A stretch of 64,000 bases of DNA, from NCBI GenBank assembly GCA_017617235.1, contig JAFZWQ010000025.1, positions 26,926 through 90,925 on the forward strand, written 5' to 3'. Shown here piece after piece: positions 1-64,000 of this stretch. Every line of letters starts with the position of its first letter. Position 1 is the first letter of the stretch. Origin of the DNA: Bacteroidaceae bacterium. GTDB taxonomy: Bacteria; Bacteroidota; Bacteroidia; Bacteroidales; Bacteroidaceae. The notes under the pieces are model-generated. The model ran no database searches. It had not been told where the DNA came from and saw only the letters and a program-made list of their open reading frames with translations. The translations under genes and the position numbers were made by a program.

Positions 1-309
1 GTGATGGTGAATGCCGTTGGCAAACCACACCCTCTTCAAATACGTTTCAAACGCCTCCCACTCCCCTTCATTTTTAACTTTCCATTTCCCATTTTTCATT
101 TCGACATACACAGCTTCAAGTATACGTCGAATGGGTAGGTTGTATCGACAGTTCTGATCCCACAGAATATCGCGTCCAGCCAAAGCTGCCTCGCTCAGAT
201 AATACACAAGAATCCGCTGTCGGGGCGTCAACGCCTCGAATCCCGGCACCTGGTATCTGAGCATTTGGATGTCGGCAAATCTTATATCGTTGTACTGAAA
301 GTCAGTCAC
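1..309 (-). CDS. Dipeptidyl peptidase III-like zinc peptidase (M49), N-terminal part only
   Basis: The first 103 residues are visible; the gene runs off the left edge. The translation contains FADIQMLRYQVPGFE, then GRDILWDQNCRYNLPIRR, and ends with VWFANGIHHH, which I recognise as the N-terminal region of Bacteroidales M49 dipeptidyl peptidase III proteins. The zinc motif HExxxH would lie outside the window. A stop codon precedes a GTG at 307-309, which gives the start VTDFQYNDIRFADIQ; an ATG at 264 is the alternative but would cut into conserved sequence. The start lies 6 bp after the end of the AraC-type gene, so the two are probably co-transcribed. Residues near 70-81 (MKNGKWKVKNEG) are encoded by an A/T heptad array, probably a loop insertion. 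Family call is from memory of the sequence pattern. Confidence 0.72.
   Translation of the reverse strand, partial: MTDFQYNDIRFADIQMLRYQVPGFEALTPRQRILVYYLSEAALAGRDILWDQNCRYNLPIRRILEAVYVEMKNGKWKVKNEGEWEAFETYLKRVWFANGIHHH
67..101. repeat. Heptanucleotide array inside the M49 peptidase gene
   Basis: Five consecutive 7-nt units (TTCATTT, TTAACTT, TCCATTT, CCCATTT, TTCATTT) lie within the coding region and encode a Lys/Asn-rich stretch. The same type of unit recurs in intergenic DNA elsewhere in the window. Confidence 0.7.
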
Positions 310-315
310 TTACTT

Positions 316-744
316 CTACTTTTTACTTTTGGTTTTCATGTTGCGCTGCCGATAATCCTTCGGAGTCATACCCTTGACGCGATAGAATGCAGCATAGAAC
401 GACTGACGGTTGGAAAAGCCCACCATCGAAGAGATATCCTCGACGGTGCAATCAGCATACCGTTGGTCTATCAGCAAGTACAGGGCATCGCGAATACGCA
501 ATTCATTTACCAACGAGGAATAGTTCTGTTGGAATCGCAGGTTTATTACCGCACTAATGTAACGAGTATTCGTTCCCAGATCTGTGGCAAGTTGCTTTGC
601 CGAATACTCGTTATCTCGATACTTCTTCTCCAACACAAGTTTCTGCTGGATTTTCTCATATAACTCGTCTACGAGTTCGGGGCGCAGCATCATTCTGTAG
701 GATGCATCTTTCTCCTTTTTGACAACGATATTGTACTTCGACAT
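316..744 (-). CDS. AraC-family DNA-binding regulator (HTH domain only)
   Basis: This 142-residue protein is almost entirely an AraC-type double helix-turn-helix. The first helix-turn-helix is around YSAKQLATDLGTNTRYISAV (residues 47-66). The second is around TVEDISSMVGFSNRQSFYAA (residues 99-118) and is followed by the family signature FYRVKGMTPKDYR. There is no recognisable ligand-binding domain, so it is probably a stand-alone DNA-binding protein or the partner of an unlinked sensor. It is probably co-transcribed with the peptidase gene beginning 6 bp downstream. A strong promoter match lies 23-54 bp upstream of its ATG. Confidence 0.85.
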   Translation of the reverse strand: MSKYNIVVKKEKDASYRMMLRPELVDELYEKIQQKLVLEKKYRDNEYSAKQLATDLGTNTRYISAVINLRFQQNYSSLVNELRIRDALYLLIDQRYADCTVEDISSMVGFSNRQSFYAAFYRVKGMTPKDYRQRNMKTKSKK

Positions 745-766
745 AGCAATATAGGTTTAGACCGTA

Positions 767-798
767 CAAATGTAAACATTTTTTTCGATAAAAACAAA
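767..798 (-). promoter_or_regulatory. Bacteroidota-type promoter upstream of the AraC-type gene
   Basis: On the minus strand TTTG (795-798) is followed after 20 nt by TACATTTG (767-774), matching TTTG-N19/20-TAnnTTTG. It lies 23 bp upstream of the ATG. Confidence 0.75.
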
Positions 799-809
799 TA
801 AAAATGGCA

Positions 810-1640
810 TCACTTCAACAGCGATGCCATTTCCTTTGGGTCTGCGCCATATTTGACAGCAAGTTGCGTATCCTGTCGGGCCAGCTTTTTCTTTCTCATT
901 TCCAGATGTAGCGTAGCTCGCGATACATAGAAATCTGCATTCGTCGGCTCCATCTCCACCGCTCGGTTCAAATCGGCCAGAGCCAACTCGTATTGTTTGC
1001 GTTTCTGTTCCATTCCGCCCCGTATGGCATACAACGTAGCATGGTTGGGATAAACCAGTATCAATCCGTTTATCTGTTCCATAGCCTCTCGGGGACGTCC
1101 GTCGCGGTCGTTCAACAAGACCAGTCCGATATATGCCTTTTCGTTCAGCGGGTCCATTTTAATAATGAAGTCATAGTCGGCTCGTGCCTTTTTATTGTCG
1201 TGCATTACCGAATAGATGTGGGCCCTCATGAGTCGTGCCTCCATGTTTTCCGGTTGTTCGTCCAATACGTCTGAATAGTCGTTCAGTGCTCTGCCGTTGT
1301 TCCCCATGCGATAATACAGCGCAGCACGATCCAACCTCATTTCGTTGCTCTTCGGGTTCAAACTCAAGCCGGCAGTATAGCTCTCCAATGCCTCTTTGAG
1401 CATTTCCTGCCGTTCCTGGATTCGTCCGATGTACCTGAACAACATGTAGTTAGAACGATGAGTCGGGTCCAATTGCATTGCCTCGCGGAAATGAGATTCT
1501 GCCACCGTCAGACTATCTTTCATCAAAGCCTCCAACCCCAACTTCACATAGGTTGTATATAAGGAATCGCCTTCCTCCCCTGCCCCCATGATGGGGAGAG
1601 AGAAGAACATCATTATTATGGCAATTCGGATATATCTCAT
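810..1640 (-). CDS. Exported tetratricopeptide-repeat protein
   Basis: The 276-residue product begins with a signal peptide (MRYIRIAIIMMFFSLPIMGA, then an acidic EEGDSLY). The rest is a run of TPR units, for example AESHFREAMQLDPTHRSNYM, ALESYTAGLSLNPKSNEMRL, ALNDYSDVLDEQPENMEARL and ALADLNRAVEMEPTNADFYV. TPR arrays of this kind usually scaffold protein-protein contacts; the partner is not apparent. The gene follows leuB on the same strand, separated by about 50 bp of palindromic repeat, so read-through from the leu operon is possible but not required. Exact function is unknown. Confidence 0.8.
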   Translation of the reverse strand: MRYIRIAIIMMFFSLPIMGAGEEGDSLYTTYVKLGLEALMKDSLTVAESHFREAMQLDPTHRSNYMLFRYIGRIQERQEMLKEALESYTAGLSLNPKSNEMRLDRAALYYRMGNNGRALNDYSDVLDEQPENMEARLMRAHIYSVMHDNKKARADYDFIIKMDPLNEKAYIGLVLLNDRDGRPREAMEQINGLILVYPNHATLYAIRGGMEQKRKQYELALADLNRAVEMEPTNADFYVSRATLHLEMRKKKLARQDTQLAVKYGADPKEMASLLK

Positions 1641-1648
1641 TAGTCAAA

Positions 1649-1692
1649 AGTCCCTCCCACGGGGGAGGAATTTAGTTTAGGGAGAGGGTCTT
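1649..1692. repeat. G/C-rich palindromic repeat (short form) between leuB and the TPR gene
   Basis: The stretch contains CCTCCCACGGGGGAGG, then a short A/T spacer, then GGGAGAGGGTCTTC. It resembles the two-hairpin elements at 22449-22588 and 25671-25782, with the same GGGTCTT end. It abuts the leuB stop codon. Confidence 0.6.
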
Positions 1693-2753
1693 CACTTCCG
1701 CTTGATATACTCCACAATCCACTGCCCCACTTCGCGAGTTCCGTACTTGGCACCACCCTCGACTTGAATCTCCGGGGTGCGTACGTTCTGATCCAACGAA
1801 GCATTCACAGCCTCACGGATGAGAGCACCTTCCTGCTTTAGGTCGAAGTATTCGTACAGCATGGCTACGGACAGGATTTGTGCCAAGGGATTGGCAATGT
1901 TCAGTCCCTTGCCCTGAGGCCAACTGCCATGAATGGGCTCGAACACGGGAGTATGTTCACCTGTAGAGGCACTAGGCAGCAAACCCATGGAACCAGTAAT
2001 ACAAGACCCCTCGTCAGTCAGGATGTCGCCAAAGGTGTTTTCCGTCACCATCACATCAAAGAAACGGGGCTCCTGAATCATGCGCATAGCGGCATTATCG
2101 ACATACATGAAGTCCGTGGTCACATCGGGATACTCTGTCATCACCTCCTGGGCCACATGGCGCCACAAGCGGCTGCTGGCCAACACGTTGGCTTTGTCTA
2201 CAACGGTCAGATGCTTTCTGCGCTGACGGGCATACTGATAAGCCACACGCAAGATGCGCTCCACCTCGGGACGACTATAGAAATTCGTATCGTAGGCCTC
2301 TTCCGTGCCTTCTTTCTTCTCGCCGAAATACATACCACCCGTCAGTTCACGGATGCAGATAAAGTCGGCACCACGCACCAGTTCGTCTTTCAGGGGCGAT
2401 TTGTGCACCAGGCAGTCGAAAGTGGTAACGGGACGGATATTGGCAAACAGTCCCAACTTCTTACGCATAGCCAGCAGACCCTGTTCAGGACGCACTTTGG
2501 CCGTCGGGTCGTTGTCGAACTTGGGGTCGCCCACACTGGCAAACAGCACAGCATCGGCATCCATACAGGTCTGGAAAGTCTCTTCAGGGAAGGGATCGCC
2601 CACCTCATCGATAGCATGTGCTCCACACAGGGCTTCCTTGTACGACACTTCGTGTCCGAACTTCTCAGCAACAGCCGACATCACGGCTACGCCTTGCTCC
2701 ATAATCTCGGGGCCGATACCGTCACCGGCCAATACTGCAATCTTCAGTTTCAT
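1692..2753 (-). CDS. leuB: 3-isopropylmalate dehydrogenase
   Basis: LeuB carries out the NAD-dependent oxidative decarboxylation of 3-isopropylmalate to 2-oxoisocaproate, the last committed step to leucine. The protein starts [18 protein letters not shown]. The metal/substrate signature [20 protein letters not shown] is present, and the nucleotide-binding part is seen in [20 protein letters not shown] chose the ATG at 2751-2753 (353 residues, normal for the family). The longer reading frame starting at 2777 would overlap the upstream cimA-like gene and add non-conserved residues. It is the last biosynthetic gene of the leuA-C-D-cimA-leuB operon, 4 bp after the preceding stop. Confidence 0.95.
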
Positions 2754-2757
2754 ATAC

Positions 2758-4287
2758 TTATTTATAATTATCTTCAATAATATTCAGCAACTTGATGGTG
2801 GCCTTGATGGCAGCCTCTGTCTGGTCGGCATCCAGGGCATGCGTACGATAGGTCTTCCCTTCGAACTGCCATTCGATGATGGTCTGCACCAAGGCATCGG
2901 TACGTCCACCTGGCGGAATCGACACATTATAGTTCGACAGCCAGGGGAACTGACGACCCAACTTGTCGCGATAGATGTGGCGAATGCAACGCACGAAGGC
3001 ATCGTACTGTCCGTCGCCCGTTGCCGTTTCCTCGTAAATCGTGCCGTTCACATTCAGTTTCACACTGGCGATTGGGCGCAGTCCATACGAGGTGTTCACC
3101 ATATAGCTGTCCAACGTCACCCGTTCGTCGATGGTGGCATGCTTCAGCACATCGCTCACGATATAGGGCAGGTCTTCCTGTGTCACCAGTTCCTTTTTGT
3201 CACCCAGTTCAATGATACGTTCCGTTACACGCTTCGTCTGCTCGGGTGTCAGCTCCAGTCCCAGTTCCTCCAGATTCTTAAGGATGTTGGCCTTGCCCGA
3301 GTTCTTTCCCAGAGCATATTCACGTTTACGTCCGAATCGTTCGGGAATCAGGTCATTCTGGTACAGACGGCCCTTATTGTCGCCATCGGCATGCACCCCT
3401 GCCACCTGCGTAAACACGTTACTACCCGTAATGGGTTGATTGGGGGGAATGGCAATGCCCGAATAGTTCTCCACCAGTCGGCTTACCTCGTTCAAACGAC
3501 TTTCATCGATATTCGTCGAAGCATGGAACTGATCCTTCAATATGGCCTGTACCGAAGCCAACGGAGCATTTCCGGCCCTTTCGCCCAGTCCGTTCACACA
3601 GGTGTGGATTCCCTGACAGCCTGCCAACACAGCAGCCAAGACATTCGAGATGGCCAGGTCGTAGTCATTGTGGGCATGGAAGTCGAAATGCAGCGTAGGA
3701 TAACGCTTGCGCATCTGACGGACATAGTTCACCAGGTCTATGGGATTCAGGATACCCAACGTATCAGGCAGCATGAATCGCTGTATGGCGCTGCCTTTCA
3801 GGGCATCCACCAGTCCGAAGACATAGTCGGGCGACGACTTCATGCCGTTGCTCCAGTCCTCCAGATACACGTTAACACCGATGCCTTGTGATTCGGCATA
3901 GGCAACCACAGCCCTGATGTCCGCAACATGTTCCTCCAGCGTCTTCTTCAGCTGTTCCTCACAATGGCGACGCGAACCCTTGCACAGCAGGTTGATGTGA
4001 CAACAACCCGCATCGCGAATCCAGTCCACCGAAGTGTGGCCATCCACAAATCCCAGCACCTCTACCCTGTCCAGAAAACCATTCTGACTGGCCCAGCGGC
4101 AGATGTTGCCGACAGCTTCTTTCTCGCCATCGCTGACACGAGCCGAAGCCACCTCTATGCGGTCGACCTTCAGATCCTGCAACAGGGCACGAGCCACCAT
4201 CAGTTTCTCGTGGGGCATGAAGCTTACGCCGCTGGTCTGTTCACCATCGCGCAGCGTGGTGTCCATTATCTCTATCTGCGTTCCCAT
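2758..4287 (-). CDS. cimA: Citramalate/2-isopropylmalate synthase family enzyme (CimA-like)
   Basis: This is a second acyl-CoA:2-oxoacid condensing enzyme in the operon (509 residues), distinct from LeuA. The HMGL-like TIM barrel carries the metal-site start [20 protein letters not shown] and the HxH motif in [19 protein letters not shown], and [11 protein letters not shown] is conserved. The C-terminal part (about 380-509) is the LeuA-type regulatory/dimer domain. Because leuA is already present upstream, the likely role is (R)-citramalate synthesis from pyruvate and acetyl-CoA, giving 2-oxobutyrate for isoleucine through LeuCDB. That assignment is inference. Start chosen at 4285-4287, overlapping leuD by 16 bp; the longer frame adds unrelated residues. 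Confidence 0.8.
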
Positions 4288-4883
4288 TCTTCTATTTTGT
4301 CCTTGTTTTCCAACAGGAAGTCTATATCGTCGAGAGCGTTCATCAAACAATATTTCTTATAGCCGTTCAGTTCGAAATGCTCGCTCCGACCTGTCGTCAG
4401 GTTGGTCACCGTCTGATTGGGCACATCCACTTTCACCTGTGCCTCGGGATTGGCTGCAATGGTTTCGAACAGTTCCTGCTGCATCTGCTTGCTCACGATA
4501 ACGGGCAGCACAAAGTTATTCAGCAGGTTATTGCGATGGATGTCGGCAAAGCTCGACGAGATAACCACCCGCACTCCATATCCGGCAATGGCCCATGCTG
4601 CATGTTCACGACTGCTACCGCTACCCCAGTTCTCGCCACCCACAATGATTTCGTGAACGCCCTTGTGGGGAGCCTCAGAGAACTCGGGTTTGTTCATCAC
4701 GAAGTCCGCGATGGGTTGGTCGTTGGCATCGTAGCGCAAGTCATGCATGAAGGCATCGCCATAGAACTTCGGGTCGCGGGTTGTGAAAGCCAGATAACGG
4801 GCAGGAATAATATTGTCCGTATTGTTATTGTCTATTGCTATAGGTATGCAACTCGACTGTATGATATCAAATTTCTGTTTCAT
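4272..4883 (-). CDS. leuD: 3-isopropylmalate dehydratase small subunit
   Basis: LeuD pairs with LeuC to isomerise 2-isopropylmalate to 3-isopropylmalate. The 203-residue protein has the small-subunit signature [20 protein letters not shown] and [20 protein letters not shown], matching family length. Its ATG overlaps the leuC stop (ATGA, 4880-4883), the usual arrangement for translationally coupled subunits. Its end overlaps the start of the cimA-like gene by 16 bp. Confidence 0.95.
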
Positions 4884-6271
4884 AGCATTGTTCTTGGGTC
4901 TGTGATTTTTCCTGTGAGAGCTGAAGCGGCAACGGTGAGCGGGCTGGCCAGGATGGTGCGGGCACCAGGTCCCTGACGACCCACGAAGTTGCGGTTCGAA
5001 GTCGAGATGGCCAGTTTACCTGCTGGAACTTTGTCGGGGTTCATCGCCAGACAGGCCGAGCACGATGGGAGTCGCAGTTCGAAGCCTGCCTCCTCCAAAA
5101 CCTTGTCAATACCCTCGTCGATAATCTGCTGACGTACCAACCAGCTACCGGGCACCAGCCAAGCAACCACGTTGGGCGCCTTCTTCTTACCCTTCACCAC
5201 AGAAGCAAAGGCACGGAAGTCTTCGATTCTGCCATTGGTGCAGGCACCCAGGAACACATAGTCAACAGGCGTGCCTTCCAGTTTCTGTCCGGGTTTGAAC
5301 TGCATATAGTCGAGTTGTGTCATCAACTGCGTGCGAGCGGCCTCATCCAGTCCATCCAACGTGGGGATGGTTCCGTCGATGGCAATACCAGCACCCGGGT
5401 TTGTTCCGTAGGTGATGCGTGGAGCAATGTCCTCGGCATGATAGGTAACCTCTTTGTCGAACACGGCATCGTCGTCGCTCTTGAGTTTCTTCCACTCCTC
5501 CACAGCATGATCCCAATCGGCACCCTTGGGGGCATATTCGCGACCCTTCAGGTAAGCAAATGTCGTCTCGTCGGGAGCAATCAGGCCTGCACGCGAGCCC
5601 ATCTCGATAGACAGGTTCGACAGCGTCAGTCGACCTTCCATACTCATATTGCGAACCACCTCGCCGGCATATTCCACAGCATAACCTGTAGCACCGCTGG
5701 TGGTCATCTGTGCCATAATATACAGCGCCACATCCTTGGCCGTTGTACCCTTGGGCAGCGTACCTTCGATGTTGATGCGCATAGTCTTGGGCTTCGACTG
5801 CAGAATACATTGCGAAGCCAGCACCTGAGCCACCTCGCTGGTACCAATACCCATAGCGATAGCACCCACAGCTCCATGTGTCGAGGTATGCGAATCGCCG
5901 CAAACGATGGTCATTCCGGGCAGCGAAAGACCCTTCTCTGGGCCCACCACATGGATGATACCGTTGTCCTTCGTGCCCATAGTGAAGTGGCGGATGCCAA
6001 ACTCCTCACAGTTCGCCTTCAGCGTCTCCACCTGCTTCCGTCCAACAGGGTCGTTTATGCACTCTTGCTGGTCGCTGGGGGTGTTGTGGTCCGGCATCGC
6101 GAAAATCTGCTGAGGGCGGAACACCTTCAATCCCTTCTCCCTCAGGGTGTCGAATGCCTGTGGGCTTGTCACCTCGTGGGCATACAGCCTATCGATGTAC
6201 AACTGCGTCGGTCCGTCTGGAACTTCATATATAACATGAGAATCCCAAATTTTATCAAATAAAGTCTTCAT
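4880..6271 (-). CDS. leuC: 3-isopropylmalate dehydratase large subunit
   Basis: LeuC is the aconitase-fold large subunit (463 residues) that carries the [4Fe-4S] cluster. Cluster-binding cysteines are visible in [17 protein letters not shown] and in [33 protein letters not shown] and the [19 protein letters not shown] stretch are also typical. It sits 1 bp after leuA and overlaps leuD by 4 bp, consistent with one transcript. Confidence 0.96.
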
Positions 6272-6272
6272 C

Positions 6273-7772
6273 CTATTTGAATTTATTTATACAATCAATA
6301 TATGCCTCGACGGAGGCGGTAACGATGTCGGTGTTGGCTCCAAAGCCGTAGTAGATGTGCCCATCGTACTCCACCTGCATGTGCACCTTTCCCACATCGT
6401 CCGACCCCTTGCTGATGGCCTGGATGGTGAACTCGCGCAGCGTCATCTGGCGACGGATAATCACCTTCAGCGCCTTGATGGCAGCATCCACAGGACCGTT
6501 TCCGCTGGCCGATGCCTCGAACCGTTCGCCGCTGATGTTCAGCCCGATAGCTGCCACGCTGCGTACACCCATACCTGTGGTCACCTGCAGGTAATCCAGC
6601 TTTATGGCGTGCGAAGCCGTGCGGTCGGCACCTGCAAGGACGAGGATATCGTCGTCCGTCACCTCCTTCTTCTTATCAGCCAACTTCAGGAATGCCTCGT
6701 AGATGTTATCCAACCGTTCGCCATCCACCTCTATGCCGTTCACATGCAGACGGTGCTTCAGTGCAGCACGTCCGCTGCGGGCCGTCAGCACGATGGCGTT
6801 ATCGTCTATTCCCACATCCTTGGGGTTCATGATTTCGTAGGTCGATGCATCCTTCAGCACACCGTCCTGGTGAATGCCGCTCGAGTGGGCAAAGGCATTG
6901 CGACCCACGATGGCCTTATTGGGCTGCACAGGCATATTCATCAAACTCGACACCATGCGGCTGATGGGGAATATCTTCGTGGTATTGATGTTCGTATCCA
7001 CATTCAGGTAGGGATGTGTCTTCAGGGCCATCACCACCTCTTCCAAGCTGGTGTTTCCGGCTCGTTCGCCAATGCCGTTTATGGTCACCTCCACCTGTCG
7101 CGCACCATTCAGCACACCAGCCAGAGTGTTCGCTGTGGCCATACCCAGGTCGTTGTGGCAGTGGGTCGAGAGGATTGCCTTTCCTGCCGACAGTCCATCC
7201 ACATGCTCCATCAGATACTTTATCTTGTCGCCAAATTCGTTGGGCAGACGGAAACCTGTGGTATCAGGGATGTTCACCACTGTGGCACCAGCCTTCACTA
7301 CGGCCTCCACCACACGGGCCAGATACTCGTTGTCCGTGCGACCGGCATCTTCGGCATAGAACTCCACATCCTCCACATAGCGCTTGGCATACTTCACGGC
7401 AGCCACAGCACGTTCTATGATTTCCTCGGGAGTCGAATTAAACTTGTACCGGATGTGGCTCTCGCTGGTTCCGATACCCGTATGTATGCGTTTGTGCTTG
7501 GCATACTGCAGCGCCTCGGCAGCCACATCGATATCTTTTTCCACAGCACGTGTCAGGGCACATATCGTGGGCCACGTTACGGCCTTCGATATCTCCACCA
7601 CACTGTTAAAGTCGCCCGGACTCGAGATGGGGAAACCCGCCTCTATAACGTCCACGCCCAACAACTCCAGCTGTCGGGCTACCTGTATCTTCTCCACGGT
7701 GTTCAGCTGACAGCCAGGCACTTGCTCGCCGTCGCGCAACGTCGTATCGAATATAAACAATCTTTCGCTCAT
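6273..7772 (-). CDS. leuA: 2-isopropylmalate synthase
   Basis: LeuA condenses acetyl-CoA with 2-oxoisovalerate, the first committed leucine step. The 499-residue protein has the catalytic barrel with [17 protein letters not shown] at the N terminus and the metal-binding [19 protein letters not shown], plus [19 protein letters not shown]. The C-terminal domain (about 380-499, with [19 protein letters not shown]) is the LeuA allosteric domain, so leucine feedback inhibition is expected. First gene of the operon. The promoter lies 30 bp upstream and contains a perfect palindrome between its two boxes. Confidence 0.96.
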
Positions 7773-7801
7773 TCTTTTACCTTAAAAAAAATTCGGGCGC
7801 A

Positions 7802-7833
7802 CAAAGATACGACATTATTTTATAATGTCCAAA
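7802..7833 (-). promoter_or_regulatory. leu operon promoter with palindromic candidate operator
   Basis: On the minus strand TTTG (7830-7833) is followed after exactly 20 nt by TATCTTTG (7802-7809). The 19 nt at 7811-7829 within that spacer form a perfect inverted repeat, GACATTAT-TTT-ATAATGTC. A protein bound there would cover the space between the promoter boxes, so it is a good candidate repressor site. No regulator is identified in the window. Confidence 0.75.
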
Positions 7834-7879
7834 TAATGAGTTCAAAATCCCCACTACTTATTGCCAAAGCATAAGAAAA

Positions 7880-7914
7880 GGGCTAACGACAAACGGCTAA
7901 AGGCTAACGACGAA
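7880..7914. repeat. GGCTAAC-type heptad array
   Basis: Five consecutive 7-nt units (GGGCTAA, CGACAAA, CGGCTAA, AGGCTAA, CGACGAA) fill the space between the leu promoter and hepT. The same unit family borders other repeat loci in the window. Confidence 0.7.
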
Positions 7915-7934
7915 GGGGGAATCAATAATCGTCA
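7915..7934 (+). repeat. 20-bp direct repeat, left copy, flanking mntA-hepT
   Basis: GGGGGAATCAATAATCGTCA is found here and identically at 8768-8787, in the same orientation. A diverged copy (GGGGATTCAATAATCGT) is at 8740-8756. The two perfect copies bracket the mntA-hepT pair. Confidence 0.75.
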
Positions 7935-7935
7935 A

Positions 7936-8322
7936 CTATTTCGTATAATCGAAATCCTGTTGTTCCCAAGCGTCCCAATCCGTTTCAGAAAGGTATTTGG
8001 ATATCTGCTCGCGAAGAGGTCGAAGGTCTTGTTGGATAACATTCCACACATCCAATGCATTAACCTGATAATAGCCGTGTACAAGATGATGCCTCATGTT
8101 CGCAATAATCTCCCAGTCGGTATCTGTATACTTTTCCTTAAAGACCTTACTTAATTTATAAGAAGCCTCTCCGATAATCATCGTATAATAAACGATGCCA
8201 CCAAAGAGTATTTTATCGGCTGTCAAATCGTCGTACGACATCTTTTCGGTACGCTCCAAAATCGTATCGATTGCATCCTGAATATGCAACAGGCGTCCCC
8301 TGTCCCTAAGAGGCTCTCTCAT
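7936..8322 (-). CDS. hepT: HepT-like HEPN protein (DUF86), toxin of a MntA/HepT pair
   Basis: The 128-residue all-helical protein has the HEPN RNase motif Rx4HxY in NMRHHLVHGYY (R77, H82, Y84). In characterised HepT/MntA pairs the HEPN protein is an RNase toxin and the adjacent nucleotidyltransferase neutralises it by adenylylating a tyrosine near this motif. The gene overlaps the upstream nucleotidyltransferase gene by 17 bp, the usual cognate arrangement. Toxicity here is inferred from family and context. Confidence 0.88.
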   Translation of the reverse strand: MREPLRDRGRLLHIQDAIDTILERTEKMSYDDLTADKILFGGIVYYTMIIGEASYKLSKVFKEKYTDTDWEIIANMRHHLVHGYYQVNALDVWNVIQQDLRPLREQISKYLSETDWDAWEQQDFDYTK

Positions 8323-8605
8323 AAATCAACTCTTTATCGTGATTAACATATTTCTCGACCCATGGGAACAGGGTTTCCTCATCAACCAAATCCACTTCTC
8401 TGCCTAAAATTCTCTCCAAATCGAGATGCATTCCTGAAATCTTGAAAAGGCCGATGGGCTGTGTACGGTCGTACATAACCAGAATATCGATGTCGCTGTC
8501 GGGCGTTTCCTCGCCGCGAGCATAGGAGCCAAAGAGCCATGCCTTCACGACGGGTTGAGTCTTGAAGTATTCGGCAACGGTTTTCTTTATGGTATTTGTA
8601 CTCAT
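8306..8605 (-). CDS. mntA: MntA-like minimal nucleotidyltransferase (antitoxin)
   Basis: The 99-residue protein has the nucleotidyltransferase signature GSYARGEETPDSDID (G26, S27, D38, D40; GSx10DxD), so the catalytic residues are intact. It is the likely antitoxin of the HepT protein encoded just downstream. I chose the ATG at 8603-8605; the longer open frame to 8893 enters the terminator and the next gene. A promoter -7 box TAACTTTG lies at 8623-8630 on the minus strand. Confidence 0.88.
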   Translation of the reverse strand: MSTNTIKKTVAEYFKTQPVVKAWLFGSYARGEETPDSDIDILVMYDRTQPIGLFKISGMHLDLERILGREVDLVDEETLFPWVEKYVNHDKELIYERAS

Positions 8606-8684
8606 CTTTAGTCTCCTCGCTGCAAAGTTAATACATTTGCAAATATACACCAAGCCCTCAAACAAAAAAGTTAAGTAAACACAC

Positions 8685-8720
8685 AAAAAAGCTCCCGGAC
8701 CGGACGGGTCGGGGAGCTTT
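8685..8720 (-). terminator. Rho-independent terminator after the small Gly/Asp-rich gene
   Basis: The stem AAAGCTCCC pairs with GGGAGCTTT, and a T-run follows on the minus strand. It ends the transcript of the 12.7-8.8 kb cargo gene pair before the mntA promoter. Confidence 0.8.
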
Positions 8721-8739
8721 GCAGTATGCTGCGTCAGCA

Positions 8740-8787
8740 GGGGATTCAATAATCGTGCGTCAGCAGGGGGGGAATCAATAATCGTCA
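8740..8787 (+). repeat. Tandem copies of the 20-bp repeat at the 3' end of the small gene
   Basis: Two adjacent copies of (gcgtcagcag)gggg-attcaataatcgt sit at 8740-8756 and 8768-8787, each preceded by GCGTCAGCAG. The right copy includes the final codons and stop of the small gene (reading Asp-Asp-Tyr-stop on the minus strand), so the 3' end of that gene has been duplicated. Confidence 0.7.
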
Positions 8788-8984
8788 TCGTAATCTTCGT
8801 CGCTGGAACCCCAAATGTCCCAGTCGTTGTAGCCCTTGATGCCAACGCCAACGCCACCACCGTATTCGCCTCCATTTCCAGGGCTATTGTCAATTCCGCC
8901 CAAATTTCCGCTCAAACCGAGCAGATGATTTTCCAGTTGAACTTGCGTTACACTAACTGTGGGAATAATATATGTCTTTTTCAT
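8775..8984 (-). CDS. Small Gly-rich, Asp/Tyr-tailed protein downstream of a T9SS cargo
   Basis: The 69-residue protein starts MKKTYIIPTVSVTQVQLENH, continues with LLGLSGNLGG, then a Gly-rich middle (GNGGEYGGGVGVG) and a tail of Asp, Glu and Tyr. I recall short Prevotella proteins with the same MKKTYxxP start and acidic tail, but no function is known to me. There is no clear signal peptide. The gene starts 22 bp after the stop of the 1246-residue cargo protein, with a terminator after it, so the two are probably co-transcribed. A LLxLSGxxGG segment resembles double-glycine leader ends, which is only suggestive. Confidence 0.65.
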   Translation of the reverse strand: MKKTYIIPTVSVTQVQLENHLLGLSGNLGGIDNSPGNGGEYGGGVGVGIKGYNDWDIWGSSDEDYDDDY

Positions 8985-9006
8985 GATTCTATTCTCCTTT
9001 CTTCAA

Positions 9007-12000
9007 TTATTTCAAAACTACCTTCTTACCATTCACGATGTATACACCCTTCTTGGCCTTCTGTACTTTCTGGCCAGCAAGTGTGTAGATGTCGCCAGTC
9101 TGCACATTTACGTTTCCATCAACCAGGTTGATAATACCCGTTTCCTCATCATCAATGCTGAAGCCTGCGGCCTTAACCCCTGCACCACCTGTTGGACGGA
9201 AGAATGCACGAGTTCCCTTCATCGTTGGCAACATAGCACCTACAGAATAAAGGTTGTTGTCGCTACCAATGAAGTAGTCACCTGCTGCCAACTCCGTCGA
9301 AGCATTATACGAACCTGTGAAACTATAACTTGCACCTGCAGGAGTAAACGAAGGTGTACCAGATACAATGGTACGACCAGAAATATCATACGGACCACTT
9401 TCACTGACACCATAAATCAATACGGGTTGGTTTGCAACAATGCTGGCACTCTCGGTTGAGAACAGCAATTGGTCGTTGCCTGAACCTAAAGTTGTTGTAC
9501 CTGTATAATTGGCAATCGTGATATCGTTTCCGAAAACAGCCTTTGCTTCCTCAAGAGTCATATTAAATGGTAGAACCAGCGTATTCCAAGCGCTAGCATT
9601 GAAGCTACGGGTAAGGGTTACATCTCCAGTTATTGGGGCAGGAGCAGAAGTTGCATCTTCGCTTATGATATAAATGTAGCGAGTCAGAGTGAAGTTCTGG
9701 AAGCCGAACCATTCGCCATTAGAGAAACGGCTGGGCTGATGGATTCCATAGGTAAAATTACCTCCTGTATGATAAACATAGAGTTCTGTGAGATAACTAC
9801 TTGCAGTAGCAGCAGCACCAGAGGTTGCATCATCAGGATAATAACCAGCAGCATCACTTTGATTTCGACCACTCCATTCTACTGCTGCAGGGAAGTCCTT
9901 CAGCGAATACAGCTGGGTCTTAGCAGAGCCACCATAAAGATAGGTGTTACCACGCGCACCTTCGGCAGCAGTTGCGCTACCATTCAGGCGATAGTATGCA
10001 TTTACGGTAAGTTTGTAGAGACCAGCGGGCAGAGCTGATATGGTATTGGTATATGGATTCATACCATTTCCTGCCCATTCATCACCTGCAGAAGCATTGC
10101 CATCCCATTTCTCGGTAAAGCTTACAGAAGGTACTGAAACAGCATCGGTATTGCAGTTCGCACCTAGCCATGTAGCTAATGCAGCCTTTGTGGTTATGCC
10201 AGTAATACCATAGTCAGTAGCAGCAGTAGCAGCCTGAAAATCTTTCAGAGCTTCCATATATGTATTGTGGTCGCCGAGTGCCTCAAATACCCATACGCAA
10301 TTCTGATTATTAGTTATAACATTGTTGAAACCGTCAATACCCACCTTTTCTCCATTATGACCTCTGCTATTTGCATTGATGATATAGCAACCACCAGCAG
10401 TAGCCTGAATATTCCAATTATTGTCGCTACCATTATTGTCAGTATAAATTGTTCCATTATTAGCATCGAATAAATACTGATTACTGTCAACATACTTTAT
10501 CTGAGTCACGCCAGATGCGTTGGTTGATACGGTTACGGGCAATCCAAATTCATCAACAATAGCACGAGTGTTATAGTTTCCACCACGACTCAAATAAGAG
10601 CCAGTAGAAGTGCGAACGAAATACGTTCCATCGAACACAGCAGGTGTGTGAATGGTAATATCAATAGCAGCGTTCATGCTCTCGCCTGCATAACCATATA
10701 CATTAGCAGGAATGACAATATTGTAATCTGTATTGGCAGTAAGTGAGCCTAAATCGAGGCTGAAACCATTTGTTACAGCAGAAAGATCGGCCTCATTGCC
10801 ATTGACCGTACCTTTAGAAGAAGCGACGAGGGCTGCAGAAGCACCAGGATCATTGGTAGCTGCACCAAGGAACGTAATAGTGAAGGTGCTACTCTGTGTA
10901 TAGCCACCATCAGCAGTACTAAATGTGGGTGAACCTATTGCGTAAGAGTATGCACCTACGGTTACCTCAAGGCTCTGGGCTGTAGAAGACTTAACAAAGT
11001 AGCGGCCTGCAGTCAGTGTTTCGTTTTCTGCCTTCGAGAATTTGTCAGTTACATCACCCTCATTCTCAATCAGGATAGTACCGTCTGTAGTATAAACAAT
11101 ATTTGAAAGAGTTGTGGCCGTGAGATTATAAAGGCCACCTACAGGAATATCAAAGTAATACCACTTACCTGCAGCCATTGCAGTTTCAGTATCCATTGAT
11201 ATCTCCGTTGCCTCACCACCTACGGTAGGACCATAGTAGTATAGCTCAAAATTATCCCATACACACCAGTTGCTTGCGCTAGTACTCTTGGCACCTACTG
11301 TCAGTGTATTATTAGTTACATAGGCAGTAATCCAATCAGTATAATAATTGCCAAGAGAGAACTGAGTGGACATTCCGCTCATACTATTCTCACCATTAGC
11401 CATAGAATTGAATGCTGCTGTTTCATCACCTGCATATACCACAGCAACTGGTGATCCCTGTTCTGCTGCCTGAGCACGCAACTTATACATACCATTGGGA
11501 ATGGTGAGTTCTTGGCTTAACGTGAAAGTCGCATGCCAGGATTCTGCACAGAAATTATCGTTATTACCACCCTTTAGATTATAATTGCTGGCAGTAATCG
11601 ACCATGGATACGATTCACACGCAGTCAATGTCCTCGTACCTTGATTATAAACAGAAGCTAAATAATTACGTCTGAAATTTTGGTCACTAATATAGAACGT
11701 TGCATCCTTATGACTAGATGAGGTCGCATTGCCAAGAGCACTTTCAAGATTGGACTTGCTGACAAAATACCATTGTGCATGCGTATCATCAGCATTGGCT
11801 GCTGAGTTATCTACGATACCAGAACTTAATGCAGTTACATATTCTGAGCTGGCTGCTGTAGAAATACTATATTTACCACTACCTAACGATGCGATATATA
11901 GATTTGTTGAGTTACCATCCACATATGTGCCGTTAAAATAGCACTTGTTTGTTCCTGTATTTTCCTGGAAATGTGAATTGAGGGTATAAACGCCCTCACC

Positions 12001-12747
12001 TACAGTTACAGTAAAAGGAGTTCCGTGAGTTTCCAAAGATGCTTGAGTACCCCAACTATTAGCTCCAGTGAGGAATAAACCCGTAGCAGCATTCACAATG
12101 TAAAAATCACCTGCAGCAACTTCGCTATAAGATGAAGGAGCAGCTACATAAGGTTTAAATGTGATTTTTATATTATCTACACCAGCCTTGTGACCACCTG
12201 CACCTTTATTGGTAAACTTTACGCCGACCTTGAGATCTGTATTGGCTGCTAATTCAAGCGTGAAACTACGTTTTTCCCATGTTCCAGCATTGGCATTGCT
12301 AACTTTTGTTTCTCCAGCATACAGTTCAACATTAATTTTTGAACCGTTCTCACGAATCATATCAGCAGAGAACGTGTAGAAACCTGCTTCTGTGACTCGA
12401 ATATTCTGAGATAAATCAACATATTCTGTAGGTTGTTCATTCCTAAATCGGACCATGTACTTGTTGTTTCCCTCAGGGACAGCATAATTATCAGTGAAGT
12501 TTGAGGCCATTGCATCAGAGCTACTAACAACAGTCATGTTCCACTCAGAAACATTTATGTATTCTACTGTCCAACCGTTAGGTTGATAAACATAACGACC
12601 ATCATTTTTGATTTCGTAAAATTGAGAATAAGAGCCAGAGAAGTCCGCATTTGTGATGTACGTTGAAGTGACATCTGTTTGTGCCCAGGCACTAAGGGTG
12701 AGAAATGCCCCCCCCAGAAGTGCTAATAGTCTTCTTTTCATTTTCAT
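9007..12747 (-). CDS. Large secreted protein with T9SS-type C-terminal sorting domain
   Basis: The 1246-residue product has a signal peptide (MKMKRRLLALLGGAFLTLSA, then WAQ). It ends in a sorting domain of the Bacteroidota type (IYTLAGQKVQKAKKGVYIVN, then GKKVVLK), which directs export through the type IX system. The middle is rich in Ser, Thr, Asn, Gly and aromatic residues and looks like tandem beta-sandwich or carbohydrate-binding modules, for example around 30-200 and 390-510. No catalytic motif is obvious. The SprA translocon gene lies about 19 kb away. Role as surface adhesin or glycan binder is inference. MKRR at 12741 is an alternative start. Confidence 0.82.
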   Translation of the reverse strand: MKMKRRLLALLGGAFLTLSAWAQTDVTSTYITNADFSGSYSQFYEIKNDGRYVYQPNGWTVEYINVSEWNMTVVSSSDAMASNFTDNYAVPEGNNKYMVRFRNEQPTEYVDLSQNIRVTEAGFYTFSADMIRENGSKINVELYAGETKVSNANAGTWEKRSFTLELAANTDLKVGVKFTNKGAGGHKAGVDNIKITFKPYVAAPSSYSEVAAGDFYIVNAATGLFLTGANSWGTQASLETHGTPFTVTVGEGVYTLNSHFQENTGTNKCYFNGTYVDGNSTNLYIASLGSGKYSISTAASSEYVTALSSGIVDNSAANADDTHAQWYFVSKSNLESALGNATSSSHKDATFYISDQNFRRNYLASVYNQGTRTLTACESYPWSITASNYNLKGGNNDNFCAESWHATFTLSQELTIPNGMYKLRAQAAEQGSPVAVVYAGDETAAFNSMANGENSMSGMSTQFSLGNYYTDWITAYVTNNTLTVGAKSTSASNWCVWDNFELYYYGPTVGGEATEISMDTETAMAAGKWYYFDIPVGGLYNLTATTLSNIVYTTDGTILIENEGDVTDKFSKAENETLTAGRYFVKSSTAQSLEVTVGAYSYAIGSPTFSTADGGYTQSSTFTITFLGAATNDPGASAALVASSKGTVNGNEADLSAVTNGFSLDLGSLTANTDYNIVIPANVYGYAGESMNAAIDITIHTPAVFDGTYFVRTSTGSYLSRGGNYNTRAIVDEFGLPVTVSTNASGVTQIKYVDSNQYLFDANNGTIYTDNNGSDNNWNIQATAGGCYIINANSRGHNGEKVGIDGFNNVITNNQNCVWVFEALGDHNTYMEALKDFQAATAATDYGITGITTKAALATWLGANCNTDAVSVPSVSFTEKWDGNASAGDEWAGNGMNPYTNTISALPAGLYKLTVNAYYRLNGSATAAEGARGNTYLYGGSAKTQLYSLKDFPAAVEWSGRNQSDAAGYYPDDATSGAAATASSYLTELYVYHTGGNFTYGIHQPSRFSNGEWFGFQNFTLTRYIYIISEDATSAPAPITGDVTLTRSFNASAWNTLVLPFNMTLEEAKAVFGNDITIANYTGTTTLGSGNDQLLFSTESASIVANQPVLIYGVSESGPYDISGRTIVSGTPSFTPAGASYSFTGSYNASTELAAGDYFIGSDNNLYSVGAMLPTMKGTRAFFRPTGGAGVKAAGFSIDDEETGIINLVDGNVNVQTGDIYTLAGQKVQKAKKGVYIVNGKKVVLK

Positions 12748-12823
12748 GATAAAAAATTTAAGTTTATAATATTATTTGTGTTTACACATGGTTGTTTGGG
12801 CGCAGAACGAGCCTGAGCCGCCA

Positions 12824-12855
12824 CAAATATACGGATTAATACTGAACGGCACAAA
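12824..12855 (-). promoter_or_regulatory. Promoter of the T9SS cargo gene
   Basis: On the minus strand TTTG (12852-12855) precedes TATATTTG (12824-12831) by 20 nt. The box ends 77 bp upstream of the ATG. Confidence 0.75.
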
Positions 12856-12885
12856 TTTTCGGCTGTTTTTTCTGTTTTTTGTAAA

Positions 12886-12920
12886 AACTAACGGCTAAAG
12901 GCGAATGGCAAAAGGCAAAA
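12886..12920. repeat. Heptad array bordering composite repeat locus A
   Basis: Units AACTAAC, GGCTAAA, GGCGAAT, GGCAAAA and GGCAAAA run directly into the composite repeat that begins near 12933. Confidence 0.7.
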
Positions 12921-12932
12921 GGGTTTCCAATG

Positions 12933-13172
12933 GAGCGATGCGACGCTGGGGCGGAGGGATAGCAACCTTACTGCGATAGGATAGTAACGCTTCGCTTGAC
13001 ACACAATTGTGTGACAAGGGAAGGGATAGTAATCCTAGGCAGGGAGGAATAGTAACGCTAGGCTTGTCACACAACTGTGTGTCAAGAGACGCGACGCATC
13101 GTTACCGACGGAGCGTTGCAACGCTAAGCGGGTAGCGTTGGGACGCTAGACGGGTAGCGTTGGGATGCTACC
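12933..13172 (+). repeat. Composite intergenic repeat, locus A
   Basis: This stretch holds no gene. It contains an AGCGATGCGACGCT unit (12934-12947), a 24-bp dyad at 12995-13018 (CTTGA, CACACAATTGTGTG, ACAAG) and a second dyad in inverted orientation at 13063-13086. Three 22-bp units follow, whose AGCGTTG starts lie at 13112, 13134 and 13156. Each unit carries an AGCGT...ACGCT stem (one has GATGCT) and an 8-nt spacer. Loci B and C repeat this plan with identical 22-bp spacing. Confidence 0.85.
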
Positions 13173-13584
13173 TCGCGCTGTGGGAAGGATGAAAGGGGAT
13201 GGATTTGGTATAGCCTATGCCCGTAATATGGCATATCAAACGTCCTTCCTGATTCGTTACACGTACTTCTACGGATGGAATCTTGGGATGATTCGATATG
13301 CTGACAGCCTCAGCACGAAGCAAATCGCCTTCTTTGGCACTCGACACAAAAATAATGCTGTTGTTGATGCCGAAGGTGAGTTGTCCCCTGCTGTTCAACA
13401 GAGCAGCCATAGCCAAATCTGCCAGTGTGAACAAAGCTCCTCCCTGACAGACTTGTCCGCCATTCAGGTGTTCCGCTGTTACCACCATCTCTGCAACAGC
13501 ATGTTCTTCATCGACCTCTGTCAGTTTGCAACCCGCATTGGCTGCAAAGCGATCGGTGCGATTCAGTATTTCCGCTATATCCAT
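13168..13584 (-). CDS. PaaI-family hotdog thioesterase
   Basis: The protein has the hotdog thioesterase core with LNGGQVCQGGALFTLADLAM, in which the GGxxFTLAD pattern is typical of PaaI-type acyl-CoA thioesterases. Substrate cannot be deduced. I prefer the ATG at 13582-13584 (MDIAEILNRTDRFAANAG, 138 residues), which starts 7 nt after xseB. ATGs at 13599 and further upstream overlap xseB. The gene is the last of the xseA-xseB run. Its 3' end touches the composite repeat locus A. Confidence 0.85.
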   Translation of the reverse strand: MDIAEILNRTDRFAANAGCKLTEVDEEHAVAEMVVTAEHLNGGQVCQGGALFTLADLAMAALLNSRGQLTFGINNSIIFVSSAKEGDLLRAEAVSISNHPKIPSVEVRVTNQEGRLICHITGIGYTKSIPFHPSHSAR

Positions 13585-13591
13585 TGTCGTA

Positions 13592-13786
13592 TCAGGCATC
13601 GGGATTGAGGATTTGCTGGACGGAGGCATCGGCGGCAGTAAGGCGCTGGCGGCAGTACTGAATAAGCTGCTGGGCCTGGCGCAGACGGTCGGCCATAGCG
13701 TCGATGGGCACTTCGCCCCGTTCCATTTGCTGGGCCAGTGTCTCGAGCTGTGCCATAGCCTGTTCGTAGGTCAGTTGTTGTTCCAT
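13592..13786 (-). CDS. xseB: Exodeoxyribonuclease VII small subunit
   Basis: The 64-residue helical protein (MEQQLTYEQAMAQLETLAQQ, then MERGEVPID) matches XseB, which forms coiled-coil multimers along the XseA subunit. It overlaps the end of xseA by 16 bp, the normal coupled order. Confidence 0.92.
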   Translation of the reverse strand: MEQQLTYEQAMAQLETLAQQMERGEVPIDAMADRLRQAQQLIQYCRQRLTAADASVQQILNPDA

Positions 13787-15030
13787 TGTATTTCAGTTTG
13801 TTGTGTTACTACGGAGATGAGTGTGCCCTTGGCCAGACGGGTGACAAGGGTTTGTCCGGCACGTACCTGCGAGGCATCGCGCAACAGTTTTCCGTCAGCC
13901 AGAGTCATGGAGTATCCACGCTGTAGCAGCAGGGCCGGATCGAGGCTCTGCAGGCGCTGCTCCATGAGTTGAAGGCGATGCTGTTCGCGCAACTGTCGTT
14001 CGCGGTGAGCCGTCTGCATGCGGGACAAGAGTGTTTCGATGCGATGTTCCTGTCGCTGGCGGACAGTCTGGAAGGCCAAAGGCAGGACGCTAGCCAGACG
14101 AACGAGGCGTTGCAGTTCGCGTGCCAAGCGCTCCGTTACGCTGCGGGTGATGCGCTGGCTGAGTTCGTCGATATGAGCTGCGGTGGTGGCCAGATGGTCG
14201 ATGAGGAAGGCTGCTACGGCAGTGGGTGTCTTCAGATGGGTATGAGCCACATAGTCGAGCACCGTTTCGTCGCGTTCATGACCGATACCGGTAATGACGG
14301 GCAGCGGCATCTGTGCGATGCAGGCAGCCAAAGGATAGGAATCGAAATCGCTGAGGTCACTGGTGGCTCCCCCACCCCGGATGATGACTACGGCATCCCA
14401 CTGGTCAGACTCGGCAGCAATCTGTTCCAGGGCCGCAATGATGGTTTCGGGCACGCGGCTGCCCTGCATGACAGCGGGGAACAGCTGTAGGTGGAACCAG
14501 AAGCCGAGCTCGTTGTTCTGGACCTGATTGCAGAAATCGCCATAACCGGCTGCCGTAGCGCTGCTGATGACGGCGATGCGCTGAGTGAGCAACGGAAGGG
14601 TAAGTGTCTGATTGTCGTGCAGGATGCCGTCCTTCTCCAACTGTCGCAGTATCTCCTGACGACGACGAGCCATATCGCCCAGCGTGTAGGAGGGGTCTAT
14701 GTTGGTAATCGTAAGGCTGTAGCCGTATTGCTGGTGGAAACTGACGGTAACCTCCACCATCACCGTCAGCCCGGCCCTGAGGGTCTCGCCTGTGGCTTCC
14801 TGGAACTTCTGTGCCAACTGGCGGAAGGTGTTGGCCCAGCAGGTGATGCGGGCCTTGGCCATGATGGCACCCGACTGCTCGTCCTTCTGCACCATCTCGC
14901 CATAGAAATGTCCGTTGTATCCTGGTCTGCCCTCGCTGATTTCGCCCTGCACCCAATAGCGACCCGGAAGCCCCTGTTCCAGGGTTTCCTTGACCAATGT
15001 GTTCAACTGAAAGAGTGTTATGGGTTGCAT
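13771..15030 (-). CDS. xseA: Exodeoxyribonuclease VII large subunit
   Basis: XseA degrades single-stranded DNA from both ends. The 419-residue protein has the N-terminal OB-fold (YWVQGEISEGRPGYNGHFYG) and the catalytic domain with VVIIRGGGATSDLSDFDSYP and PVITGIGHERDETVLDYVAH. A helical middle precedes the C-terminal HRLQLMEQRLQSLDPALLLQ, then RGYSM, which is characteristic of the family. It lies 18 bp after the DUF6057 gene, in a long co-directional run. Confidence 0.95.
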   Translation of the reverse strand: MQPITLFQLNTLVKETLEQGLPGRYWVQGEISEGRPGYNGHFYGEMVQKDEQSGAIMAKARITCWANTFRQLAQKFQEATGETLRAGLTVMVEVTVSFHQQYGYSLTITNIDPSYTLGDMARRRQEILRQLEKDGILHDNQTLTLPLLTQRIAVISSATAAGYGDFCNQVQNNELGFWFHLQLFPAVMQGSRVPETIIAALEQIAAESDQWDAVVIIRGGGATSDLSDFDSYPLAACIAQMPLPVITGIGHERDETVLDYVAHTHLKTPTAVAAFLIDHLATTAAHIDELSQRITRSVTERLARELQRLVRLASVLPLAFQTVRQRQEHRIETLLSRMQTAHRERQLREQHRLQLMEQRLQSLDPALLLQRGYSMTLADGKLLRDASQVRAGQTLVTRLAKGTLISVVTQQTEIQWNNN

Positions 15031-15048
15031 ACCAGCGATAGTTACGGG

Positions 15049-16596
15049 TTAATGTCCGGCACTCTGTATCATCCTCGCATTGGGCTCAGGTATGGGCACA
15101 TAGCGGAAATAATGGTAATAGGTGCCAGGCAGACATTCCTCGTCTGGAACCTGCCCCTGGGTCTGCAGCAAGCGGTAGGCCTGGGCATAGGCGGCAGGCA
15201 GCGGATTGGGCAGCAGGTCGGGGAAGCCATGAACGACGGCGTTAAAATGCGGCAGATTCTTCTGGAGCAGCAGTCCACACAACAGGAAGTCGTAAACACG
15301 CCGACGATTGCATCGGGTGTTCTGCAACAGGCGCACCATCTCGGAATTGAAGGGATAGCCGCCCACGAAATTATCGGCACGCAGGGGAGTTTCGAACTTC
15401 ACTTCCGTCCGCTGACGGGCCATGCGTTCGCGCTGCTCCCGGACAAAGCGACCATAGAAGGGCGCATGGTCGAGGATGGTCAGAAACTTCTCGGCCACGT
15501 CGTATTCTCCTTCACGAATGGAGTAGTCCACCATCTGGGTGAGGGAAGAGAAACAACAGGCATCGGGCATCAGGAGAAAATATTCCTGGGCATGATGGAA
15601 TGCCTCGTCCCACAGCTCCAGATTACGATAATAAAGACGGTTGAACTGACAAGTCAGCAAGTTACGTTCGTGATAATAGAAGAACTCCTCTGGCGTATTA
15701 ATGGAATAGGAGAACAGATTTTCGGGCAACGTGCCCATAGCACTCTCGGACAGCAACAGGTATTTCTGCATCAAGCCTGTGTGCATACGGCCACTCTCGC
15801 GAACGGCAACACGCATATCGTTCCAACGTTCCTCCTCTGCTGCATGCACCACGCGGAAGTACATATTCTGTTCGCGTAATTCCTCGCTCCACAAAGGCAA
15901 TGCAGCATCTAGTGCCCCTGACTGGTAGCGGTCCTCAAAAGGAATGAAAGCAACACGCTGGCTATAGATGGGCGGCAACATGAGGGAACAGAACGCCAGC
16001 AACACTACGACTGCCACACGGCTGCGACCCTTATGTACAAACCACTCGACAGCGGCAAACAAGACGAACAGGGCGATGAGAAACGGCATGCTGACCAACA
16101 TATAGCCCAACGGCAATAGCAGGACGGCCCATGCCAGACGCGCCCACCAACGCGGCAAACGGCAATAGATCAGCAGCACGAAGGCCAATAGCAGCACCTG
16201 AAGCTGCATCAACAGCACAAAGGGCCATACACAAAGTAAGATGAGGGACGGCAGCAGGACCAGTAAGTCGAAACGGCGATTATTTGCAGGAAGCATCTGG
16301 CGCAGACATTGCACCGTAAGCCATGCGATGAGTCCCTGAATCAGGGCCCCTATTAGCGGCCAATGGAAGAATTGCGTCAACAAACTGGAAAGCCAGCTCG
16401 AGACAGCAGGCTGCATGGGAAGTTTGAAACGGAAATAATCGACCGTAAACAGAAAGAAGCTGTCGTCTTGCAGGGAAAGATAAGTATCGGTAAACCAACA
16501 GGACAGCGCCACATAGGGTAAGAGGCAAACGGCTAACGACGAAAGGCAAAAGGCCAAAGGCGATAGGCTAAAGGCTAAGGACTTATCTTTTTTCAT
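15049..16596 (-). CDS. DUF6057-like multi-pass membrane protein
   Basis: The 515-residue protein has about six membrane segments in residues 10-215 followed by a soluble helical C-terminal half. It matches my recollection of Bacteroidales DUF6057 proteins; function unknown. The first membrane helix (LAFSLSPLAFCLSSLAVCLL) is encoded by a run of 7-nt units (TTAGCCT-like), giving a visible 7-residue periodicity in the protein. Its ATG overlaps the stop of the preceding CxxCH lipoprotein gene by 4 bp. Confidence 0.7.
   Translation of the reverse strand: MKKDKSLAFSLSPLAFCLSSLAVCLLPYVALSCWFTDTYLSLQDDSFFLFTVDYFRFKLPMQPAVSSWLSSLLTQFFHWPLIGALIQGLIAWLTVQCLRQMLPANNRRFDLLVLLPSLILLCVWPFVLLMQLQVLLLAFVLLIYCRLPRWWARLAWAVLLLPLGYMLVSMPFLIALFVLFAAVEWFVHKGRSRVAVVVLLAFCSLMLPPIYSQRVAFIPFEDRYQSGALDAALPLWSEELREQNMYFRVVHAAEEERWNDMRVAVRESGRMHTGLMQKYLLLSESAMGTLPENLFSYSINTPEEFFYYHERNLLTCQFNRLYYRNLELWDEAFHHAQEYFLLMPDACCFSSLTQMVDYSIREGEYDVAEKFLTILDHAPFYGRFVREQRERMARQRTEVKFETPLRADNFVGGYPFNSEMVRLLQNTRCNRRRVYDFLLCGLLLQKNLPHFNAVVHGFPDLLPNPLPAAYAQAYRLLQTQGQVPDEECLPGTYYHYFRYVPIPEPNARMIQSAGH
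16513..16580. repeat. Heptad array encoding a transmembrane helix
   Basis: Read on the minus strand, units TTAGCCT, TTAGCCT, ATCGCCT, TTGGCCT, TTTGCCT, TTCGTCG, TTAGCCG, TTTGCCT follow each other without gaps. They form the 5' end of the DUF6057-like gene. Confidence 0.8.
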
Positions 16597-18011
16597 TCTC
16601 TAAACATCTTTGCCAGTTCGTCGCGGGGGAACTCGATGGGTTCGCGCACAAACTCTGGAATATTGTATGCCATCATGAGCATGGTGTTCTGTTGAGGACA
16701 GCGCTGGGGCAACAAGAAGGCACGCCCCCAACGGTTGCCGTCCCAATGGGCCATGAAGAGACGGGTATAACGGTCGTCGATGCGTTTCGAGCTGAACAAG
16801 AGCCAACGTCCGTTGCTGCTCCACGCATGGAAGCTCTCCGCCTGGTTGCTGTTGATGGGACTGGTGTCGACAAGCTGTCGCGTCTCGAGGTCCATCATCT
16901 GGAAATCGCTCTCGTTGTGATAGAGATTGAAAGCCCCACATTCCGCCACCGTATAAATCATGTAGCGACAATCGGGCGAGATACGCGGCATCTGGGCAGT
17001 TCCCCCACGTTCGTAGGCGCTGTAGAGGGTATCGACCTCGCCCAATGTACCGTCAGTCTCATTGAAAGGTACCCGGATGATGCTGTAGTGCATCTTCTTA
17101 TATTCCTTGGGCATATCCACAGGCGGTGCTATGCTGAAATAGAGCCACTTGCCGTCTGGCGAGAAGGCCGGGAAGATTTCGTGCTGGTCATCGGTAAGGA
17201 AACGCGGGTCAGCAATAACCCGATGCTGTTCCGTATCATAGATTATCAGGTCGGACCACAGGTCATAGACCTCCACTTTGTCGCGACTTTGTCCATAGAA
17301 ACTCTGATGAGTGGCGTTACTGCTGAAGGCGATATAACGGCCCTTGGGATGCCACATGTTGTAAGAACCATGTTTGTACGGTTCCATGCTTTTGATGTCG
17401 ACTTTCTCCACGGCATCGTCGCGTTTCACGATGGTGCCTCCACCCTGTCCGCGAACATGCATCATGAAGCGACGGGGGGAGTAATCGGCAAAGGCATGAC
17501 AATTGACACATCCTCTGTTGAGTTGCGTATTCTCGACCAGTGTGCGCACCTCCCACGTAGCAAGGTTACGCTCGTAGATGCCCATGCGGTTCCAGCCCTC
17601 GTAACCAGGCGGCAACAGACGATAGGCAATCCAAGGGTCGATGGAATCGGCTGACACGTGAACCACAAAGGACTGATAGGTGATGCCCTCGGGATGACGG
17701 TCGGACCACACGGAGGTGGCAACCTCAATATCACCAGCCTGAGCCGTCAGCCGGCGCCAAGCCTTCTGGGGGATATCGATGTAGTTGCTGCCCGAAACCT
17801 CCACTTTTTCCTGCGAAGCACGGCTGTACAGCACCACCTGCATGTGGGTGGCACTGTCTATTCCGAAGTTCAGGGGTGCGATGTTGCAGGGAACAGTCAC
17901 ACCCCTATAATCGGGGAAGATTGGTGGCTGTTCGTCCGTGGTTTCCTGTGCCTGTCGGCGTCCGCAAGCGACGAGTGCACAGGCAAGTAAGACAATGCAG
18001 ATTCTTCTCAT
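16593..18011 (-). CDS. Lipoprotein with beta-propeller-like repeats and a CxxCH motif
   Basis: The 472-residue product is a predicted lipoprotein (MRRICIVLLACALVAC, Cys16). A CVNCH motif at residues 168-172 is the c-type haem attachment signature. The following region has WD40/TolB-like (PD40) repeats such as HEIFPAFSPDGKWLYFS, TAQMPRISPDCRYMIYT and ESFHAWSSNGRWLLFSSKR. I do not know a described function. Haem attachment is possible but unproven, since CxxCH can occur by chance. It overlaps the DUF6057 gene by 4 bp and begins 3 bp after the fasciclin gene, so the three are likely one unit. Confidence 0.75.
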   Translation of the reverse strand: MRRICIVLLACALVACGRRQAQETTDEQPPIFPDYRGVTVPCNIAPLNFGIDSATHMQVVLYSRASQEKVEVSGSNYIDIPQKAWRRLTAQAGDIEVATSVWSDRHPEGITYQSFVVHVSADSIDPWIAYRLLPPGYEGWNRMGIYERNLATWEVRTLVENTQLNRGCVNCHAFADYSPRRFMMHVRGQGGGTIVKRDDAVEKVDIKSMEPYKHGSYNMWHPKGRYIAFSSNATHQSFYGQSRDKVEVYDLWSDLIIYDTEQHRVIADPRFLTDDQHEIFPAFSPDGKWLYFSIAPPVDMPKEYKKMHYSIIRVPFNETDGTLGEVDTLYSAYERGGTAQMPRISPDCRYMIYTVAECGAFNLYHNESDFQMMDLETRQLVDTSPINSNQAESFHAWSSNGRWLLFSSKRIDDRYTRLFMAHWDGNRWGRAFLLPQRCPQQNTMLMMAYNIPEFVREPIEFPRDELAKMFRE

Positions 18012-18014
18012 AGG

Positions 18015-20186
18015 TTACCAGATATCCTCTGGATTGAAAGGATTGTCGTAAACCTCCTTCGGACAATACTCGAGGAAGTCCATGTAGAACTGCAACTGAT
18101 CGTCGTCCAGCACGTTCTTGAAACCGATGTAATAGATTTCGTCCGGTTCCATGCGCTGGGTAATGATGATACGACGAACGGAGGTGGGAACGATACGGGC
18201 CACACGGTCTGTTCCGCCCGAATAGCAGATGTAGCTGGCAGGAGCCTTCATGAAGCCGTTGGCACGCATCTTCTTCTCGACTTCGGCATTGTAGTCGTCG
18301 TCCTCGGTATCTTCCTCCCATCCTACGATACTGGGATAGCTGCCGGCAGGTGTGGCACGAACCAGGCCTCCCATACGGAGGTCGAGAGGAATGCCCTGGG
18401 CTACCATACCATCCAAGGGGAAGCTATTCGCATCTTTGTTGTGGCCGAAATAAACCTGGCATACTCCACGCAAACTGGAACCTGCACCCACCAGATAACG
18501 AATCTCGTAGGTACCGCTGCGAGGAACAGGCGGCAGACGGAACACCATCTCGTAGTTTCCGATAATGTTCAGCTCGTCGCCCTGATAGTTGTTCCAAGCC
18601 ATCTTGAAGCCCGACAAGTAGTTGAACTTACAGCCATCGTAGAGATAGGCATCGTTCAGATACTTGTAAACGGCATCGTAAGTAATGGCCACACGCAGGT
18701 TCTTGGCCTGACCCACACGGTCGCCACGAATGTCGTTGTTCATGAATTCGGGGAACATGGAGGCTGCGTCGAAACGGATACGCTCCTTCATCAGGTTGTC
18801 GCGGGTTTCGTTAATATAAGCCAGCGGACGGTCTATGGGATAGATGATGGCGTTCACCAGGTCGGTCAGGTGGTCGGCATTGATGGCAACACCTTCTTTA
18901 TCTGGGTCACAATAGGCTTCGTGGTAGTTTTCGTGGCGTCCGTTCTTCAGTTTCGGGAAGCGGTTGAGGTAAACGACACCGCTGGTTTCCTTCGATTCGT
19001 AAATCTTGAGCAGACGGCGCTTGCCCATCGTGCAGTAATATTCGAAGACGGGTATGGTGGCCGAGTTGGTCGTTCCGTAGGTATATCCGCGTTCATTGTA
19101 GTGCATCACCAGTTTGTTCTGCGGAATACGCATGGGCAGCATGTGATAGGTAAGGAACTGGTTGAGCGCATTGTCCACGCTGGTATAGTTATCGTCGTCT
19201 ATGCCATCGGGACACAGATTGTTCGACTGGATGTACTGACGGATGTCGTTCATCGTAATGTCCTTGGGTTTCTTGCCCAGAGCCTGCTCCCAGAAAGCGT
19301 CGGTTTCGGCAAAGATGGTATATCCGAACTTACGGTGTTCGGGCAATGTGCTGACAGTGGGTTCCGAGGGAATCTTCCACGGCTGGGAATTGAGCTCAGC
19401 ATTCAGCATGATGTCTTCGTATTTCTCGTCCTTCACCTTCATCAGGGTATCAAGCATATGGCAGGCCTGCAGCATCTTAGCCAGCACCAGGTAGCCTTCC
19501 TCGTTCGAAGCGATAATGTTTGTCATGAGGTCGCCCAACGTTTCGTTGCTGGGGGCAATTACCGTCTCCACAGCATGGATGTAACCATTGACGGCAGGAA
19601 TGTCTCGATTCTTCAGGGAAATGAGCGAACCGGAAATGATTTGATTGGTCTTCGAGTCGCGAACACCATTGACATAGATGCTGTCGGGATTTACCTTGTT
19701 GATGCAAATGCGGATTCTGCGGTCGTTCATATTGGGAATGGGGAACTCGTCGCCATCATCGGGGAAAGTGGAGGTAAGATAGGGAGTCGTTTCATCACCG
19801 CCATCCAGAATACTGTTGAAGGCAATAACCTTCAGGATGGAGTCGTATTTCGCAACTTCAGTAAAACCGTCCCATGAGGGTTCCGTAATGATTCCCTTGC
19901 GCCACAGGGTGTCCAGATATTCCTGAATAGCCTGATTGGTGGGTGCGAATACAGTATAGTTTCCACGTGCTCCCAGCAACTGGTAAAGCGTGCTCTTGGA
20001 ACGGCGGCTCACATTCACCTCGCCAAGGATGCGCAAGTATTCACCATAGGTGGAATCGTGTTTCTCCAGATACGTAATAATGGTATTCTCGGTCTGGGTG
20101 TAGCGGTCCTCCATACTGATGTTCTCGGTACAGGCAACCAATAAAACAGCAAACACAAATAAAAGGGCGGCTGTGATGTTTCTCAT
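18015..20186 (-). CDS. Fasciclin-domain lipoprotein
   Basis: The predicted outer-membrane lipoprotein starts MRNITAALLFVFAVLLVACT. A fasciclin-type domain is visible near residues 40-180 (TLYQLLGARGNYTVFAPTNQ, then AIQEYLDTLW). A second related domain lies around 210-370 (YTIFAETDAFWEQALGKKPK). The C-terminal third is beta-rich and unassigned. Fasciclin domains mediate adhesion; the ligand here is unknown. MTM at 20192 is an equally good start. The promoter boxes lie 24-55 bp upstream. Confidence 0.82.
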   Translation of the reverse strand: MRNITAALLFVFAVLLVACTENISMEDRYTQTENTIITYLEKHDSTYGEYLRILGEVNVSRRSKSTLYQLLGARGNYTVFAPTNQAIQEYLDTLWRKGIITEPSWDGFTEVAKYDSILKVIAFNSILDGGDETTPYLTSTFPDDGDEFPIPNMNDRRIRICINKVNPDSIYVNGVRDSKTNQIISGSLISLKNRDIPAVNGYIHAVETVIAPSNETLGDLMTNIIASNEEGYLVLAKMLQACHMLDTLMKVKDEKYEDIMLNAELNSQPWKIPSEPTVSTLPEHRKFGYTIFAETDAFWEQALGKKPKDITMNDIRQYIQSNNLCPDGIDDDNYTSVDNALNQFLTYHMLPMRIPQNKLVMHYNERGYTYGTTNSATIPVFEYYCTMGKRRLLKIYESKETSGVVYLNRFPKLKNGRHENYHEAYCDPDKEGVAINADHLTDLVNAIIYPIDRPLAYINETRDNLMKERIRFDAASMFPEFMNNDIRGDRVGQAKNLRVAITYDAVYKYLNDAYLYDGCKFNYLSGFKMAWNNYQGDELNIIGNYEMVFRLPPVPRSGTYEIRYLVGAGSSLRGVCQVYFGHNKDANSFPLDGMVAQGIPLDLRMGGLVRATPAGSYPSIVGWEEDTEDDDYNAEVEKKMRANGFMKAPASYICYSGGTDRVARIVPTSVRRIIITQRMEPDEIYYIGFKNVLDDDQLQFYMDFLEYCPKEVYDNPFNPEDIW

Positions 20187-20210
20187 AGTCATAGTTATTA
20201 TTATCCTGGG

Positions 20211-20241
20211 CAAAGATACACAATTAAACTCAAAAGACAAA
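20211..20241 (-). promoter_or_regulatory. Promoter of the fasciclin lipoprotein gene
   Basis: On the minus strand TTTG (20238-20241) precedes TATCTTTG (20211-20218) by 19 nt. The upstream box overlaps the edge of the terminator of the preceding operon. Confidence 0.72.
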
Positions 20242-20269
20242 AAAAGCGCGGACATTTCCGCGCTTTTTT
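20240..20269 (-). terminator. Terminator of the sodium-pump operon
   Basis: AAGCGCGGA pairs with TCCGCGCTT around a short loop, with A/T runs on both sides. It lies just after the oadB-type gene on the minus strand. Confidence 0.85.
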
Positions 20270-20286
20270 ATGAAATAATTCATTTC

Positions 20287-21573
20287 TTAACCCAAGAAAC
20301 TGAGCAAAATGCCTGCTGCAACAGCAGAACCGATGACGCCAGCCACGTTGGGACCCATGGCGTGCATCAGCAGGAAGTTGTGCTTGTCGGACTCCTGACC
20401 TACGGTCTGGCTGACACGAGCTGCCATAGGCACAGCGCTGACACCAGCCGAACCAATCAGCGGGTTAATCTTCTTCTTCAGGAACAGGTTCATGATTTTT
20501 GCCATGATGACGCCAGAGGCAGAACCGATACCGAAAGCGACAATACCTACAGCCAGAATACCAATCGTCTGCCAGTTCATGAACGAAGTGGCAGTTGCCG
20601 TAGCACCAACGGTAAGACCCAGACAGATAACAACAATGTTGTTAAGTTCGTTCTGGGCAGCCTTCGACAGGCGCTCTACTACTCCGCTTTCCTTCATCAG
20701 GTTACCCAGCATCAGACAGCCGATAAGCGTACCGGCAGAGGGCACTACCAGCGATACGATGATGGCCACAATGATGGGGAACAGAATCTTCTCCTTCTTC
20801 GATACGGTGCGCAGCTGCTCCATGCGAATCATGCGCTCGTTCTTAGTAGTCAAGGCACGCATGATGGGGGGCTGGATAACGGGTACCAGAGCCATGTAGC
20901 TGTAGGCAGCAACGGCAATGGGACCAAGCAGTTCGGGAGCCAGCTTCGAAGTCAGGAAGATGGCCGTAGGACCGTCGGCACCACCAATGATACCGATGGA
21001 AGCAGCCTGTTCGGGAGTGAAGCCAAAGATGGGCCAATCGATCTGTGTTACCAGGAATGTGGCAAAGATACCAATCTGTGCAGCAGCACCCAACAGCAGA
21101 CTCTTGGGGTTAGCAATCAGGGGACCGAAGTCCGTCATGGCACCCACACCCAGGAAAATAAGGCAGGGATAGACACCAGCCTTGACACCGATGTACAGGA
21201 TGTCCAGCAGGCCACCATGAGCCATGATGTAGCCATAGCTGTGATAACCTTCGGCACCTTCCTTCAGGAAGTGTTCATTCCACAGGTTCGAGTCGAACAT
21301 GCCTACGCCCGGCAGGTTCGTAAGAATCATACCAAAGGCGATGGGCAACAGCAACAGGGGCTCGTACTCCTTCTTGATAGCAAGATAGAGCAAGAGGCAA
21401 CCTATCAGAATCATAACGGCATTCTTCCATCCCTCGCCAGCGAAGAAAGACACGAAGCCCATTTCCTCGACAAACTTAGCGATACCTTCCGAAGCACTGG
21501 AGTCGGCAGCCATCATGGGGGCAGCCACCAACAAGAGCAGGGCAAGAATGCTAAAGAACTTAATATTCTTCAT
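20287..21573 (-). CDS. mmdB: Sodium-translocating decarboxylase beta subunit
   Basis: This is the integral-membrane subunit that couples decarboxylation of carboxybiotin to sodium export. The 428-residue protein is strongly hydrophobic with the family stretches [40 protein letters not shown] and [20 protein letters not shown]. The N terminus ([19 protein letters not shown]) is a signal-like helix. ATG at 21571-21573. Last gene of the operon. An A/T heptad array separates it from the biotin protein. Substrate (methylmalonyl-CoA rather than oxaloacetate or glutaryl-CoA) is inferred from the MmdA-type carboxyltransferase. Confidence 0.92.
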
Positions 21574-21574
21574 A

Positions 21575-21609
21575 ATCAATTGTCAATTTTCAATTATCAA
21601 TTGTCAATT
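21575..21609. repeat. A/T heptad array between mmdB and the biotin-carrier gene
   Basis: Five units of the NTCAATT type (ATCAATT, GTCAATT, TTCAATT, ATCAATT, GTCAATT) fill almost the whole intergenic space. Confidence 0.75.
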
Positions 21610-21615
21610 ACGAAA

Positions 21616-22053
21616 TCAGCCGATTTCGACGAGGGCGTCGCCCGACTGTACCTGAGCACCCTGCTGAACGAGGATGGCCTTTACGGTACCATCGCTCTCG
21701 GCAGTGATGTTGTTGGCCATCTTCATGGCTTCCATCACGAGAAGTGTGTCGCCAGCCTTCACCTGGTCGCCTTCCTTCACATTGATGCTGGTGATGGTGC
21801 CGGGCAGAGGAGCCGTAATGGCAGTGCCTGCGCCAGTGGCAGCCTTCTTGGGGGCAGCAGCGGGAGCAGCGGCAGGAGCGGCAGCGGGAGCTGCAGGCTT
21901 GATGGGTTGAACCTTGGGAGCGGCTGCTGCATGTCCGGGAACTTCTACCTCATAGGCATTGCCGTTTACTGTAACTGCCAGTTTGCCGTCTTCCTTTTCG
22001 TCGACGCTGGCCGTGTACTCTGCGCCGTCTATCTTAAACTTAAATTCATTCAT
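21616..22053 (-). CDS. mmdC: Biotin carboxyl carrier subunit of the sodium pump
   Basis: The 145-residue protein has an N-terminal domain, an Ala/Pro-rich linker (about residues 42-72) and a C-terminal biotinyl domain. The biotinylation motif VMEAMKMANN places the biotin on Lys111. It carries carboxybiotin from the carboxyltransferase to the membrane subunit. The neighbours and order fit the methylmalonyl-CoA decarboxylase complex. Confidence 0.93.
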   Translation of the reverse strand: MNEFKFKIDGAEYTASVDEKEDGKLAVTVNGNAYEVEVPGHAAAAPKVQPIKPAAPAAAPAAAPAAAPKKAATGAGTAITAPLPGTITSINVKEGDQVKAGDTLLVMEAMKMANNITAESDGTVKAILVQQGAQVQSGDALVEIG

Positions 22054-22088
22054 TTTTTTTCGAATTACGAGTTACGAATTACAACTAA

Positions 22089-22118
22089 TTCTCAATTTTC
22101 AATTTTCAATTCTCAATT
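22089..22118. repeat. A/T heptad array between mmdC and mmdD
   Basis: Units TTCTCAA, TTTTCAA, TTTTCAA and TTCTCAA are arranged without gaps. Confidence 0.7.
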
Positions 22119-22120
22119 TA

Positions 22121-22444
22121 TCAAAGTCTCTCGTTCAGTTCCTCGTGCCAGAGCGAATGTTCGTTGACATGGATGGTGAGCACACCACTCTCTTCGTCGT
22201 GACGTCCGTTCAGATAGAGGTACACGGCTGTGGCCACAGCTGCCTCGTCGGCTTTGGAAACTTTCTTCGTAGACTTGGGGGATGCAGTCGCCGTTGTAGA
22301 AGCAGGTTTTTCAGTCTTACCGCTTGCAACGTAGCTGAACACGCAGAGCACAAGAACGAGCAGCACCAGGATGGTAAATACCACGCCTACGCTGATGCCG
22401 GCCATCGTCCAGGCCTGTCCCCAGTCGGTTGTTAGTAAAATCAT
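22121..22444 (-). CDS. mmdD: OadG/MmdD-type small membrane subunit
   Basis: The 107-residue protein has one membrane helix near residues 13-39 (MAGISVGVVFTILVLLVLVL) and a soluble, partly Thr/Ser/Lys-rich tail. This is the layout of the OadG gamma/delta subunit that anchors and assembles sodium-pump decarboxylases. Sequence similarity in this family is weak; the operon context supports the call. Confidence 0.82.
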   Translation of the reverse strand: MILLTTDWGQAWTMAGISVGVVFTILVLLVLVLCVFSYVASGKTEKPASTTATASPKSTKKVSKADEAAVATAVYLYLNGRHDEESGVLTIHVNEHSLWHEELNERL

Positions 22445-22448
22445 AATA

Positions 22449-22588
22449 TTAAGACCCCCTCCTCATTTCCTCCCCGAGGGGAGGACGGAAATACATCGAG
22501 GTTTGGAGGATTTTGTTATTAGTTGATAAATACTTTTTTAATTTTAACTACTCCCCTCACCCGGGAGGGGTTAGGGGGTGGGGTCTTA
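22449..22588. repeat. REPIN-like bipartite palindromic element between mmdA and mmdD
   Basis: The element has inverted ends (AAGACCCC at 22451, GGGGTCTT near 22580-22587) and two internal G/C hairpins. One is CCTCCCC-GA-GGGGAGG near 22474-22489. The other is built on CTCCCCTCACCCGGGAGGGG near 22551-22570. The mmdA stop codon lies in its right end. It interrupts an otherwise tight operon. Confidence 0.8.
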
Positions 22589-24157
22589 CAAAGGAATATT
22601 ACCGTGCTTCTTGGCAGGGTTGTGCAGTTTCTTGTTCTCCAGCTGTGTGAGGGCACGGATGATGCGGAAGCGGGTGTTACGCGGCTCGATGACATCGTCG
22701 ATGTATCCATAGCGGGCAGCATTGTAGGGGTTGGCGAAGAGCTTGTTGTACTCGTCCTCCTTCTCCTTGATGAATGCTTTTGCCTCGTCCACCTTACCTT
22801 CGTCCTTCAGGGCCTTGGCCTCCTTGGCGTAGAGCACGCTGGCAGCACCTGCAGCACCCATAACGGCGATTTCGGCAGAGGGCCAAGCGTAGTTCATGTC
22901 GCCACGAAGTTGCTTACAGCTCATCACGATGTGGCTACCACCATAAGATTTGCGCAGGGTAACGGTAACCTTGGGCACAGTGGCTTCACCGTAAGCATAG
23001 AGCAGTTTGGCACCATGCAGGATGACTGCGTTGTACTCCTGCTGTGTACCAGGCAGGAAGCCGGGGACATCTACGAGGGTAACGATGGGGATATTGAAGG
23101 CGTCGCAGAAACGAACGAAGCGGGCACCCTTGCGGCTGGAGTTGCTGTCCAGCACACCTGCCATCACCTGAGGCTGGTTGGCAACGATACCCACACTTTC
23201 GCCATTGAAGCGGGCGAAGCCCACGATGATGTTCTTGGCAAAGTTAGGCTGAACCTCAAAGAACTCGCCGTTGTCCACGATGCTGGCAATAACCTGATAC
23301 ATATCGTAGGCCTCGTTGGGGTTCTCGGGGATAATCTCGTTCAGGCTGTCCTCCATGCGGTTGATGGGGTCTGTGCAAGCCACGCGAGGTGTCTTCTCCA
23401 GGTTGTTCTGGGGAATGTAGCTGATGAGCTGCTTAATCATGGCCATTGCCTCTTCCTCGGTCTTGGCGGTGAAGTGGCATACGCCTGACTTCGTGCCGTG
23501 AACGCTGGCACCACCCAGCTGCTCCTGCGTAACATCCTCGCCCAGCACGGTCTTTACGACTGCAGGACCAGTGAGGAACATGTAGGAGGTGTTCTCCATC
23601 ATCAGGGTGAAGTCGGTCAGCGCAGGGCTATATACGGCACCACCTGCGCAGGGGCCCATGATGGCGCTGATCTGGGGTACTACGCCAGAGGCCATAATGT
23701 TGCGCTGGAAGATTTCCGAATAACCGGCCAGGGCGTTGATACCCTCCTGCAGACGTGCGCCACCCGAGTCATTCAGACCAATAACAGGTGCGCCCACCTT
23801 CATGGCGATGTCCATTACCTTGCAAATCTTCGAAGCCAGCATCTCAGACAGAGAACCTGCCGATACGGTGAAGTCCTGTGCAAAGACGTAAACCAGACGG
23901 CCACCAATGGTACCGCTACCGGTAACTACACCATCGCCCAGATAGTGTTTCTTTTCCATGCCGAAGTTGGTGCAGCGGTGCTGGACAAACATATCCATCT
24001 CCTCGAAACTGCCTTCATCCAGCAACATAGCAATACGCTCGCGGGCAGTGTATTTGCCCTTCTGGTGCTGCTTCTCAATAGCCTTCTCGCCACCACCCAC
24101 ACGGGCCTTGGCGCGGAGCTCAACGAGCTCGTTTACTTTTTCCTTTTGAGTACTCAT
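22586..24157 (-). CDS. mmdA: Methylmalonyl-CoA decarboxylase carboxyltransferase subunit
   Basis: The 523-residue acyl-CoA carboxyltransferase has both crotonase-like halves: [20 protein letters not shown] and [20 protein letters not shown] in the N-terminal half, and [20 protein letters not shown] with [18 protein letters not shown] in the C-terminal half. In Bacteroidota this protein transfers the carboxyl group of (S)-methylmalonyl-CoA to biotin in the propionate-forming succinate pathway. A propionyl-CoA carboxylase role is the main alternative, but the linked membrane subunits favour the sodium pump. A -7 box TATCTTTG lies at 24207-24214. Confidence 0.92.
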
Positions 24158-24275
24158 TTTGATTGTTAAATGATTATTTTTTGGTCGTTTTTTCGCTAAT
24201 GCGCGACAAAGATAGTAAATTTATATGACTTGCGTGCGTAGATAGCAATATTTTTTTGTATCTTCGCACCGAGAT

Positions 24276-25787
24276 ATGGCACAATACGTACCCACAGAAC
24301 TTGGCACGCGCAGTATTCCGCGACTACTTTTCCAGTATGCCGTGCCCGCCATCATAGCGATGACGGCGGCTTCGCTTTATAACATTGTAGACAGCATTTT
24401 CATTGGTCACATCGGGCCCGACGGCATGTGGGGAAACTCGGATGGCATGGCCATCAGCGGTTTGGCACTGACTTTCCCCCTCATGAACATCAGCATTGCG
24501 CTGGGCGCCATGGTGGGTGTGGGTGCCTCCACCGTCATCTCCGTCCGTTTAGGACAAAGGGAATACGATACAGCCCAGCACGTCCTGGGCAACACCGTGG
24601 TGCTGAACATCCTGCTGGGTGCAATCTTCATGGTTGCCTGCCTGCTTTACCTCGACCCCATCCTGATTCTTTTTGGGGCCAGCGACGCCACCCTGCCCTA
24701 TGCCCGCGACTACATGACGGTCATCCTCTTGGGCAACGTCATCTCGCACAGCTATTTCGGACTGAATGCCGTATTGCGCTCGGCCGGACACCCACAGCAG
24801 GCCATGTACTGCACCATCCTGACGGTGGTCATCAACGCCATCCTCGACCCCCTCTTCATCTTCAACTTTCACTTTTCAATTTTCAATGGTCAATGGTCAT
24901 TGGGCCTCGGATGGGGAATAAAGGGGGCAGCTGTCGCAACCATCCTGTCGCAGCTGGTTTCACTCATATGGCAGTTCAAGTTATTGAGTAACAAAAACGA
25001 GCTATTACACTTGCACAGAGGCATTTATGGTCTGCGTCCAACCATCATCCGCCAAATCATTGCCGTGGGCATGAGTCCTTTCCTCATGAACCTGTGCGCC
25101 TGCTTGGTCGTACTGCTTATTAATAAAGGTATGCTGCAATACGGTGGCGACGCAGCCATTGCGGCCTATGGCATTGTGAATCGTGTGGTGTTCCTGTTCA
25201 TCATGATGGTGATGGGACTGAACCAGGGCATGCAACCCATCGTGGGCTACAACTGGGGAGCCAAGCAGAATCCACGTGTTTGGCAAACACTTCGGCTCAC
25301 CATCCTGTGTGCCGAAGTTGTCGTTCTTACAGGCTTCATCATGGGCGAGTTCTGTCCCCATGTGCTGACACATCTGTTCACGGACAACGAAGAAATCACC
25401 CTGATGTCCGACCATGGGTTCCGTATCGACGTTCTGGTATTCCCACTCGTGGGCATTCAAATGGTTATCGGCAACTTCTTCCAGAGCATCGGTCATGCGG
25501 GTAAATCCATTTTCCAGAGCCTCACCCGACAGATGCTGTTCCTGATTCCCTTCCTGCTGATTCTGCCGCCCCGCATGGGCTTGGATGGTGTGTGGTACTC
25601 CATTCCGCTCTCCGACCTGTGCAGTTTCTTCGTTTCCGTCGGCATGCTTTGGTGGCTCATCCGCAAAGTCAAAGACCCCTCTCCCAACCTCCCCCGAAGG
25701 GGAGGAGTGAAAACTCAGGAGGTCGAGAAGATAACTAAAGAACATACTCCCTTCCCTCGGGAAGGGCAAGGGGATGGGGTCATATGA
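24276..25787 (+). CDS. MATE-family efflux transporter
   Basis: The 503-residue protein has about 12 membrane segments and the MATE pattern (IPRLLFQYAVPAIIAMTAAS, and later MGLNQGMQPIVGYNWGAKQN). It probably exports cationic drugs or metabolites by cation antiport; substrate unknown. Two stretches are repeat-derived. Residues about 196-208 (FHFSIFNGQWSLG) come from a heptad array. The C-terminal tail from about residue 466 (DPSPNLPRRGG, then HTPFPREGQGDGVI) is translated from a palindromic element. The native protein probably ended near residue 465. Its stop overlaps the next ATG. Confidence 0.92.
   Translation: MAQYVPTELGTRSIPRLLFQYAVPAIIAMTAASLYNIVDSIFIGHIGPDGMWGNSDGMAISGLALTFPLMNISIALGAMVGVGASTVISVRLGQREYDTAQHVLGNTVVLNILLGAIFMVACLLYLDPILILFGASDATLPYARDYMTVILLGNVISHSYFGLNAVLRSAGHPQQAMYCTILTVVINAILDPLFIFNFHFSIFNGQWSLGLGWGIKGAAVATILSQLVSLIWQFKLLSNKNELLHLHRGIYGLRPTIIRQIIAVGMSPFLMNLCACLVVLLINKGMLQYGGDAAIAAYGIVNRVVFLFIMMVMGLNQGMQPIVGYNWGAKQNPRVWQTLRLTILCAEVVVLTGFIMGEFCPHVLTHLFTDNEEITLMSDHGFRIDVLVFPLVGIQMVIGNFFQSIGHAGKSIFQSLTRQMLFLIPFLLILPPRMGLDGVWYSIPLSDLCSFFVSVGMLWWLIRKVKDPSPNLPRRGGVKTQEVEKITKEHTPFPREGQGDGVI
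24861..24902 (+). repeat. Heptad array inside the MATE gene
   Basis: Six consecutive units, TTCAACT, TTCACTT, TTCAATT, TTCAATG, GTCAATG and GTCATTG, are in frame and encode an insertion of about 14 residues between membrane segments. Confidence 0.8.
25671..25782 (+). repeat. REPIN-like palindromic element translated as the MATE C-terminus
   Basis: It begins AAAGACCCC, has a first hairpin CCTCCCCCGAAGGGGAGG, an A-rich centre, a second hairpin CCCTTCCC-TC-GGGAAGGG, and ends GGGGATGGGGTC. The whole element is open in the MATE frame and stops 1 bp before the next gene's ATG. Confidence 0.82.
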
Positions 25788-26275
25788 AAAGAATTGGACT
25801 CCTTAGCGACACCCACGCCTGGTGGGACGACCGTTACCTCCACTATTTCGAGAAGTGCGACGAGATATGGCACGCTGGCGACATCGGCTCGATGGAAGTG
25901 GCCCAGCGACTGGCCGATTTCCGTCCGTTGAGGGCCGTCTGCGGCAACTGCGACGGGGGCGACCTGCGACGTCTCTACCCCACCCTGCTACGGTGGAACT
26001 GCGAGGGCGCAGACGTGCTGATGACCCACATCGGCGGCTATCCCGGGCGCTACGAGCCTGCCATCCGCCAACAGCTCTATGCCCGTCCTCCAAAACTCTT
26101 CATCTCCGGCCACAGCCACATCCTGAAGGTGCAATACGACGAACGCCTCCGCCTGCTCCACATCAACCCCGGAGCTGCAGGCATACAAGGCTGGCAACAG
26201 GTTAGAACCCTTGTCCGCTTTGTTGCCGACCAGGGTCAGTTCCGCGACCTCGAGGTCATCGAAATTCCCCGCTAA
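25784..26275 (+). CDS. YfcE/MJ0936-like metallophosphoesterase
   Basis: The 163-residue protein has the calcineurin-like metal ligands: LLSDTHAWWDD near the start, HAGDIGS, CGNCDG, MTHIGGYPG and SGHSHI. It belongs to the small phosphodiesterase group; the natural substrate is not known. Its ATG overlaps the MATE stop by 3 bp, so it is translated from the same message. A strong terminator follows 22 bp after its stop. Confidence 0.9.
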   Translation: MKRIGLLSDTHAWWDDRYLHYFEKCDEIWHAGDIGSMEVAQRLADFRPLRAVCGNCDGGDLRRLYPTLLRWNCEGADVLMTHIGGYPGRYEPAIRQQLYARPPKLFISGHSHILKVQYDERLRLLHINPGAAGIQGWQQVRTLVRFVADQGQFRDLEVIEIPR

Positions 26276-26297
26276 TACTTATTGATAATCAAAGAAC

Positions 26298-26331
26298 AAA
26301 GGCGCCATCCCCACCGGATAGCGCCTTTTTT
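26298..26331 (+). terminator. Terminator after the phosphoesterase gene
   Basis: AAAGGCGC and ATCC pair with GGAT and GCGCCTTT, followed by a T-run. The same stem sequence reappears at 29526-29558. Confidence 0.85.
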
Positions 26332-26346
26332 CTTCTCATTCTCTCA

Positions 26347-26385
26347 ATTTCCCTTTGCCTTTCGCCCTTTGCCTTTAGTCGGTGG
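26347..26385. repeat. Heptad array bordering composite repeat locus B
   Basis: Units CCCTTTG, CCTTTCG, CCCTTTG and CCTTTAG precede locus B, the inverse-strand form of the GGCAAAG/GGCGAAA units seen beside loci A and C. Confidence 0.65.
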
Positions 26386-26417
26386 TCGGTGGTCGGGCGT
26401 CAGCCCAGCGTGACCGT

Positions 26418-26562
26418 GTAGCGTGAACTGCTGTGGAGCGATGCGACGCGCCTCTTGACACACAGCTGTGTGACAAGCGAAGCGATACTATTCCTCTGCG
26501 CCTAGCGTTGTAACGCTCCGCCCCTAGCGTTGGGACGCTCGGACGGTAGCGTTGAAAACGTG
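26418..26562 (+). repeat. Composite intergenic repeat, locus B
   Basis: An AGCGATGCGACGC unit (26437-26449) is followed by the 24-bp dyad at 26454-26477 (CTTGA, CACACAGCTGTGTG, ACAAG) and three 22-bp units with AGCGTTG at 26504, 26526 and 26548. Compared with locus A the dyad centre is changed from AATT to AGCT, which keeps the symmetry. No gene lies between 26276 and about 26946. Confidence 0.85.
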
Positions 26563-26571
26563 TTGAAAATC

Positions 26572-26760
26572 GTGACAATGACAATGACATTATGACATTA
26601 AGGTGGTTTCGACACGTCGGACTTCAATGGTTATATTAATATAATAATTATATTATATATAAAATAATAATAATTATAATCTATTATCTCTTTGGGTGAA
26701 ATCGCGTCTCGTGAACGCTTGGAAGGTGCTTAATGTCACTTTGTCATTGTCATTGTCATA
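26572..26760. repeat. Long inverted repeat with A/T-rich centre
   Basis: The arm at about 26572-26602 (GTGACAATGACAATGACATT, then ATGACATTAAG) is matched in inverted orientation by about 26730-26760 (CTTAATGTCACTTTGTCATT, then GTCATTGTCAT) with about four differences. The centre (about 26628-26690) is almost pure A/T. It could form a long cruciform or RNA hairpin. It lies immediately after locus B. Confidence 0.7.
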
Positions 26761-26946
26761 ATTCAGCCCCCTTCCAAGCTTATGTACATGCCTATTAATC
26801 AATAGAATAAACGTGGATGGATAAGGGCGAGAGGCTGGGGTGACGATTCGTTACTCTAGCGGAAGAAAATAAGATGAGTCCCCGAAATGAGGACTCGTGA
26901 ATGGAAAAGACAAAAACACCGTCGCGATTCGCGACACTAGTTCTAA

Positions 26947-27123
26947 CTACAAGTCAAATACTATGTCCTTCCCAAGAAAAAGTTGAATGAATCTCATCTT
27001 CACCCCATACTTCCTCAGCATATTTAGATGCTGGACAAAATACTCTCTGATTCTTATTCCCTTCACGCGCCCATCAGACCTCTCCCCTCTATCATATATA
27101 ACAGTATGGCAAACACGAAAATG
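26947..27123 (-). pseudogene. Possible remnant of a protein-coding gene
   Basis: A stop-free frame of 58 codons reads as plausible protein (RVKGIRIREYFVQHLNMLRK, then YGVKMRFIQLFLGKDIVFDL and a stop). It has no upstream start before an in-frame stop, so if it is coding it is the C-terminal remnant of a broken gene. I do not recognise the family. A chance open frame cannot be excluded. The remaining sequence at 26761-26946 shows nothing further. Confidence 0.3.
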
Positions 27124-27128
27124 TTACA

Positions 27129-27920
27129 TTAATGTGCTATATATTTACATTTAGGATAATTAGAACAGCCAAAGAATGTGCCATACTTACCTTTTCGTTT
27201 TACAAGGTGTCCACCGCACTTCGGGCATATGCCAGAATAGATGGTAGCATCAACTTTGTTTGTTGCCAATCGCAGGTTCATGGCATGCTGCCAGTCATCC
27301 ACAAGCTCTCGAATATTGTTTTCTTCCAAGATACGAATGACTTCCCTGACATCAACATCCGTCAAATATACAGTATTGTATCCTTTTATCAATTTCAATA
27401 GGCTGCTCTGGTAAACAACATGATATCTACTACGAACGTTGCTTAGTATGGCATCACCTGCAAATACTACAATAGGAACAATCTCAACATGAGGGAATGC
27501 TGATAAAATTTCTTTTATTCTCAAAGCATGACCAATAGATTGCTTGACTGGGTTGTAGAAGTGATTCTTCGTTACATAAGTGTAAGTCTTCCACCATTTC
27601 TTCGCATACGTCACATTTGTAATAATCATCTGCGTCCACTCCTGACGATTGTCATCTCCATAAATTTCGCCCCGATAGTTTTTGGTCTCTATAGCAAAGA
27701 TTCCATACTTAGAAACAACGATATGGTCTATTTGAGTCGTTCCTTTCTCAGTTCTGAAAACCAGGTCATTTAAAACCGTATAATCACTTGGCAGTAGTGA
27801 CAAAATAAAAGATATGCGTTTTTCCCCTCTTTTCCCTTTCTGACTTGCCGAGTTATACCAGGCAAGATAGGCAAAGAGTGCAACACCTAATATGGTTATC
27901 AGAAGGGTTATTAACTGCAT
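27129..27920 (-). CDS. NERD-domain protein with C-terminal topoisomerase-type zinc ribbon
   Basis: The 263-residue protein has an N-terminal membrane helix (MQLITLLITILGVALFAYLA). A NERD (nuclease-related) domain follows, with KGKRGEKRISFILSLLPSDY, QIDHIVVSKYGIFAIETKNY and ADAIL-like strands. It ends in a zinc ribbon with four cysteines (CPKCGGHLVKRKGKYGTFFG, then CSNYPKCKYIAH). NERD resembles restriction-type nuclease folds, and the zinc ribbon suggests nucleic-acid binding. It is a membrane-anchored, possibly DNA-processing protein; no pathway is known. The surrounding stretch looks accessory. Confidence 0.85.
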   Translation of the reverse strand: MQLITLLITILGVALFAYLAWYNSASQKGKRGEKRISFILSLLPSDYTVLNDLVFRTEKGTTQIDHIVVSKYGIFAIETKNYRGEIYGDDNRQEWTQMIITNVTYAKKWWKTYTYVTKNHFYNPVKQSIGHALRIKEILSAFPHVEIVPIVVFAGDAILSNVRSRYHVVYQSSLLKLIKGYNTVYLTDVDVREVIRILEENNIRELVDDWQHAMNLRLATNKVDATIYSGICPKCGGHLVKRKGKYGTFFGCSNYPKCKYIAH

Positions 27921-27936
27921 CGTTATCTTCTGATTA

Positions 27937-28020
27937 CTATTTTATATAGATAAGGTTACACTTATCCCCATGTACCTCTCGGGCGTTCTTGATGAATTCT
28001 TCGGTGATTAGCTTTGCCAT
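27937..28020 (-). pseudogene. 27-codon remnant resembling the DUF723-type repeat N-terminus
   Basis: From an ATG at 28018-28020 the frame reads MAKLITEEFIKNAREVHGDK and stops seven residues later. The pattern TxEEFIxxAxxVHGDK(Y) is what I remember at the start of DUF723-type proteins found in phages and bacteria, in which many more residues follow. Here the frame ends at once, so this looks like a truncated gene. It is too short for certainty. Confidence 0.5.
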
Positions 28021-28032
28021 ACCGTTTTCCGT

Positions 28033-29253
28033 TTACAATTCTTCTTTTTTACTGCTTTCAACAAACACCCTCTGCAGTTCTTCCTTTGGCGGCAGGGCTT
28101 TCAGGAGTTCGGGATCCATTTCATCGGCAGTCTTATAGGTGGCAACACCCATGGGCTGACGGAAGTCCTGCATGATGTATCCGGCATAATCCTTATCGGC
28201 CTCTTTGCAGAGGATGATACCGATGGGAGCCTCTTCGTGGTCGCGGCGGTCATCGTCGTTCAGTATCCTCAAATAGGCACTCAACTGCGCCAGGTAGCCC
28301 ACCTTGAACTTACCATTCTTCAACTCGAACACGACGGTTCGGTTCAGGTCGCGATTAAAGAACAGCAGGTCTATCCAGTGGTCGTGACCCAGTTTGTCGA
28401 AGTGAACCTGGCAGCCACAGAAGGAGAATCCACGCCCGAAGGTCATGATGAAGTTCTTCACGTTATGTACGATGTTGCTCTCTATTACATTTTCATTAAC
28501 ATCTTCGTCGTGCATGCCCAGCTCCTCCACATTGATAAAGTCAAGCAGATACTCGTCCTTGAACATCCTGATGGCGCGATAGGCCTTTTTGTAATCGGGG
28601 ATGGTCGCCAGGAAGTTGTTGGGCATCTTGTCCTGATGGTGGTAGAGGTCTTGCTTGATGACCTTCTCCAAATCCTCTACTGTTGGCTTAAATCCATCGG
28701 CATACTTCATGTAGAACACACGCTCCTCGTATGTCTTGGCCTTGGTCAGGATGGCAATATGGTGGGTGAAGCTGATGCTCAGGAACTCGCGCAAGGGGAA
28801 ATTGGGCAGATTTGCCAATTGCAATTGGCGAATCTCCTCGTCTTCTGCAATTTCGGTAGTCGGAACTACCGAATTGTCGGAATTGTTAATTTTTGTTATT
28901 TCATCAGTTGCGACTGATGATTTGGGTGGAAGAACCTGAAATTCATCAGTTACGACTGATGATTTGTTTTCGAGCTGCCTCCATTCCTCATAGAAAGTAC
29001 GCATATTGCGCATACTTGTAGCCGAGAAGCCACGAAGTCCTGGCAGTTCCTTACGCAATTGTTCGCTGATGGTTTCAATTGCGCCTGTCCCCCAATTCTT
29101 CTTCCGGCTGTTTGCCGACACATACCTGCCAATGCCGTAGTAGAGGGCCAGTTGCTCCTGATTGACGGCCTTTGCAGCTCGTGCCTGACTCTGCAGTATC
29201 GCGGTTTTGATGATATCCACCGCACCTTGATATTTTCTTATCTCGTCTGCCAT
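28033..29253 (-). CDS. DUF1016 (YhcG-type) PDDEXK nuclease-family protein
   Basis: The 406-residue protein has the N-terminal DUF1016 helical domain (YYGIGRYVSANSRKKNWGTG and LRGFSATSMRNMRTFYEEWR). Its C-terminal domain is PDDEXK-like, with GFSFCGCQVHFDKLGHDHWI, the core LLFFNRDLNRTVVFELKNGK and GIILCKEADKDYAGYIM. The E-x-K of the ELKNGK strand is present. Such proteins often accompany restriction and defence loci; no methylase or helicase is present here. Residues about 98-140 carry a duplicated SSVVTDEFQVLPPK / SSVATDEITK segment. A good promoter lies upstream. Confidence 0.88.
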   Translation of the reverse strand: MADEIRKYQGAVDIIKTAILQSQARAAKAVNQEQLALYYGIGRYVSANSRKKNWGTGAIETISEQLRKELPGLRGFSATSMRNMRTFYEEWRQLENKSSVVTDEFQVLPPKSSVATDEITKINNSDNSVVPTTEIAEDEEIRQLQLANLPNFPLREFLSISFTHHIAILTKAKTYEERVFYMKYADGFKPTVEDLEKVIKQDLYHHQDKMPNNFLATIPDYKKAYRAIRMFKDEYLLDFINVEELGMHDEDVNENVIESNIVHNVKNFIMTFGRGFSFCGCQVHFDKLGHDHWIDLLFFNRDLNRTVVFELKNGKFKVGYLAQLSAYLRILNDDDRRDHEEAPIGIILCKEADKDYAGYIMQDFRQPMGVATYKTADEMDPELLKALPPKEELQRVFVESSKKEEL

Positions 29254-29292
29254 ATATTCTTATATGTTATGCTTTTCATAGCGATTCCGCTT

Positions 29293-29324
29293 CAAAGATA
29301 CGATTAAGTGAGTAAAATACCAAA
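29293..29324 (-). promoter_or_regulatory. Promoter of the DUF1016 gene
   Basis: On the minus strand TTTG (29321-29324) precedes TATCTTTG (29293-29300) by 20 nt. The spacer CTCACTTAATCG is nearly identical to one at 44481-44500. Confidence 0.75.
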
Positions 29325-29453
29325 TTTTTGAGCAGCGAAAGCAGAGATATGCTTGCATAATCTTTGCTGAGATTCCCGCTAAAGCGCCTACCCGTAGCCT
29401 TTCTCACCTCTCACTAAACTTCTAAACTTCTAAATCACTCGCTCGAACTTGTT

Positions 29454-29515
29454 CGCTTGCGTAACAACGTGGAGCAAGTAACCGGCTTGCCGCTTGCGTA
29501 ACAACGTGGAGCAAG
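29454..29515 (+). repeat. 25-bp direct repeat, two copies
   Basis: CGCTTGCGTAACAACGTGGA followed by GCAAG occurs at 29454-29478 and again at 29491-29515. The 29254-29592 gap has no gene; it holds a promoter, this repeat, a terminator and a G-tract. Confidence 0.8.
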
Positions 29516-29525
29516 AAATCACAAG

Positions 29526-29558
29526 AAAAAGGCGCTGTCCGGGGTGGATAGCGCCTTT
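29526..29558 (-). terminator. Terminator after cysQ
   Basis: AAGGCGCT and GTCC pair with GGAT-type sequence and AGCGCCTT, followed on the minus strand by a T-run. The stem is close in sequence to the terminator at 26298-26331. Confidence 0.8.
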
Positions 29559-29569
29559 GTGTTGTGTGT

Positions 29570-29585
29570 GGGGGGGGGGGGGGGG
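29570..29585 (+). repeat. 16-nt poly-G tract
   Basis: Sixteen consecutive G residues lie between the cysQ stop (8 bp away) and its terminator. Such tracts are prone to slippage or assembly error. Confidence 0.9.
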
Positions 29586-29592
29586 AAGGAGA

Positions 29593-30414
29593 TTAGCAGA
29601 CGAGGAACCAGGGATTGTGGAGGTCTTCCTTGTTGTATTTCAGGGGTAGGTCGGTACCTGCCTGATATACCCACCTGCCGGCACAGGCGGCAATGGCGTG
29701 ACCGGCTGCGGTGTCCCACTCCATGGTGGGGGCATAGCGGGGATAGGCATCGGCCTTGCCCTCTGCCACCAGACAAATCTTCAGGCTGCTGCCCGAGGAG
29801 ATGATGTCCACCTCGCCGTGTTGCTTACGTGCATCCTCGATAAACTGTTCCGTTTCGGGGCTCATGTGACTGCGGCTGGCCACAATGGTATAGGGACGTC
29901 CATCGGGTTGTGGCAAGGGCAGGCGCTGGGCACGTGCTATGAGGTCGGGCAAGCGTTCCTCGCTGTCCCACGATTCGATGTTCTCGACCTTGTATGCGCC
30001 CAAAAGGGGCTCTGCAAAATACAGTTCCTTGCGGGCAGGAACGTAGATGACGCCCACATGGGGGTGGGTATCGAGCACAAGGGCAATGTTCACGGTGAAT
30101 TCCCCGTTACGCTTGATGAATTCCTTGGTTCCATCCAACGGATCTACCAGCCAGAAAGCGTCCCACAGGCTGCGTGTCTTGTAATCGCAATGCTCGCCTT
30201 CTTCGCTCAGAATGGGCAGTCCCGTTTCCCACAACATACCCGTAATACGGTGGTGGGCAGCTCTATCCGCCAACGTCAGCGGAGAATTGTCGGCTTTGCG
30301 TTCAATCCCAAAATCCTGATTGGGGTCGGTATAAATCTTCATGATGTCCTGTCCTGCAGCCAATGCGGCACGAATGGCCACGCTGAGGACGGACTTTAGT
30401 TTGTTTTGCTCCAT
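29593..30414 (-). CDS. cysQ: 3'(2'),5'-bisphosphate nucleotidase
   Basis: CysQ removes phosphate from adenosine 3',5'-bisphosphate, a by-product of sulfate assimilation and sulfotransfer. The protein has the inositol-monophosphatase fold motifs: SEEGEHCDYKTR, WLVDPLDGTKEFIKRNGEFT (metal-binding DPLDGT) and PTMEWDTAAGHAIAACAGR. I chose the ATG at 30412-30414 (MEQNKLKSVLSVAIRAALAA), since the longer frame begins with TTG inside a promoter -7 box (TACCTTTG, 30433-30440). Single-gene transcript ending at the terminator near 29.54 kb. Confidence 0.92.
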   Translation of the reverse strand: MEQNKLKSVLSVAIRAALAAGQDIMKIYTDPNQDFGIERKADNSPLTLADRAAHHRITGMLWETGLPILSEEGEHCDYKTRSLWDAFWLVDPLDGTKEFIKRNGEFTVNIALVLDTHPHVGVIYVPARKELYFAEPLLGAYKVENIESWDSEERLPDLIARAQRLPLPQPDGRPYTIVASRSHMSPETEQFIEDARKQHGEVDIISSGSSLKICLVAEGKADAYPRYAPTMEWDTAAGHAIAACAGRWVYQAGTDLPLKYNKEDLHNPWFLVC

Positions 30415-30449
30415 AAATTCGATTTTCGAGTACAAAGGTAATATTTTAT

Positions 30450-30481
30450 ATTGAAAATTGAAAATTTAAAATTGAAAATTC
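30450..30481. repeat. A/T heptad array upstream of cysQ
   Basis: Units ATTGAAA, ATTGAAA, ATTTAAA and ATTGAAA are contiguous. Confidence 0.7.
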
Positions 30482-30574
30482 TCGCACAGCGAGCGACTAT
30501 GTCGGTTACTTGCTCCTCTGCGCTACGCAAGCGACTACGTCGATTACTCGCACAGCGAGCGACTACGTCGGTTA
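30481..30574 (+). repeat. 28-bp direct repeat, two full copies and one partial copy
   Basis: CTCGCACAGCGAGCGACTAY followed by GTCGGTTA occurs at 30481-30508 and 30547-30574. A shortened copy (CTACGCAAGCGACTACGTCG, ATTA) lies between. Each full copy contains a small CTCGC-ACA-GCGAG hairpin. No gene lies between 30415 and 30716. Confidence 0.8.
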
Positions 30575-30716
30575 GAAGATTGAAAATTTAGAGCAACGAG
30601 AGCAGTGCCTGTCAATTAGAAAATGGGAAAAAAGAGGCTTTTAGGATTCGGATTTACAATATTTGGGCGTCGCGCGCGTTATTATAAAGGAATTAACGCG
30701 TAAAAAAACGACAAAA

Positions 30717-31310
30717 ATGATAGAATACGTACGTGGGACATTGGAAGAACTGACACCGACACTGGCCGTTGTCGATTGTCAGGGTGTAGGCTATGGACTG
30801 AACATCAGCCTGGGCACATTTTCTGCCATTCAGGGAAAGCGCGAAGTAAAGCTCTTTGTTTACGAGGTGATTCGCGAGGATGCGTTCCAGCTGTGGGGTT
30901 TTGCCACGAAGAGCGAACGCGAGTTGTTCCTGCAACTGACCAGCGTCAGCGGCATCGGTGCAGCAATGGCCCGTATGATTCTCTCCGCTTTCTCGCCTGC
31001 TGAACTGGTGGAAATCATCAGCATGGGCAACGACCGTGCCCTGAAAGGTGTGAAGGGAATAGGCCCAAAGGCCGCACAGCGTGTCATCGTGGACCTGAAG
31101 GACAAAATCCTGGGTCTGGACATCGCCCCAACAAGCACTGTTGCCCAGTCGTCCGTCGTGAACCAGGAGACGCAGCAGGAAGCCGTTGCCGCACTGACCA
31201 TGTTGGGCTTCAGTCCTGCCCCATCGGCCAAGGTGGTTACGAAACTGCTGTCGGAAGACCCCACGATGCCCGTGGAGCAAATCATCAAGCAAGCGCTGAA
31301 AATGCCATAA
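30717..31310 (+). CDS. ruvA: Holliday junction branch migration protein RuvA
   Basis: RuvA binds four-way junctions and recruits the RuvB motor. The 197-residue protein has the OB domain (MIEYVRGTLEELTPTLAVVD), tandem helix-hairpin-helix motifs (TSVSGIGAAMARMILSAF and LKGVKGIGPKAAQRVIVDLK) and the C-terminal RuvB-binding domain (AVAALTMLGFSPAPSAKVVT). ATG at 30717 is the natural start; upstream residues are not conserved. It precedes sprA as in other Bacteroidota. A heptad array separates the two. Confidence 0.96.
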   Translation: MIEYVRGTLEELTPTLAVVDCQGVGYGLNISLGTFSAIQGKREVKLFVYEVIREDAFQLWGFATKSERELFLQLTSVSGIGAAMARMILSAFSPAELVEIISMGNDRALKGVKGIGPKAAQRVIVDLKDKILGLDIAPTSTVAQSSVVNQETQQEAVAALTMLGFSPAPSAKVVTKLLSEDPTMPVEQIIKQALKMP

Positions 31311-31317
31311 AAATGAC

Positions 31318-31383
31318 AAGTGAAAAGTGAAAAGTGAAAAATGAATAGTGAAACATGAGAGGTGAAAAATGAGAGGTGAGAGG
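31318..31383 (+). repeat. Heptad array containing the sprA start codon
   Basis: Nine and a half units (AAGTGAA three times, AAATGAA, TAGTGAA, ACATGAG, AGGTGAA, AAATGAG, AGGTGAG) run from just after ruvA into sprA. The sprA ATG (31369) and its first codons (MRGER) are part of the array. Confidence 0.85.
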
Positions 31384-34300
31384 CTAATATTACGATTGCT
31401 GCTGGCCGTAGTCATAAGTGCTGCGGCCATTGGTGCGTCTTATGCTTCACCCTTAACCCTTAATTCCTATGCCGAGGCTCCAAAGGACACCACGACACAG
31501 AAGAAACCACGCTATTCGGTACGTAAGACTTCGGCACAAACACGAGACGATGTTAAACAGAAGTCCGCTGACCTGAAAGACCCCGACAACCTGCAGACCG
31601 AAGTCTCGTACGACGAGAAGACCAATACCTATCAGGTGGGTACAACCCTGAAGGGAGGTACTGCGCAAACGGGACAAAAAAACAACACCAACACCTCGAA
31701 GACAAACACCTCGAACAATAAGTCGACAGGAAAGTCTTCGAACAATAAGAACCAAAGCCGCAACGCCACCAACGTAACCAGCACAGGAACGGCCAGTGGA
31801 CTGGGCTACACCAGCAGCACACAGACCCAATTCGGGTTGGTGGGCAACTACCTGAACACCCCCCTGCTGATGACACCCGACGAGTATAAGGAATGGACCA
31901 TGCAACAGAGCATGGCCCGCTATTTCCGCGACCGCAATGCCGAATTGTTCGAATCGAAGGGACAGTCGAAATTCGATTTCACGGACATGCACTTCGACCT
32001 GGGACCTGCCGAAAAGATATTCGGTCCGGGCGGTGTGCAAATCAAAACCCAGGGTTCGGCAGAATTGAAGCTGGGTATGAACAGCAAGAAGGTGAACAAC
32101 CCCTCGCTGGCCGCCAACCGTCGCAAGACCACAGGCTTTGATTTCGACGAGAAAATCAACCTGAACTTGACGGGTAGCGTGGGCGACAAAATCAAGATGA
32201 GTCTGAACTACAACACCGACGCCACTTTCGATTTCGATGCCCAGAACATGAAATTGAAATACGACGGCAAGGAGGACGAGATTATCAAGTTGGTAGAGGC
32301 CGGTAACGTATCTTTCCCCTCGAACAACAGCCTCATCCCGGGTGTCAGCAGCTTGTTTGGCTTGCGTACCGATGTGCAGTTCGGACGATTGAAAATGCAA
32401 ACCGTAGTCAGCCAGAAGAAGAGTGCATCGAAGAGTGTATCGTCGAAAGGCGGCGGCTCGACGAACTCCTTCGAGTTCTCGGCTACCAACTACGAGGAGA
32501 ACCGCCACTTCTTCCTGTCCCACTTCTTCCGTCAGCAGTACGACAAGAATATGAAGACACTGCCCACCATTGCCAGCGGTGTCAACATCAAGCGTGTGGA
32601 AATCTGGGTAACGAACAAGACATCGAACGTTGCCAACAACCGCAACATCATCGCATTGTCGGACTTGGGCGAAAACGACAACATCGGTAACACCGATCTG
32701 TGGGTGCCCGGTATAGTAAACGTGCCCTCGAACAAGGCCAACGACGAATACCAGACCCTGACAAGCACACTGGACGGTGCACGCGACATCAGTCAGGCAA
32801 CTCAATTGCTCGACGGCTACGGAATGGTAGGAGGCGAAGACTACGAAAAGCTGCAAAGCGCCCGCCTGCTCTCCAGCTCGGAATACTACGTAAACACGGC
32901 ACTGGGTTACGTCTCCCTGAACAGCACCCTGCAAACCGACGATGTGCTGGGCGTGGCTTTCGAATACACCTACAACGGTACCACCTACCAGGTGGGTGAG
33001 TTCAGTTCCGACATGACGGACAATACGAAAGCCCTGTATGTAAAGTTGTTGAAGCCATCAAGCGGCAGTCCCCAACTGGTAACCTGGCGACTGATGATGA
33101 AAAACGTCTATAGCCTGGGAGCATCCAGCGTGTCGAAAGAGAAATTCAAACTCGACATCAAGTACCAAAGCGACTCCAGCGGCGTGTACATCACCTATCT
33201 GCCCGAACAGAAGTTGAAGAGCACCACCTTGCTGAAAGCCATGAATCTGGACCGTCTGGACAATAACAACAAGGCAAATTCTAACGGTCAGTTCGACTTC
33301 GTAGAGGGCTACACCATCTACAAGGGACGCATCTACTTCCCTGTTGCAGAGCCCTTTGGTGCACACCTGCGGAAATGGATTGGCGACGATCAGATTGCCG
33401 ACAAATACTGCTTCCCTGAACTATACGACAGCACCAAGACGGTGGCCAAACAGAGAGCCGAGCACGACAAGTTCATGCTGACGGGTCAGTACAAAGGCAG
33501 CAACGGCAGCCAGATAGACCTGGGGGCCACGAACATTGCCCAGGGGTCGGTGGTGGTAACAGCCGGTGGTGTCACCCTGACCGAGAATACCGACTACACG
33601 GTGGATTACAACATGGGTATTGTAACCATCATCAACCAGAGCATCATCGATGCGGGTACCAAGGTGAATGCTTCCGTAGAGTCGAACGACAACTACGGCA
33701 TGCAGCGCAAAACCATGATGGGTGTGAACCTCGACTACGAACTGAGCAAGAACTTCACTGTCGGCGCCTCCATCATGTTCCTCAACGAGCAACCCCTGAC
33801 CACCAAGGTATCCATGGGTAACGAACCGTTGCGTAACACCCTGTGGGGTGCCCATATGTCGTGGAAAACCAAGAGTCAGTGGCTGACGAACATGATTGAT
33901 AAACTGCCGCTCATCCACGCCACACAACCCAGCCAGATTACCTTCAACGCCGAATTTGCCCAACTGATGGCCGGACAGAACAAAAAGGTGCAGGGCAACG
34001 CCTCGTACCTCGACGATTTCGAGAACTCGTCGTACAAGGAACCCCTGGGCACACCCCAATACTGGGTACAGGCCAGCACCCCGTCGATGTTCCCCGAGAG
34101 TCGTCTGACCGACGATATTCGCTATGGCTACAATCGCGCTCTGTTGGCGTGGTACTACGTTGACCCGCTTTTCACCCGTCGCAGCAGCACCCTCACCCCC
34201 AGTCACATCAAAAGCGACCTCGACCAACTGTCGAACCACTACGTACGCGAGGTGTACGAACGCGAGCTCTATCCCCAAAAGGCCCAGAACAGCTACACAT

Positions 34301-37300
34301 CGGCCACACCGCTCAGTGTACTGAATCTGGCTTTCTACCCCAAGGAGCGTGGAGCCTACAACCTATCGACAGACGTTGACCAGGATGGCAAATTCCTACG
34401 TCCCACCGAGAAATGGGGTGGCATGATGCGCAAGATGGACAACACCGACTTCGAGACGATGAACGTACAATACCTGGAATTCTGGATGCTCGACCCGTTC
34501 ATCTACACCCGCGACCTGCCGGGCAACCACGGTGGTGACTTCTACATCAACCTGGGTGAGGTGTCCGAGGACATCCTGAAGGACGGTAAGAAATACTTCG
34601 AAAGCGGAATGCCCATCGATGGCGACGCCTCGTACTATACGGAAACAAACTGGGGACGCATTCCAAACACCACCAGCGTAACCTATGCATTTAACAACGA
34701 AGGTGGTGCACGAACGGCACAGGACATCGGTCTGAACGGCCTCTCATCGGAACAGGAACGCACCTTCGGAGCTTATGCCCAATATCTGCAGGACATGCAG
34801 GGAAAGGTAAATGCCCAGGTCTATGATTCCATTTACAACGACCCTGCCGGCGACGACTACCACTACTATCGCGGCACCGACTATGACCAGGCACGCACCA
34901 GCATCCTGGAACGCTACAAACGCATCAACATGCCCGAGGGTAACTCGCCCGATTCGGACAACTCGCCCGAACGATACGAAACAGCCTACAAGACCACACC
35001 CGACGTCGAGGACCTGAACCAGGACTACACGCTGAACGAATACGAGAAATATTTCCAGTACCACGTTTCCGTACGTCCCGAAGACCTGGTGGTGGGCCGC
35101 AACCATATTGTCGATAAGCGTGTCTATACCGCCACCCTGCGCAACGGCAACAAGGAAGAGGTGCATTGGTATCTGTTCCGCGTTCCCCTCTACGACTACG
35201 AGTCGAAGGTGGGTAACATCAGCGACTTCACCAGCATCCGTTTCATGCGCATGTTCCTTACTAATTTCGAGGAACCCATCGTCATGCGACTGGCCACTCT
35301 GGATCTTGTTCACGGCGACTGGCGCAGCTACGACCAAGCTCTCTACACCGGCGAAGCTCCCAGCACCAGCGCCACCATGACGGTGAGCACCGTGAACCTA
35401 GAGGAAAACAGCAGCAAGCAACCCGTCAACTATGTGCTGCCTCCTGGCATCAGTCGTGTTACCGACCCCGGTCAGAGCCAGTTGGTGGAGGAAAACGAAC
35501 AGGCGCTGTGCATGATTGTCGAGAACCTGTCGCCCGGCGATGCAAAGGCTGTGTACAAGAACTGTAACTACGACATGCGCCAGTACAAGCACCTGCAACT
35601 CTTCGTTCACGCCAATGCCCTGATGAACGACATTACTGACCTGTCCGATGGCGAAACCAGCATCTTCCTGCGCCTGGGTTCCGACTACAAGAGCAACTTC
35701 TATGAATACGAGGTTCCCTTGCAGCTGACCCCCGAAGGCAACTACGACCGTTTCTCGCCAAGCGACTGCCGCAGCGTATGGCCTGCCGACAACATGATAA
35801 ACATCGACATGGACATCCTGACGGAACTGAAGAAGGAACGCAACAAGCAGAAGAGTCTGGGGATGACCAGCTTCAACCAGCTCTACCACAGCTACGACGA
35901 AAGCCATCCCAACAACCGCATCTCTATCATGGGTAACCCCACGTTGGGCGAGGTGAAGACCATCATGATTGGTGTCCGCAACAACGGTCGTACGGTGAAG
36001 AGCGTCGAGGTATGGGCCAACGAACTGCGCCTGCAGGAATTCACGAACGATGGTGGTTGGGCTGCTCAAGGCTCGCTGAACATCCAACTGAGCGACCTAG
36101 GCAGCGTGAATGCAACAGCGCACGTTGAGACTGCTGGCTTCGGTGGTATCGAACAGAGCGTAGCCGACCGCAAGGACGAGGACAGTTACAACTACGCCGT
36201 CACCACCCAATTCAACCTGGGCAAGATATTCCCGGAAAAAGCAAAGGTTAATGCACCCGTTTACTACAGTTTCAGCCAGGAACGGGTGAAACCCAAATAC
36301 AATCCGCTGGACACCGATATGTTGCTAAGCGATGCCCTGGATGCCCTGCAGACGAAGGAAGAGAAAGATTCGCTGAAGGCCCTCACCACGACCAAGGAGA
36401 CGCAGCGCAACCTGTCGTTCTCAGGCATCAAGGTGAACATCGCATCGCGCAAACACCCCATGCCCTACGATCCGGCAAACTTCACCTTCAACTACTCACG
36501 CAACTCCACCGAACGCGAAGGGGTCACCACCGTCTATGAACACAACCGCACGTGGCGTGCTGGCATGAACTATTCGTGGAGCCCCAACTGGAAAGCCTGG
36601 GAACCCTTCAAGAAAAGCATCAAGTCGAAATCCAAGTGGCTCACACTACTCAAGGAACAGAACCTGTCGTTCGCTCCCCAGAACATCACGTTCAGCACCG
36701 ATCTCAACCGCACCTACTATGAACTGCAGGAACGCGACGTCGAGAACCTGGATAACAACCAGAGCATTCCCGTCACCTTCTCCCAGACCTATCTGTGGAA
36801 CCGCGAATTCTCGTTCAAATGGGATATCTTCAAGGCGCTGCACTTCTCGTTCCAGAGCGGAACACATGCCGAGGTAGAGGAACCATACACTCCCGTCAAC
36901 AAGGACCTGTATGCCGATAAATACGATGCGTGGAAGGATTCCGTGAAGATGAGCCTTCGCAATTTCGGACGTCCGCTCGACTACAGTCAGACGGCCCAGC
37001 TCTCCTACAAGCTCCCCATCGACAAGCTGCCCATGTTCGACTGGCTCACTGCCGATGCGTCGTATAACAGCAACTATTCGTGGCGTCGTGGTACGGAAAT
37101 GGAGGATGGCACCACCCTGGGCAACACCATCAACACCCAGCGAACGGTGAATCTCAACGGCAAACTGGCCATGGAGACGCTCTACAACCATTCGAACTTC
37201 CTGAAAGAAGCCAACAAGCGTTTCTCAGCGTCGAAGGCCAAGAGCGAATCGAAGAAGAAAGCCGATGCCAAGAAGAAAGAGCAGGAAGCCAAGAAGAAAA

Positions 37301-39189
37301 AACAGGAAGAGGAAAGGCTGGCCCGTCAGAAGGCCGAACTGGAGGCGAAGGAAAAGGGTGTGCCCGTCGACAGCATCCTGGCGAAGCAGAAGAGCAAGAC
37401 TCCCGGCAAGCAGACCAACGAAAAGGGCATAAGTCAACAAAAGGACAATAAGAAACAGAAAGGCTTTGCTGGAGAAGTTACCCTGCGGCCCGACACTACC
37501 ACCACGGTCACCCACAACCAGAAATCGAAGCGCATCACCGTAACGGCTCGCGATGCAGACGGTCACGAATATAAACTGAATTACAAAACACTGGACGAGA
37601 ACAAGATTGTCATCAAGAATCTCGACTCTATGAAGGTGCGTGTCAACGTTGTGGCGAAACCCAAGCTCGAGGACGAGAAATGGTATCGTATGGCCCAGGC
37701 TGCAGCCCGCTTCGCCATGATGGTGCGCAACGTCAGCGTTTCCTACCGCAACAACTATTCGCTGAACCTGCCGAACTTCGTACCCAACGTGGGCAGCATG
37801 CTCGGACAGAACCGCCACGGTGGTTACTTCCAGCCGGGACTCAACTACGCCTTCGGACTCGTCAGCGATAGCTATATCGACCAAGCCAAAGATCGCGGCT
37901 GGCTGCTCTGTGCCGACAGTGTCGCCACACCGGCGACCACCAGCAACACCGAAGACCTGCAAATCAAGGCATCGCTGGAGCCCTTCACCGACCTGAAGAT
38001 TGACCTCTCCATGTCCCACACCCGCAACAAGAGCCAGTCCATACAATATATGTATCAGGGCAACCCCACCACCGAAACGGGTTCCTTCAACATGACCACC
38101 ATCACCCTGCGCTCTGCCTTCGGCGGCAAGGGAAATGCCCACAACGGATACCGGTCGAAGACCTTCGATCGTTTTTGCAAGGCTCTTCCCGTCATACAGC
38201 AGCGCGTGGAGCAGCGTTACCAAGGCATCCAATATCCCCAGGGCACAGACCAGACGGGAACCTTCGACCCCGCCAACGGCACCGTCAGCACCTATTCTGC
38301 CGACGTTATGATACCAGCCTTCCTGGCCACCTATGCCGGCGGCAATCCGCATAAGACCAGCCTGCAGCTCTTCCCCTCTATGTTGAAGATGCTACCCAAC
38401 TGGACACTCACCTATCGCGGACTCTCCACCCTGCCCTTCTTCCGCGACCACTTTAAATCCGTAAACATCACACACGGATACAAATCCATCTACAGCATCG
38501 GTTCCTACAACACCTATGCTTCGTGGCTTGCGGCCTTCACGGGCAGTGACCTGGGCTTTGTCGAGAACACCACTACGGGCACCTACGTACCTTCGTCAAT
38601 GTACGACATCTCCAGCGTATCCATCAACGAATCCTTCACCCCGCTGGCAGGTATCAATGTCACGCTGAACAACAACATGACGCTGAAGCTGGAATACCGC
38701 ACCACGCGTGTCATCAACCTCAGCATGACTTCGGCCCAGATTAACGAAACCTCCTCGAAGGACGCCGTATTCGGTTGGGGATACAAAATCGACGACTTCA
38801 AGTTCAGTTCGCTCTTCAAGAAGAAGCCGAAGGCAAAAGGCGGTAAGGGGCAAAAGGGCAAGGACGATACCGACCAGAAGACCAATGCTGCCAAGAACCA
38901 GAAGCAGAGCGGCAAGAACAACTTTGCGCACGCCGTCAACCTCTCCTTCGACTTCTCCTTCCGCAACCAGGATGCCCTGCGTCGCGACATCCAGACGGGC
39001 CTCACCGAAGCCACTTCGGGTAACAAAGCCATCAAGGCATCGTTCCAGGCCTCCTATGCTGTCAGCCGATGGGTCAGCCTCAGTCTTTATTACGACCGCC
39101 AGCGCAATGCCCCGTTGCTCTCGTCATCAGCCTATCCCACCATCACACAAGACTTCGGCATGAGCATGAAAATCTCCCTCACCCGATAA
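31369..39189 (+). CDS. sprA: T9SS outer-membrane translocon protein SprA (Sov)
   Basis: SprA forms the giant outer-membrane beta-barrel through which T9SS cargo leaves the cell. The 2606-residue protein has a signal peptide (RLILRLLLAVVISAAAIGAS). Family-typical stretches include SAELKLGMNSKKVNNPSLAA, GFDFDEKINLNLTGSVGDKI, KMSLNYNTDATFDFDAQNMK and VASLDLVHGDWR-like segments, with a beta-rich C-terminus. Two Lys-rich insertions, about residues 1952-2025 and 2483-2520, look like low-complexity expansions; the second is encoded by AAAGGC-type heptads. Alternative ATGs exist inside the upstream heptad array. Followed by a terminator. Confidence 0.94.
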   Translation: MRGERLILRLLLAVVISAAAIGASYASPLTLNSYAEAPKDTTTQKKPRYSVRKTSAQTRDDVKQKSADLKDPDNLQTEVSYDEKTNTYQVGTTLKGGTAQTGQKNNTNTSKTNTSNNKSTGKSSNNKNQSRNATNVTSTGTASGLGYTSSTQTQFGLVGNYLNTPLLMTPDEYKEWTMQQSMARYFRDRNAELFESKGQSKFDFTDMHFDLGPAEKIFGPGGVQIKTQGSAELKLGMNSKKVNNPSLAANRRKTTGFDFDEKINLNLTGSVGDKIKMSLNYNTDATFDFDAQNMKLKYDGKEDEIIKLVEAGNVSFPSNNSLIPGVSSLFGLRTDVQFGRLKMQTVVSQKKSASKSVSSKGGGSTNSFEFSATNYEENRHFFLSHFFRQQYDKNMKTLPTIASGVNIKRVEIWVTNKTSNVANNRNIIALSDLGENDNIGNTDLWVPGIVNVPSNKANDEYQTLTSTLDGARDISQATQLLDGYGMVGGEDYEKLQSARLLSSSEYYVNTALGYVSLNSTLQTDDVLGVAFEYTYNGTTYQVGEFSSDMTDNTKALYVKLLKPSSGSPQLVTWRLMMKNVYSLGASSVSKEKFKLDIKYQSDSSGVYITYLPEQKLKSTTLLKAMNLDRLDNNNKANSNGQFDFVEGYTIYKGRIYFPVAEPFGAHLRKWIGDDQIADKYCFPELYDSTKTVAKQRAEHDKFMLTGQYKGSNGSQIDLGATNIAQGSVVVTAGGVTLTENTDYTVDYNMGIVTIINQSIIDAGTKVNASVESNDNYGMQRKTMMGVNLDYELSKNFTVGASIMFLNEQPLTTKVSMGNEPLRNTLWGAHMSWKTKSQWLTNMIDKLPLIHATQPSQITFNAEFAQLMAGQNKKVQGNASYLDDFENSSYKEPLGTPQYWVQASTPSMFPESRLTDDIRYGYNRALLAWYYVDPLFTRRSSTLTPSHIKSDLDQLSNHYVREVYERELYPQKAQNSYTSATPLSVLNLAFYPKERGAYNLSTDVDQDGKFLRPTEKWGGMMRKMDNTDFETMNVQYLEFWMLDPFIYTRDLPGNHGGDFYINLGEVSEDILKDGKKYFESGMPIDGDASYYTETNWGRIPNTTSVTYAFNNEGGARTAQDIGLNGLSSEQERTFGAYAQYLQDMQGKVNAQVYDSIYNDPAGDDYHYYRGTDYDQARTSILERYKRINMPEGNSPDSDNSPERYETAYKTTPDVEDLNQDYTLNEYEKYFQYHVSVRPEDLVVGRNHIVDKRVYTATLRNGNKEEVHWYLFRVPLYDYESKVGNISDFTSIRFMRMFLTNFEEPIVMRLATLDLVHGDWRSYDQALYTGEAPSTSATMTVSTVNLEENSSKQPVNYVLPPGISRVTDPGQSQLVEENEQALCMIVENLSPGDAKAVYKNCNYDMRQYKHLQLFVHANALMNDITDLSDGETSIFLRLGSDYKSNFYEYEVPLQLTPEGNYDRFSPSDCRSVWPADNMINIDMDILTELKKERNKQKSLGMTSFNQLYHSYDESHPNNRISIMGNPTLGEVKTIMIGVRNNGRTVKSVEVWANELRLQEFTNDGGWAAQGSLNIQLSDLGSVNATAHVETAGFGGIEQSVADRKDEDSYNYAVTTQFNLGKIFPEKAKVNAPVYYSFSQERVKPKYNPLDTDMLLSDALDALQTKEEKDSLKALTTTKETQRNLSFSGIKVNIASRKHPMPYDPANFTFNYSRNSTEREGVTTVYEHNRTWRAGMNYSWSPNWKAWEPFKKSIKSKSKWLTLLKEQNLSFAPQNITFSTDLNRTYYELQERDVENLDNNQSIPVTFSQTYLWNREFSFKWDIFKALHFSFQSGTHAEVEEPYTPVNKDLYADKYDAWKDSVKMSLRNFGRPLDYSQTAQLSYKLPIDKLPMFDWLTADASYNSNYSWRRGTEMEDGTTLGNTINTQRTVNLNGKLAMETLYNHSNFLKEANKRFSASKAKSESKKKADAKKKEQEAKKKKQEEERLARQKAELEAKEKGVPVDSILAKQKSKTPGKQTNEKGISQQKDNKKQKGFAGEVTLRPDTTTTVTHNQKSKRITVTARDADGHEYKLNYKTLDENKIVIKNLDSMKVRVNVVAKPKLEDEKWYRMAQAAARFAMMVRNVSVSYRNNYSLNLPNFVPNVGSMLGQNRHGGYFQPGLNYAFGLVSDSYIDQAKDRGWLLCADSVATPATTSNTEDLQIKASLEPFTDLKIDLSMSHTRNKSQSIQYMYQGNPTTETGSFNMTTITLRSAFGGKGNAHNGYRSKTFDRFCKALPVIQQRVEQRYQGIQYPQGTDQTGTFDPANGTVSTYSADVMIPAFLATYAGGNPHKTSLQLFPSMLKMLPNWTLTYRGLSTLPFFRDHFKSVNITHGYKSIYSIGSYNTYASWLAAFTGSDLGFVENTTTGTYVPSSMYDISSVSINESFTPLAGINVTLNNNMTLKLEYRTTRVINLSMTSAQINETSSKDAVFGWGYKIDDFKFSSLFKKKPKAKGGKGQKGKDDTDQKTNAAKNQKQSGKNNFAHAVNLSFDFSFRNQDALRRDIQTGLTEATSGNKAIKASFQASYAVSRWVSLSLYYDRQRNAPLLSSSAYPTITQDFGMSMKISLTR

Positions 39190-39193
39190 ACAA

Positions 39194-39225
39194 GAAGGCG
39201 CAGTCTCTCGACCGCGCCTTTTTTG
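39194..39225 (+). terminator. Terminator after sprA
   Basis: AAGGCGC pairs with GCGCCTT and is followed by a T-run. It sits in the convergent gap between sprA and thrC. Confidence 0.82.
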
Positions 39226-39244
39226 TATAGGATGATGTAGGGAT

Positions 39245-40600
39245 TTACTGAGTAAGGAGGTAGGATTTGAAATCGGAGAAATCGCGAGACATAGAGACAC
39301 TTTGCTTCTGGCCCTGCATGAAGGCTGCCAGACGGGCAGGAATCTCCACGGGGCATCCCGTAATCTTTTCGACGGTATCCTTGAATTTGGCGGGATGGGC
39401 GGTTTCCAGGAAGAAACCAATCTCACCGGGACGCAAGCCCTCCTTCAGAGCACGGTAACCGCAAGCCCCGTGGGGGTCGAGTTGGTATCCCGTATCTGCA
39501 AGACACTGACGGATGGTATCGGCAATCTGTTCGTCGGTATACGTTGCGCCCGAGATGTCCTTTGTGATGGCATCGTGACTCTTTCCATACAGATCATAGA
39601 TGCGCGCAAAGTTGCTGGGGTCTCCTACATCCATCGCGTTAGCCAGCGTCTGCACACTGGGACGCGGACGGTACTCGCCCGTCTGCAGATACTCGTAGAA
39701 CACATCGTTGCGGTTGTTGGCAGCAATGAAACGGCTTATAGGCAACCCCATGCGTTTGCCGAAGAGGGCACTGCATATGTTTCCGAAATTACCGCTGGGC
39801 ACACAACATACCACGGAGGCTTCAGCCTCCTTACGGCTAAGGGCTAAAGACGAAGGACTAACGACGTCTTTTGCCTTTTGGCTTTTGCCTTTTGCCCTTT
39901 CAAGTTGAGCGACGGCCCAGAAGTAGTAGAACGACTGGGGCAGGAAGCGAGCCACGTTGATGCTGTTGGCAGAGGTCAACTTCATGTGGGCATTAAGGTC
40001 GGCATCCATAAAGGCCGACTTTACCAATGCCTGACAATCGTCGAACACACCGTCCACCTCGATGGCAGTGATGTTCTGACCCAGAGTGGTGAACTGACAC
40101 TCCTGAATGGGGCTGACCTTACCCTTGGGATAGAGCACATAGACATGAATGCCATCAACGCCCAGGAATCCGTTGGCCACAGCCGAACCTGTGTCTCCAC
40201 TGGTAGCTACCAATACATTCACCTGTTCTTCCTTATTAAAATACTGCAACAGACGAGCCATGAAGCGGGCACCGACATCCTTGAAGGCCAGCGTAGGCCC
40301 GTGGAAGAGTTCCAGACTGTAGATATTCTCCTCGACCTGCACTATAGGGCAGTCGAACGACAGGGTGTCGTAAACAATGCGCTTGAGATCCTCGGCAGGA
40401 ATGTCCTCGCCAAAGAAACAGTCGGCCACGCGATATGCGACTTCCTGAAACGAAAGCTGCGACATTTCGTCGAAGAACTCACGTGGCAGGGGTTTGATAC
40501 GTTCGGGCATATAGAGACCCTTGTCCTCGGCCAGTCCCTTTACGACGGCCTTCTCCAGTGTGGCAAGTGGTGCCTTTCCGTTGGTGCTATAATATTTCAT
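39245..40600 (-). CDS. thrC: Threonine synthase
   Basis: ThrC converts O-phosphohomoserine to threonine with PLP. The 451-residue protein has ELFHGPTLAFKDVGARFMAR, where Lys107 is the expected PLP lysine, and VLVATSGDTGSAVANGFLGV for phosphate binding. PSGNFGNICSALFGKRMGLP is also conserved. Residues about 232-256 (AKGKSQKAKDVVSPSSLALS) are an insertion encoded by opposed heptad arrays between conserved segments; the frame is kept, so the enzyme is probably functional. Last gene of the thr operon, 16 bp after the apgM-like gene. Confidence 0.94.
   Translation of the reverse strand: MKYYSTNGKAPLATLEKAVVKGLAEDKGLYMPERIKPLPREFFDEMSQLSFQEVAYRVADCFFGEDIPAEDLKRIVYDTLSFDCPIVQVEENIYSLELFHGPTLAFKDVGARFMARLLQYFNKEEQVNVLVATSGDTGSAVANGFLGVDGIHVYVLYPKGKVSPIQECQFTTLGQNITAIEVDGVFDDCQALVKSAFMDADLNAHMKLTSANSINVARFLPQSFYYFWAVAQLERAKGKSQKAKDVVSPSSLALSRKEAEASVVCCVPSGNFGNICSALFGKRMGLPISRFIAANNRNDVFYEYLQTGEYRPRPSVQTLANAMDVGDPSNFARIYDLYGKSHDAITKDISGATYTDEQIADTIRQCLADTGYQLDPHGACGYRALKEGLRPGEIGFFLETAHPAKFKDTVEKITGCPVEIPARLAAFMQGQKQSVSMSRDFSDFKSYLLTQ
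39832..39905. repeat. Back-to-back heptad arrays inside thrC
   Basis: A run of GGCTAAG-type units (GGCTAAG, GGCTAAA, GACGAAG, GACTAAC) is followed head-to-head by TTTTGCC-type units (TTTTGCC, TTTTGGC, TTTTGCC, TTTTGCC). Together they form an inverted repeat of repeats within the coding sequence. Confidence 0.8.
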
Positions 40601-40616
40601 AATTCAAAATGCGCAA

Positions 40617-41846
40617 TTAACAATACATAAACGCTTCTATAAATTCATCGCCTTCGAGAGTGCCGTATGCGCCTTGCTGACAGGCCTCTTCGTCGAATGT
40701 CTGCACTCCGTCGGCCTCGATACCTGGATAGTAAATGCAGAACGGTATGGGTTCGTTGGTGTGTGTACGATGCGCCACAGGCGTCGGATGGTCGGGAAGC
40801 AAGGCAATAGCAACCCCTTCCCCTTGCCCTCCCCGAGGGGAGGGAGTATTTACACTCTCCAGGATTGGTTTGACCAGTCGCTGGTCGAGGGCATCTATGC
40901 AACGGAGTTTCAGCTCCAGGTCACCATCGTGTCCGGCCTCATCGCAAGCCTCGATATGCAGATACACAAAGTCGTCGGTCTTCAGCGCCTCAATGGCAGC
41001 CTGCGCTTTGCCTTCGTAATTTGTATCCCACAGTCCTGTAGCGCCAGGCACATCGATGACCCGCAGACCAGCATATTTGCCAATGCCGCGAATGAGGTCG
41101 ACAGCCGTAATCACGGCTCCGCTCCGGATTTCCGGGAAGCGTTTCGTCAGGGGCACCATCTTGGGACGGTATCCCCCACCCCAGGGCCAGATGCTGTTGG
41201 CAGGGTCCATTCCACGTGCCACACGTTCCTTATTTAAAGGATGCTCTTTCAGCAGCTCCTGACTTTTCAATATCAGATCCCTGAGCAGTTGTGCCGTTTC
41301 CTCCGCTTCTGGGACTTCGGCATACAACATATTGTCGCGCCAGGGCTGCAGGGGAATATCGTGAGGTGGTGTGCAATGCAGATGTTTGTTTCCTCCCTTG
41401 ATGACCAGCAGGTTGCGATACTGCACACCCGTATAGAAATGCACCCGTTCGTTGTCGAGGTGCTCTTTCAGATACTTTATCAGAATGTCCGATTCCTCGG
41501 TTTCCAGTCGTCCGCAAGAGTGGTTCTTCAGCAAGTCGCCTTCCAGACAGACGAAGTTGCAACGCAGAGCCAAATCGTCGTCAGCGAGTTCCACACCGAT
41601 GCTGGCAGCCTCCAACGGACCGCGTCCCTCGTACACCAAATGCTGGTCGTAACCCAGAATGCTGCTGTTGGCCACCTCGCTACCCGGATGGAAACCATCA
41701 GGCACCGTCTTCAGCATACCACAACGTCCGTTGCGCGTCAAGAAGTCGAAGTGCGGCGTATCGGCATATTGCAAGAGGGTCTTGCCCCCAAGTGCCTCAA
41801 CAGGCCAGTCGGCCATACCGTCACATAATATTATCAGATGTTTCAT
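40617..41846 (-). CDS. ApgM-type phosphoglycerate mutase-like protein, candidate homoserine kinase substitute
   Basis: The 409-residue protein belongs to the alkaline-phosphatase superfamily: MKHLIILCDGMADWPVEALG, GSEVANSSILGYDQHLVYEG (catalytic serine region), HIEACDEAGHDGDLELKLRC and LLPDHPTPVAHRTHTNEPIP hold the metal ligands. It resembles archaeal-type cofactor-independent phosphoglycerate mutase. Its position between thrA and thrC, with no homoserine kinase gene, fits the proposal that it supplies that missing step; this is inference from context. Residues about 331-344 (TPSPRGGQGEGV) are translated from a palindromic repeat and probably form a loop. Confidence 0.85.
   Translation of the reverse strand: MKHLIILCDGMADWPVEALGGKTLLQYADTPHFDFLTRNGRCGMLKTVPDGFHPGSEVANSSILGYDQHLVYEGRGPLEAASIGVELADDDLALRCNFVCLEGDLLKNHSCGRLETEESDILIKYLKEHLDNERVHFYTGVQYRNLLVIKGGNKHLHCTPPHDIPLQPWRDNMLYAEVPEAEETAQLLRDLILKSQELLKEHPLNKERVARGMDPANSIWPWGGGYRPKMVPLTKRFPEIRSGAVITAVDLIRGIGKYAGLRVIDVPGATGLWDTNYEGKAQAAIEALKTDDFVYLHIEACDEAGHDGDLELKLRCIDALDQRLVKPILESVNTPSPRGGQGEGVAIALLPDHPTPVAHRTHTNEPIPFCIYYPGIEADGVQTFDEEACQQGAYGTLEGDEFIEAFMYC
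40810..40851 (-). repeat. Palindromic repeat translated inside the apgM-like gene
   Basis: Read on the minus strand it is almost the same as the right half of the element ending at 25782: ATACTCCCT, then hairpin CCCTCCCC-TC-GGGGAGGG, then CAAGGGGAAGGGGT. It is read in the same frame as in the MATE gene. Confidence 0.85.
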
Positions 41847-41850
41847 CTTT

Positions 41851-41934
41851 AATTAAAAATGAAAAATTAAAAATTGATAGCCTTAGACTAACAGCCAACA
41901 AAACATTTAATTTTTCACTTTTCCTTTTTCATTT
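41851..41934. repeat. A/T heptad arrays between thrA and the apgM-like gene
   Basis: AATTAAA, AATGAAA, AATTAAA, AATTGAT (41851-41878) and TTAATTT, TTCACTT, TTCCTTT, TTCATTT (41907-41934) fill both halves of the 89-bp gap, in opposite polarity. Confidence 0.75.
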
Positions 41935-41935
41935 A

Positions 41936-44365
41936 TTATGCTAATGACATGATATCCGCGAATACACCGGCCGCAGTTACGCTGGCTCCTGCTCCGTAAC
42001 CCTGAATGAGCATAGGATATTCGTTGTAACGCTCGGTGGTAAGCATCACGATGTTATTCGAACCTTCCAGCACGTAGAAAGGATGGTCGGGGTCGAACTC
42101 GTGGAGCGAGACACTACCCTTGCCGTTCTCGAACTTCGCCACGAAACGCCAAACGCGCTGGTTCTTCTCCAGTTCCTGACGACGCTTTTCCCATTCGGCA
42201 TCCAACGAGGGAAGTTGTTCCCAGAATTCGTCGAGGGAACCCTGAAACATGCTATCGGGGATGAACAGATGTGCCTCCACATCCTCCTGCTCAATCTCGT
42301 AGCCTGCCTCGCGGGTCAGGATAACCAGTTTGCGGATAACATCCTTGCCGCTGAGGTCGATACGCGGATCGGGCTCGCTGTATCCTTCGGCCTTTGCCAT
42401 ACGTACCGTCTCGCTGAAGGGAATGTCCTTGCTGATGGTATTGAAAATATAGTTCAGGGTGCCGCTCAGCACTGCCTCGATGCGCAGAATCTTGTCGCCC
42501 GAGTTCACCAAGTCGTTTATAGTGCGGATGATGGGAAGACCGGCTCCCACATTCGTTTCGAACAGGAACTTCACACCACGTTTCTGGGCAATCTGTTTCA
42601 GTTCGCGATAGCTCTTATAATCGCTGCTGGCGGCAATCTTGTTGGCTGCCACCACGTTGATATTGTGATCCAGAAAGTCTTTGTAGATGCCTGCCACCTC
42701 GGCACTGGCCGTACAGTCCACAAATACGGAATTAAAGATGTTCATACCGATGACCTCGTCCCTCAGACGCTGTATATTGCTGGGAGCCGACTGGCGCAAC
42801 TGGGTGTGCCAATCCTCGAGGTTCAGTCCCTCGCGACGGAACATCGCATTGTGTCCGCTGGCAATTCCCACCACATTCAACTTCACACGCAGTTCGCGCA
42901 TCAGTTTCTCCTGCTGCTGGTGAATCTGCTCCAGCAGACTGCCGCCTACGGTTCCTACGCCACAGACGAAGAGGTTAATCTCCTGGTATTCGCTCAGGAA
43001 GAACGAGTCGTGGATAGAGTTCAGTGCCTTGCGCAGATATTTCTCGTTGATGACAAACGAGATGTTCGTCTCCGAGGCTCCCTGGGCACAGGCAATTACG
43101 CTGATACCCGAGCGGCCCAACGTGCCGAACAACTTACCGGCAATACCCGGAGTATGCTTCATATTCTCGCCTACGATAGCCACCGTTGCTAATCCGCTTT
43201 CGGCCTGCATGGGGAACATCTTTCCGTCCTCGATTTCACGTTCGAATTCCTCGTTCAGCACGCGACAGGCCTCCTGGACCTCAACATCGCGCACACCTAT
43301 ACTGGTGCTGTTCTCCGACGAAGCCTGAGAAACCATGAAAACCGAAATACCATTGTCGGCCAGACACGAGAAAATGCGACGGTTCACACCAATCACACCC
43401 ACCATCGACAGTCCCGATACCGTTATCAGGCTGGTGCCCTTGATGCTGGAGATACCCTTGATGCTACGTACATCGTCCTTCACTTCGCTCTTGATGATGG
43501 TACCTGCATTTTCGGGGTTAAAGGTATTCTTGATAAGGATGGGAATGTTCTTGACACAAACGGGATAGATGGTAGGCGGATACACCACCTTGGCACCGAA
43601 GTTACACAACTCCATAGCCTCGACGTAGGTTAGCTCGGGGATGGTGTATGCATTCTGGATAACCTTCGGGTCAGCCGTCATGAATCCATCGACATCGGTC
43701 CATATCTCCAGCACGCTGGCATCCAGTGCCGCAGCAATGATGCTGGCGGTATAGTCGCTTCCGCCGCGTCCCAGATTCGTAACTTCGCCGCTATCCTTAT
43801 CCGTCGATATAAAGCCCCCAACGACAATTCTTAATTTCTCGCTTTTTATTTTCAACTGTTCGCGGACCAATTCGTTCGTCAACTCCGTGGCCAGGATATC
43901 CTTGCCGTTCTGGCGCTGTGTCTTGATGAACTGACGGCTGTCGAACCACTCGGAACCCTGAATCAGGCAAGAAACAATGTGACTCGACATGCGCTCGCCA
44001 TAGCTGACGATGGCTGCCTGCGTCTTCGGACTGAGGTCGCGAATCAGGAAAACACCCTGATAGATGCTGCGGAGTTCCTCCAATAGGCCACGAACTACAG
44101 CCTGCAGTGTGGTGCGTTCCTTGCCAGCCGGGATTATGGCCTCAATCATATTCTCGTGGCGCTCCGCAATCTCCAGGAAAGAACGCTGGTATGCGGCGTC
44201 GCCCTCGACTGCCATTTGAGATGTACGAATAAGTTGGTCGGTAATGCCGCCCAGTGCGGAGACGACAACAATTACTGGCTCCTTCTGGGCCTCTACTATT
44301 CTCTTTACACTTAAAATACTTTCCACGGAACCTACGGATGTTCCGCCGAACTTCAATACCTTCAT
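41936..44365 (-). CDS. thrA: Bifunctional aspartate kinase / homoserine dehydrogenase
   Basis: The 809-residue enzyme carries out the first and third steps of the aspartate pathway toward threonine and methionine. The kinase half starts MKVLKFGGTSVGSVESILSV and contains GRGGSDYTASIIAAALDAS; ACT regulatory segments follow (about 310-460). The dehydrogenase half begins near 465 (NLFVCGVGTVGGSLLEQIHQ) and includes NVGAGLPIIRTINDLVNSGD. Residues about 168-179 (LKIKSEKLRIVV) come from a heptad array. First gene of thrA-apgM-thrC; promoter 25-55 bp upstream. Confidence 0.96.
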   Translation of the reverse strand: MKVLKFGGTSVGSVESILSVKRIVEAQKEPVIVVVSALGGITDQLIRTSQMAVEGDAAYQRSFLEIAERHENMIEAIIPAGKERTTLQAVVRGLLEELRSIYQGVFLIRDLSPKTQAAIVSYGERMSSHIVSCLIQGSEWFDSRQFIKTQRQNGKDILATELTNELVREQLKIKSEKLRIVVGGFISTDKDSGEVTNLGRGGSDYTASIIAAALDASVLEIWTDVDGFMTADPKVIQNAYTIPELTYVEAMELCNFGAKVVYPPTIYPVCVKNIPILIKNTFNPENAGTIIKSEVKDDVRSIKGISSIKGTSLITVSGLSMVGVIGVNRRIFSCLADNGISVFMVSQASSENSTSIGVRDVEVQEACRVLNEEFEREIEDGKMFPMQAESGLATVAIVGENMKHTPGIAGKLFGTLGRSGISVIACAQGASETNISFVINEKYLRKALNSIHDSFFLSEYQEINLFVCGVGTVGGSLLEQIHQQQEKLMRELRVKLNVVGIASGHNAMFRREGLNLEDWHTQLRQSAPSNIQRLRDEVIGMNIFNSVFVDCTASAEVAGIYKDFLDHNINVVAANKIAASSDYKSYRELKQIAQKRGVKFLFETNVGAGLPIIRTINDLVNSGDKILRIEAVLSGTLNYIFNTISKDIPFSETVRMAKAEGYSEPDPRIDLSGKDVIRKLVILTREAGYEIEQEDVEAHLFIPDSMFQGSLDEFWEQLPSLDAEWEKRRQELEKNQRVWRFVAKFENGKGSVSLHEFDPDHPFYVLEGSNNIVMLTTERYNEYPMLIQGYGAGASVTAAGVFADIMSLA
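43828..43862. repeat. Heptad array inside thrA
   Basis: Units TTCTTAA, TTTCTCG, CTTTTTA, TTTTCAA and CTGTTCG are in frame within the kinase domain, between the substrate-binding and GRGGSDYT segments. Confidence 0.65.
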
Positions 44366-44389
44366 TAAATGCTATTTAGTTTTGCTTTG

Positions 44390-44420
44390 CAAAGATAGTG
44401 CAAATCGAACAAAATACAAA
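44390..44420 (-). promoter_or_regulatory. Promoter of the threonine operon
   Basis: On the minus strand TTTG (44417-44420) precedes TATCTTTG (44390-44397) by 19 nt. A second, upstream promoter-like module lies at 44473-44504 (TTTG, 20 nt, TATCTTTA). Confidence 0.75.
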
Positions 44421-44508
44421 ACATTTATGTTTTTATTTTTGAGATGCAGCCTATCTTCGAGGCCAAAAGACTTAAAGATACAATTAAGTGAGCGATTTTC
44501 CAAATTTA

Positions 44509-44540
44509 TTTGAGAGAATAAGGAAAAGTTTGTATATTTG
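44509..44540 (+). promoter_or_regulatory. Promoter of the 44.57-45.57 kb hypothetical gene
   Basis: TTTG (44509-44512), 20 nt, then TATATTTG (44533-44540), 29 bp before the ATG. It diverges from the threonine operon promoter. Confidence 0.75.
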
Positions 44541-44569
44541 TAGCCAGAATTAACTTTAAACATCATACT

Positions 44570-45565
44570 ATGGACACTATTGAACTACCCGACGTTTCTA
44601 ATTACGTTTCCCTCTACGCCAACTATAACAGCGATACCGAGGATGTCGATGCACTACTGAATGCACTTGTTACCGAGAACAACGTGCCCAACGATGTCTT
44701 CGAGAATCTCAAGCTCAAGCGCCTGACACGTTTCTACGTTCCCGTCGTTCTTTTCGCCGGACAGGGCACAGTGGAATTTTCTTGCGAATACAAACGGGGC
44801 GAAGATACCTACCGCGAGAAAAACACCTGGACTTCGGGCCTCGTTTACAAGGCTGCTGCCTATTACAGCGACGGTGTTCCCGAACAGGCCAGATTGGACG
44901 AGGAGATTAGCGACAAGGGATTCGAAGTCAGCAGCCTGCATCCCGACACGCTCACCAGCGAGGCACAGGGCTGCGAAGTTATCTTCCCTGATGCTGCCAC
45001 ACCCGAGGAAATCGTGAATGCGAACAGCAGCGCTATGCTCGACAGCATGAAAGAGTTCATGACGGATCAGTTGAAACGCGAACTGAAGAAACAACTGGGT
45101 TCGTTCAGCAACCTCAAGGTTAGTTCCGTAAACTTCGAACAGTTTGCCGACGACGACGAATTCATGCCCGGAACCACCATCTGTCGTCAGCCCGTTACCG
45201 TGATGGAATTCGAATACAAGGGCCAGACCTACCTCGCCGACTACCGGAAGGATATGTTCACCTGCCCGCGCTATCCGGTCGACGACACTTCGGCAGCAGT
45301 CGAGAAACAGGCCCACACTCGCATGGGTTACTGTGCTGCCGCAGCCGGTGTTGTGTTGCTGCTCCAGTTCCTGCTCCTGCACATGTGGTCCGTCACCCTC
45401 ATCCTGCTGCTCATCGTGGGAGGCGTCACCTTCAAGTTCTACCACGACCTCTCGCAGGTACGGCAAGCTGCCCAGGGTTCGCGCAAGACAGAGCGCAACA
45501 AGGTGAAGGCCGCAGACATGATGGCCGACCTCCAGCAGCGTGCATCGAAAGTCGATTTCAGTTAA
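44570..45565 (+). CDS. Uncharacterised membrane-anchored protein
   Basis: I do not recognise this 331-residue protein. The first 245 residues are soluble and acidic without a signal peptide. Two hydrophobic segments follow near residues 250-290 (MGYCAAAAGVVLLLQFLLLH and MWSVTLILLLIVGGVTF). The tail is basic and helical. The arrangement suggests a cytosolic domain anchored by a hairpin of two helices. The gene has a strong promoter of its own. The exported protein that begins 20 bp downstream on the same strand may be co-transcribed. Codon use is like that of its neighbours. Confidence 0.7.
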   Translation: MDTIELPDVSNYVSLYANYNSDTEDVDALLNALVTENNVPNDVFENLKLKRLTRFYVPVVLFAGQGTVEFSCEYKRGEDTYREKNTWTSGLVYKAAAYYSDGVPEQARLDEEISDKGFEVSSLHPDTLTSEAQGCEVIFPDAATPEEIVNANSSAMLDSMKEFMTDQLKRELKKQLGSFSNLKVSSVNFEQFADDDEFMPGTTICRQPVTVMEFEYKGQTYLADYRKDMFTCPRYPVDDTSAAVEKQAHTRMGYCAAAAGVVLLLQFLLLHMWSVTLILLLIVGGVTFKFYHDLSQVRQAAQGSRKTERNKVKAADMMADLQQRASKVDFS

Positions 45566-45585
45566 ATATAATATAGTATCAGGCT

Positions 45586-46503
45586 ATGAAACGCATCTTT
45601 TTGTCCCTTTGCCTTCTCGTCGCTGTTTCGCTGAACATTTCCGCTGGCGACAACTACCTGTACAACGCCGGGAACAAAGTCCTGGCCCTCAACTCCAACC
45701 TGGATTTCCAAATGGTGAACATTGGCAGCGAGGGCTATCCCAGCAGCTGCATGTTGGTGCAGAACAAGGCCAACGGCACCCCCATCGTCATTCACTACGG
45801 TTCCGATGGTCTGCCCACCAGCATTTCGGGCAATGGCGACCATTTCTCCATCAGCAACTATAACGGCTCCACTGCCGACGTCACCCACACCAACCGCAGC
45901 GGTCAGCAGGAAAGCAAGCAGATTACCAGCTCGCGAGACTGGTCGAACTACCGCACCACCGGCCTCATCGGAGCGTTGGACCAAGGCCTGTCGAATTTCA
46001 GCAGCAAGTACGGCGGTCGCATGCGTGGTTTGTCCGAGATATGCGACAAACTGGGCACAGCCTTCGACATCAAGTGGACCAAGAATTTCAAGAGTTTTGT
46101 CTCGAGCAACGGTCTGCGTCTGGCTGCCCCCTCGTTGGCAGGTCCCGGCTATAAGGTTGTGGAAACGGCGAACGACTTCGTGGACGTGATAAACGGCGGG
46201 GCCAAAGGCGGATTGGTGATTGGTAAGGCCCTCACCTTCCTGCTGGGCAACTACAACTCCCTGCGCGATTCGTGGGCCGACTTTGTCTATGACCGTCTGA
46301 TGGAAATGGACGAAGCCACCAAGAATGGCCGTTTCGACGACGAGATTGCCACCCTGGATTGGATTATGGGATTCGACGAGGAACCCGGTCCCGAACTGAT
46401 TGGCGGTTACCGCGATCGTGCCAAGAAGGTTGCCGAGGAAACCGGCAGCGGTCTCATCAACTCCAAGAAAGAAGAACCGAAAGATTCTGTGGTGGTGAAA
46501 TAA
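45586..46503 (+). CDS. Uncharacterised exported protein
   Basis: The 305-residue product has a signal peptide (MKRIFLSLCLLVAVSLNISA) followed by GDNYLYNAGNKVLALNSNLD. Its N-terminal third is Gly/Ser/Asn-rich; a helical part follows (about 130-290). It ends in a Lys/Glu-rich tail. There is no lipobox and no T9SS-type C-terminal domain, so it is probably periplasmic. I do not recognise the family. It converges tail-to-tail with the DUF4861 gene, whose stop codon is immediately adjacent. Confidence 0.65.
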   Translation: MKRIFLSLCLLVAVSLNISAGDNYLYNAGNKVLALNSNLDFQMVNIGSEGYPSSCMLVQNKANGTPIVIHYGSDGLPTSISGNGDHFSISNYNGSTADVTHTNRSGQQESKQITSSRDWSNYRTTGLIGALDQGLSNFSSKYGGRMRGLSEICDKLGTAFDIKWTKNFKSFVSSNGLRLAAPSLAGPGYKVVETANDFVDVINGGAKGGLVIGKALTFLLGNYNSLRDSWADFVYDRLMEMDEATKNGRFDDEIATLDWIMGFDEEPGPELIGGYRDRAKKVAEETGSGLINSKKEEPKDSVVVK

Positions 46504-47439
46504 CTATTTCATCTCCTCGCGACACCATTGGAACCAACTGTCGGCAGCGTGGAACCCACCCTGCTGCTGCAGGTCGCTGGCTACGGCCAGGGTGTATCGG
46601 ATGTGCCCTCCTACAGGCCGCAGTATGCACAGATAGTTCAGGGCGTCCTCCTTCACCTCCACCAGATTCTCCTCTGCCGCACGGACGGCCATTCCAAGGG
46701 TGTGCACACGGTCGGGGTGCCCCTCCTTGTCCGGCACGTTCAAACCCCACGAAGCCACCAGACCGTCGGTTCGTGCCATTCCCGAGGTGTTGAACTCGAA
46801 CTTCTGCACCCCCGTGGCGAACCGCAACTCATCCACCCCGTTAGCCGTTTGTCCTTCGCCGTTTGCCGTAATCTCCACATCCACCTGCACTTCGCGCTGT
46901 CCGCGAATGGCGGTAAAACGCTGACGGAACTGCAGGCAGCGACCTGCATATTGCCAGTCGCGAACATATATCTCCACCACAGCCGTATCCGGTCCCTCGC
47001 TCAGCACCCTCTGTCCACGTGCCGCCACGGGGTTCACAAACGAAAGAGTGTCGCCCTCGAACCCGCGGAACGAACCTGCCCCAATGCTGCCGCCCACGAA
47101 CAGGATGTCCTCGCCGAATCCTGCCGCCCACTGCTCGTCGGTGGTGTAGAAATTGGTCTGGTCCAGTTCCAGTTGCGCTTGTTTCTTGCCATATAAGTCA
47201 ATACTCTGGCGGTGGTCCATATACACTCGGAATCCTATCCATTCGTTTTCCCACATGGCCCCGTGTCCATATATGGCGTCGTACATAGCCAACGAGGGCA
47301 CGTCGCCCTTGTACTCTATCTGGTTCACCCGCGGATAGCGGTATTTGCGGTCCCACACCTTCATCTGCGCACTCACTTGTGCGAAGAGAATGAGAGAGTG
47401 AGAAAATGAGAGAATGAGAAAAACAAATATCTTCTTCAT
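46504..47439 (-). CDS. DUF4861-family exported protein
   Basis: The 311-residue protein matches what I recall of DUF4861: MKVWDRKYRYPRVNQIEYKG, MYDAIYGHGAMWENEWIGFR and GFGEDILFVGGSIGAGSFRG. Such proteins are found with glycan-degradation genes in Bacteroidota; the activity is not established. The signal peptide (FVFLILSFSHSLILFA) is encoded by an 8-nt repeat (CTCATTCT-like). Residues about 186-196 (ITANGEGQTANG) are encoded by ACGGCAA-type heptads. Both are repeat-derived segments in one gene. Confidence 0.75.
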   Translation of the reverse strand: MKKIFVFLILSFSHSLILFAQVSAQMKVWDRKYRYPRVNQIEYKGDVPSLAMYDAIYGHGAMWENEWIGFRVYMDHRQSIDLYGKKQAQLELDQTNFYTTDEQWAAGFGEDILFVGGSIGAGSFRGFEGDTLSFVNPVAARGQRVLSEGPDTAVVEIYVRDWQYAGRCLQFRQRFTAIRGQREVQVDVEITANGEGQTANGVDELRFATGVQKFEFNTSGMARTDGLVASWGLNVPDKEGHPDRVHTLGMAVRAAEENLVEVKEDALNYLCILRPVGGHIRYTLAVASDLQQQGGFHAADSWFQWCREEMK

Positions 47440-47490
47440 ATCAAATCCTTAAATCTTAACCGGACAGACATAAAGTCAGCCCTACATCAC

Positions 47491-47520
47491 TTTTAATTTT
47501 TAACTTTTAATTTTTAATTT
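47491..47520. repeat. A/T heptad array after the acyltransferase gene
   Basis: Units TTTTAAT, TTTTAAC, TTTTAAT and TTTTAAT lie between two minus-strand genes, just downstream of the acyltransferase stop. Confidence 0.7.
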
Positions 47521-47524
47521 CCTA

Positions 47525-48643
47525 TTAGACTTTTAGGAAAATTTTCTGCCGATACATGAAATACATAAACAGCCACAGCACCGTCATGTACCCCACCGTC
47601 TCCACCACTGCGGTGTATTGCGGAGGGTACAGGCTGAACACCCCGTCGAACAGGCTGTGGTTCAGTTTCCAGAAATCGATGAACTTCGGTGCCATGTAAA
47701 TCAGGATGGAATTCATGCCGATAACCTTGAAGTAGAAATCCCACTTGCGCAACCCGCACACATCGATGATGCAGTAGAACAGGGCGAACATCACCAGCGA
47801 ATAGCCGGCAACGGCCAACACGAACGAACTGCTCCACAGCGCCTTGTTGATGGGATAAATCAGGTTCCAGGCTGCGCCCAGTGCGGCACACAACACACCG
47901 GCTGCGAACAGCACAAACACCTTGCGCCACGATGGTTTGCCGCGCTGCACGAACACCCCCGTCAGCATACCCATCAGGGCCGTGCAGATGGCAGGCAGTG
48001 TGGACAAGATGCCCTCGGGGTCGTAGTCGGGCCGATAGCAATGAGGACCCAACAGCGTGCGGTCGATGTAGCAGGCAATGTTCCCCTCGCGGGTCAGCGG
48101 GTCTATCGACGGGTCAACGCCCGGGGCATGCACAAAGGCCGACACCAGCCAGTATCCGATCAGGATTACCCCCATCACCGCAACCTTGGGCCACAGGCGT
48201 TTTCCCGTGGCGGTGAATATCAGCGCAGCGAACATCCAGGCCAGACCTATGCGCCCCAGCACACTGGGCCATCGCAGGGTGGCGAACTCGAACTTCAGCA
48301 TGCCGCTGTACACCAGTCCCAACAGCACCAACATCAGTCCGCGCCGTACTATCTTCAAGTAAATCTGCACATTGGTGCGCCCTGCCTCGCGCTGTTTCTG
48401 CAACGACAGGGGGAAGGAAATGCCCGCAATGAACAGAAACAGGGGAAATATGGTATCGTGGTGCACCAGTCCGTCCCAGGGCACATGCTCCATGTTGCGG
48501 GCAATGGTCTGCCACACGCCGGAATCGGGAAACAAGGCAGCAATAGCCGTCAGCAACGCAGCACCGCCGGTAATGAAAAACATGTCGAATCCCCTCAGGG
48601 CATCCAACGATTCCAAACGGTTGTTTTTCTCTTTTGTGGGCAT
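47525..48643 (-). CDS. DUF5009/HGSNAT-like membrane acyltransferase
   Basis: The 372-residue protein has about ten membrane segments. Its N-terminal pattern RLESLDALRGFDMFFITGGA, followed by WDGLVHHDTIFPLFLFIAGI, is typical of the heparan-alpha-glucosaminide N-acetyltransferase/DUF5009 group. These transfer acetyl groups across the membrane to sugars. The histidine pair in LVHHD fits the active site of the family. The exact sugar is unknown. The gene precedes the DUF4861 gene on the same strand and could share its message. Confidence 0.85.
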   Translation of the reverse strand: MPTKEKNNRLESLDALRGFDMFFITGGAALLTAIAALFPDSGVWQTIARNMEHVPWDGLVHHDTIFPLFLFIAGISFPLSLQKQREAGRTNVQIYLKIVRRGLMLVLLGLVYSGMLKFEFATLRWPSVLGRIGLAWMFAALIFTATGKRLWPKVAVMGVILIGYWLVSAFVHAPGVDPSIDPLTREGNIACYIDRTLLGPHCYRPDYDPEGILSTLPAICTALMGMLTGVFVQRGKPSWRKVFVLFAAGVLCAALGAAWNLIYPINKALWSSSFVLAVAGYSLVMFALFYCIIDVCGLRKWDFYFKVIGMNSILIYMAPKFIDFWKLNHSLFDGVFSLYPPQYTAVVETVGYMTVLWLFMYFMYRQKIFLKV

Positions 48644-48730
48644 AAAATCAACACTTTATCGCTAAATATCGGGTAAAGTTACTGAAAATCGGGAAAAAAT
48701 ACTAACTTTGTAACCAAAAATCACGGAATC

Positions 48731-49240
48731 ATGAAAAAATCGCTCCTCGCCATCCTCTTCCTGATGTGCACGCTGGGCACCTATGCCCAGGACTATCCCC
48801 CCAAGAACACCCCCCAGTTGGAATTCGCCATGCAGCTGCGCGTAACCTTGGGGCAGGCCTATGGCATCGATAACACCCAGCACGGGCGCCGCACCGTCAT
48901 CCCCATCACCGGCGGCACCTTCGAAGGTCCGCACCTGCGCGGCACCATCGTGAATGGCGGGGCCGACTACCAGCTGAACACCGAGACACGCACCGAACTC
49001 GAGGCCATCTATTGCATCAAGACGGACGACGGCACCTACATCCACGTCCGCAACCGCGGCATCATCGCGAACGGCAAAGACGCCAACGGCAACCCCTCGT
49101 TCTATTTCCGTGCCGCACCCCAGTTCGAGGCCCCTGCCGACAGCCCCTACGGGTGGCTCAACAACGCCCTCTTCGTCTGCGCCCCCGAATGGTCCACCTC
49201 CTTCCAGGGCATCATCCTCAACGTCTGGCAAGTCAAATAG
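48731..49240 (+). CDS. DUF3237-domain exported protein
   Basis: The 169-residue protein has a signal peptide (MKKSLLAILFLMCTLGTYAQ). The remainder matches the DUF3237 barrel (LEFAMQLRVTLGQAYGIDNT, GRRTVIPITGGTFEGPHLRG, IVNGGADYQLNTETRTELEA). DUF3237 has no established activity that I know of. A -7 box TAACTTTG lies at 48703-48710. It is divergent from the acyltransferase gene. Confidence 0.85.
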   Translation: MKKSLLAILFLMCTLGTYAQDYPPKNTPQLEFAMQLRVTLGQAYGIDNTQHGRRTVIPITGGTFEGPHLRGTIVNGGADYQLNTETRTELEAIYCIKTDDGTYIHVRNRGIIANGKDANGNPSFYFRAAPQFEAPADSPYGWLNNALFVCAPEWSTSFQGIILNVWQVK

Positions 49241-49270
49241 CCCCAAGCATAATGTTACACCCCTAATACT

Positions 49271-49855
49271 ATGGAAGTTATGAAAAAAAAGTTATGGAGT
49301 TTGCTGGCCATCATGATGGCAGCAATGGTCGGTTTCAACCTTTCCTCGTGCGGCGACGACGAGGACAATGGTCCAGTCACACCACAGTTGAAAGAAGTAG
49401 AATACTACGAAAACGACTCTGACGAAGACTACACCCCCTTGCTTGTGGGTACATGGTACTATATGGAAACAGGAGATGCTGTTTCTAATAATGTTAGATA
49501 TGATAGAGTCTCCATCTTTCTTCTGACATTAAATTCAGACGGCACATGGTCAACAACTAATAAGCATAGAATTTCCAGAGACAATTACGTAGAGACAATT
49601 CCCGGAAGTGATATAGATGGTACGTTTACCCTTGAATCGAATAATATCGTTGCAACGTATTCGAAAACTGGCAATGTGTGCGCAATATGGAACTTTTCTC
49701 CAGCAGCACTCAGACAGGGTACGCTGAAGATTATGGTTAAGGACGATTACCTCATTGATGAAGAAGTAGAACGCATGGATTACCAACGTTTTAACTACGC
49801 TTCCCCAGACGCTGCCCTGGACCAGTATATTGCCGAGCACCACCTCAGAAAATAA
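49271..49855 (+). CDS. Lipoprotein, possibly lipocalin-like
   Basis: The product has a lipoprotein signal (KKLWSLLAIMMAAMVGFNLS, then SC; Cys27, or Cys24 from the ATG at 49280) followed by acidic residues (GDDEDNG), a Bacteroidota surface-export-like signal. LVGTWYYMETGDA and LTLNSDGTWSTTN suggest a lipocalin-like beta-barrel domain. Unlike its neighbour, this gene is A/T-rich in its middle, perhaps an acquired segment. Function unknown. Confidence 0.72.
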   Translation: MEVMKKKLWSLLAIMMAAMVGFNLSSCGDDEDNGPVTPQLKEVEYYENDSDEDYTPLLVGTWYYMETGDAVSNNVRYDRVSIFLLTLNSDGTWSTTNKHRISRDNYVETIPGSDIDGTFTLESNNIVATYSKTGNVCAIWNFSPAALRQGTLKIMVKDDYLIDEEVERMDYQRFNYASPDAALDQYIAEHHLRK

Positions 49856-49879
49856 TCTCTTCACCACACACTAACACAC

Positions 49880-49912
49880 AAAGGCACCGTCCACCTCGGA
49901 CAGTGCCTTTTT
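49880..49912 (+). terminator. Terminator after the 49.3-49.9 kb lipoprotein gene
   Basis: AAAGGCAC and GTCC pair with GGAC and GTGCCTTT, followed by a T-run. Confidence 0.85.
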
Positions 49913-49934
49913 CTCACCTATGTGATATTCGACA

Positions 49935-50146
49935 AAAACATATACCTATATACCTAGACAGGGCTGCATATACGATGAATAAAGGGATGAAGGCACGGTA
50001 CATGTTGCAGAACATATACCTATGATGTACCTTAATATGTATTGAAGAGGTATATGTTAGGTACATGTTGACAGACATATACCACCTCTATTTCCCTTTA
50101 TTTATCGGCCTTATAGGCCAGTTGAGGTATATGGGTATATGTTTTC
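49935..50146. repeat. Long imperfect inverted repeat (about 210 bp)
   Basis: The outer arms are AAAACATATACCTATATACC (49936 on) and its near-complement near 50124-50145. Inner matches follow in nested order: GAATAAAGGGA near 49977 with TCCCTTTATTT near 50090, and AACATATACCT near 50010 with AGGTATATGTT near 50068. The stretch has no gene and could form one long stem. It lies directly before locus C, as the inverted repeat at 26572 lies directly after locus B. Confidence 0.75.
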
Positions 50147-50153
50147 TGAAAAA

Positions 50154-50180
50154 GGCTAAGAGAAAAAGGCAAAAGGGGTT
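50154..50180. repeat. Heptad array at the left edge of locus C
   Basis: Units GGCTAAG, AGAAAAA, GGCAAAA and GGGG lead into locus C; a matching array (GGACTAA, CGGCTAA, CGGCGAA, AGACAAA) lies at its right edge, 50367-50397. Confidence 0.65.
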
Positions 50181-50366
50181 CACGCGGAGTGACGTGTTGA
50201 TGGGGGTGAGATGACGCGTGAACTGGTGCGGAACGACGTGTCGTTTCGCTTGACACACAATTGTGTGACAAGGGAAGGAATACTAACGCTACCGACGGAG
50301 CGTTGTGACGCTAGGTGGGTAGCGATGTGACGCTCGGGCGGTAGCGTTGGGACGCTCCGCTTAAAG
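50180..50366 (+). repeat. Composite intergenic repeat, locus C
   Basis: The 24-bp dyad at 50249-50272 is identical to the first dyad of locus A. Three 22-bp units follow, with starts AGCGTTG at 50299, AGCGATG at 50321 and AGCGTTG at 50343. The first unit is preceded by TACCGACGG as in locus A. The gap from 49856 to 50428 contains no gene. Confidence 0.85.
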
Positions 50367-50428
50367 GGACTAACGGCTAACGGCGAAAGACAAAGGGTGA
50401 GGTAGAAGAGGGGTGCCGCAGCTGTCGA

Positions 50429-51019
50429 TTAGAGTTTCTTGTTTTCGGCGGAACGGACGCGGGAGAGGGTTTCGGGCGTCATCTGCAGGAAGGAGGCGAT
50501 GTGGAGCATGGGGGCTCGCAGGATGATTTCGGGTTTGGACTCGAGCAGGCGGTTGTAGCGCTCAGCGGCATTCTCGAAACGCTGGGAATCGGCATGTTCC
50601 TGGCTGGAGATGAGGGCGTGCTCGAGTATCTTGCGGTAGAGCATTTCCATCTCCTGGTTCTGCAGCATGGATATGTGCCAGGCTTCGTAGGGAATGGCGT
50701 AGAGTTGGCTGTTTTCCAGGGCCTCGACGATGAGTCGGCTGGGTTCCTGTTTCAGGAAACTTTCGATACAGAAGACGATGCGACCTTCGAACGAGAAGTG
50801 TTCGGTTACATCCTTCCCATTTTTGTAGTAGAACTGACGCACCATGCCATGATCTACGTAATACATGGCCCTGCAAACCTCGCCCTCGGGCAGCACGATG
50901 TCGCCTTTCTGGAACTTCATAGGTACCAGAATCTGCGAAAGGACATCGATGCCCAGCGGACTCATTTTACAATAGAGACGGGAGATTTCTCGGGCTACGT
51001 CTCTCGGGGTGTTCATCAT
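50429..51019 (-). CDS. Crp/Fnr-family transcription regulator
   Basis: The 196-residue protein has a cyclic-nucleotide-binding-type beta-barrel (FQKGDIVLPEGEVCRAMYYV, SFEGRIVFCIESFLKQEPSR) and a C-terminal winged-helix segment (RAPMLHIASFLQMTPETLSR). The short DNA-binding end is usual in Bacteroidota Crp-like proteins. There are no cysteines in an Fnr-like cluster arrangement, so an effector cannot be deduced. It begins 33 bp after lepA on the same strand. Confidence 0.87.
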   Translation of the reverse strand: MMNTPRDVAREISRLYCKMSPLGIDVLSQILVPMKFQKGDIVLPEGEVCRAMYYVDHGMVRQFYYKNGKDVTEHFSFEGRIVFCIESFLKQEPSRLIVEALENSQLYAIPYEAWHISMLQNQEMEMLYRKILEHALISSQEHADSQRFENAAERYNRLLESKPEIILRAPMLHIASFLQMTPETLSRVRSAENKKL

Positions 51020-51052
51020 GGTGCTGTCTGTATGTATATTACCATTAAATAA

Positions 51053-52837
51053 TCAATCTAACTTGAGCACGGCAAGGAAGGCCTTCTGGGGCACTTGCAC
51101 ATTGCCAATCTGCTTCATGCGTTTCTTTCCCTTTTTCTGCTTCTCCAGGAGCTTGCGCTTTCGGCTGACGTCGCCACCGTAGCACTTGGCCAACACGTCC
51201 TTGCGGACCTGTTTCACGGTCTCTCGGGCTATGATTTTGGCACCGATAGCTGCCTGAATGGCGATGTCGAACTGCTGACGGGGCAGCAGGTCTTTCAGCT
51301 TTTCGCACATGCGTCGACCAAAGTCCACACTGTTGTCGACATGCGTCAGCGTGCTTAGCGCATCGACGGGCTCGCCGTTCAAGAGGATGTCCAGCTTCAC
51401 CAACTTCGAAGGTCGGAACCCATCCTGGTGATAGTCGAACGAGGCATAGCCTTTGGAAATGGACTTCAGTTTGTCGTAGAAGTCTATCACAATCTCGCCA
51501 AGCGGCATCGCATACTGCAGTTCCACGCGGTTTCCGCTGATGAAATCCTGCTTCAGCAACTCGCCACGCTTGCCCAGACACAGGGTCATGATGGGCCCAA
51601 TGAAGTTGGCCGTGGTGATGACAGATGCATGGATATAGGGTTCCTCGATATGGTCGATGAGCGTGGGTTCGGGCATTCCTGCCGGGTTGTGCACCTCGTG
51701 GACCTCGCCCTGTTTGTCATAAACCAGATAGGACACGTTGGGAACTGTGGTGATGACATCCATGTTGAATTCGCGGTCCAGACGTTCCTGCACGATTTCC
51801 ATGTGCAACAGGCCCAGGAATCCGCAACGGAAGCCAAAGCCCAGTGCCACAGACGATTCGGGCTGGAAGGTAAGCGAGGCATCGTTCAGCTGCAGCTTCT
51901 CCAACGAAGCACGCAGGTTCTCGAAATCCTCCGTCTCTATGGGATAGACACCCGCAAACACCATCGGCTTCACCTCCTCGAAACCGGCAATGGCCTCGCT
52001 GGTGGGATTTGCCAAACTGGTGATGGTGTCGCCGACCTTTACCTCCGTAGCTGTCTTGATGCCGGAAACGATGTACCCCACATTGCCGCAATGCAGTTCC
52101 TGACGGGGCACCATATCCATCTTCAGGATACCTATCTCGTCGGCTTTGTATTCCTTACCCGTATTGATGAACTGCACCTGTTCGCCACTGCGAATAGAGC
52201 CGTTCACAATCTTGAAATAGGCAATGATGCCGCGGAAGGGATTGAACACAGAGTCGAAGATGAGGGCCTGCAGGGGAGCATTCTCGTCGCCAGCAGGGGG
52301 CGCAATACGGTCCACCACGGCGTTCAGGATGTCCTCGACGCCCTGACCCGTGCGACCGCTAGCACGGATTATTTCCTCGTGACGGCAACCTATCAGATCC
52401 ACGATTTCGTCCTCCACCTCCTCGGGCATAGCATTTGGCATATCGCATTTGTTCACCACAGGAATGATTTCCAAATCGTGGTCGATAGCCATATACAGGT
52501 TCGAAATGGTCTGTGCCTGAACACCTTGCGTAGCATCCACCACCAGCAAGGCACCCTCGCAGGCGGCAATGGAACGACTGACCTCGTAAGAGAAGTCAAC
52601 GTGTCCCGGAGTATCGATAAGGTTCAGGATATATGTCTGTCCGTCGCGTTTATATTCCATCTGGATAGCGTGGCTCTTGATGGTGATGCCGCGCTCTTTT
52701 TCAAGGTCCATATCGTCGAGCATCTGCCCTTCCGTAACCTTGATGGTATTCGTAAATTCCAACAAGCGATCGGCCAAAGTGGACTTACCGTGGTCGATAT
52801 GCGCAATGATGCAGAAATTGCGAATGTTCTTTTGCAT
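51053..52837 (-). CDS. lepA: Elongation factor 4 (LepA), back-translocating GTPase
   Basis: The 594-residue protein has the GTPase motifs [16 protein letters not shown] (G1), [12 protein letters not shown] (G2), DTPGHVDF (G3) and NKCDMPNA (G4), and the LepA-specific C-terminus ([40 protein letters not shown]). The start is the ATG at 52835-52837 ([20 protein letters not shown]), because the longer frame begins upstream of a -7 box TATCTTTG (52853-52860). Confidence 0.97.
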
Positions 52838-52893
52838 TGACGAAATTTTCCGCAAAGATAATAAAAAAATCGAATTATACGGGTATAAGGACA

Positions 52894-52931
52894 CAAAAAA
52901 ACGTCTCGGACCATAAAAATCCGAGACGTTT
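52894..52931 (-). terminator. Terminator after the winged-helix gene
   Basis: ACGTCTCGGA pairs with TCCGAGACGT and is followed by a T-run on the minus strand. It separates that gene from lepA. Confidence 0.87.
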
Positions 52932-52957
52932 ATAGGGGTTAAATAATGTAGGAACTA

Positions 52958-53158
52958 TTAGTTCAGGGCTACAACGAAGTCCTTCTCAACCTCTGTGAGG
53001 GTAACCTTGTCCTCGCGGAGCAACCAACCCAGACCCAGGAAGAGGTCCTTGTCGTTCTTTACCTTAGCAACTTTCTTCAGATCCTTTGTATTCAAAGCAC
53101 CATTCTCGTTCAATGCATTCCAAATCTGGCCTGCGATTGTACCTACTTTCTCGTTCAT
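52958..53158 (-). CDS. Small winged helix-turn-helix protein (DUF2582-like)
   Basis: The 66-residue protein (MNEKVGTIAGQIWNALNENG, then ALNTKDLKKVAKVKNDKDLF) matches the small winged-helix family often called DUF2582, common in Bacteroidota. The role is unknown, though DNA or nucleoid association is likely. It has its own -7 box TAACTTTG (53214-53221) and its own terminator. Confidence 0.85.
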   Translation of the reverse strand: MNEKVGTIAGQIWNALNENGALNTKDLKKVAKVKNDKDLFLGLGWLLREDKVTLTEVEKDFVVALN

Positions 53159-53338
53159 AATCTTATTACCTTAATTAAGTTTAATAATACCAATGTCTCT
53201 GTTTTGACGCTGCAAAGTTACTAATTAATGTAACACGCGAGGGCAACAATCGAAATATATAACATATAATGGGTTGATTTCTTGACTTATATCAATAATA
53301 ATTCGTAACTTTGCATTCGCATTTCGTATCTTTGCAGC

Positions 53339-53743
53339 ATGAAAAAAACATTTATACTCCTAACGGCAATGGCAGCAATGTGTGTTGCATGCCACAAACA
53401 AACGTTCGACGAGCGGGTACAGTTCGAAGTGGAACAGTTCAACAAAAAGGAAGCCCCCAAACGACTGGATATGTACACCACATTCGACAGCATGGCCTAT
53501 GATACACAGACACTTACCCTGAGTTACTTCTACACCATCGAGGGCGATGTGGAAGCCAGTATGTTCCCCATCGATGCCATGAAGGAGGAACTGCTCGGCA
53601 ACATGCGGAACAGCATTCAGCTGAAGACACACAAGGAACATGGATTAAGTTTCCGCTATGTGTATTTCCTGCAGAAGACAGGCAAGCCCTTCTTGGACTG
53701 CACATTCACGCCCGAAGACTATAATCCGCGTTCAAAGCGTTGA
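53339..53743 (+). CDS. Small lipoprotein of unknown function
   Basis: The 134-residue product has a lipobox (ILLTAMAAMCVAC, Cys18) and a compact alpha/beta body without a recognisable motif. A TATCTTTG at 53329-53336 is too close to the ATG to serve it, so the TAACTTTG at 53306-53313 is the better -7 box. I do not recognise the family. Confidence 0.72.
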   Translation: MKKTFILLTAMAAMCVACHKQTFDERVQFEVEQFNKKEAPKRLDMYTTFDSMAYDTQTLTLSYFYTIEGDVEASMFPIDAMKEELLGNMRNSIQLKTHKEHGLSFRYVYFLQKTGKPFLDCTFTPEDYNPRSKR

Positions 53744-53799
53744 ACAGAACCACAAAAAGGGACATTTAGAAGCTTTTCGGAAACTTTTTCGCGAAAAGA

Positions 53800-53831
53800 T
53801 TTGGCGGATTTACGGAAAAGTATTACCTTTG
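53800..53831 (+). promoter_or_regulatory. Promoter of tRNA-Lys
   Basis: TTTG (53800-53803), 20 nt, then TACCTTTG (53824-53831), 20 bp before the mature tRNA 5' end. Confidence 0.82.
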
Positions 53832-53851
53832 CACTCGCAAACAAGAAAGAT

Positions 53852-53924
53852 GCGTCCTTAGCTCAGTTGGTAGAGCAATTGACTCTTAATCAATGGGTCC
53901 AGGGTTCGAGCCCCTGAGGGCGTA
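53852..53924 (+). tRNA. tRNA-Lys (anticodon CTT)
   Basis: The 73 nt fold as a cloverleaf. The acceptor is GCGTCCT with AGGGCGT and discriminator A. The D arm is TAGCTCAGTTGGTAGAGCA. The anticodon stem ATTGA/TCAAT encloses CTCTTAA (anticodon CTT), and the T arm is CAGGG-TTCGAGC-CCCTG. CCA is not encoded. Confidence 0.96.
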
Positions 53925-53930
53925 CAAAGA

Positions 53931-53966
53931 AGCCCCTTCGCACACAGCGGAGGGGTTGTTTTTTAT
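53931..53966 (+). terminator. Terminator after tRNA-Lys
   Basis: CCCCTTCGC pairs with GCGGAGGGG and is followed by a T-run. The rest of the 53967-54007 gap shows only short direct and inverted repeats. Confidence 0.85.
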
Positions 53967-54007
53967 AGGGCCCATTGGGCTTCTAAGGCTTATAAGTCCT
54001 ATGAGCC

Positions 54008-56260
54008 TTAGAAAGGAAGTCCCACAGCGAAGTGCAGGGCGAAATCGCGTTTGAAGCGAGGATGGATGATGGGGAAATGGTGGCGGGCATCGCTATAGGC
54101 AGGGTTCACAGCCTTCATACCTCCATCGAGACGCAGGATGAAATAGTTGAAGTTGAGGCGGATGCCCAATCCATAGGAAGCCGCAAGCTGCCGCCAGAAC
54201 TTGTCGAATTGGAACTGTCCACCGGGCTGGTCGGCATAGTCGCGAATGGTCCAGATGTTACCGGCATCAATAAAGGCCGCCCCGTCTATCTTCCAGAACA
54301 GATGACTGCGATATTCCAGATTCATGTCCAGTTTTACATCACCCGTCTGATTAATGAAATCGATACGTCCGTCCTGCCCCTTGAACGAACCAGGCCCCAA
54401 GCCACGAACCGACCAACCGCGAACGCTGTTGGCACCACCGCTGAAATAGCGTTTCTCGTAGGGCAGGATGGTGCTGTTGCCATAAGGGAAAGCTACGCCC
54501 AGTCCAAAATGGACAGACAGGGAATTGGTGGGTGAGAAGCGGAAACTCTTCGAAAAATCGAAATCGCACTTGGCAAACTCGGCATAGGCAATATTGAAGA
54601 GCGTATACTGGTTCTGGCTGTTACGTGCCGTTCCCAACAGCGTGGTAAGTCCGTAGAGCAGATTTCCCGCCGTCTCGACATTGAATCGGATGCTATAGGC
54701 ATTTGTTCCATAATTGCCCGTAGCACCTGAAAGGGGCTGGGACGAATAGCTGAAGGTATAACCCCACTTCATGATGAACAAGTCCTCGTAGTTGTATCGC
54801 AGGATGGCATTTCGCGAAGTGGCGTTCGCCAGATAGTCGTTGTAGAACGTTTTCGAAATCCAAGGCATGAAGACGTAGTTCAGGTCGATGAGGTCGATAC
54901 GATGCTGGCGCTGACGGTTGTGCTGGCTCCAGCGATATCGCCAGGCACCTGCCACAACACGTCTGTGGAACTCGGGACGATTCTGATTGTCGTACATCAG
55001 GGAGATTTCGCTGATAGCATGACTGCTGCGACGGAAATCCCGGCTAATGCCTGGGAACTTAAAATCGGGGAACGCCAAAGACACCTCGGCACCATACTCC
55101 AGATAGTTCTCGTTGTCGTAACCTTCCAGTCCGCGTATCGCCTCGAAGGCACCACGTAACTTCACATTCAGTAATTCGGAACCACGGAACATGTTGCGAT
55201 TCTGGTAGGAAAGCACCACTGCGGCACCAAAGTCGCCAGCCGAGTTTGTCCCTTCCAACTCTATGTTGAAGGCGTGAAGTTTGTTCGTCGTCACAGCCAC
55301 CAATGCATCCAGACGCGTACTGTCCGTCGTATCGGGTGTCATGGTGATTGTAGAGTTCATAACTGCTCCCAAAGCCGACAGGTTGCTATAGGTTTCCTGT
55401 ACATGCTGCTCGTTATAGAGTTCGCCCGGACGAATGGCATTCTTCACCTGCAGCACACTCTTGCGCAGCAGATTGTTACTGGTGCTGTCTGACAGGAAGT
55501 TGACCTCGTCGATATAGTACTGACGATGGGGCACACGCTGGGTGCTTTGCGGCACGAGTGCATTGTCCACCTTCAAAGCCAAAGCCACCTTGTGGTTGCC
55601 CAGCGCTGTATCTGCTTCGAAACGGATATATTCCTTATTAAAGCGGTAAAAACCGTTTCCGCGCAACAGACGGTTGATACGACTGCGTTCGGCATCCAGT
55701 TCGTTCAGGTCGAAGGGCATGCCAACACTCAGACGGGAATCCGCCTCCGTGCTGTCCACCAAATGTTGTACCACAGAATCCTCGATTACCTGACCCAGTT
55801 CGGCAATGTGGTAGCGAGGGCCCGTTTGAATGTCGTACATCACATTCAGTTTGAAACCCTTCTTGCGTTCTAGCAAATCCACCTGAGCATTCAGGAATCC
55901 CATATTGCGAACAGCGGCTTCTATGTTATCCCGTGTCTTTATGGCTTTCGAGGCATCATATATCACAGGAGCCTCACCTATGCGTTGCAAGAAACGATTG
56001 ATGCGTTTTGTAGAATCGCGTCCACTCATCAGATAAGGCCCCATGGGCACCTTCACCAAACTGAACCAACGGGAATTGGGATGTTGCTGCACGTATCCCT
56101 GCATCTGTGTCGTGGATATTGTCTTATCCGACGTGTGTATCTTTACATCGTTCAACAGATACTCGTTTTCCGGAATAAAACGAGACACGCTGCAACTGGC
56201 TATTATCCCCATGAAGGACAGCAAAATTGCAATACGTAGAAATGAACTACGAAATTTCAC
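54008..56260 (-). CDS. tamL: TamL-type BamA/TamA-family outer-membrane lipoprotein
   Basis: The 750-residue protein has a lipoprotein signal (FLRIAILLSFMGIIASC, Cys23), POTRA-like domains (about 30-330) and a C-terminal Omp85 barrel with KRYFSGGANSVRGWSVRGLG and a final aromatic (FAVGLPF). In Bacteroidota the lipidated TamL acts with TamB in outer-membrane assembly. I chose the GTG at 56258-56260 (VKFRSSFLRIAILLS). The longer ORF starts inside the oppositely oriented methyltransferase gene and crosses a heptad array. A -7 box TATCTTTG at 56265-56272 lies only 4 bp upstream, so the message may be nearly leaderless. Confidence 0.85.
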   Translation of the reverse strand: MKFRSSFLRIAILLSFMGIIASCSVSRFIPENEYLLNDVKIHTSDKTISTTQMQGYVQQHPNSRWFSLVKVPMGPYLMSGRDSTKRINRFLQRIGEAPVIYDASKAIKTRDNIEAAVRNMGFLNAQVDLLERKKGFKLNVMYDIQTGPRYHIAELGQVIEDSVVQHLVDSTEADSRLSVGMPFDLNELDAERSRINRLLRGNGFYRFNKEYIRFEADTALGNHKVALALKVDNALVPQSTQRVPHRQYYIDEVNFLSDSTSNNLLRKSVLQVKNAIRPGELYNEQHVQETYSNLSALGAVMNSTITMTPDTTDSTRLDALVAVTTNKLHAFNIELEGTNSAGDFGAAVVLSYQNRNMFRGSELLNVKLRGAFEAIRGLEGYDNENYLEYGAEVSLAFPDFKFPGISRDFRRSSHAISEISLMYDNQNRPEFHRRVVAGAWRYRWSQHNRQRQHRIDLIDLNYVFMPWISKTFYNDYLANATSRNAILRYNYEDLFIMKWGYTFSYSSQPLSGATGNYGTNAYSIRFNVETAGNLLYGLTTLLGTARNSQNQYTLFNIAYAEFAKCDFDFSKSFRFSPTNSLSVHFGLGVAFPYGNSTILPYEKRYFSGGANSVRGWSVRGLGPGSFKGQDGRIDFINQTGDVKLDMNLEYRSHLFWKIDGAAFIDAGNIWTIRDYADQPGGQFQFDKFWRQLAASYGLGIRLNFNYFILRLDGGMKAVNPAYSDARHHFPIIHPRFKRDFALHFAVGLPF

Positions 56261-56279
56261 ATCACAAAGATAGTGAATT

Positions 56280-56312
56280 AAGTGAAAAGTGAAAAGTGAA
56301 TAGTGAAAAATT
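56280..56312. repeat. Heptad array in the tamL/methyltransferase divergent gap
   Basis: AAGTGAA three times then TAGTGAA and AAATTAT, the same units as in the array before sprA. It lies between two divergent genes. Confidence 0.75.
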
Positions 56313-56333
56313 ATTATTACCTTTGCCACGAAT

Positions 56334-57095
56334 ATGATAAGTAAAGCACGCATTAAGCAAATTCACAGCCTGGAACGCAAGAAAAACAGGCTGGAAGAAG
56401 GACTATTTGTAGCAGAAGGTCCCAAACTGGTTGGCGAGCTGCTCGAAACCATGCGTCCGCACTATGTGGCAGCCACAGCAAGTTGGCTCGAAACGCACGC
56501 CCAGGAGCTACGCGGTGTGGAAACAGATGTGGTGAGCAACGATGAACTGCAACGCGCCAGCCTGCTGCAACACCCCCAATCCGTAATCGCCCTGTTCCCA
56601 CTACCCCACTACGATACAGAGCTGGCCTCGACGGCAGAATGCGAGTTAACGCTGGCATTGGACGGGGTGCAAGATCCGGGCAATATGGGCACCATCGTCC
56701 GACTGGCCGACTGGTTCGGCATTCGACACGTTTTCTGCTCGATGGACTGTGCCGACATTTTTAACCCTAAGGCCACACAGGCCACCATGGGAGCTTTGGC
56801 GCGAGTTATGGTTCATTACATCGACCTTCAAGAAGCACTCTCCCACACCCAGGCACCCATATACGGAACATTTCTGGATGGCGACAACATTTACCAGCAG
56901 ACACTCTCTGCAAATGGCGTAATCGTGATGGGTAACGAGGGAAGAGGCATTTCGCCCTCCATTGCACAACTGGTAAATCGCAGACTGTACATTCCTCCAT
57001 ACCCCGCTGACAACCATACGGTGGAAAGCCTGAATGTTGCCATAGCCACAGCCATCACCTGTGCCGAATTCAGAAGAAGCCCCCTCTCGCACTGA
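56334..57095 (+). CDS. TrmH/SpoU-family RNA 2'-O-methyltransferase
   Basis: The 253-residue SPOUT-fold protein has the N-terminal substrate-binding part (SLERKKNRLEEGLFVAEGPK) and the knotted methyltransferase domain. Motifs are LALDGVQDPGNMGTIVRLAD (motif 1), VIVMGNEGRGISPSIAQLVN (motif 2) and LYIPPYPADNHTVESLNVAI (motif 3). The target nucleotide (rRNA or tRNA) is not decided by sequence. A -7 box TACCTTTG lies at 56318-56325. Confidence 0.93.
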   Translation: MISKARIKQIHSLERKKNRLEEGLFVAEGPKLVGELLETMRPHYVAATASWLETHAQELRGVETDVVSNDELQRASLLQHPQSVIALFPLPHYDTELASTAECELTLALDGVQDPGNMGTIVRLADWFGIRHVFCSMDCADIFNPKATQATMGALARVMVHYIDLQEALSHTQAPIYGTFLDGDNIYQQTLSANGVIVMGNEGRGISPSIAQLVNRRLYIPPYPADNHTVESLNVAIATAITCAEFRRSPLSH

Positions 57096-57111
57096 GAAGG
57101 GGCCTCTTTTT
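57075..57111 (+). terminator. Terminator overlapping the end of the methyltransferase gene
   Basis: GCCCCCTCTC pairs with GAGAAGGGGC, followed by a T-run. The hairpin includes the last codons and stop of the gene. Confidence 0.82.
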
Positions 57112-57141
57112 CTCTATTATAAATAAGGTATAGATTCCGCG

Positions 57142-57924
57142 TTATTCTTCGACGGGAAATCCTTCTTCGTCCTCTTCCTTCACCTCTGCCTCTGCGGCAT
57201 AAGACGAATAGAAGGTATCGTCCGAAGAATCATCTTCGCGGTCAATATCGCGCTCGTCTTCCAAACGTTCGTCTTCGTCGTCTATAAGGTTTCCATCTTC
57301 ATCGTATTGATTGTCCACATTGCAACGGAGCTTCACCAGCGGTTCCTTCTTCTTGGCAAAGATGGCTTCCGTCCAGGTTCCTTTCTCCACTTCCAGCACC
57401 TCGAATCCCTGTGCCACCTTGCGCTCCAGCGTGCCTCCCTTGGCATGTATGCGACTGGTGGGCAGCTGTGTAGTGCTGATTTCGAAACTGGATTCTATGA
57501 TGTCCTTGATGCTCAGGGGAATGCTGTCCCAGCCACCACCAAAGTTACGGTCTATCAGTTCCAACAGGGTGGCAGCCGTGATATGCTTCACATTCTCGTA
57601 GCTCAGGTCGGTAATACGCTTAATGTACTTGCGACGGATAGCCACCATTCCCTTACGTTCGTTGGCACGTGCAAAGACGGACCATTCTCCATTCTGGTAT
57701 TTGGCAACCTCGCGCTCGTCACGTGGATTAAAGTGCACCACTTCGAAACACAGGCGGATAATATTCAGCAATTTTTCTTCCGACGACGCGAAACCTTCCT
57801 CGCTCGCACGATCTTGTTCCCACAGGGCAGCTACCTGCACCTCGTTCAGGTTCCAGACGTTGTTGGAATTCAAATCCAGAATAGACTCCAACATCAAGTC
57901 CATTTCCTTTTTTTCCTTACTCAT
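57142..57924 (-). CDS. Conserved hypothetical protein with very acidic tail
   Basis: The 260-residue protein has a helical, mixed-charge body (about 1-200) and a tail of Asp and Glu from about residue 203 (DNQYDEDGNLIDDEDERLED, then ERDIDREDDSSDD). There is no signal peptide or membrane segment. I do not recognise a domain. Such tails often bind basic proteins or metals. A -7 box TATATTTG lies at 57951-57958. The gene is divergent from ispE. Confidence 0.68.
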   Translation of the reverse strand: MSKEKKEMDLMLESILDLNSNNVWNLNEVQVAALWEQDRASEEGFASSEEKLLNIIRLCFEVVHFNPRDEREVAKYQNGEWSVFARANERKGMVAIRRKYIKRITDLSYENVKHITAATLLELIDRNFGGGWDSIPLSIKDIIESSFEISTTQLPTSRIHAKGGTLERKVAQGFEVLEVEKGTWTEAIFAKKKEPLVKLRCNVDNQYDEDGNLIDDEDERLEDERDIDREDDSSDDTFYSSYAAEAEVKEEDEEGFPVEE

Positions 57925-58013
57925 ACTTCACGATTTATTTAATATGGTCGCAAATATACGAATTTTTTAAGAATATCCAATTATAATTCTCGATTATTGT
58001 ATATCTTTGTCGT

Positions 58014-58829
58014 ATGAAAACATTTCCATGTGCTAAAATCAATCTCGGCCTCTACGTTGTAGAACGTCGCCCAGACGGTTACCACAATCTGGAAACTGTC
58101 TTTTATCCCATTCCTCTTTGCGATGAGCTGGAAATCGTTCCAGCCGCAGAGGACCAACTCGCAATCGAGGGATTTCCCGTCGATGGCCAGTGGCGCGACA
58201 ATTTGGTATGGCGCGTTGTAAAGCAGTTGCGCGACGGGGGATTGCCCATTCCTCCCATAGTTATCCGCCTACGCAAGACCATCCCCATGGGAGCAGGACT
58301 GGGTGGTGGCAGTAGCGATGCGGCCCACACCATGCTCATGCTGAACGAAATGTTCCATCTGGGTCTTTCCGACGATGATATGGAACAACGCTTGTCCCGT
58401 CTGGGTGCCGACTGTCCTTTCTTCGTACGTCGACAACCTGTCTTTGCCACAGGAATTGGCGACCAGTTCACCCCAGTTGCTTTAAGTCTTACAGGACAGC
58501 ACTTGTTACTGGTGAAGCCGTCCGACCATGTTTCCACACGCGAAGCCTATTCCGCAGTCCGTCCCCGGCATCCCCAGCACCCGCTCCTGCAAAGCATACA
58601 GCGCCCTATCAGCGAATGGCAACAATTGGTTGGCAATGATTTCGAGCAAAGTGTCTTTCCCCAGCACCCCACCATTGCCGACATTAAACAGCAGTTGATT
58701 AACAATGGAGCCCTCTATGCCGCTATGAGTGGAAGTGGGAGTGCCGTCTTCGGAATCTTTGCCCAAGCGCCTTCGCCACAGCTCATAGCTTCGTTCTCGT
58801 CACACTTCACCTTCACAGCTCCCCTTTAA
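58014..58829 (+). CDS. ispE: 4-diphosphocytidyl-2-C-methyl-D-erythritol kinase
   Basis: IspE phosphorylates 4-diphosphocytidyl-methylerythritol in the non-mevalonate isoprenoid pathway. The 271-residue GHMP kinase has FPCAKINLGLYVVERRPDGY at the start, the ATP loop PMGAGLGGGSSDAAHTMLML and MSGSGSAVFGIFAQ near the end. A -7 box TATCTTTG (58002-58009) lies 4 bp before the ATG. Confidence 0.95.
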   Translation: MKTFPCAKINLGLYVVERRPDGYHNLETVFYPIPLCDELEIVPAAEDQLAIEGFPVDGQWRDNLVWRVVKQLRDGGLPIPPIVIRLRKTIPMGAGLGGGSSDAAHTMLMLNEMFHLGLSDDDMEQRLSRLGADCPFFVRRQPVFATGIGDQFTPVALSLTGQHLLLVKPSDHVSTREAYSAVRPRHPQHPLLQSIQRPISEWQQLVGNDFEQSVFPQHPTIADIKQQLINNGALYAAMSGSGSAVFGIFAQAPSPQLIASFSSHFTFTAPL

Positions 58830-58844
58830 TCCCACTCTAGCAAT

Positions 58845-59558
58845 ATGCCATTTCACTACAAACGCACGATTCTTGTAATTTTCGTCTTTCTGTTAGCGAC
58901 TATATGGTTCTTTGTTCCTGCAGGGAAACCCAACGACGCAAGTGTGCTGTTCGACATGCGGCTAGCATTGCCCGCAACCCTACTGGCGTTGGGTAGTATA
59001 GGGGTACTTCCACGTCTGATGACGCTGGGCCTGCTTTTCTGTGCTATTGGTGACGCGATGGGGGTATTGGGAAGTTTCGAAGGTCAGATGGGAGGCTTTG
59101 CCATAGCACACATCTGCTTCATCTGCTGGTTTGCCAGGGAAATCCGTTGCACCAAGACTAAACCCGTTATACTTTTTATCACCACCCTGTTCTGCCTGTT
59201 CCCATTAGCTCTGGCCGCAGTAAAAGTGATACCCGCCGTACCCGACATTCCCATCCGCATTGGCTGTTCGATTTATGCTCTGTTGCTTACAGGGACGGTG
59301 TACACAAGTCTGGTTTACGCCTTCTCTGCACCCGCTGGCAAAAGGTTTCTTCCCTTCATAGCTGCAATTGGCGGCCTGCTGTTCCTGGTTTCCGATTTCA
59401 TTCTCTCGTGGAACCGCTTCACAGCACACATCTCCCACGCCACCCTATACATCATGACCACCTACTATGCCGCACTGTTCTTCCTTTTCATCGGGACACT
59501 ACGTGCACCAATAAATGTTCCCTTAGCGGAAAGACAAAAAACCAAGTGTGAGATTTGA
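58845..59558 (+). CDS. YhhN-family membrane protein (lysoplasmalogenase-like)
   Basis: The 237-residue protein has about eight membrane segments with FCAIGDAMGVLGSFEGQMGG, AHICFICWFAREIR and GGLLFLVSDFILSWNRFTAH, which carry the Asp-containing motifs of the YhhN/TMEM86 family. These hydrolyse or bind ether-lipid head groups in characterised relatives; activity here is assumed. It follows ispE by 15 bp and is probably co-transcribed. Confidence 0.87.
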   Translation: MPFHYKRTILVIFVFLLATIWFFVPAGKPNDASVLFDMRLALPATLLALGSIGVLPRLMTLGLLFCAIGDAMGVLGSFEGQMGGFAIAHICFICWFAREIRCTKTKPVILFITTLFCLFPLALAAVKVIPAVPDIPIRIGCSIYALLLTGTVYTSLVYAFSAPAGKRFLPFIAAIGGLLFLVSDFILSWNRFTAHISHATLYIMTTYYAALFFLFIGTLRAPINVPLAERQKTKCEI

Positions 59559-59584
59559 CGCATCGGATTTTTTCGCTATCTTTG
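59554..59584 (+). promoter_or_regulatory. Promoter of the MscS-family gene
   Basis: TTTG (59554-59557), 19 nt, then TATCTTTG (59577-59584). It overlaps the last codons of the YhhN gene. Confidence 0.75.
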
Positions 59585-59639
59585 CCATAATTAACCACGA
59601 ATTCAAGTGCATAATATATAATAAAGGTATAAAAACGGT

Positions 59640-62258
59640 ATGATGAAACGTGTTTTGGCAGTACTTTGCCTGTGCCTGCTGGCTGTAATGCCAGTTGGAG
59701 CTGTATTAAAGGAGAAAGACCTGGCACAGACGCTAGGTGTATTGAGGGCCGAGTTGGAACGGGACTACCAGAAGTTGCAAATGTTCATTCAGTCCTACGA
59801 ACAGCAAGGGGCACAGCAGCATCAACAGTTGGTTTCGTATATGAACCAGTGCGAACAGATAGGGCTGATGCTGTATTCACAGTCAACAGAAAACACCTTC
59901 GATATGGCATACGCCTGCCAACAATCGGTGGACCTGTATCGCAGGCTGAACGACAAGGAGGGAAACACATTGCCCTACGACAAGATAATAGCCCGACTGA
60001 AGTCCGAAATAGAACGCTACGACGCACTCATTGCCTCGCTGAAGAGCATGCCTCCCGTGGCGAAGCACGACGAAGAAGTGCTGACGCAGAGCGACAGCAT
60101 ACTGCTGCAGGCTATTGACTCGCTGGCATCGAAGATTGATTCGCTGGCAGAAACGGCAGACGAACAACAAGCGATGCCACTGCCGCTACACGATGAGGAG
60201 GCCGAGGAGGACGAACCGCAGGAACCGCTGTACCTAACGGGCCAGCAACTGGAGGACAGAAAGGCATGTCTGGAATATGCCGAGGCGCTGCGCGAAATCA
60301 TGGCCCAACATCTGGAAAGCATGGAGGCCGAGAGCACGTATTACAAGAGCGTGCAGGAGAAGGTGGAACGACTGAATGCCTTTGCACAAATGCAGTACAA
60401 AATGCTGCAGGACCGAATTTTCAAGCAGGGGGGCACAAACTATTTTGCCATACTGGCAGCACTGCCCCGCTACATTGCTCTGGCCAGCAGCACAGCAAAA
60501 TCGAAGTACACACCGTTCGAAGGCAAGCAAAGTAAATCGGAATGGAGGGGTTTGTCAATTGCCTTCATCACCATATTCGTGCTGCTCTACCTGTCGCTGT
60601 CGATGGCTGTAAGCTATGCCGCACTGCGTTGGCTGGTACCCCGCCGCTGGATGGGTGACGATGCGAAAACAAGGCGCAAAATGCTAACACTAGTGGTGGG
60701 AACGGCGCTGTTCGGCATCATTGTGATGGCGCTGCGTTCGTACATGCCCAGCAATTCTGTGAGGATGGGTGCAGGACTGATTATCAACACCACATGGCTG
60801 ATGGAAGTGATTTTCCTCTCGCTGTACATCCGACTGAAGGGAAGCGACATGCTGCACGCCACACTTACGTATCTGCCTTTGCTCATCCTTTCGTTCATCG
60901 TAGTAATCGTGCGTATCCTGCTCATTCCCAACATTATACTGAGCCTTGCATTTCCTCCCGTGCTGTTGGGATTCACCCTGTGGCAACTGTGGTTGGCACG
61001 TAAATACAGGAAGGGGCTGCCCATGCTGGATGTGGCCTACAGCTACATCACCAGCATAGCGATGGTCGTTTCCACCATCGCTGCGTGGGTGGGCTTTACT
61101 ATGATGGCCGTACAAATTATGGTATGGTGGACATTTCAGCTGGCTGCCATCACCACAATTACATGTTTCTACGACATTATGGAAATGTACGAACGGCGTC
61201 ACCTCGCCCGCAAAATCGCACGTTCGCTGGTGGCACCCGATAGTTCCGTCGCAACTCGCAGCGCCCTGCTGAAGCAAATTCAGCAGGGCGACCACATCAC
61301 CAGCACCTGGATTTACGATCTGGTGAGCCGCACCATCGTGCCCATCATGGCAGTAGCGTCAGTGCTGGCCAGTATCTATTGGGCCGCAGCTCTGTTCGAG
61401 ATGACAAGCGTCTGCCAAAAGGCCTTCTACACCAATTTCATAGACCAAAAGGATCTGATTCAGGTGTCGCTGTTCAAACTGTGCCAGGTGGCTGCATTGT
61501 GGTTCATCTTCCGCTACATCAACTATGCCGTACGCAGTTTCTATGCCGCTTATCGCCGGCACACCGCCAACCCCGACGACGTGCTGAACCTGACGCTGGC
61601 ACGTAACGTCATCGCCATACTGTCCTGGGGACTTTACGTAATCATCGTCTTCGTCATCCTGAACGTTCCTAAGAGTGGCATCAGCATCGTAACGGCAGGT
61701 TTGGCAACGGGTCTCGGTTTCGCCATGCAGGATCTCATCGAGAACTTCTTCTACGGGCTTTCCCTCATGACAGGACGCTTACGTGTTGGTGACTACATCG
61801 AATGTGACGGCATAACAGGCAAGGTGGAAAGCATTACCTATCAAAGCACCCAGGTGATTACGGGCGACGGATGCGTCATCGCCTTCCTGAACAAAGCGTT
61901 GTTCAGCAAAAACTTCAAAAACATGACACGTAACCACAGCTACGAACTCATCAGTATTCCCGTAGGTGTGGCATACGGCACCAATGTGGAGCGAGTGCGT
62001 CAACTGCTCATCGAAGCTCTAACGCCTATTTGTCAGGAAACGAACGACAATGGACAAAACGTATCCGACCCCGAAAGACCAATCATGGTACGATTCGCAG
62101 ACTTTGGCGACAGCAGCGTCGACTTAAAGGTTATGGTTTGGATGCTGGTAGAAGAAAAATACGCCCTTATGGCTCGTATCAAGGAAGCAATCTATAACAC
62201 TCTGAACACTAACAATATAGAGATTCCATTCCCACAGCGCGATGTACACATGAGATGA
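59640..62258 (+). CDS. Large MscS-family mechanosensitive channel
   Basis: The 872-residue protein has a signal peptide (MMKRVLAVLCLCLLAVMPVG), a periplasmic coiled-coil part (about 25-290) and around ten membrane segments. The conserved MscS core is near residues 680-790 (VTAGLATGLGFAMQDLIENF, RLRVGDYIECDGITGKVESI, NKALFSKNFKNMTR). This is the layout of large MscS/MscK-like channels, which open under membrane tension. Its stop overlaps the sulfatase ATG (ATGA, 62255-62258), an unusual pairing. Confidence 0.92.
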   Translation: MMKRVLAVLCLCLLAVMPVGAVLKEKDLAQTLGVLRAELERDYQKLQMFIQSYEQQGAQQHQQLVSYMNQCEQIGLMLYSQSTENTFDMAYACQQSVDLYRRLNDKEGNTLPYDKIIARLKSEIERYDALIASLKSMPPVAKHDEEVLTQSDSILLQAIDSLASKIDSLAETADEQQAMPLPLHDEEAEEDEPQEPLYLTGQQLEDRKACLEYAEALREIMAQHLESMEAESTYYKSVQEKVERLNAFAQMQYKMLQDRIFKQGGTNYFAILAALPRYIALASSTAKSKYTPFEGKQSKSEWRGLSIAFITIFVLLYLSLSMAVSYAALRWLVPRRWMGDDAKTRRKMLTLVVGTALFGIIVMALRSYMPSNSVRMGAGLIINTTWLMEVIFLSLYIRLKGSDMLHATLTYLPLLILSFIVVIVRILLIPNIILSLAFPPVLLGFTLWQLWLARKYRKGLPMLDVAYSYITSIAMVVSTIAAWVGFTMMAVQIMVWWTFQLAAITTITCFYDIMEMYERRHLARKIARSLVAPDSSVATRSALLKQIQQGDHITSTWIYDLVSRTIVPIMAVASVLASIYWAAALFEMTSVCQKAFYTNFIDQKDLIQVSLFKLCQVAALWFIFRYINYAVRSFYAAYRRHTANPDDVLNLTLARNVIAILSWGLYVIIVFVILNVPKSGISIVTAGLATGLGFAMQDLIENFFYGLSLMTGRLRVGDYIECDGITGKVESITYQSTQVITGDGCVIAFLNKALFSKNFKNMTRNHSYELISIPVGVAYGTNVERVRQLLIEALTPICQETNDNGQNVSDPERPIMVRFADFGDSSVDLKVMVWMLVEEKYALMARIKEAIYNTLNTNNIEIPFPQRDVHMR

Positions 62259-63739
62259 GACGCAGTCTTCTCCCCATCCTTGCTTCTCTGCCCTCTCTAG
62301 CCACAGCAGAGCAACCCCCAAATGTCGTTTTAATCGTTGCCGATGATTTGGGCTATGGTGACGTAAGCGCCTATGGGAGCCGCACCATCTCCACTCCAAA
62401 CATCGACAGGCTAGCAAACGGTGGAGTATGCCTAACCAACGGGCATTCGGCTGCTGCCACATCAACACCAAGTCGATACGGATTGCTTACGGGACTCTAC
62501 CCCTGGCGACGCAAGACAAACATCCTGCCTGGCGATGCACCTCTCATCATAGGAGAGGAACAGTTCACTTTGGCACGTTTGTTTCAAATGGCTGGTTATC
62601 GAACAGGGACTATCGGTAAATGGCACCTGGGCATCGGAAAAGGGCACATCGACTGGAACCGAACCATTAAACCGGGACCAAATGAGATTGGGTTCGACTA
62701 TTCTTGCATACTGCCAGCAACGGTCGATCGTGTACCATGCGTTTATGTCGAGAATGGCAATGTCGTAGGCCTTGACCCCAATGACCCAATAGAAGTAAAC
62801 TATCATAAGAATTTCGAGGGACAACCCACAGCCATCACAAACCCCGAGTTGATGACCAAAATCACTTGGTCGCACGGACATAACAATAGTGTTATTAATG
62901 GTATACCACGCATCGGTTTCATGCGAGGAGGCAAAGCCGCACTGTGGAAGGATGAAGAAATGGCAAGTTACCTAGTCGGTAAGGTAAAGGACTTTATCGA
63001 AGAACAACCGCAAGGACAGCCTTTCTTCCTATATTTTGGTTTACACGAACCCCACGTTCCACGCGTACCAGAAGCACGATTCGAAGGGGCAACAACGATG
63101 GGACCACGTGGGGATGTAATCGTGGAGGCCGACTGGTGCGTAGGTGAAGTCATTAGTAAATTGGAAGAAAAAGGACTATTGGAAAACACAATAGTTATCT
63201 TTACAAGCGATAACGGCCCAGTACTCAACGATGGATACAACGACAACGCATCTGAACTGGTTGGTAATCACGACATGAATGGTGGATATCGTGGAGGGAA
63301 ATACAGTCTGTACGAAGCTGGTACACGCGTACCATTCTTCATATACTGGAAAGGACACATACGTCACATTGTTTCTAATGCATTGGTGGCACAGCAGGAT
63401 CTTATGGCTTCCTTTGCTCACATGTTACATCAACCCATTCCTAGGGGACTCGACTCAGAGGACCACCTCTCCGCCTTTCTTGGCAAATCGAAAAAAGGGC
63501 GACGAGGAATGGTGGTAGAAGCAGTAGGAAGACTGGCCTACCGCACACGCGACTATGCTCTACTACCTGCCTATAAAGGGGATAAACGAAATACCACCGG
63601 TAATGAAATGGGCATCGTAGACACACTTTCCCTTTTTGACCTGCGAAACGACCCTATGCAACAGCAAAACATCATCAACAAACACGCTAAACTTGCACGC
63701 CACATGCAAGCCGCTCTCGACAAGGAACGCACAAAATAA
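62255..63739 (+). CDS. S-type sulfatase (arylsulfatase family)
   Basis: The 494-residue exported enzyme hydrolyses sulfate esters. The signal peptide (MRRSLLPILASLPSLATA) is followed by NVVLIVADDLGYGDVSAYGS (metal ligands Asp30, Asp31) and the active-site signature STPSRYGLLTG (Ser70), plus IGKWHLG and TSDNGP. Serine at the first signature position means the formylglycine is made by an anaerobic radical-SAM maturase, not found in this window. The substrate, probably a sulfated glycan, is unknown. It is co-translated with the MscS gene rather than lying in a glycan locus. Its 5' half has higher G/C than its 3' half. Confidence 0.92.
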   Translation: MRRSLLPILASLPSLATAEQPPNVVLIVADDLGYGDVSAYGSRTISTPNIDRLANGGVCLTNGHSAAATSTPSRYGLLTGLYPWRRKTNILPGDAPLIIGEEQFTLARLFQMAGYRTGTIGKWHLGIGKGHIDWNRTIKPGPNEIGFDYSCILPATVDRVPCVYVENGNVVGLDPNDPIEVNYHKNFEGQPTAITNPELMTKITWSHGHNNSVINGIPRIGFMRGGKAALWKDEEMASYLVGKVKDFIEEQPQGQPFFLYFGLHEPHVPRVPEARFEGATTMGPRGDVIVEADWCVGEVISKLEEKGLLENTIVIFTSDNGPVLNDGYNDNASELVGNHDMNGGYRGGKYSLYEAGTRVPFFIYWKGHIRHIVSNALVAQQDLMASFAHMLHQPIPRGLDSEDHLSAFLGKSKKGRRGMVVEAVGRLAYRTRDYALLPAYKGDKRNTTGNEMGIVDTLSLFDLRNDPMQQQNIINKHAKLARHMQAALDKERTK

Positions 63740-63744
63740 ACCCA

Positions 63745-63815
63745 TTAAACCCATAGGCCCCATAAGACCTATAGGCCCCATTAGGCTAATTAGGCTCATT
63801 AGACTCATCCGGCAC
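63745..63815. repeat. Degenerate CCCATAGG/GGCTAATTA tandem units
   Basis: Units such as CCCATTAAA, CCCATAGGC, CCCATAAGA and TAGGCTAAT, TAGGCTCAT repeat irregularly. A similar stretch is at 53967-54007 after tRNA-Lys. No gene is present. Confidence 0.55.
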
Positions 63816-63825
63816 ATAAACAAAG

Positions 63826-63855
63826 AAGCCTCCACATCGTATGATGCAGAGGCTT
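63826..63855 (-). terminator. Putative terminator of the rRNA operon
   Basis: AAGCCTC pairs with GAGGCTT, with a weak T-rich tail on the minus strand, just beyond the 5S rRNA 3' end. Confidence 0.6.
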
Positions 63856-63865
63856 ACTCCGGAAA

Positions 63866-63974
<109 letters not shown>

Positions 63975-64000
63975 TAAGATGCAAGGCGAGCGCAATGCAA

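Follow-up and report, generated by a model that had tools for sequence, protein, structure and literature searches.

The repeats at three loci of the window, the 64,000-nucleotide stretch of a Bacteroidaceae genome analysed here, can tentatively be regarded as dispersed nucleoprotein sites, in which a 24-bp dyad (D) and a lattice of shorter units would be held by a sequence-specific protein. The likeliest binder seems to be a chromosomal protein that combines HU-HIG (PF18291) and winged-helix parts. We rate this reading at slightly less than an even chance. Binding, the identity of the binder, autoregulation and co-evolution are what we infer from comparison of sequences.

The initial annotation had described a common plan at loci A (12.93 kb), B (26.42 kb) and C (50.18 kb), and this plan is present as claimed. 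In all three loci, D is followed by three AGCG(T/A)TG units at steps of 22 and 22 bp; the centre differs between D copies (AATT in the first D of A and in C, AACT on the plus strand in the second D of A, AGCT in B); locus A carries a second, inverted dyad, and TACCGACGG stands ahead of the first unit in both A and C. Other parts of the description have to be amended. The arms of D are near-symmetrical, but one arm mismatch (TTGAC vs. GACAA) is found in all 43 copies of the genome. The array does include the dyad and three units, but it is longer, since D is bordered on both sides, at exactly 3 nt, by 15- and 14-mer units not named before, AGCGATACTATTCCT being an example of the former and AACGACGTGTCGTT of the latter. 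The AGCGT...ACGCT stems of the units exist but are often imperfect, the commonest 15-mer, AGCGATACTATCCCT (16 of 87), having a C-C mismatch. The location at 3' ends of genes holds loosely within the window, but genome-wide 11 of the 42 arrays with a classified context, among the arrays listed, lie between divergent genes (genes were predicted with a codon-usage script and contexts are approximate).

Locus A begins on the left with the 14-mer unit AGCGATGCGACGCT (12934–12947), followed by AGGATAGTAACGCT (12978–12991) at 3 nt from the first D (12995–13018, AATT centre). Two 15-mer units, AGGGATAGTAATCCT (13022–13036) and AGGAATAGTAACGCT (13045–13059), separate it from the second D, which is on the minus strand (13063–13086), the pair being 68 bp apart; then come CGCGACGCATCGTT (13090–13103), 3 nt from the second D, and three 22-bp units with 8-bp spacers (13112–13125, 13134–13147 and 13156–13169, together 13112–13169). 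Locus B consists of the left unit AGCGATGCGACGCG (26437–26450), D with the AGCT centre (26454–26477), the 15-mer AGCGATACTATTCCT (26481–26495) and three 22-bp units starting at 26504, 26526 and 26548 (26504–26561), the last with a broken right arm. Locus C similarly has the left unit AACGACGTGTCGTT (50232–50245), D with the AATT centre (50249–50272), the 15-mer AGGAATACTAACGCT (50276–50290) and three 22-bp units starting at 50299, 50321 and 50343 (50299–50356). All these features were read from the sequence and, except for the second D of A, are on the plus strand; the D copies of all three loci also came from a genome-wide motif search. A long inverted repeat lies just before locus C (49935–50145; 98-nt arms, 70% complementary, 15 nt apart), and degenerate repeats of the GGCTAAA/GGCAAAA type occur near several arrays (12882–12915, 16520–16574, 50143–50176 and 50364–50397).

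Further copies, expected by the initial annotation, were indeed found in the source genome (2.54 Mb in 50 unordered contigs, 85.5% complete), with spacing and dyad conserved. D, CTTGACACACA-NN-TGTGTGACAAG, has 43 copies, 42 of them exact and one without NN; the gapped search that returned the latter also permitted symmetrical arm forms, and all 43 copies still had one mismatch. The 22-bp core TTGACACACANNTGTGTGACAA occurs exactly 42 times, the reversed-pattern control not at all, and D copies with one or two mismatches were absent from this genome, besides the core's own reverse complement. The centre of the exact copies is AT or GC, and GT once. The unit pair AGCGTTGNNACGCT-N8-AGCG (up to one mismatch, both strands) gave 99 matches in the source genome, 0 in the reversed control and 0–2 in each of 138 other genomes of the genus, mostly in a conserved AGCGTTGATACGCTGRATCC which we take to be coding sequence. 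Exact copies set against empty reversed controls show that D and the unit arrays exceed chance.

At least 56 arrays of the source genome were collected and parsed into 140 14-mers, 87 15-mers and 42 D. The gap between units is 8 nt in 138 of 145 cases, 30–31 nt in six, which leaves room for one unrecognised unit, and 7 nt in one; the gap between D and a unit is 3 nt in 63 of 68 cases and 25 nt (3+14+8) in five. Because 3+24+3 = 8+14+8, D fills one lattice position, and the lattice is composed of unit-8-unit and unit-3-D-3-unit with centres about 22 bp apart. Two D are present at 11 loci, 67–68 bp apart, inverted in 10 of the 11, with an AT centre paired with a GC centre in nine. The invariant first and last letters of the units carry no weight as evidence, since the search expression fixes the arm alphabet. 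By eye, the array ends resemble half units. Several arrays also appear by eye to abut other shared intergenic sequences (L083, L091 and L093; L010, L029 and L030; L022 and L084; L074 and L089), and the intergenic regions of this genome look like mosaics of several repeat families.

A search of 138 further genus members and 197 further genomes of the order found no own core, even with one mismatch allowed. Neither the GTDB r220 collection nor viral contigs, both of which may omit records of the source species, contained the exact core, and D, the unit pair, the D-pair plan and the locus-A sequence had no match in viral, plasmid and phage collections. The idea that D is unique to this species is true of its own sequence; it fails for a relaxed core, CTTGNCNNACANNTGTNNGNCAAG (one mismatch), which is present at 74 places in the relative G096, 16 in G118, three in G025 and three in G127. 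Single matches in ten further genomes are probably mostly chance, since the reversed control also yields singles in six genomes. The few D of G127 and G110 are mostly diverged singles. The arms of D are species-specific, being mostly CTTGACGCACA in G096, CTTGTCCCACA in G118 and CTTGTCCGACA in G025, and the plan D-3-unit-8-unit-3-D, with units of 14 or 15 bp, is kept by pairs in all three. The source genome has 11 pairs (gap of 43 in eight, 44 in three), G096 has 35 (43 in 23, 42 in 12), G118 six (42) and G025 one (42). The G096 units AACGACGCGTCGTT and (G/A)ACCATACTATGGTT match the own units AACGACGCATCGTT and AGGAATAGTAATCCT in place and type. A scan of 84,980 species genomes for D pairs, which demanded an exact core and did not return G118, gave 36 stretches, 35 in the MAG RUG12892 and one in the roe deer MAG RGIG4312, all with a gap of 42–43, though 40–46 was permitted. 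The proposal that the dyad mismatch is essential was rejected: it is at position 5 in the source genome, at position 8 in G096 and G118, and absent in G025. In G118 (L233–L239) the centre of D is often an AAGGG/CCCTT variant, and direct orientation occurs in several of the pairs.

The distribution of variability suggests selection in place on putative protein-binding DNA, with a near-invariant D beside variable linkers. Among 23 G096 elements of the 14+15 type, the mean pairwise difference is 0.008 in the D arms, 0.077 in U1, 0.113 in U2 and 0.123 in the spacer, as compared to 0.40–0.55 in the 3-nt linkers and 0.58 in the terminal units. The eight own elements of this type gave 0.00–0.02 for the D arms, 0.06 and 0.07 for the inner units, 0.32 for the spacer, 0.17–0.55 for the linkers and 0.46–0.53 for the terminal units. 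Adjoining nucleotides of D arm and linker in G096 differ about fifty-fold in variability, a contrast expected from separate protein contacts with free linkers and not from recent identical copies. Alternatively, the differential conservation could come from linkers set at insertion. Information content around D in G096 drops from 0.65 bit at 15 nt to 0.11 at 16 nt; the element boundary is not clean, since information recurs further out (0.37 bit at 26 in G096; 0.72 at 28 and 30 in 22 own flanks). The protein-binding array, the first reading offered initially, is favoured, and at the level of DNA, by the alternation of half-sites along the fixed lattice, by the nearly invariant D as opposed to the variable linkers, and by the many copies flanked by divergent genes, a setting in which transcripts are less to be expected.

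The candidate binder is a protein of about 205 aa with an HU-HIG domain and a C-terminal winged-helix-like part. Its gene is located at 1667–2284 of L003 in the source genome, at 2279–2887 of L258 (minus strand) in G096 and at 349–960 of L235 (minus strand) in G118, with a D pair 76, 98 and 84 bp upstream of the start codon, respectively. The three proteins match PF18291 with E-values of 1.7e-10 to 6.8e-13 and 41.5–49.2 bits vs. a gathering cut-off of 26.2; the C-terminal part gives weak matches of MarR/GntR/AbiEi type, below cut-off. The protein looks fast-evolving across these three congeneric species, judging by pairwise identities of 47–59%; LemA of the source genome and G096 are 94% identical, and alignable neighbour proteins have a median identity of 78–80% (28 and 11 proteins, paralogues included). 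The other neighbour of this D pair is lemA in the source genome and G096; a LemA match was absent in G118 among the loci examined. The second D of the G118 pair has diverged, two core letters being different. The position of the pair by this gene in three species may reflect simple inheritance.

The HU-HIG gene was noticed by eye in neighbour lists rather than through a planned test. Among four other HU-HIG genes in the genus sequence examined, two are preceded by a strong array of 21 or 23 bp (period 21 in G032, 0.88; period 23 in G050, 0.97), one in G110 has a weak array (0.64) and one in G118 has none. Among 315 gene starts preceded by a large gap, 22 have such an array, and against this background P is about 0.03 for two of four; the gene model was trained on the window, and the samples that supplied the 315 starts also supplied the four genes. 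This enrichment is weak, and the candidate binder should be taken as a lead and not as proof. A survey of the clades of the HU/IHF superfamily reportedly exists; no assignment of target sites to HU-HIG proteins was found in the literature, subscription papers being mostly beyond the search.

The proposed mechanism starts from the lattice of palindromic units with centres about 22 bp apart, in which one or two D would serve as anchors in some species. Twenty-two base pairs make about two helical turns, so the sites would face roughly the same side of the helix. D would be held by a sequence-specific and probably dimeric protein, and the weaker units to its left and right by further molecules of it or of a partner. 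The HU-HIG/winged-helix protein would bend or wrap the DNA and bind its own upstream region. If the binder evolves quickly together with its sites, this would explain the species-specific D arms. Binding may shape local chromosome architecture, provide insulation, or merely allow a selfish family of sites to persist. Since D is scarce or diverged in G025, G127 and G110, the D system looks dispensable.

A REPIN- or MITE-like non-autonomous element, with inverted D ends about 67 bp apart that a transposase or recombinase copies in trans and with single-D arrays as remnants or rearranged copies, is possible, if on balance unlikely. Such mobility had been suggested at the outset, and copies are indeed dispersed and lineage-specific; they are also extragenic, their pair geometry resembles that reported for REPINs, and D copy number is strongly unequal among related species. 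Positional conservation is low as well: 12 own loci have G118 counterparts, and of the ten viewed, one had a 22-bp array and one a D pair (two of the ten matched on both sides). Neighbour-gene BLAST between species found few shared loci, flagging the HU locus of the source genome and G096 via LemA (L235 was outside the input). Comparisons with G118 and G110 gave no clean pair of filled and empty sites. As a separate observation, homology breaks exactly at the D edge beside a peptidase-like gene (L299 at about 15614 in G110 vs. L268 at 5942 in G096), and a pantothenate-kinase-like gene of G110 ends at this breakpoint in L299 (names by eye).

Several results stand against such an element. The RAYT/REP system was rejected: PF01797 matches 62 of 139 genus genomes at E 0.001 (53 above cut-off), but not the source genome, and among this genome, G096, G118, G025, G110 and G127 only the last has a match, at 21.2 bits and below cut-off. 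A serine recombinase (PF00239) was rejected too, being found in 22 of 139 genus genomes, with one match in G118 and none in the source genome or G096; the genomes negative for either family are 61–87% complete. Most D variation sits at the central dinucleotide, and a variable central dinucleotide recalls the crossover cores of serine recombinases. The 35 G096 elements had no excess of target-site duplication over one flank shuffle (k 3–9). Finally, recent copies ought to have common linkers, but the linkers differ.

It is improbable that D and its lattice serve some host factor other than HU-HIG, one acting on the nucleoid, on segregation or on supercoiling. Known analogues would be matS, SBS and gyrase/IHF sites. 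Strong constraint on D, fixed spacing and dozens of sites per genome by functionally unrelated genes (names mostly by eye) would agree with such a factor, but the patchy occurrence among relatives, with few and mostly diverged singles in G127 and G110, is unlike an essential function. A regulon reading was rejected, as the neighbouring genes are miscellaneous (names by eye, save for genes compared with Pfam). Of the 35 G096 elements, 32 could be classified (12 divergent, 16 codirectional, 4 convergent); the G096 baseline includes the element-bearing gaps and is not independent, and the genus baseline is separate. Of the 43 gene starts that face a G096 element, 36 are 80–300 bp away from it; for 25 facing gene ends the distance is 12–225 bp.

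Tandem 22-bp arrays of a looser type and unrelated sequence are frequent in the genus. In a scan of lags 11–60, the lag was 22 in 14 of the 28 arrays found over 400 kb of G118. A first genus sample had 11 such arrays among 30, in 10 of its 20 regions, and four of these 20 (G020:C3, G025:C7, G056:C28 and G110:C38) had been chosen for arrays already seen. A second sample had 11 among 32, in 8 of its 20 regions; here four of 20 genomes (G020, G027, G099 and G133) had arrays elsewhere and gave three of the 11. Twenty genomes outside the genus gave 2 of 14, and a block shuffle of the window, G118 and the first genus sample gave none. In the genus samples every one of the 36 lag-22 arrays is extragenic by the gene predictions, against 37 of 54 arrays of other lags; the contexts of the former (10 divergent, 16 codirectional and 4 convergent of 30 classified) match the baseline (71/149/34 of 254). 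The D system is kept apart from this wider class because consensus units there are not clearly palindromic as a group (6 of 37 significantly so at period 22/23, with three loci entered twice, vs. 3 of 20 at other periods), and the two may be separate things. The clpB intergenic region holds a D pair in the source genome, different period-22 arrays in G118, G025 and G133 and, by eye, an array of period about 23 in G096; six of ten relatives viewed (G095, G029, G131, G127, G008 and G103) have no array there. In most relatives shown, a motif close to TTGTCGnnTTnnGTGACAAnnTGGCAA is found upstream of clpB, just before the variable array position (L032 1395–1690, L102–L112), and is by eye a possible heat-shock operator.

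The near-perfect tandem repetition of unrelated sequences in many genus arrays is what minisatellites born of slippage without function would give, with a 22-bp period common by chance or mutation bias; this explanation is very improbable, as it accounts neither for D and the 3-nt registers nor for one period across unrelated sequences. The structured RNA or 3'-UTR hairpin array, the second reading offered initially, is hardly credible: the units can form short hairpins and the arms of own 14-mers covary (z of 8.7 over 140 units, 4.5 over 68 distinct ones), but covariation is absent in own 15-mers, G096 inner units and terminal units, copies occur in divergent contexts, and Rfam at the gathering threshold yields only 5S rRNA and tRNA in the window, with no match at the array loci.

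Returning to protein-held sites, a broader and rather unlikely possibility is a genus-wide, unnamed class in which HU-HIG proteins with a sequence-reading domain would each have a dispersed family of phased palindromic lattices, use one of these for autoregulation and evolve fast in concert with their sites, the sequences being specific to species and the ruler of about 22 bp common. By analogy, it would, with the same reserve, be a bacterial counterpart of rapidly evolving centromere or satellite DNA plus its binding protein. If the reading of D and its lattice as HU-HIG sites is right, a Bacteroidales HU-type protein family gains predicted target sites, and fast co-evolution of a chromosome protein with dispersed repeats becomes a testable case. 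Even with the wrong binder, the exact 14+8 / 3+24+3 architecture, common to species of differing sequence, is a clean handle on this repeat class; descriptions of such repeats in Prevotella or Bacteroidetes were not found in the literature, most subscription papers being beyond the search.

Among known systems, REPINs are pairs whose two invariant ends are inverted, with the first residues standing 71 bp apart in SBW25 GI, according to the portions consulted of Bertels and Rainey 2011 (PMC3116915). To that extent D pairs are alike: they are extragenic and dispersed, their two ends, at a distance of about 70 bp, are inverted in 10 of 11 own pairs and more conserved than the spacer (35 G096 pairs have a gap of 42/43), and they have one associated gene. 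However, D-rich genomes (61–87% complete) have no RAYT/Y1 gene above cut-off, the D system has a rigid 22-bp lattice of further dyads with fixed 3-nt and 8-nt registers, and its associated gene encodes an HU-HIG and winged-helix protein, not a transposase. REP palindromes each have a GTAG or CGTC tag at one end, in the part of the account used here (PMC3733652); directly beside D itself a fixed tag seems absent, the adjoining linkers varying by 0.40–0.55. The BrickBuilt MITE of Porphyromonas gingivalis, as partially consulted (PMC4596501), has intergenic tandem 23-nt repeats, with 19 copies in ATCC 33277, and is restricted to P. gingivalis and P. gulae; its direct repeats number up to 22.8, and its leader and tail carry IS5-like terminal inverted repeats. 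It resembles the present arrays in its tandem intergenic repeats of about 22/23 nt in a Bacteroidales genome, but neither a D dyad nor a 14+8 lattice figures in its description, as far as compared. The candidate binder, for its part, is by profile score a member of the HU-HIG family (PF18291).
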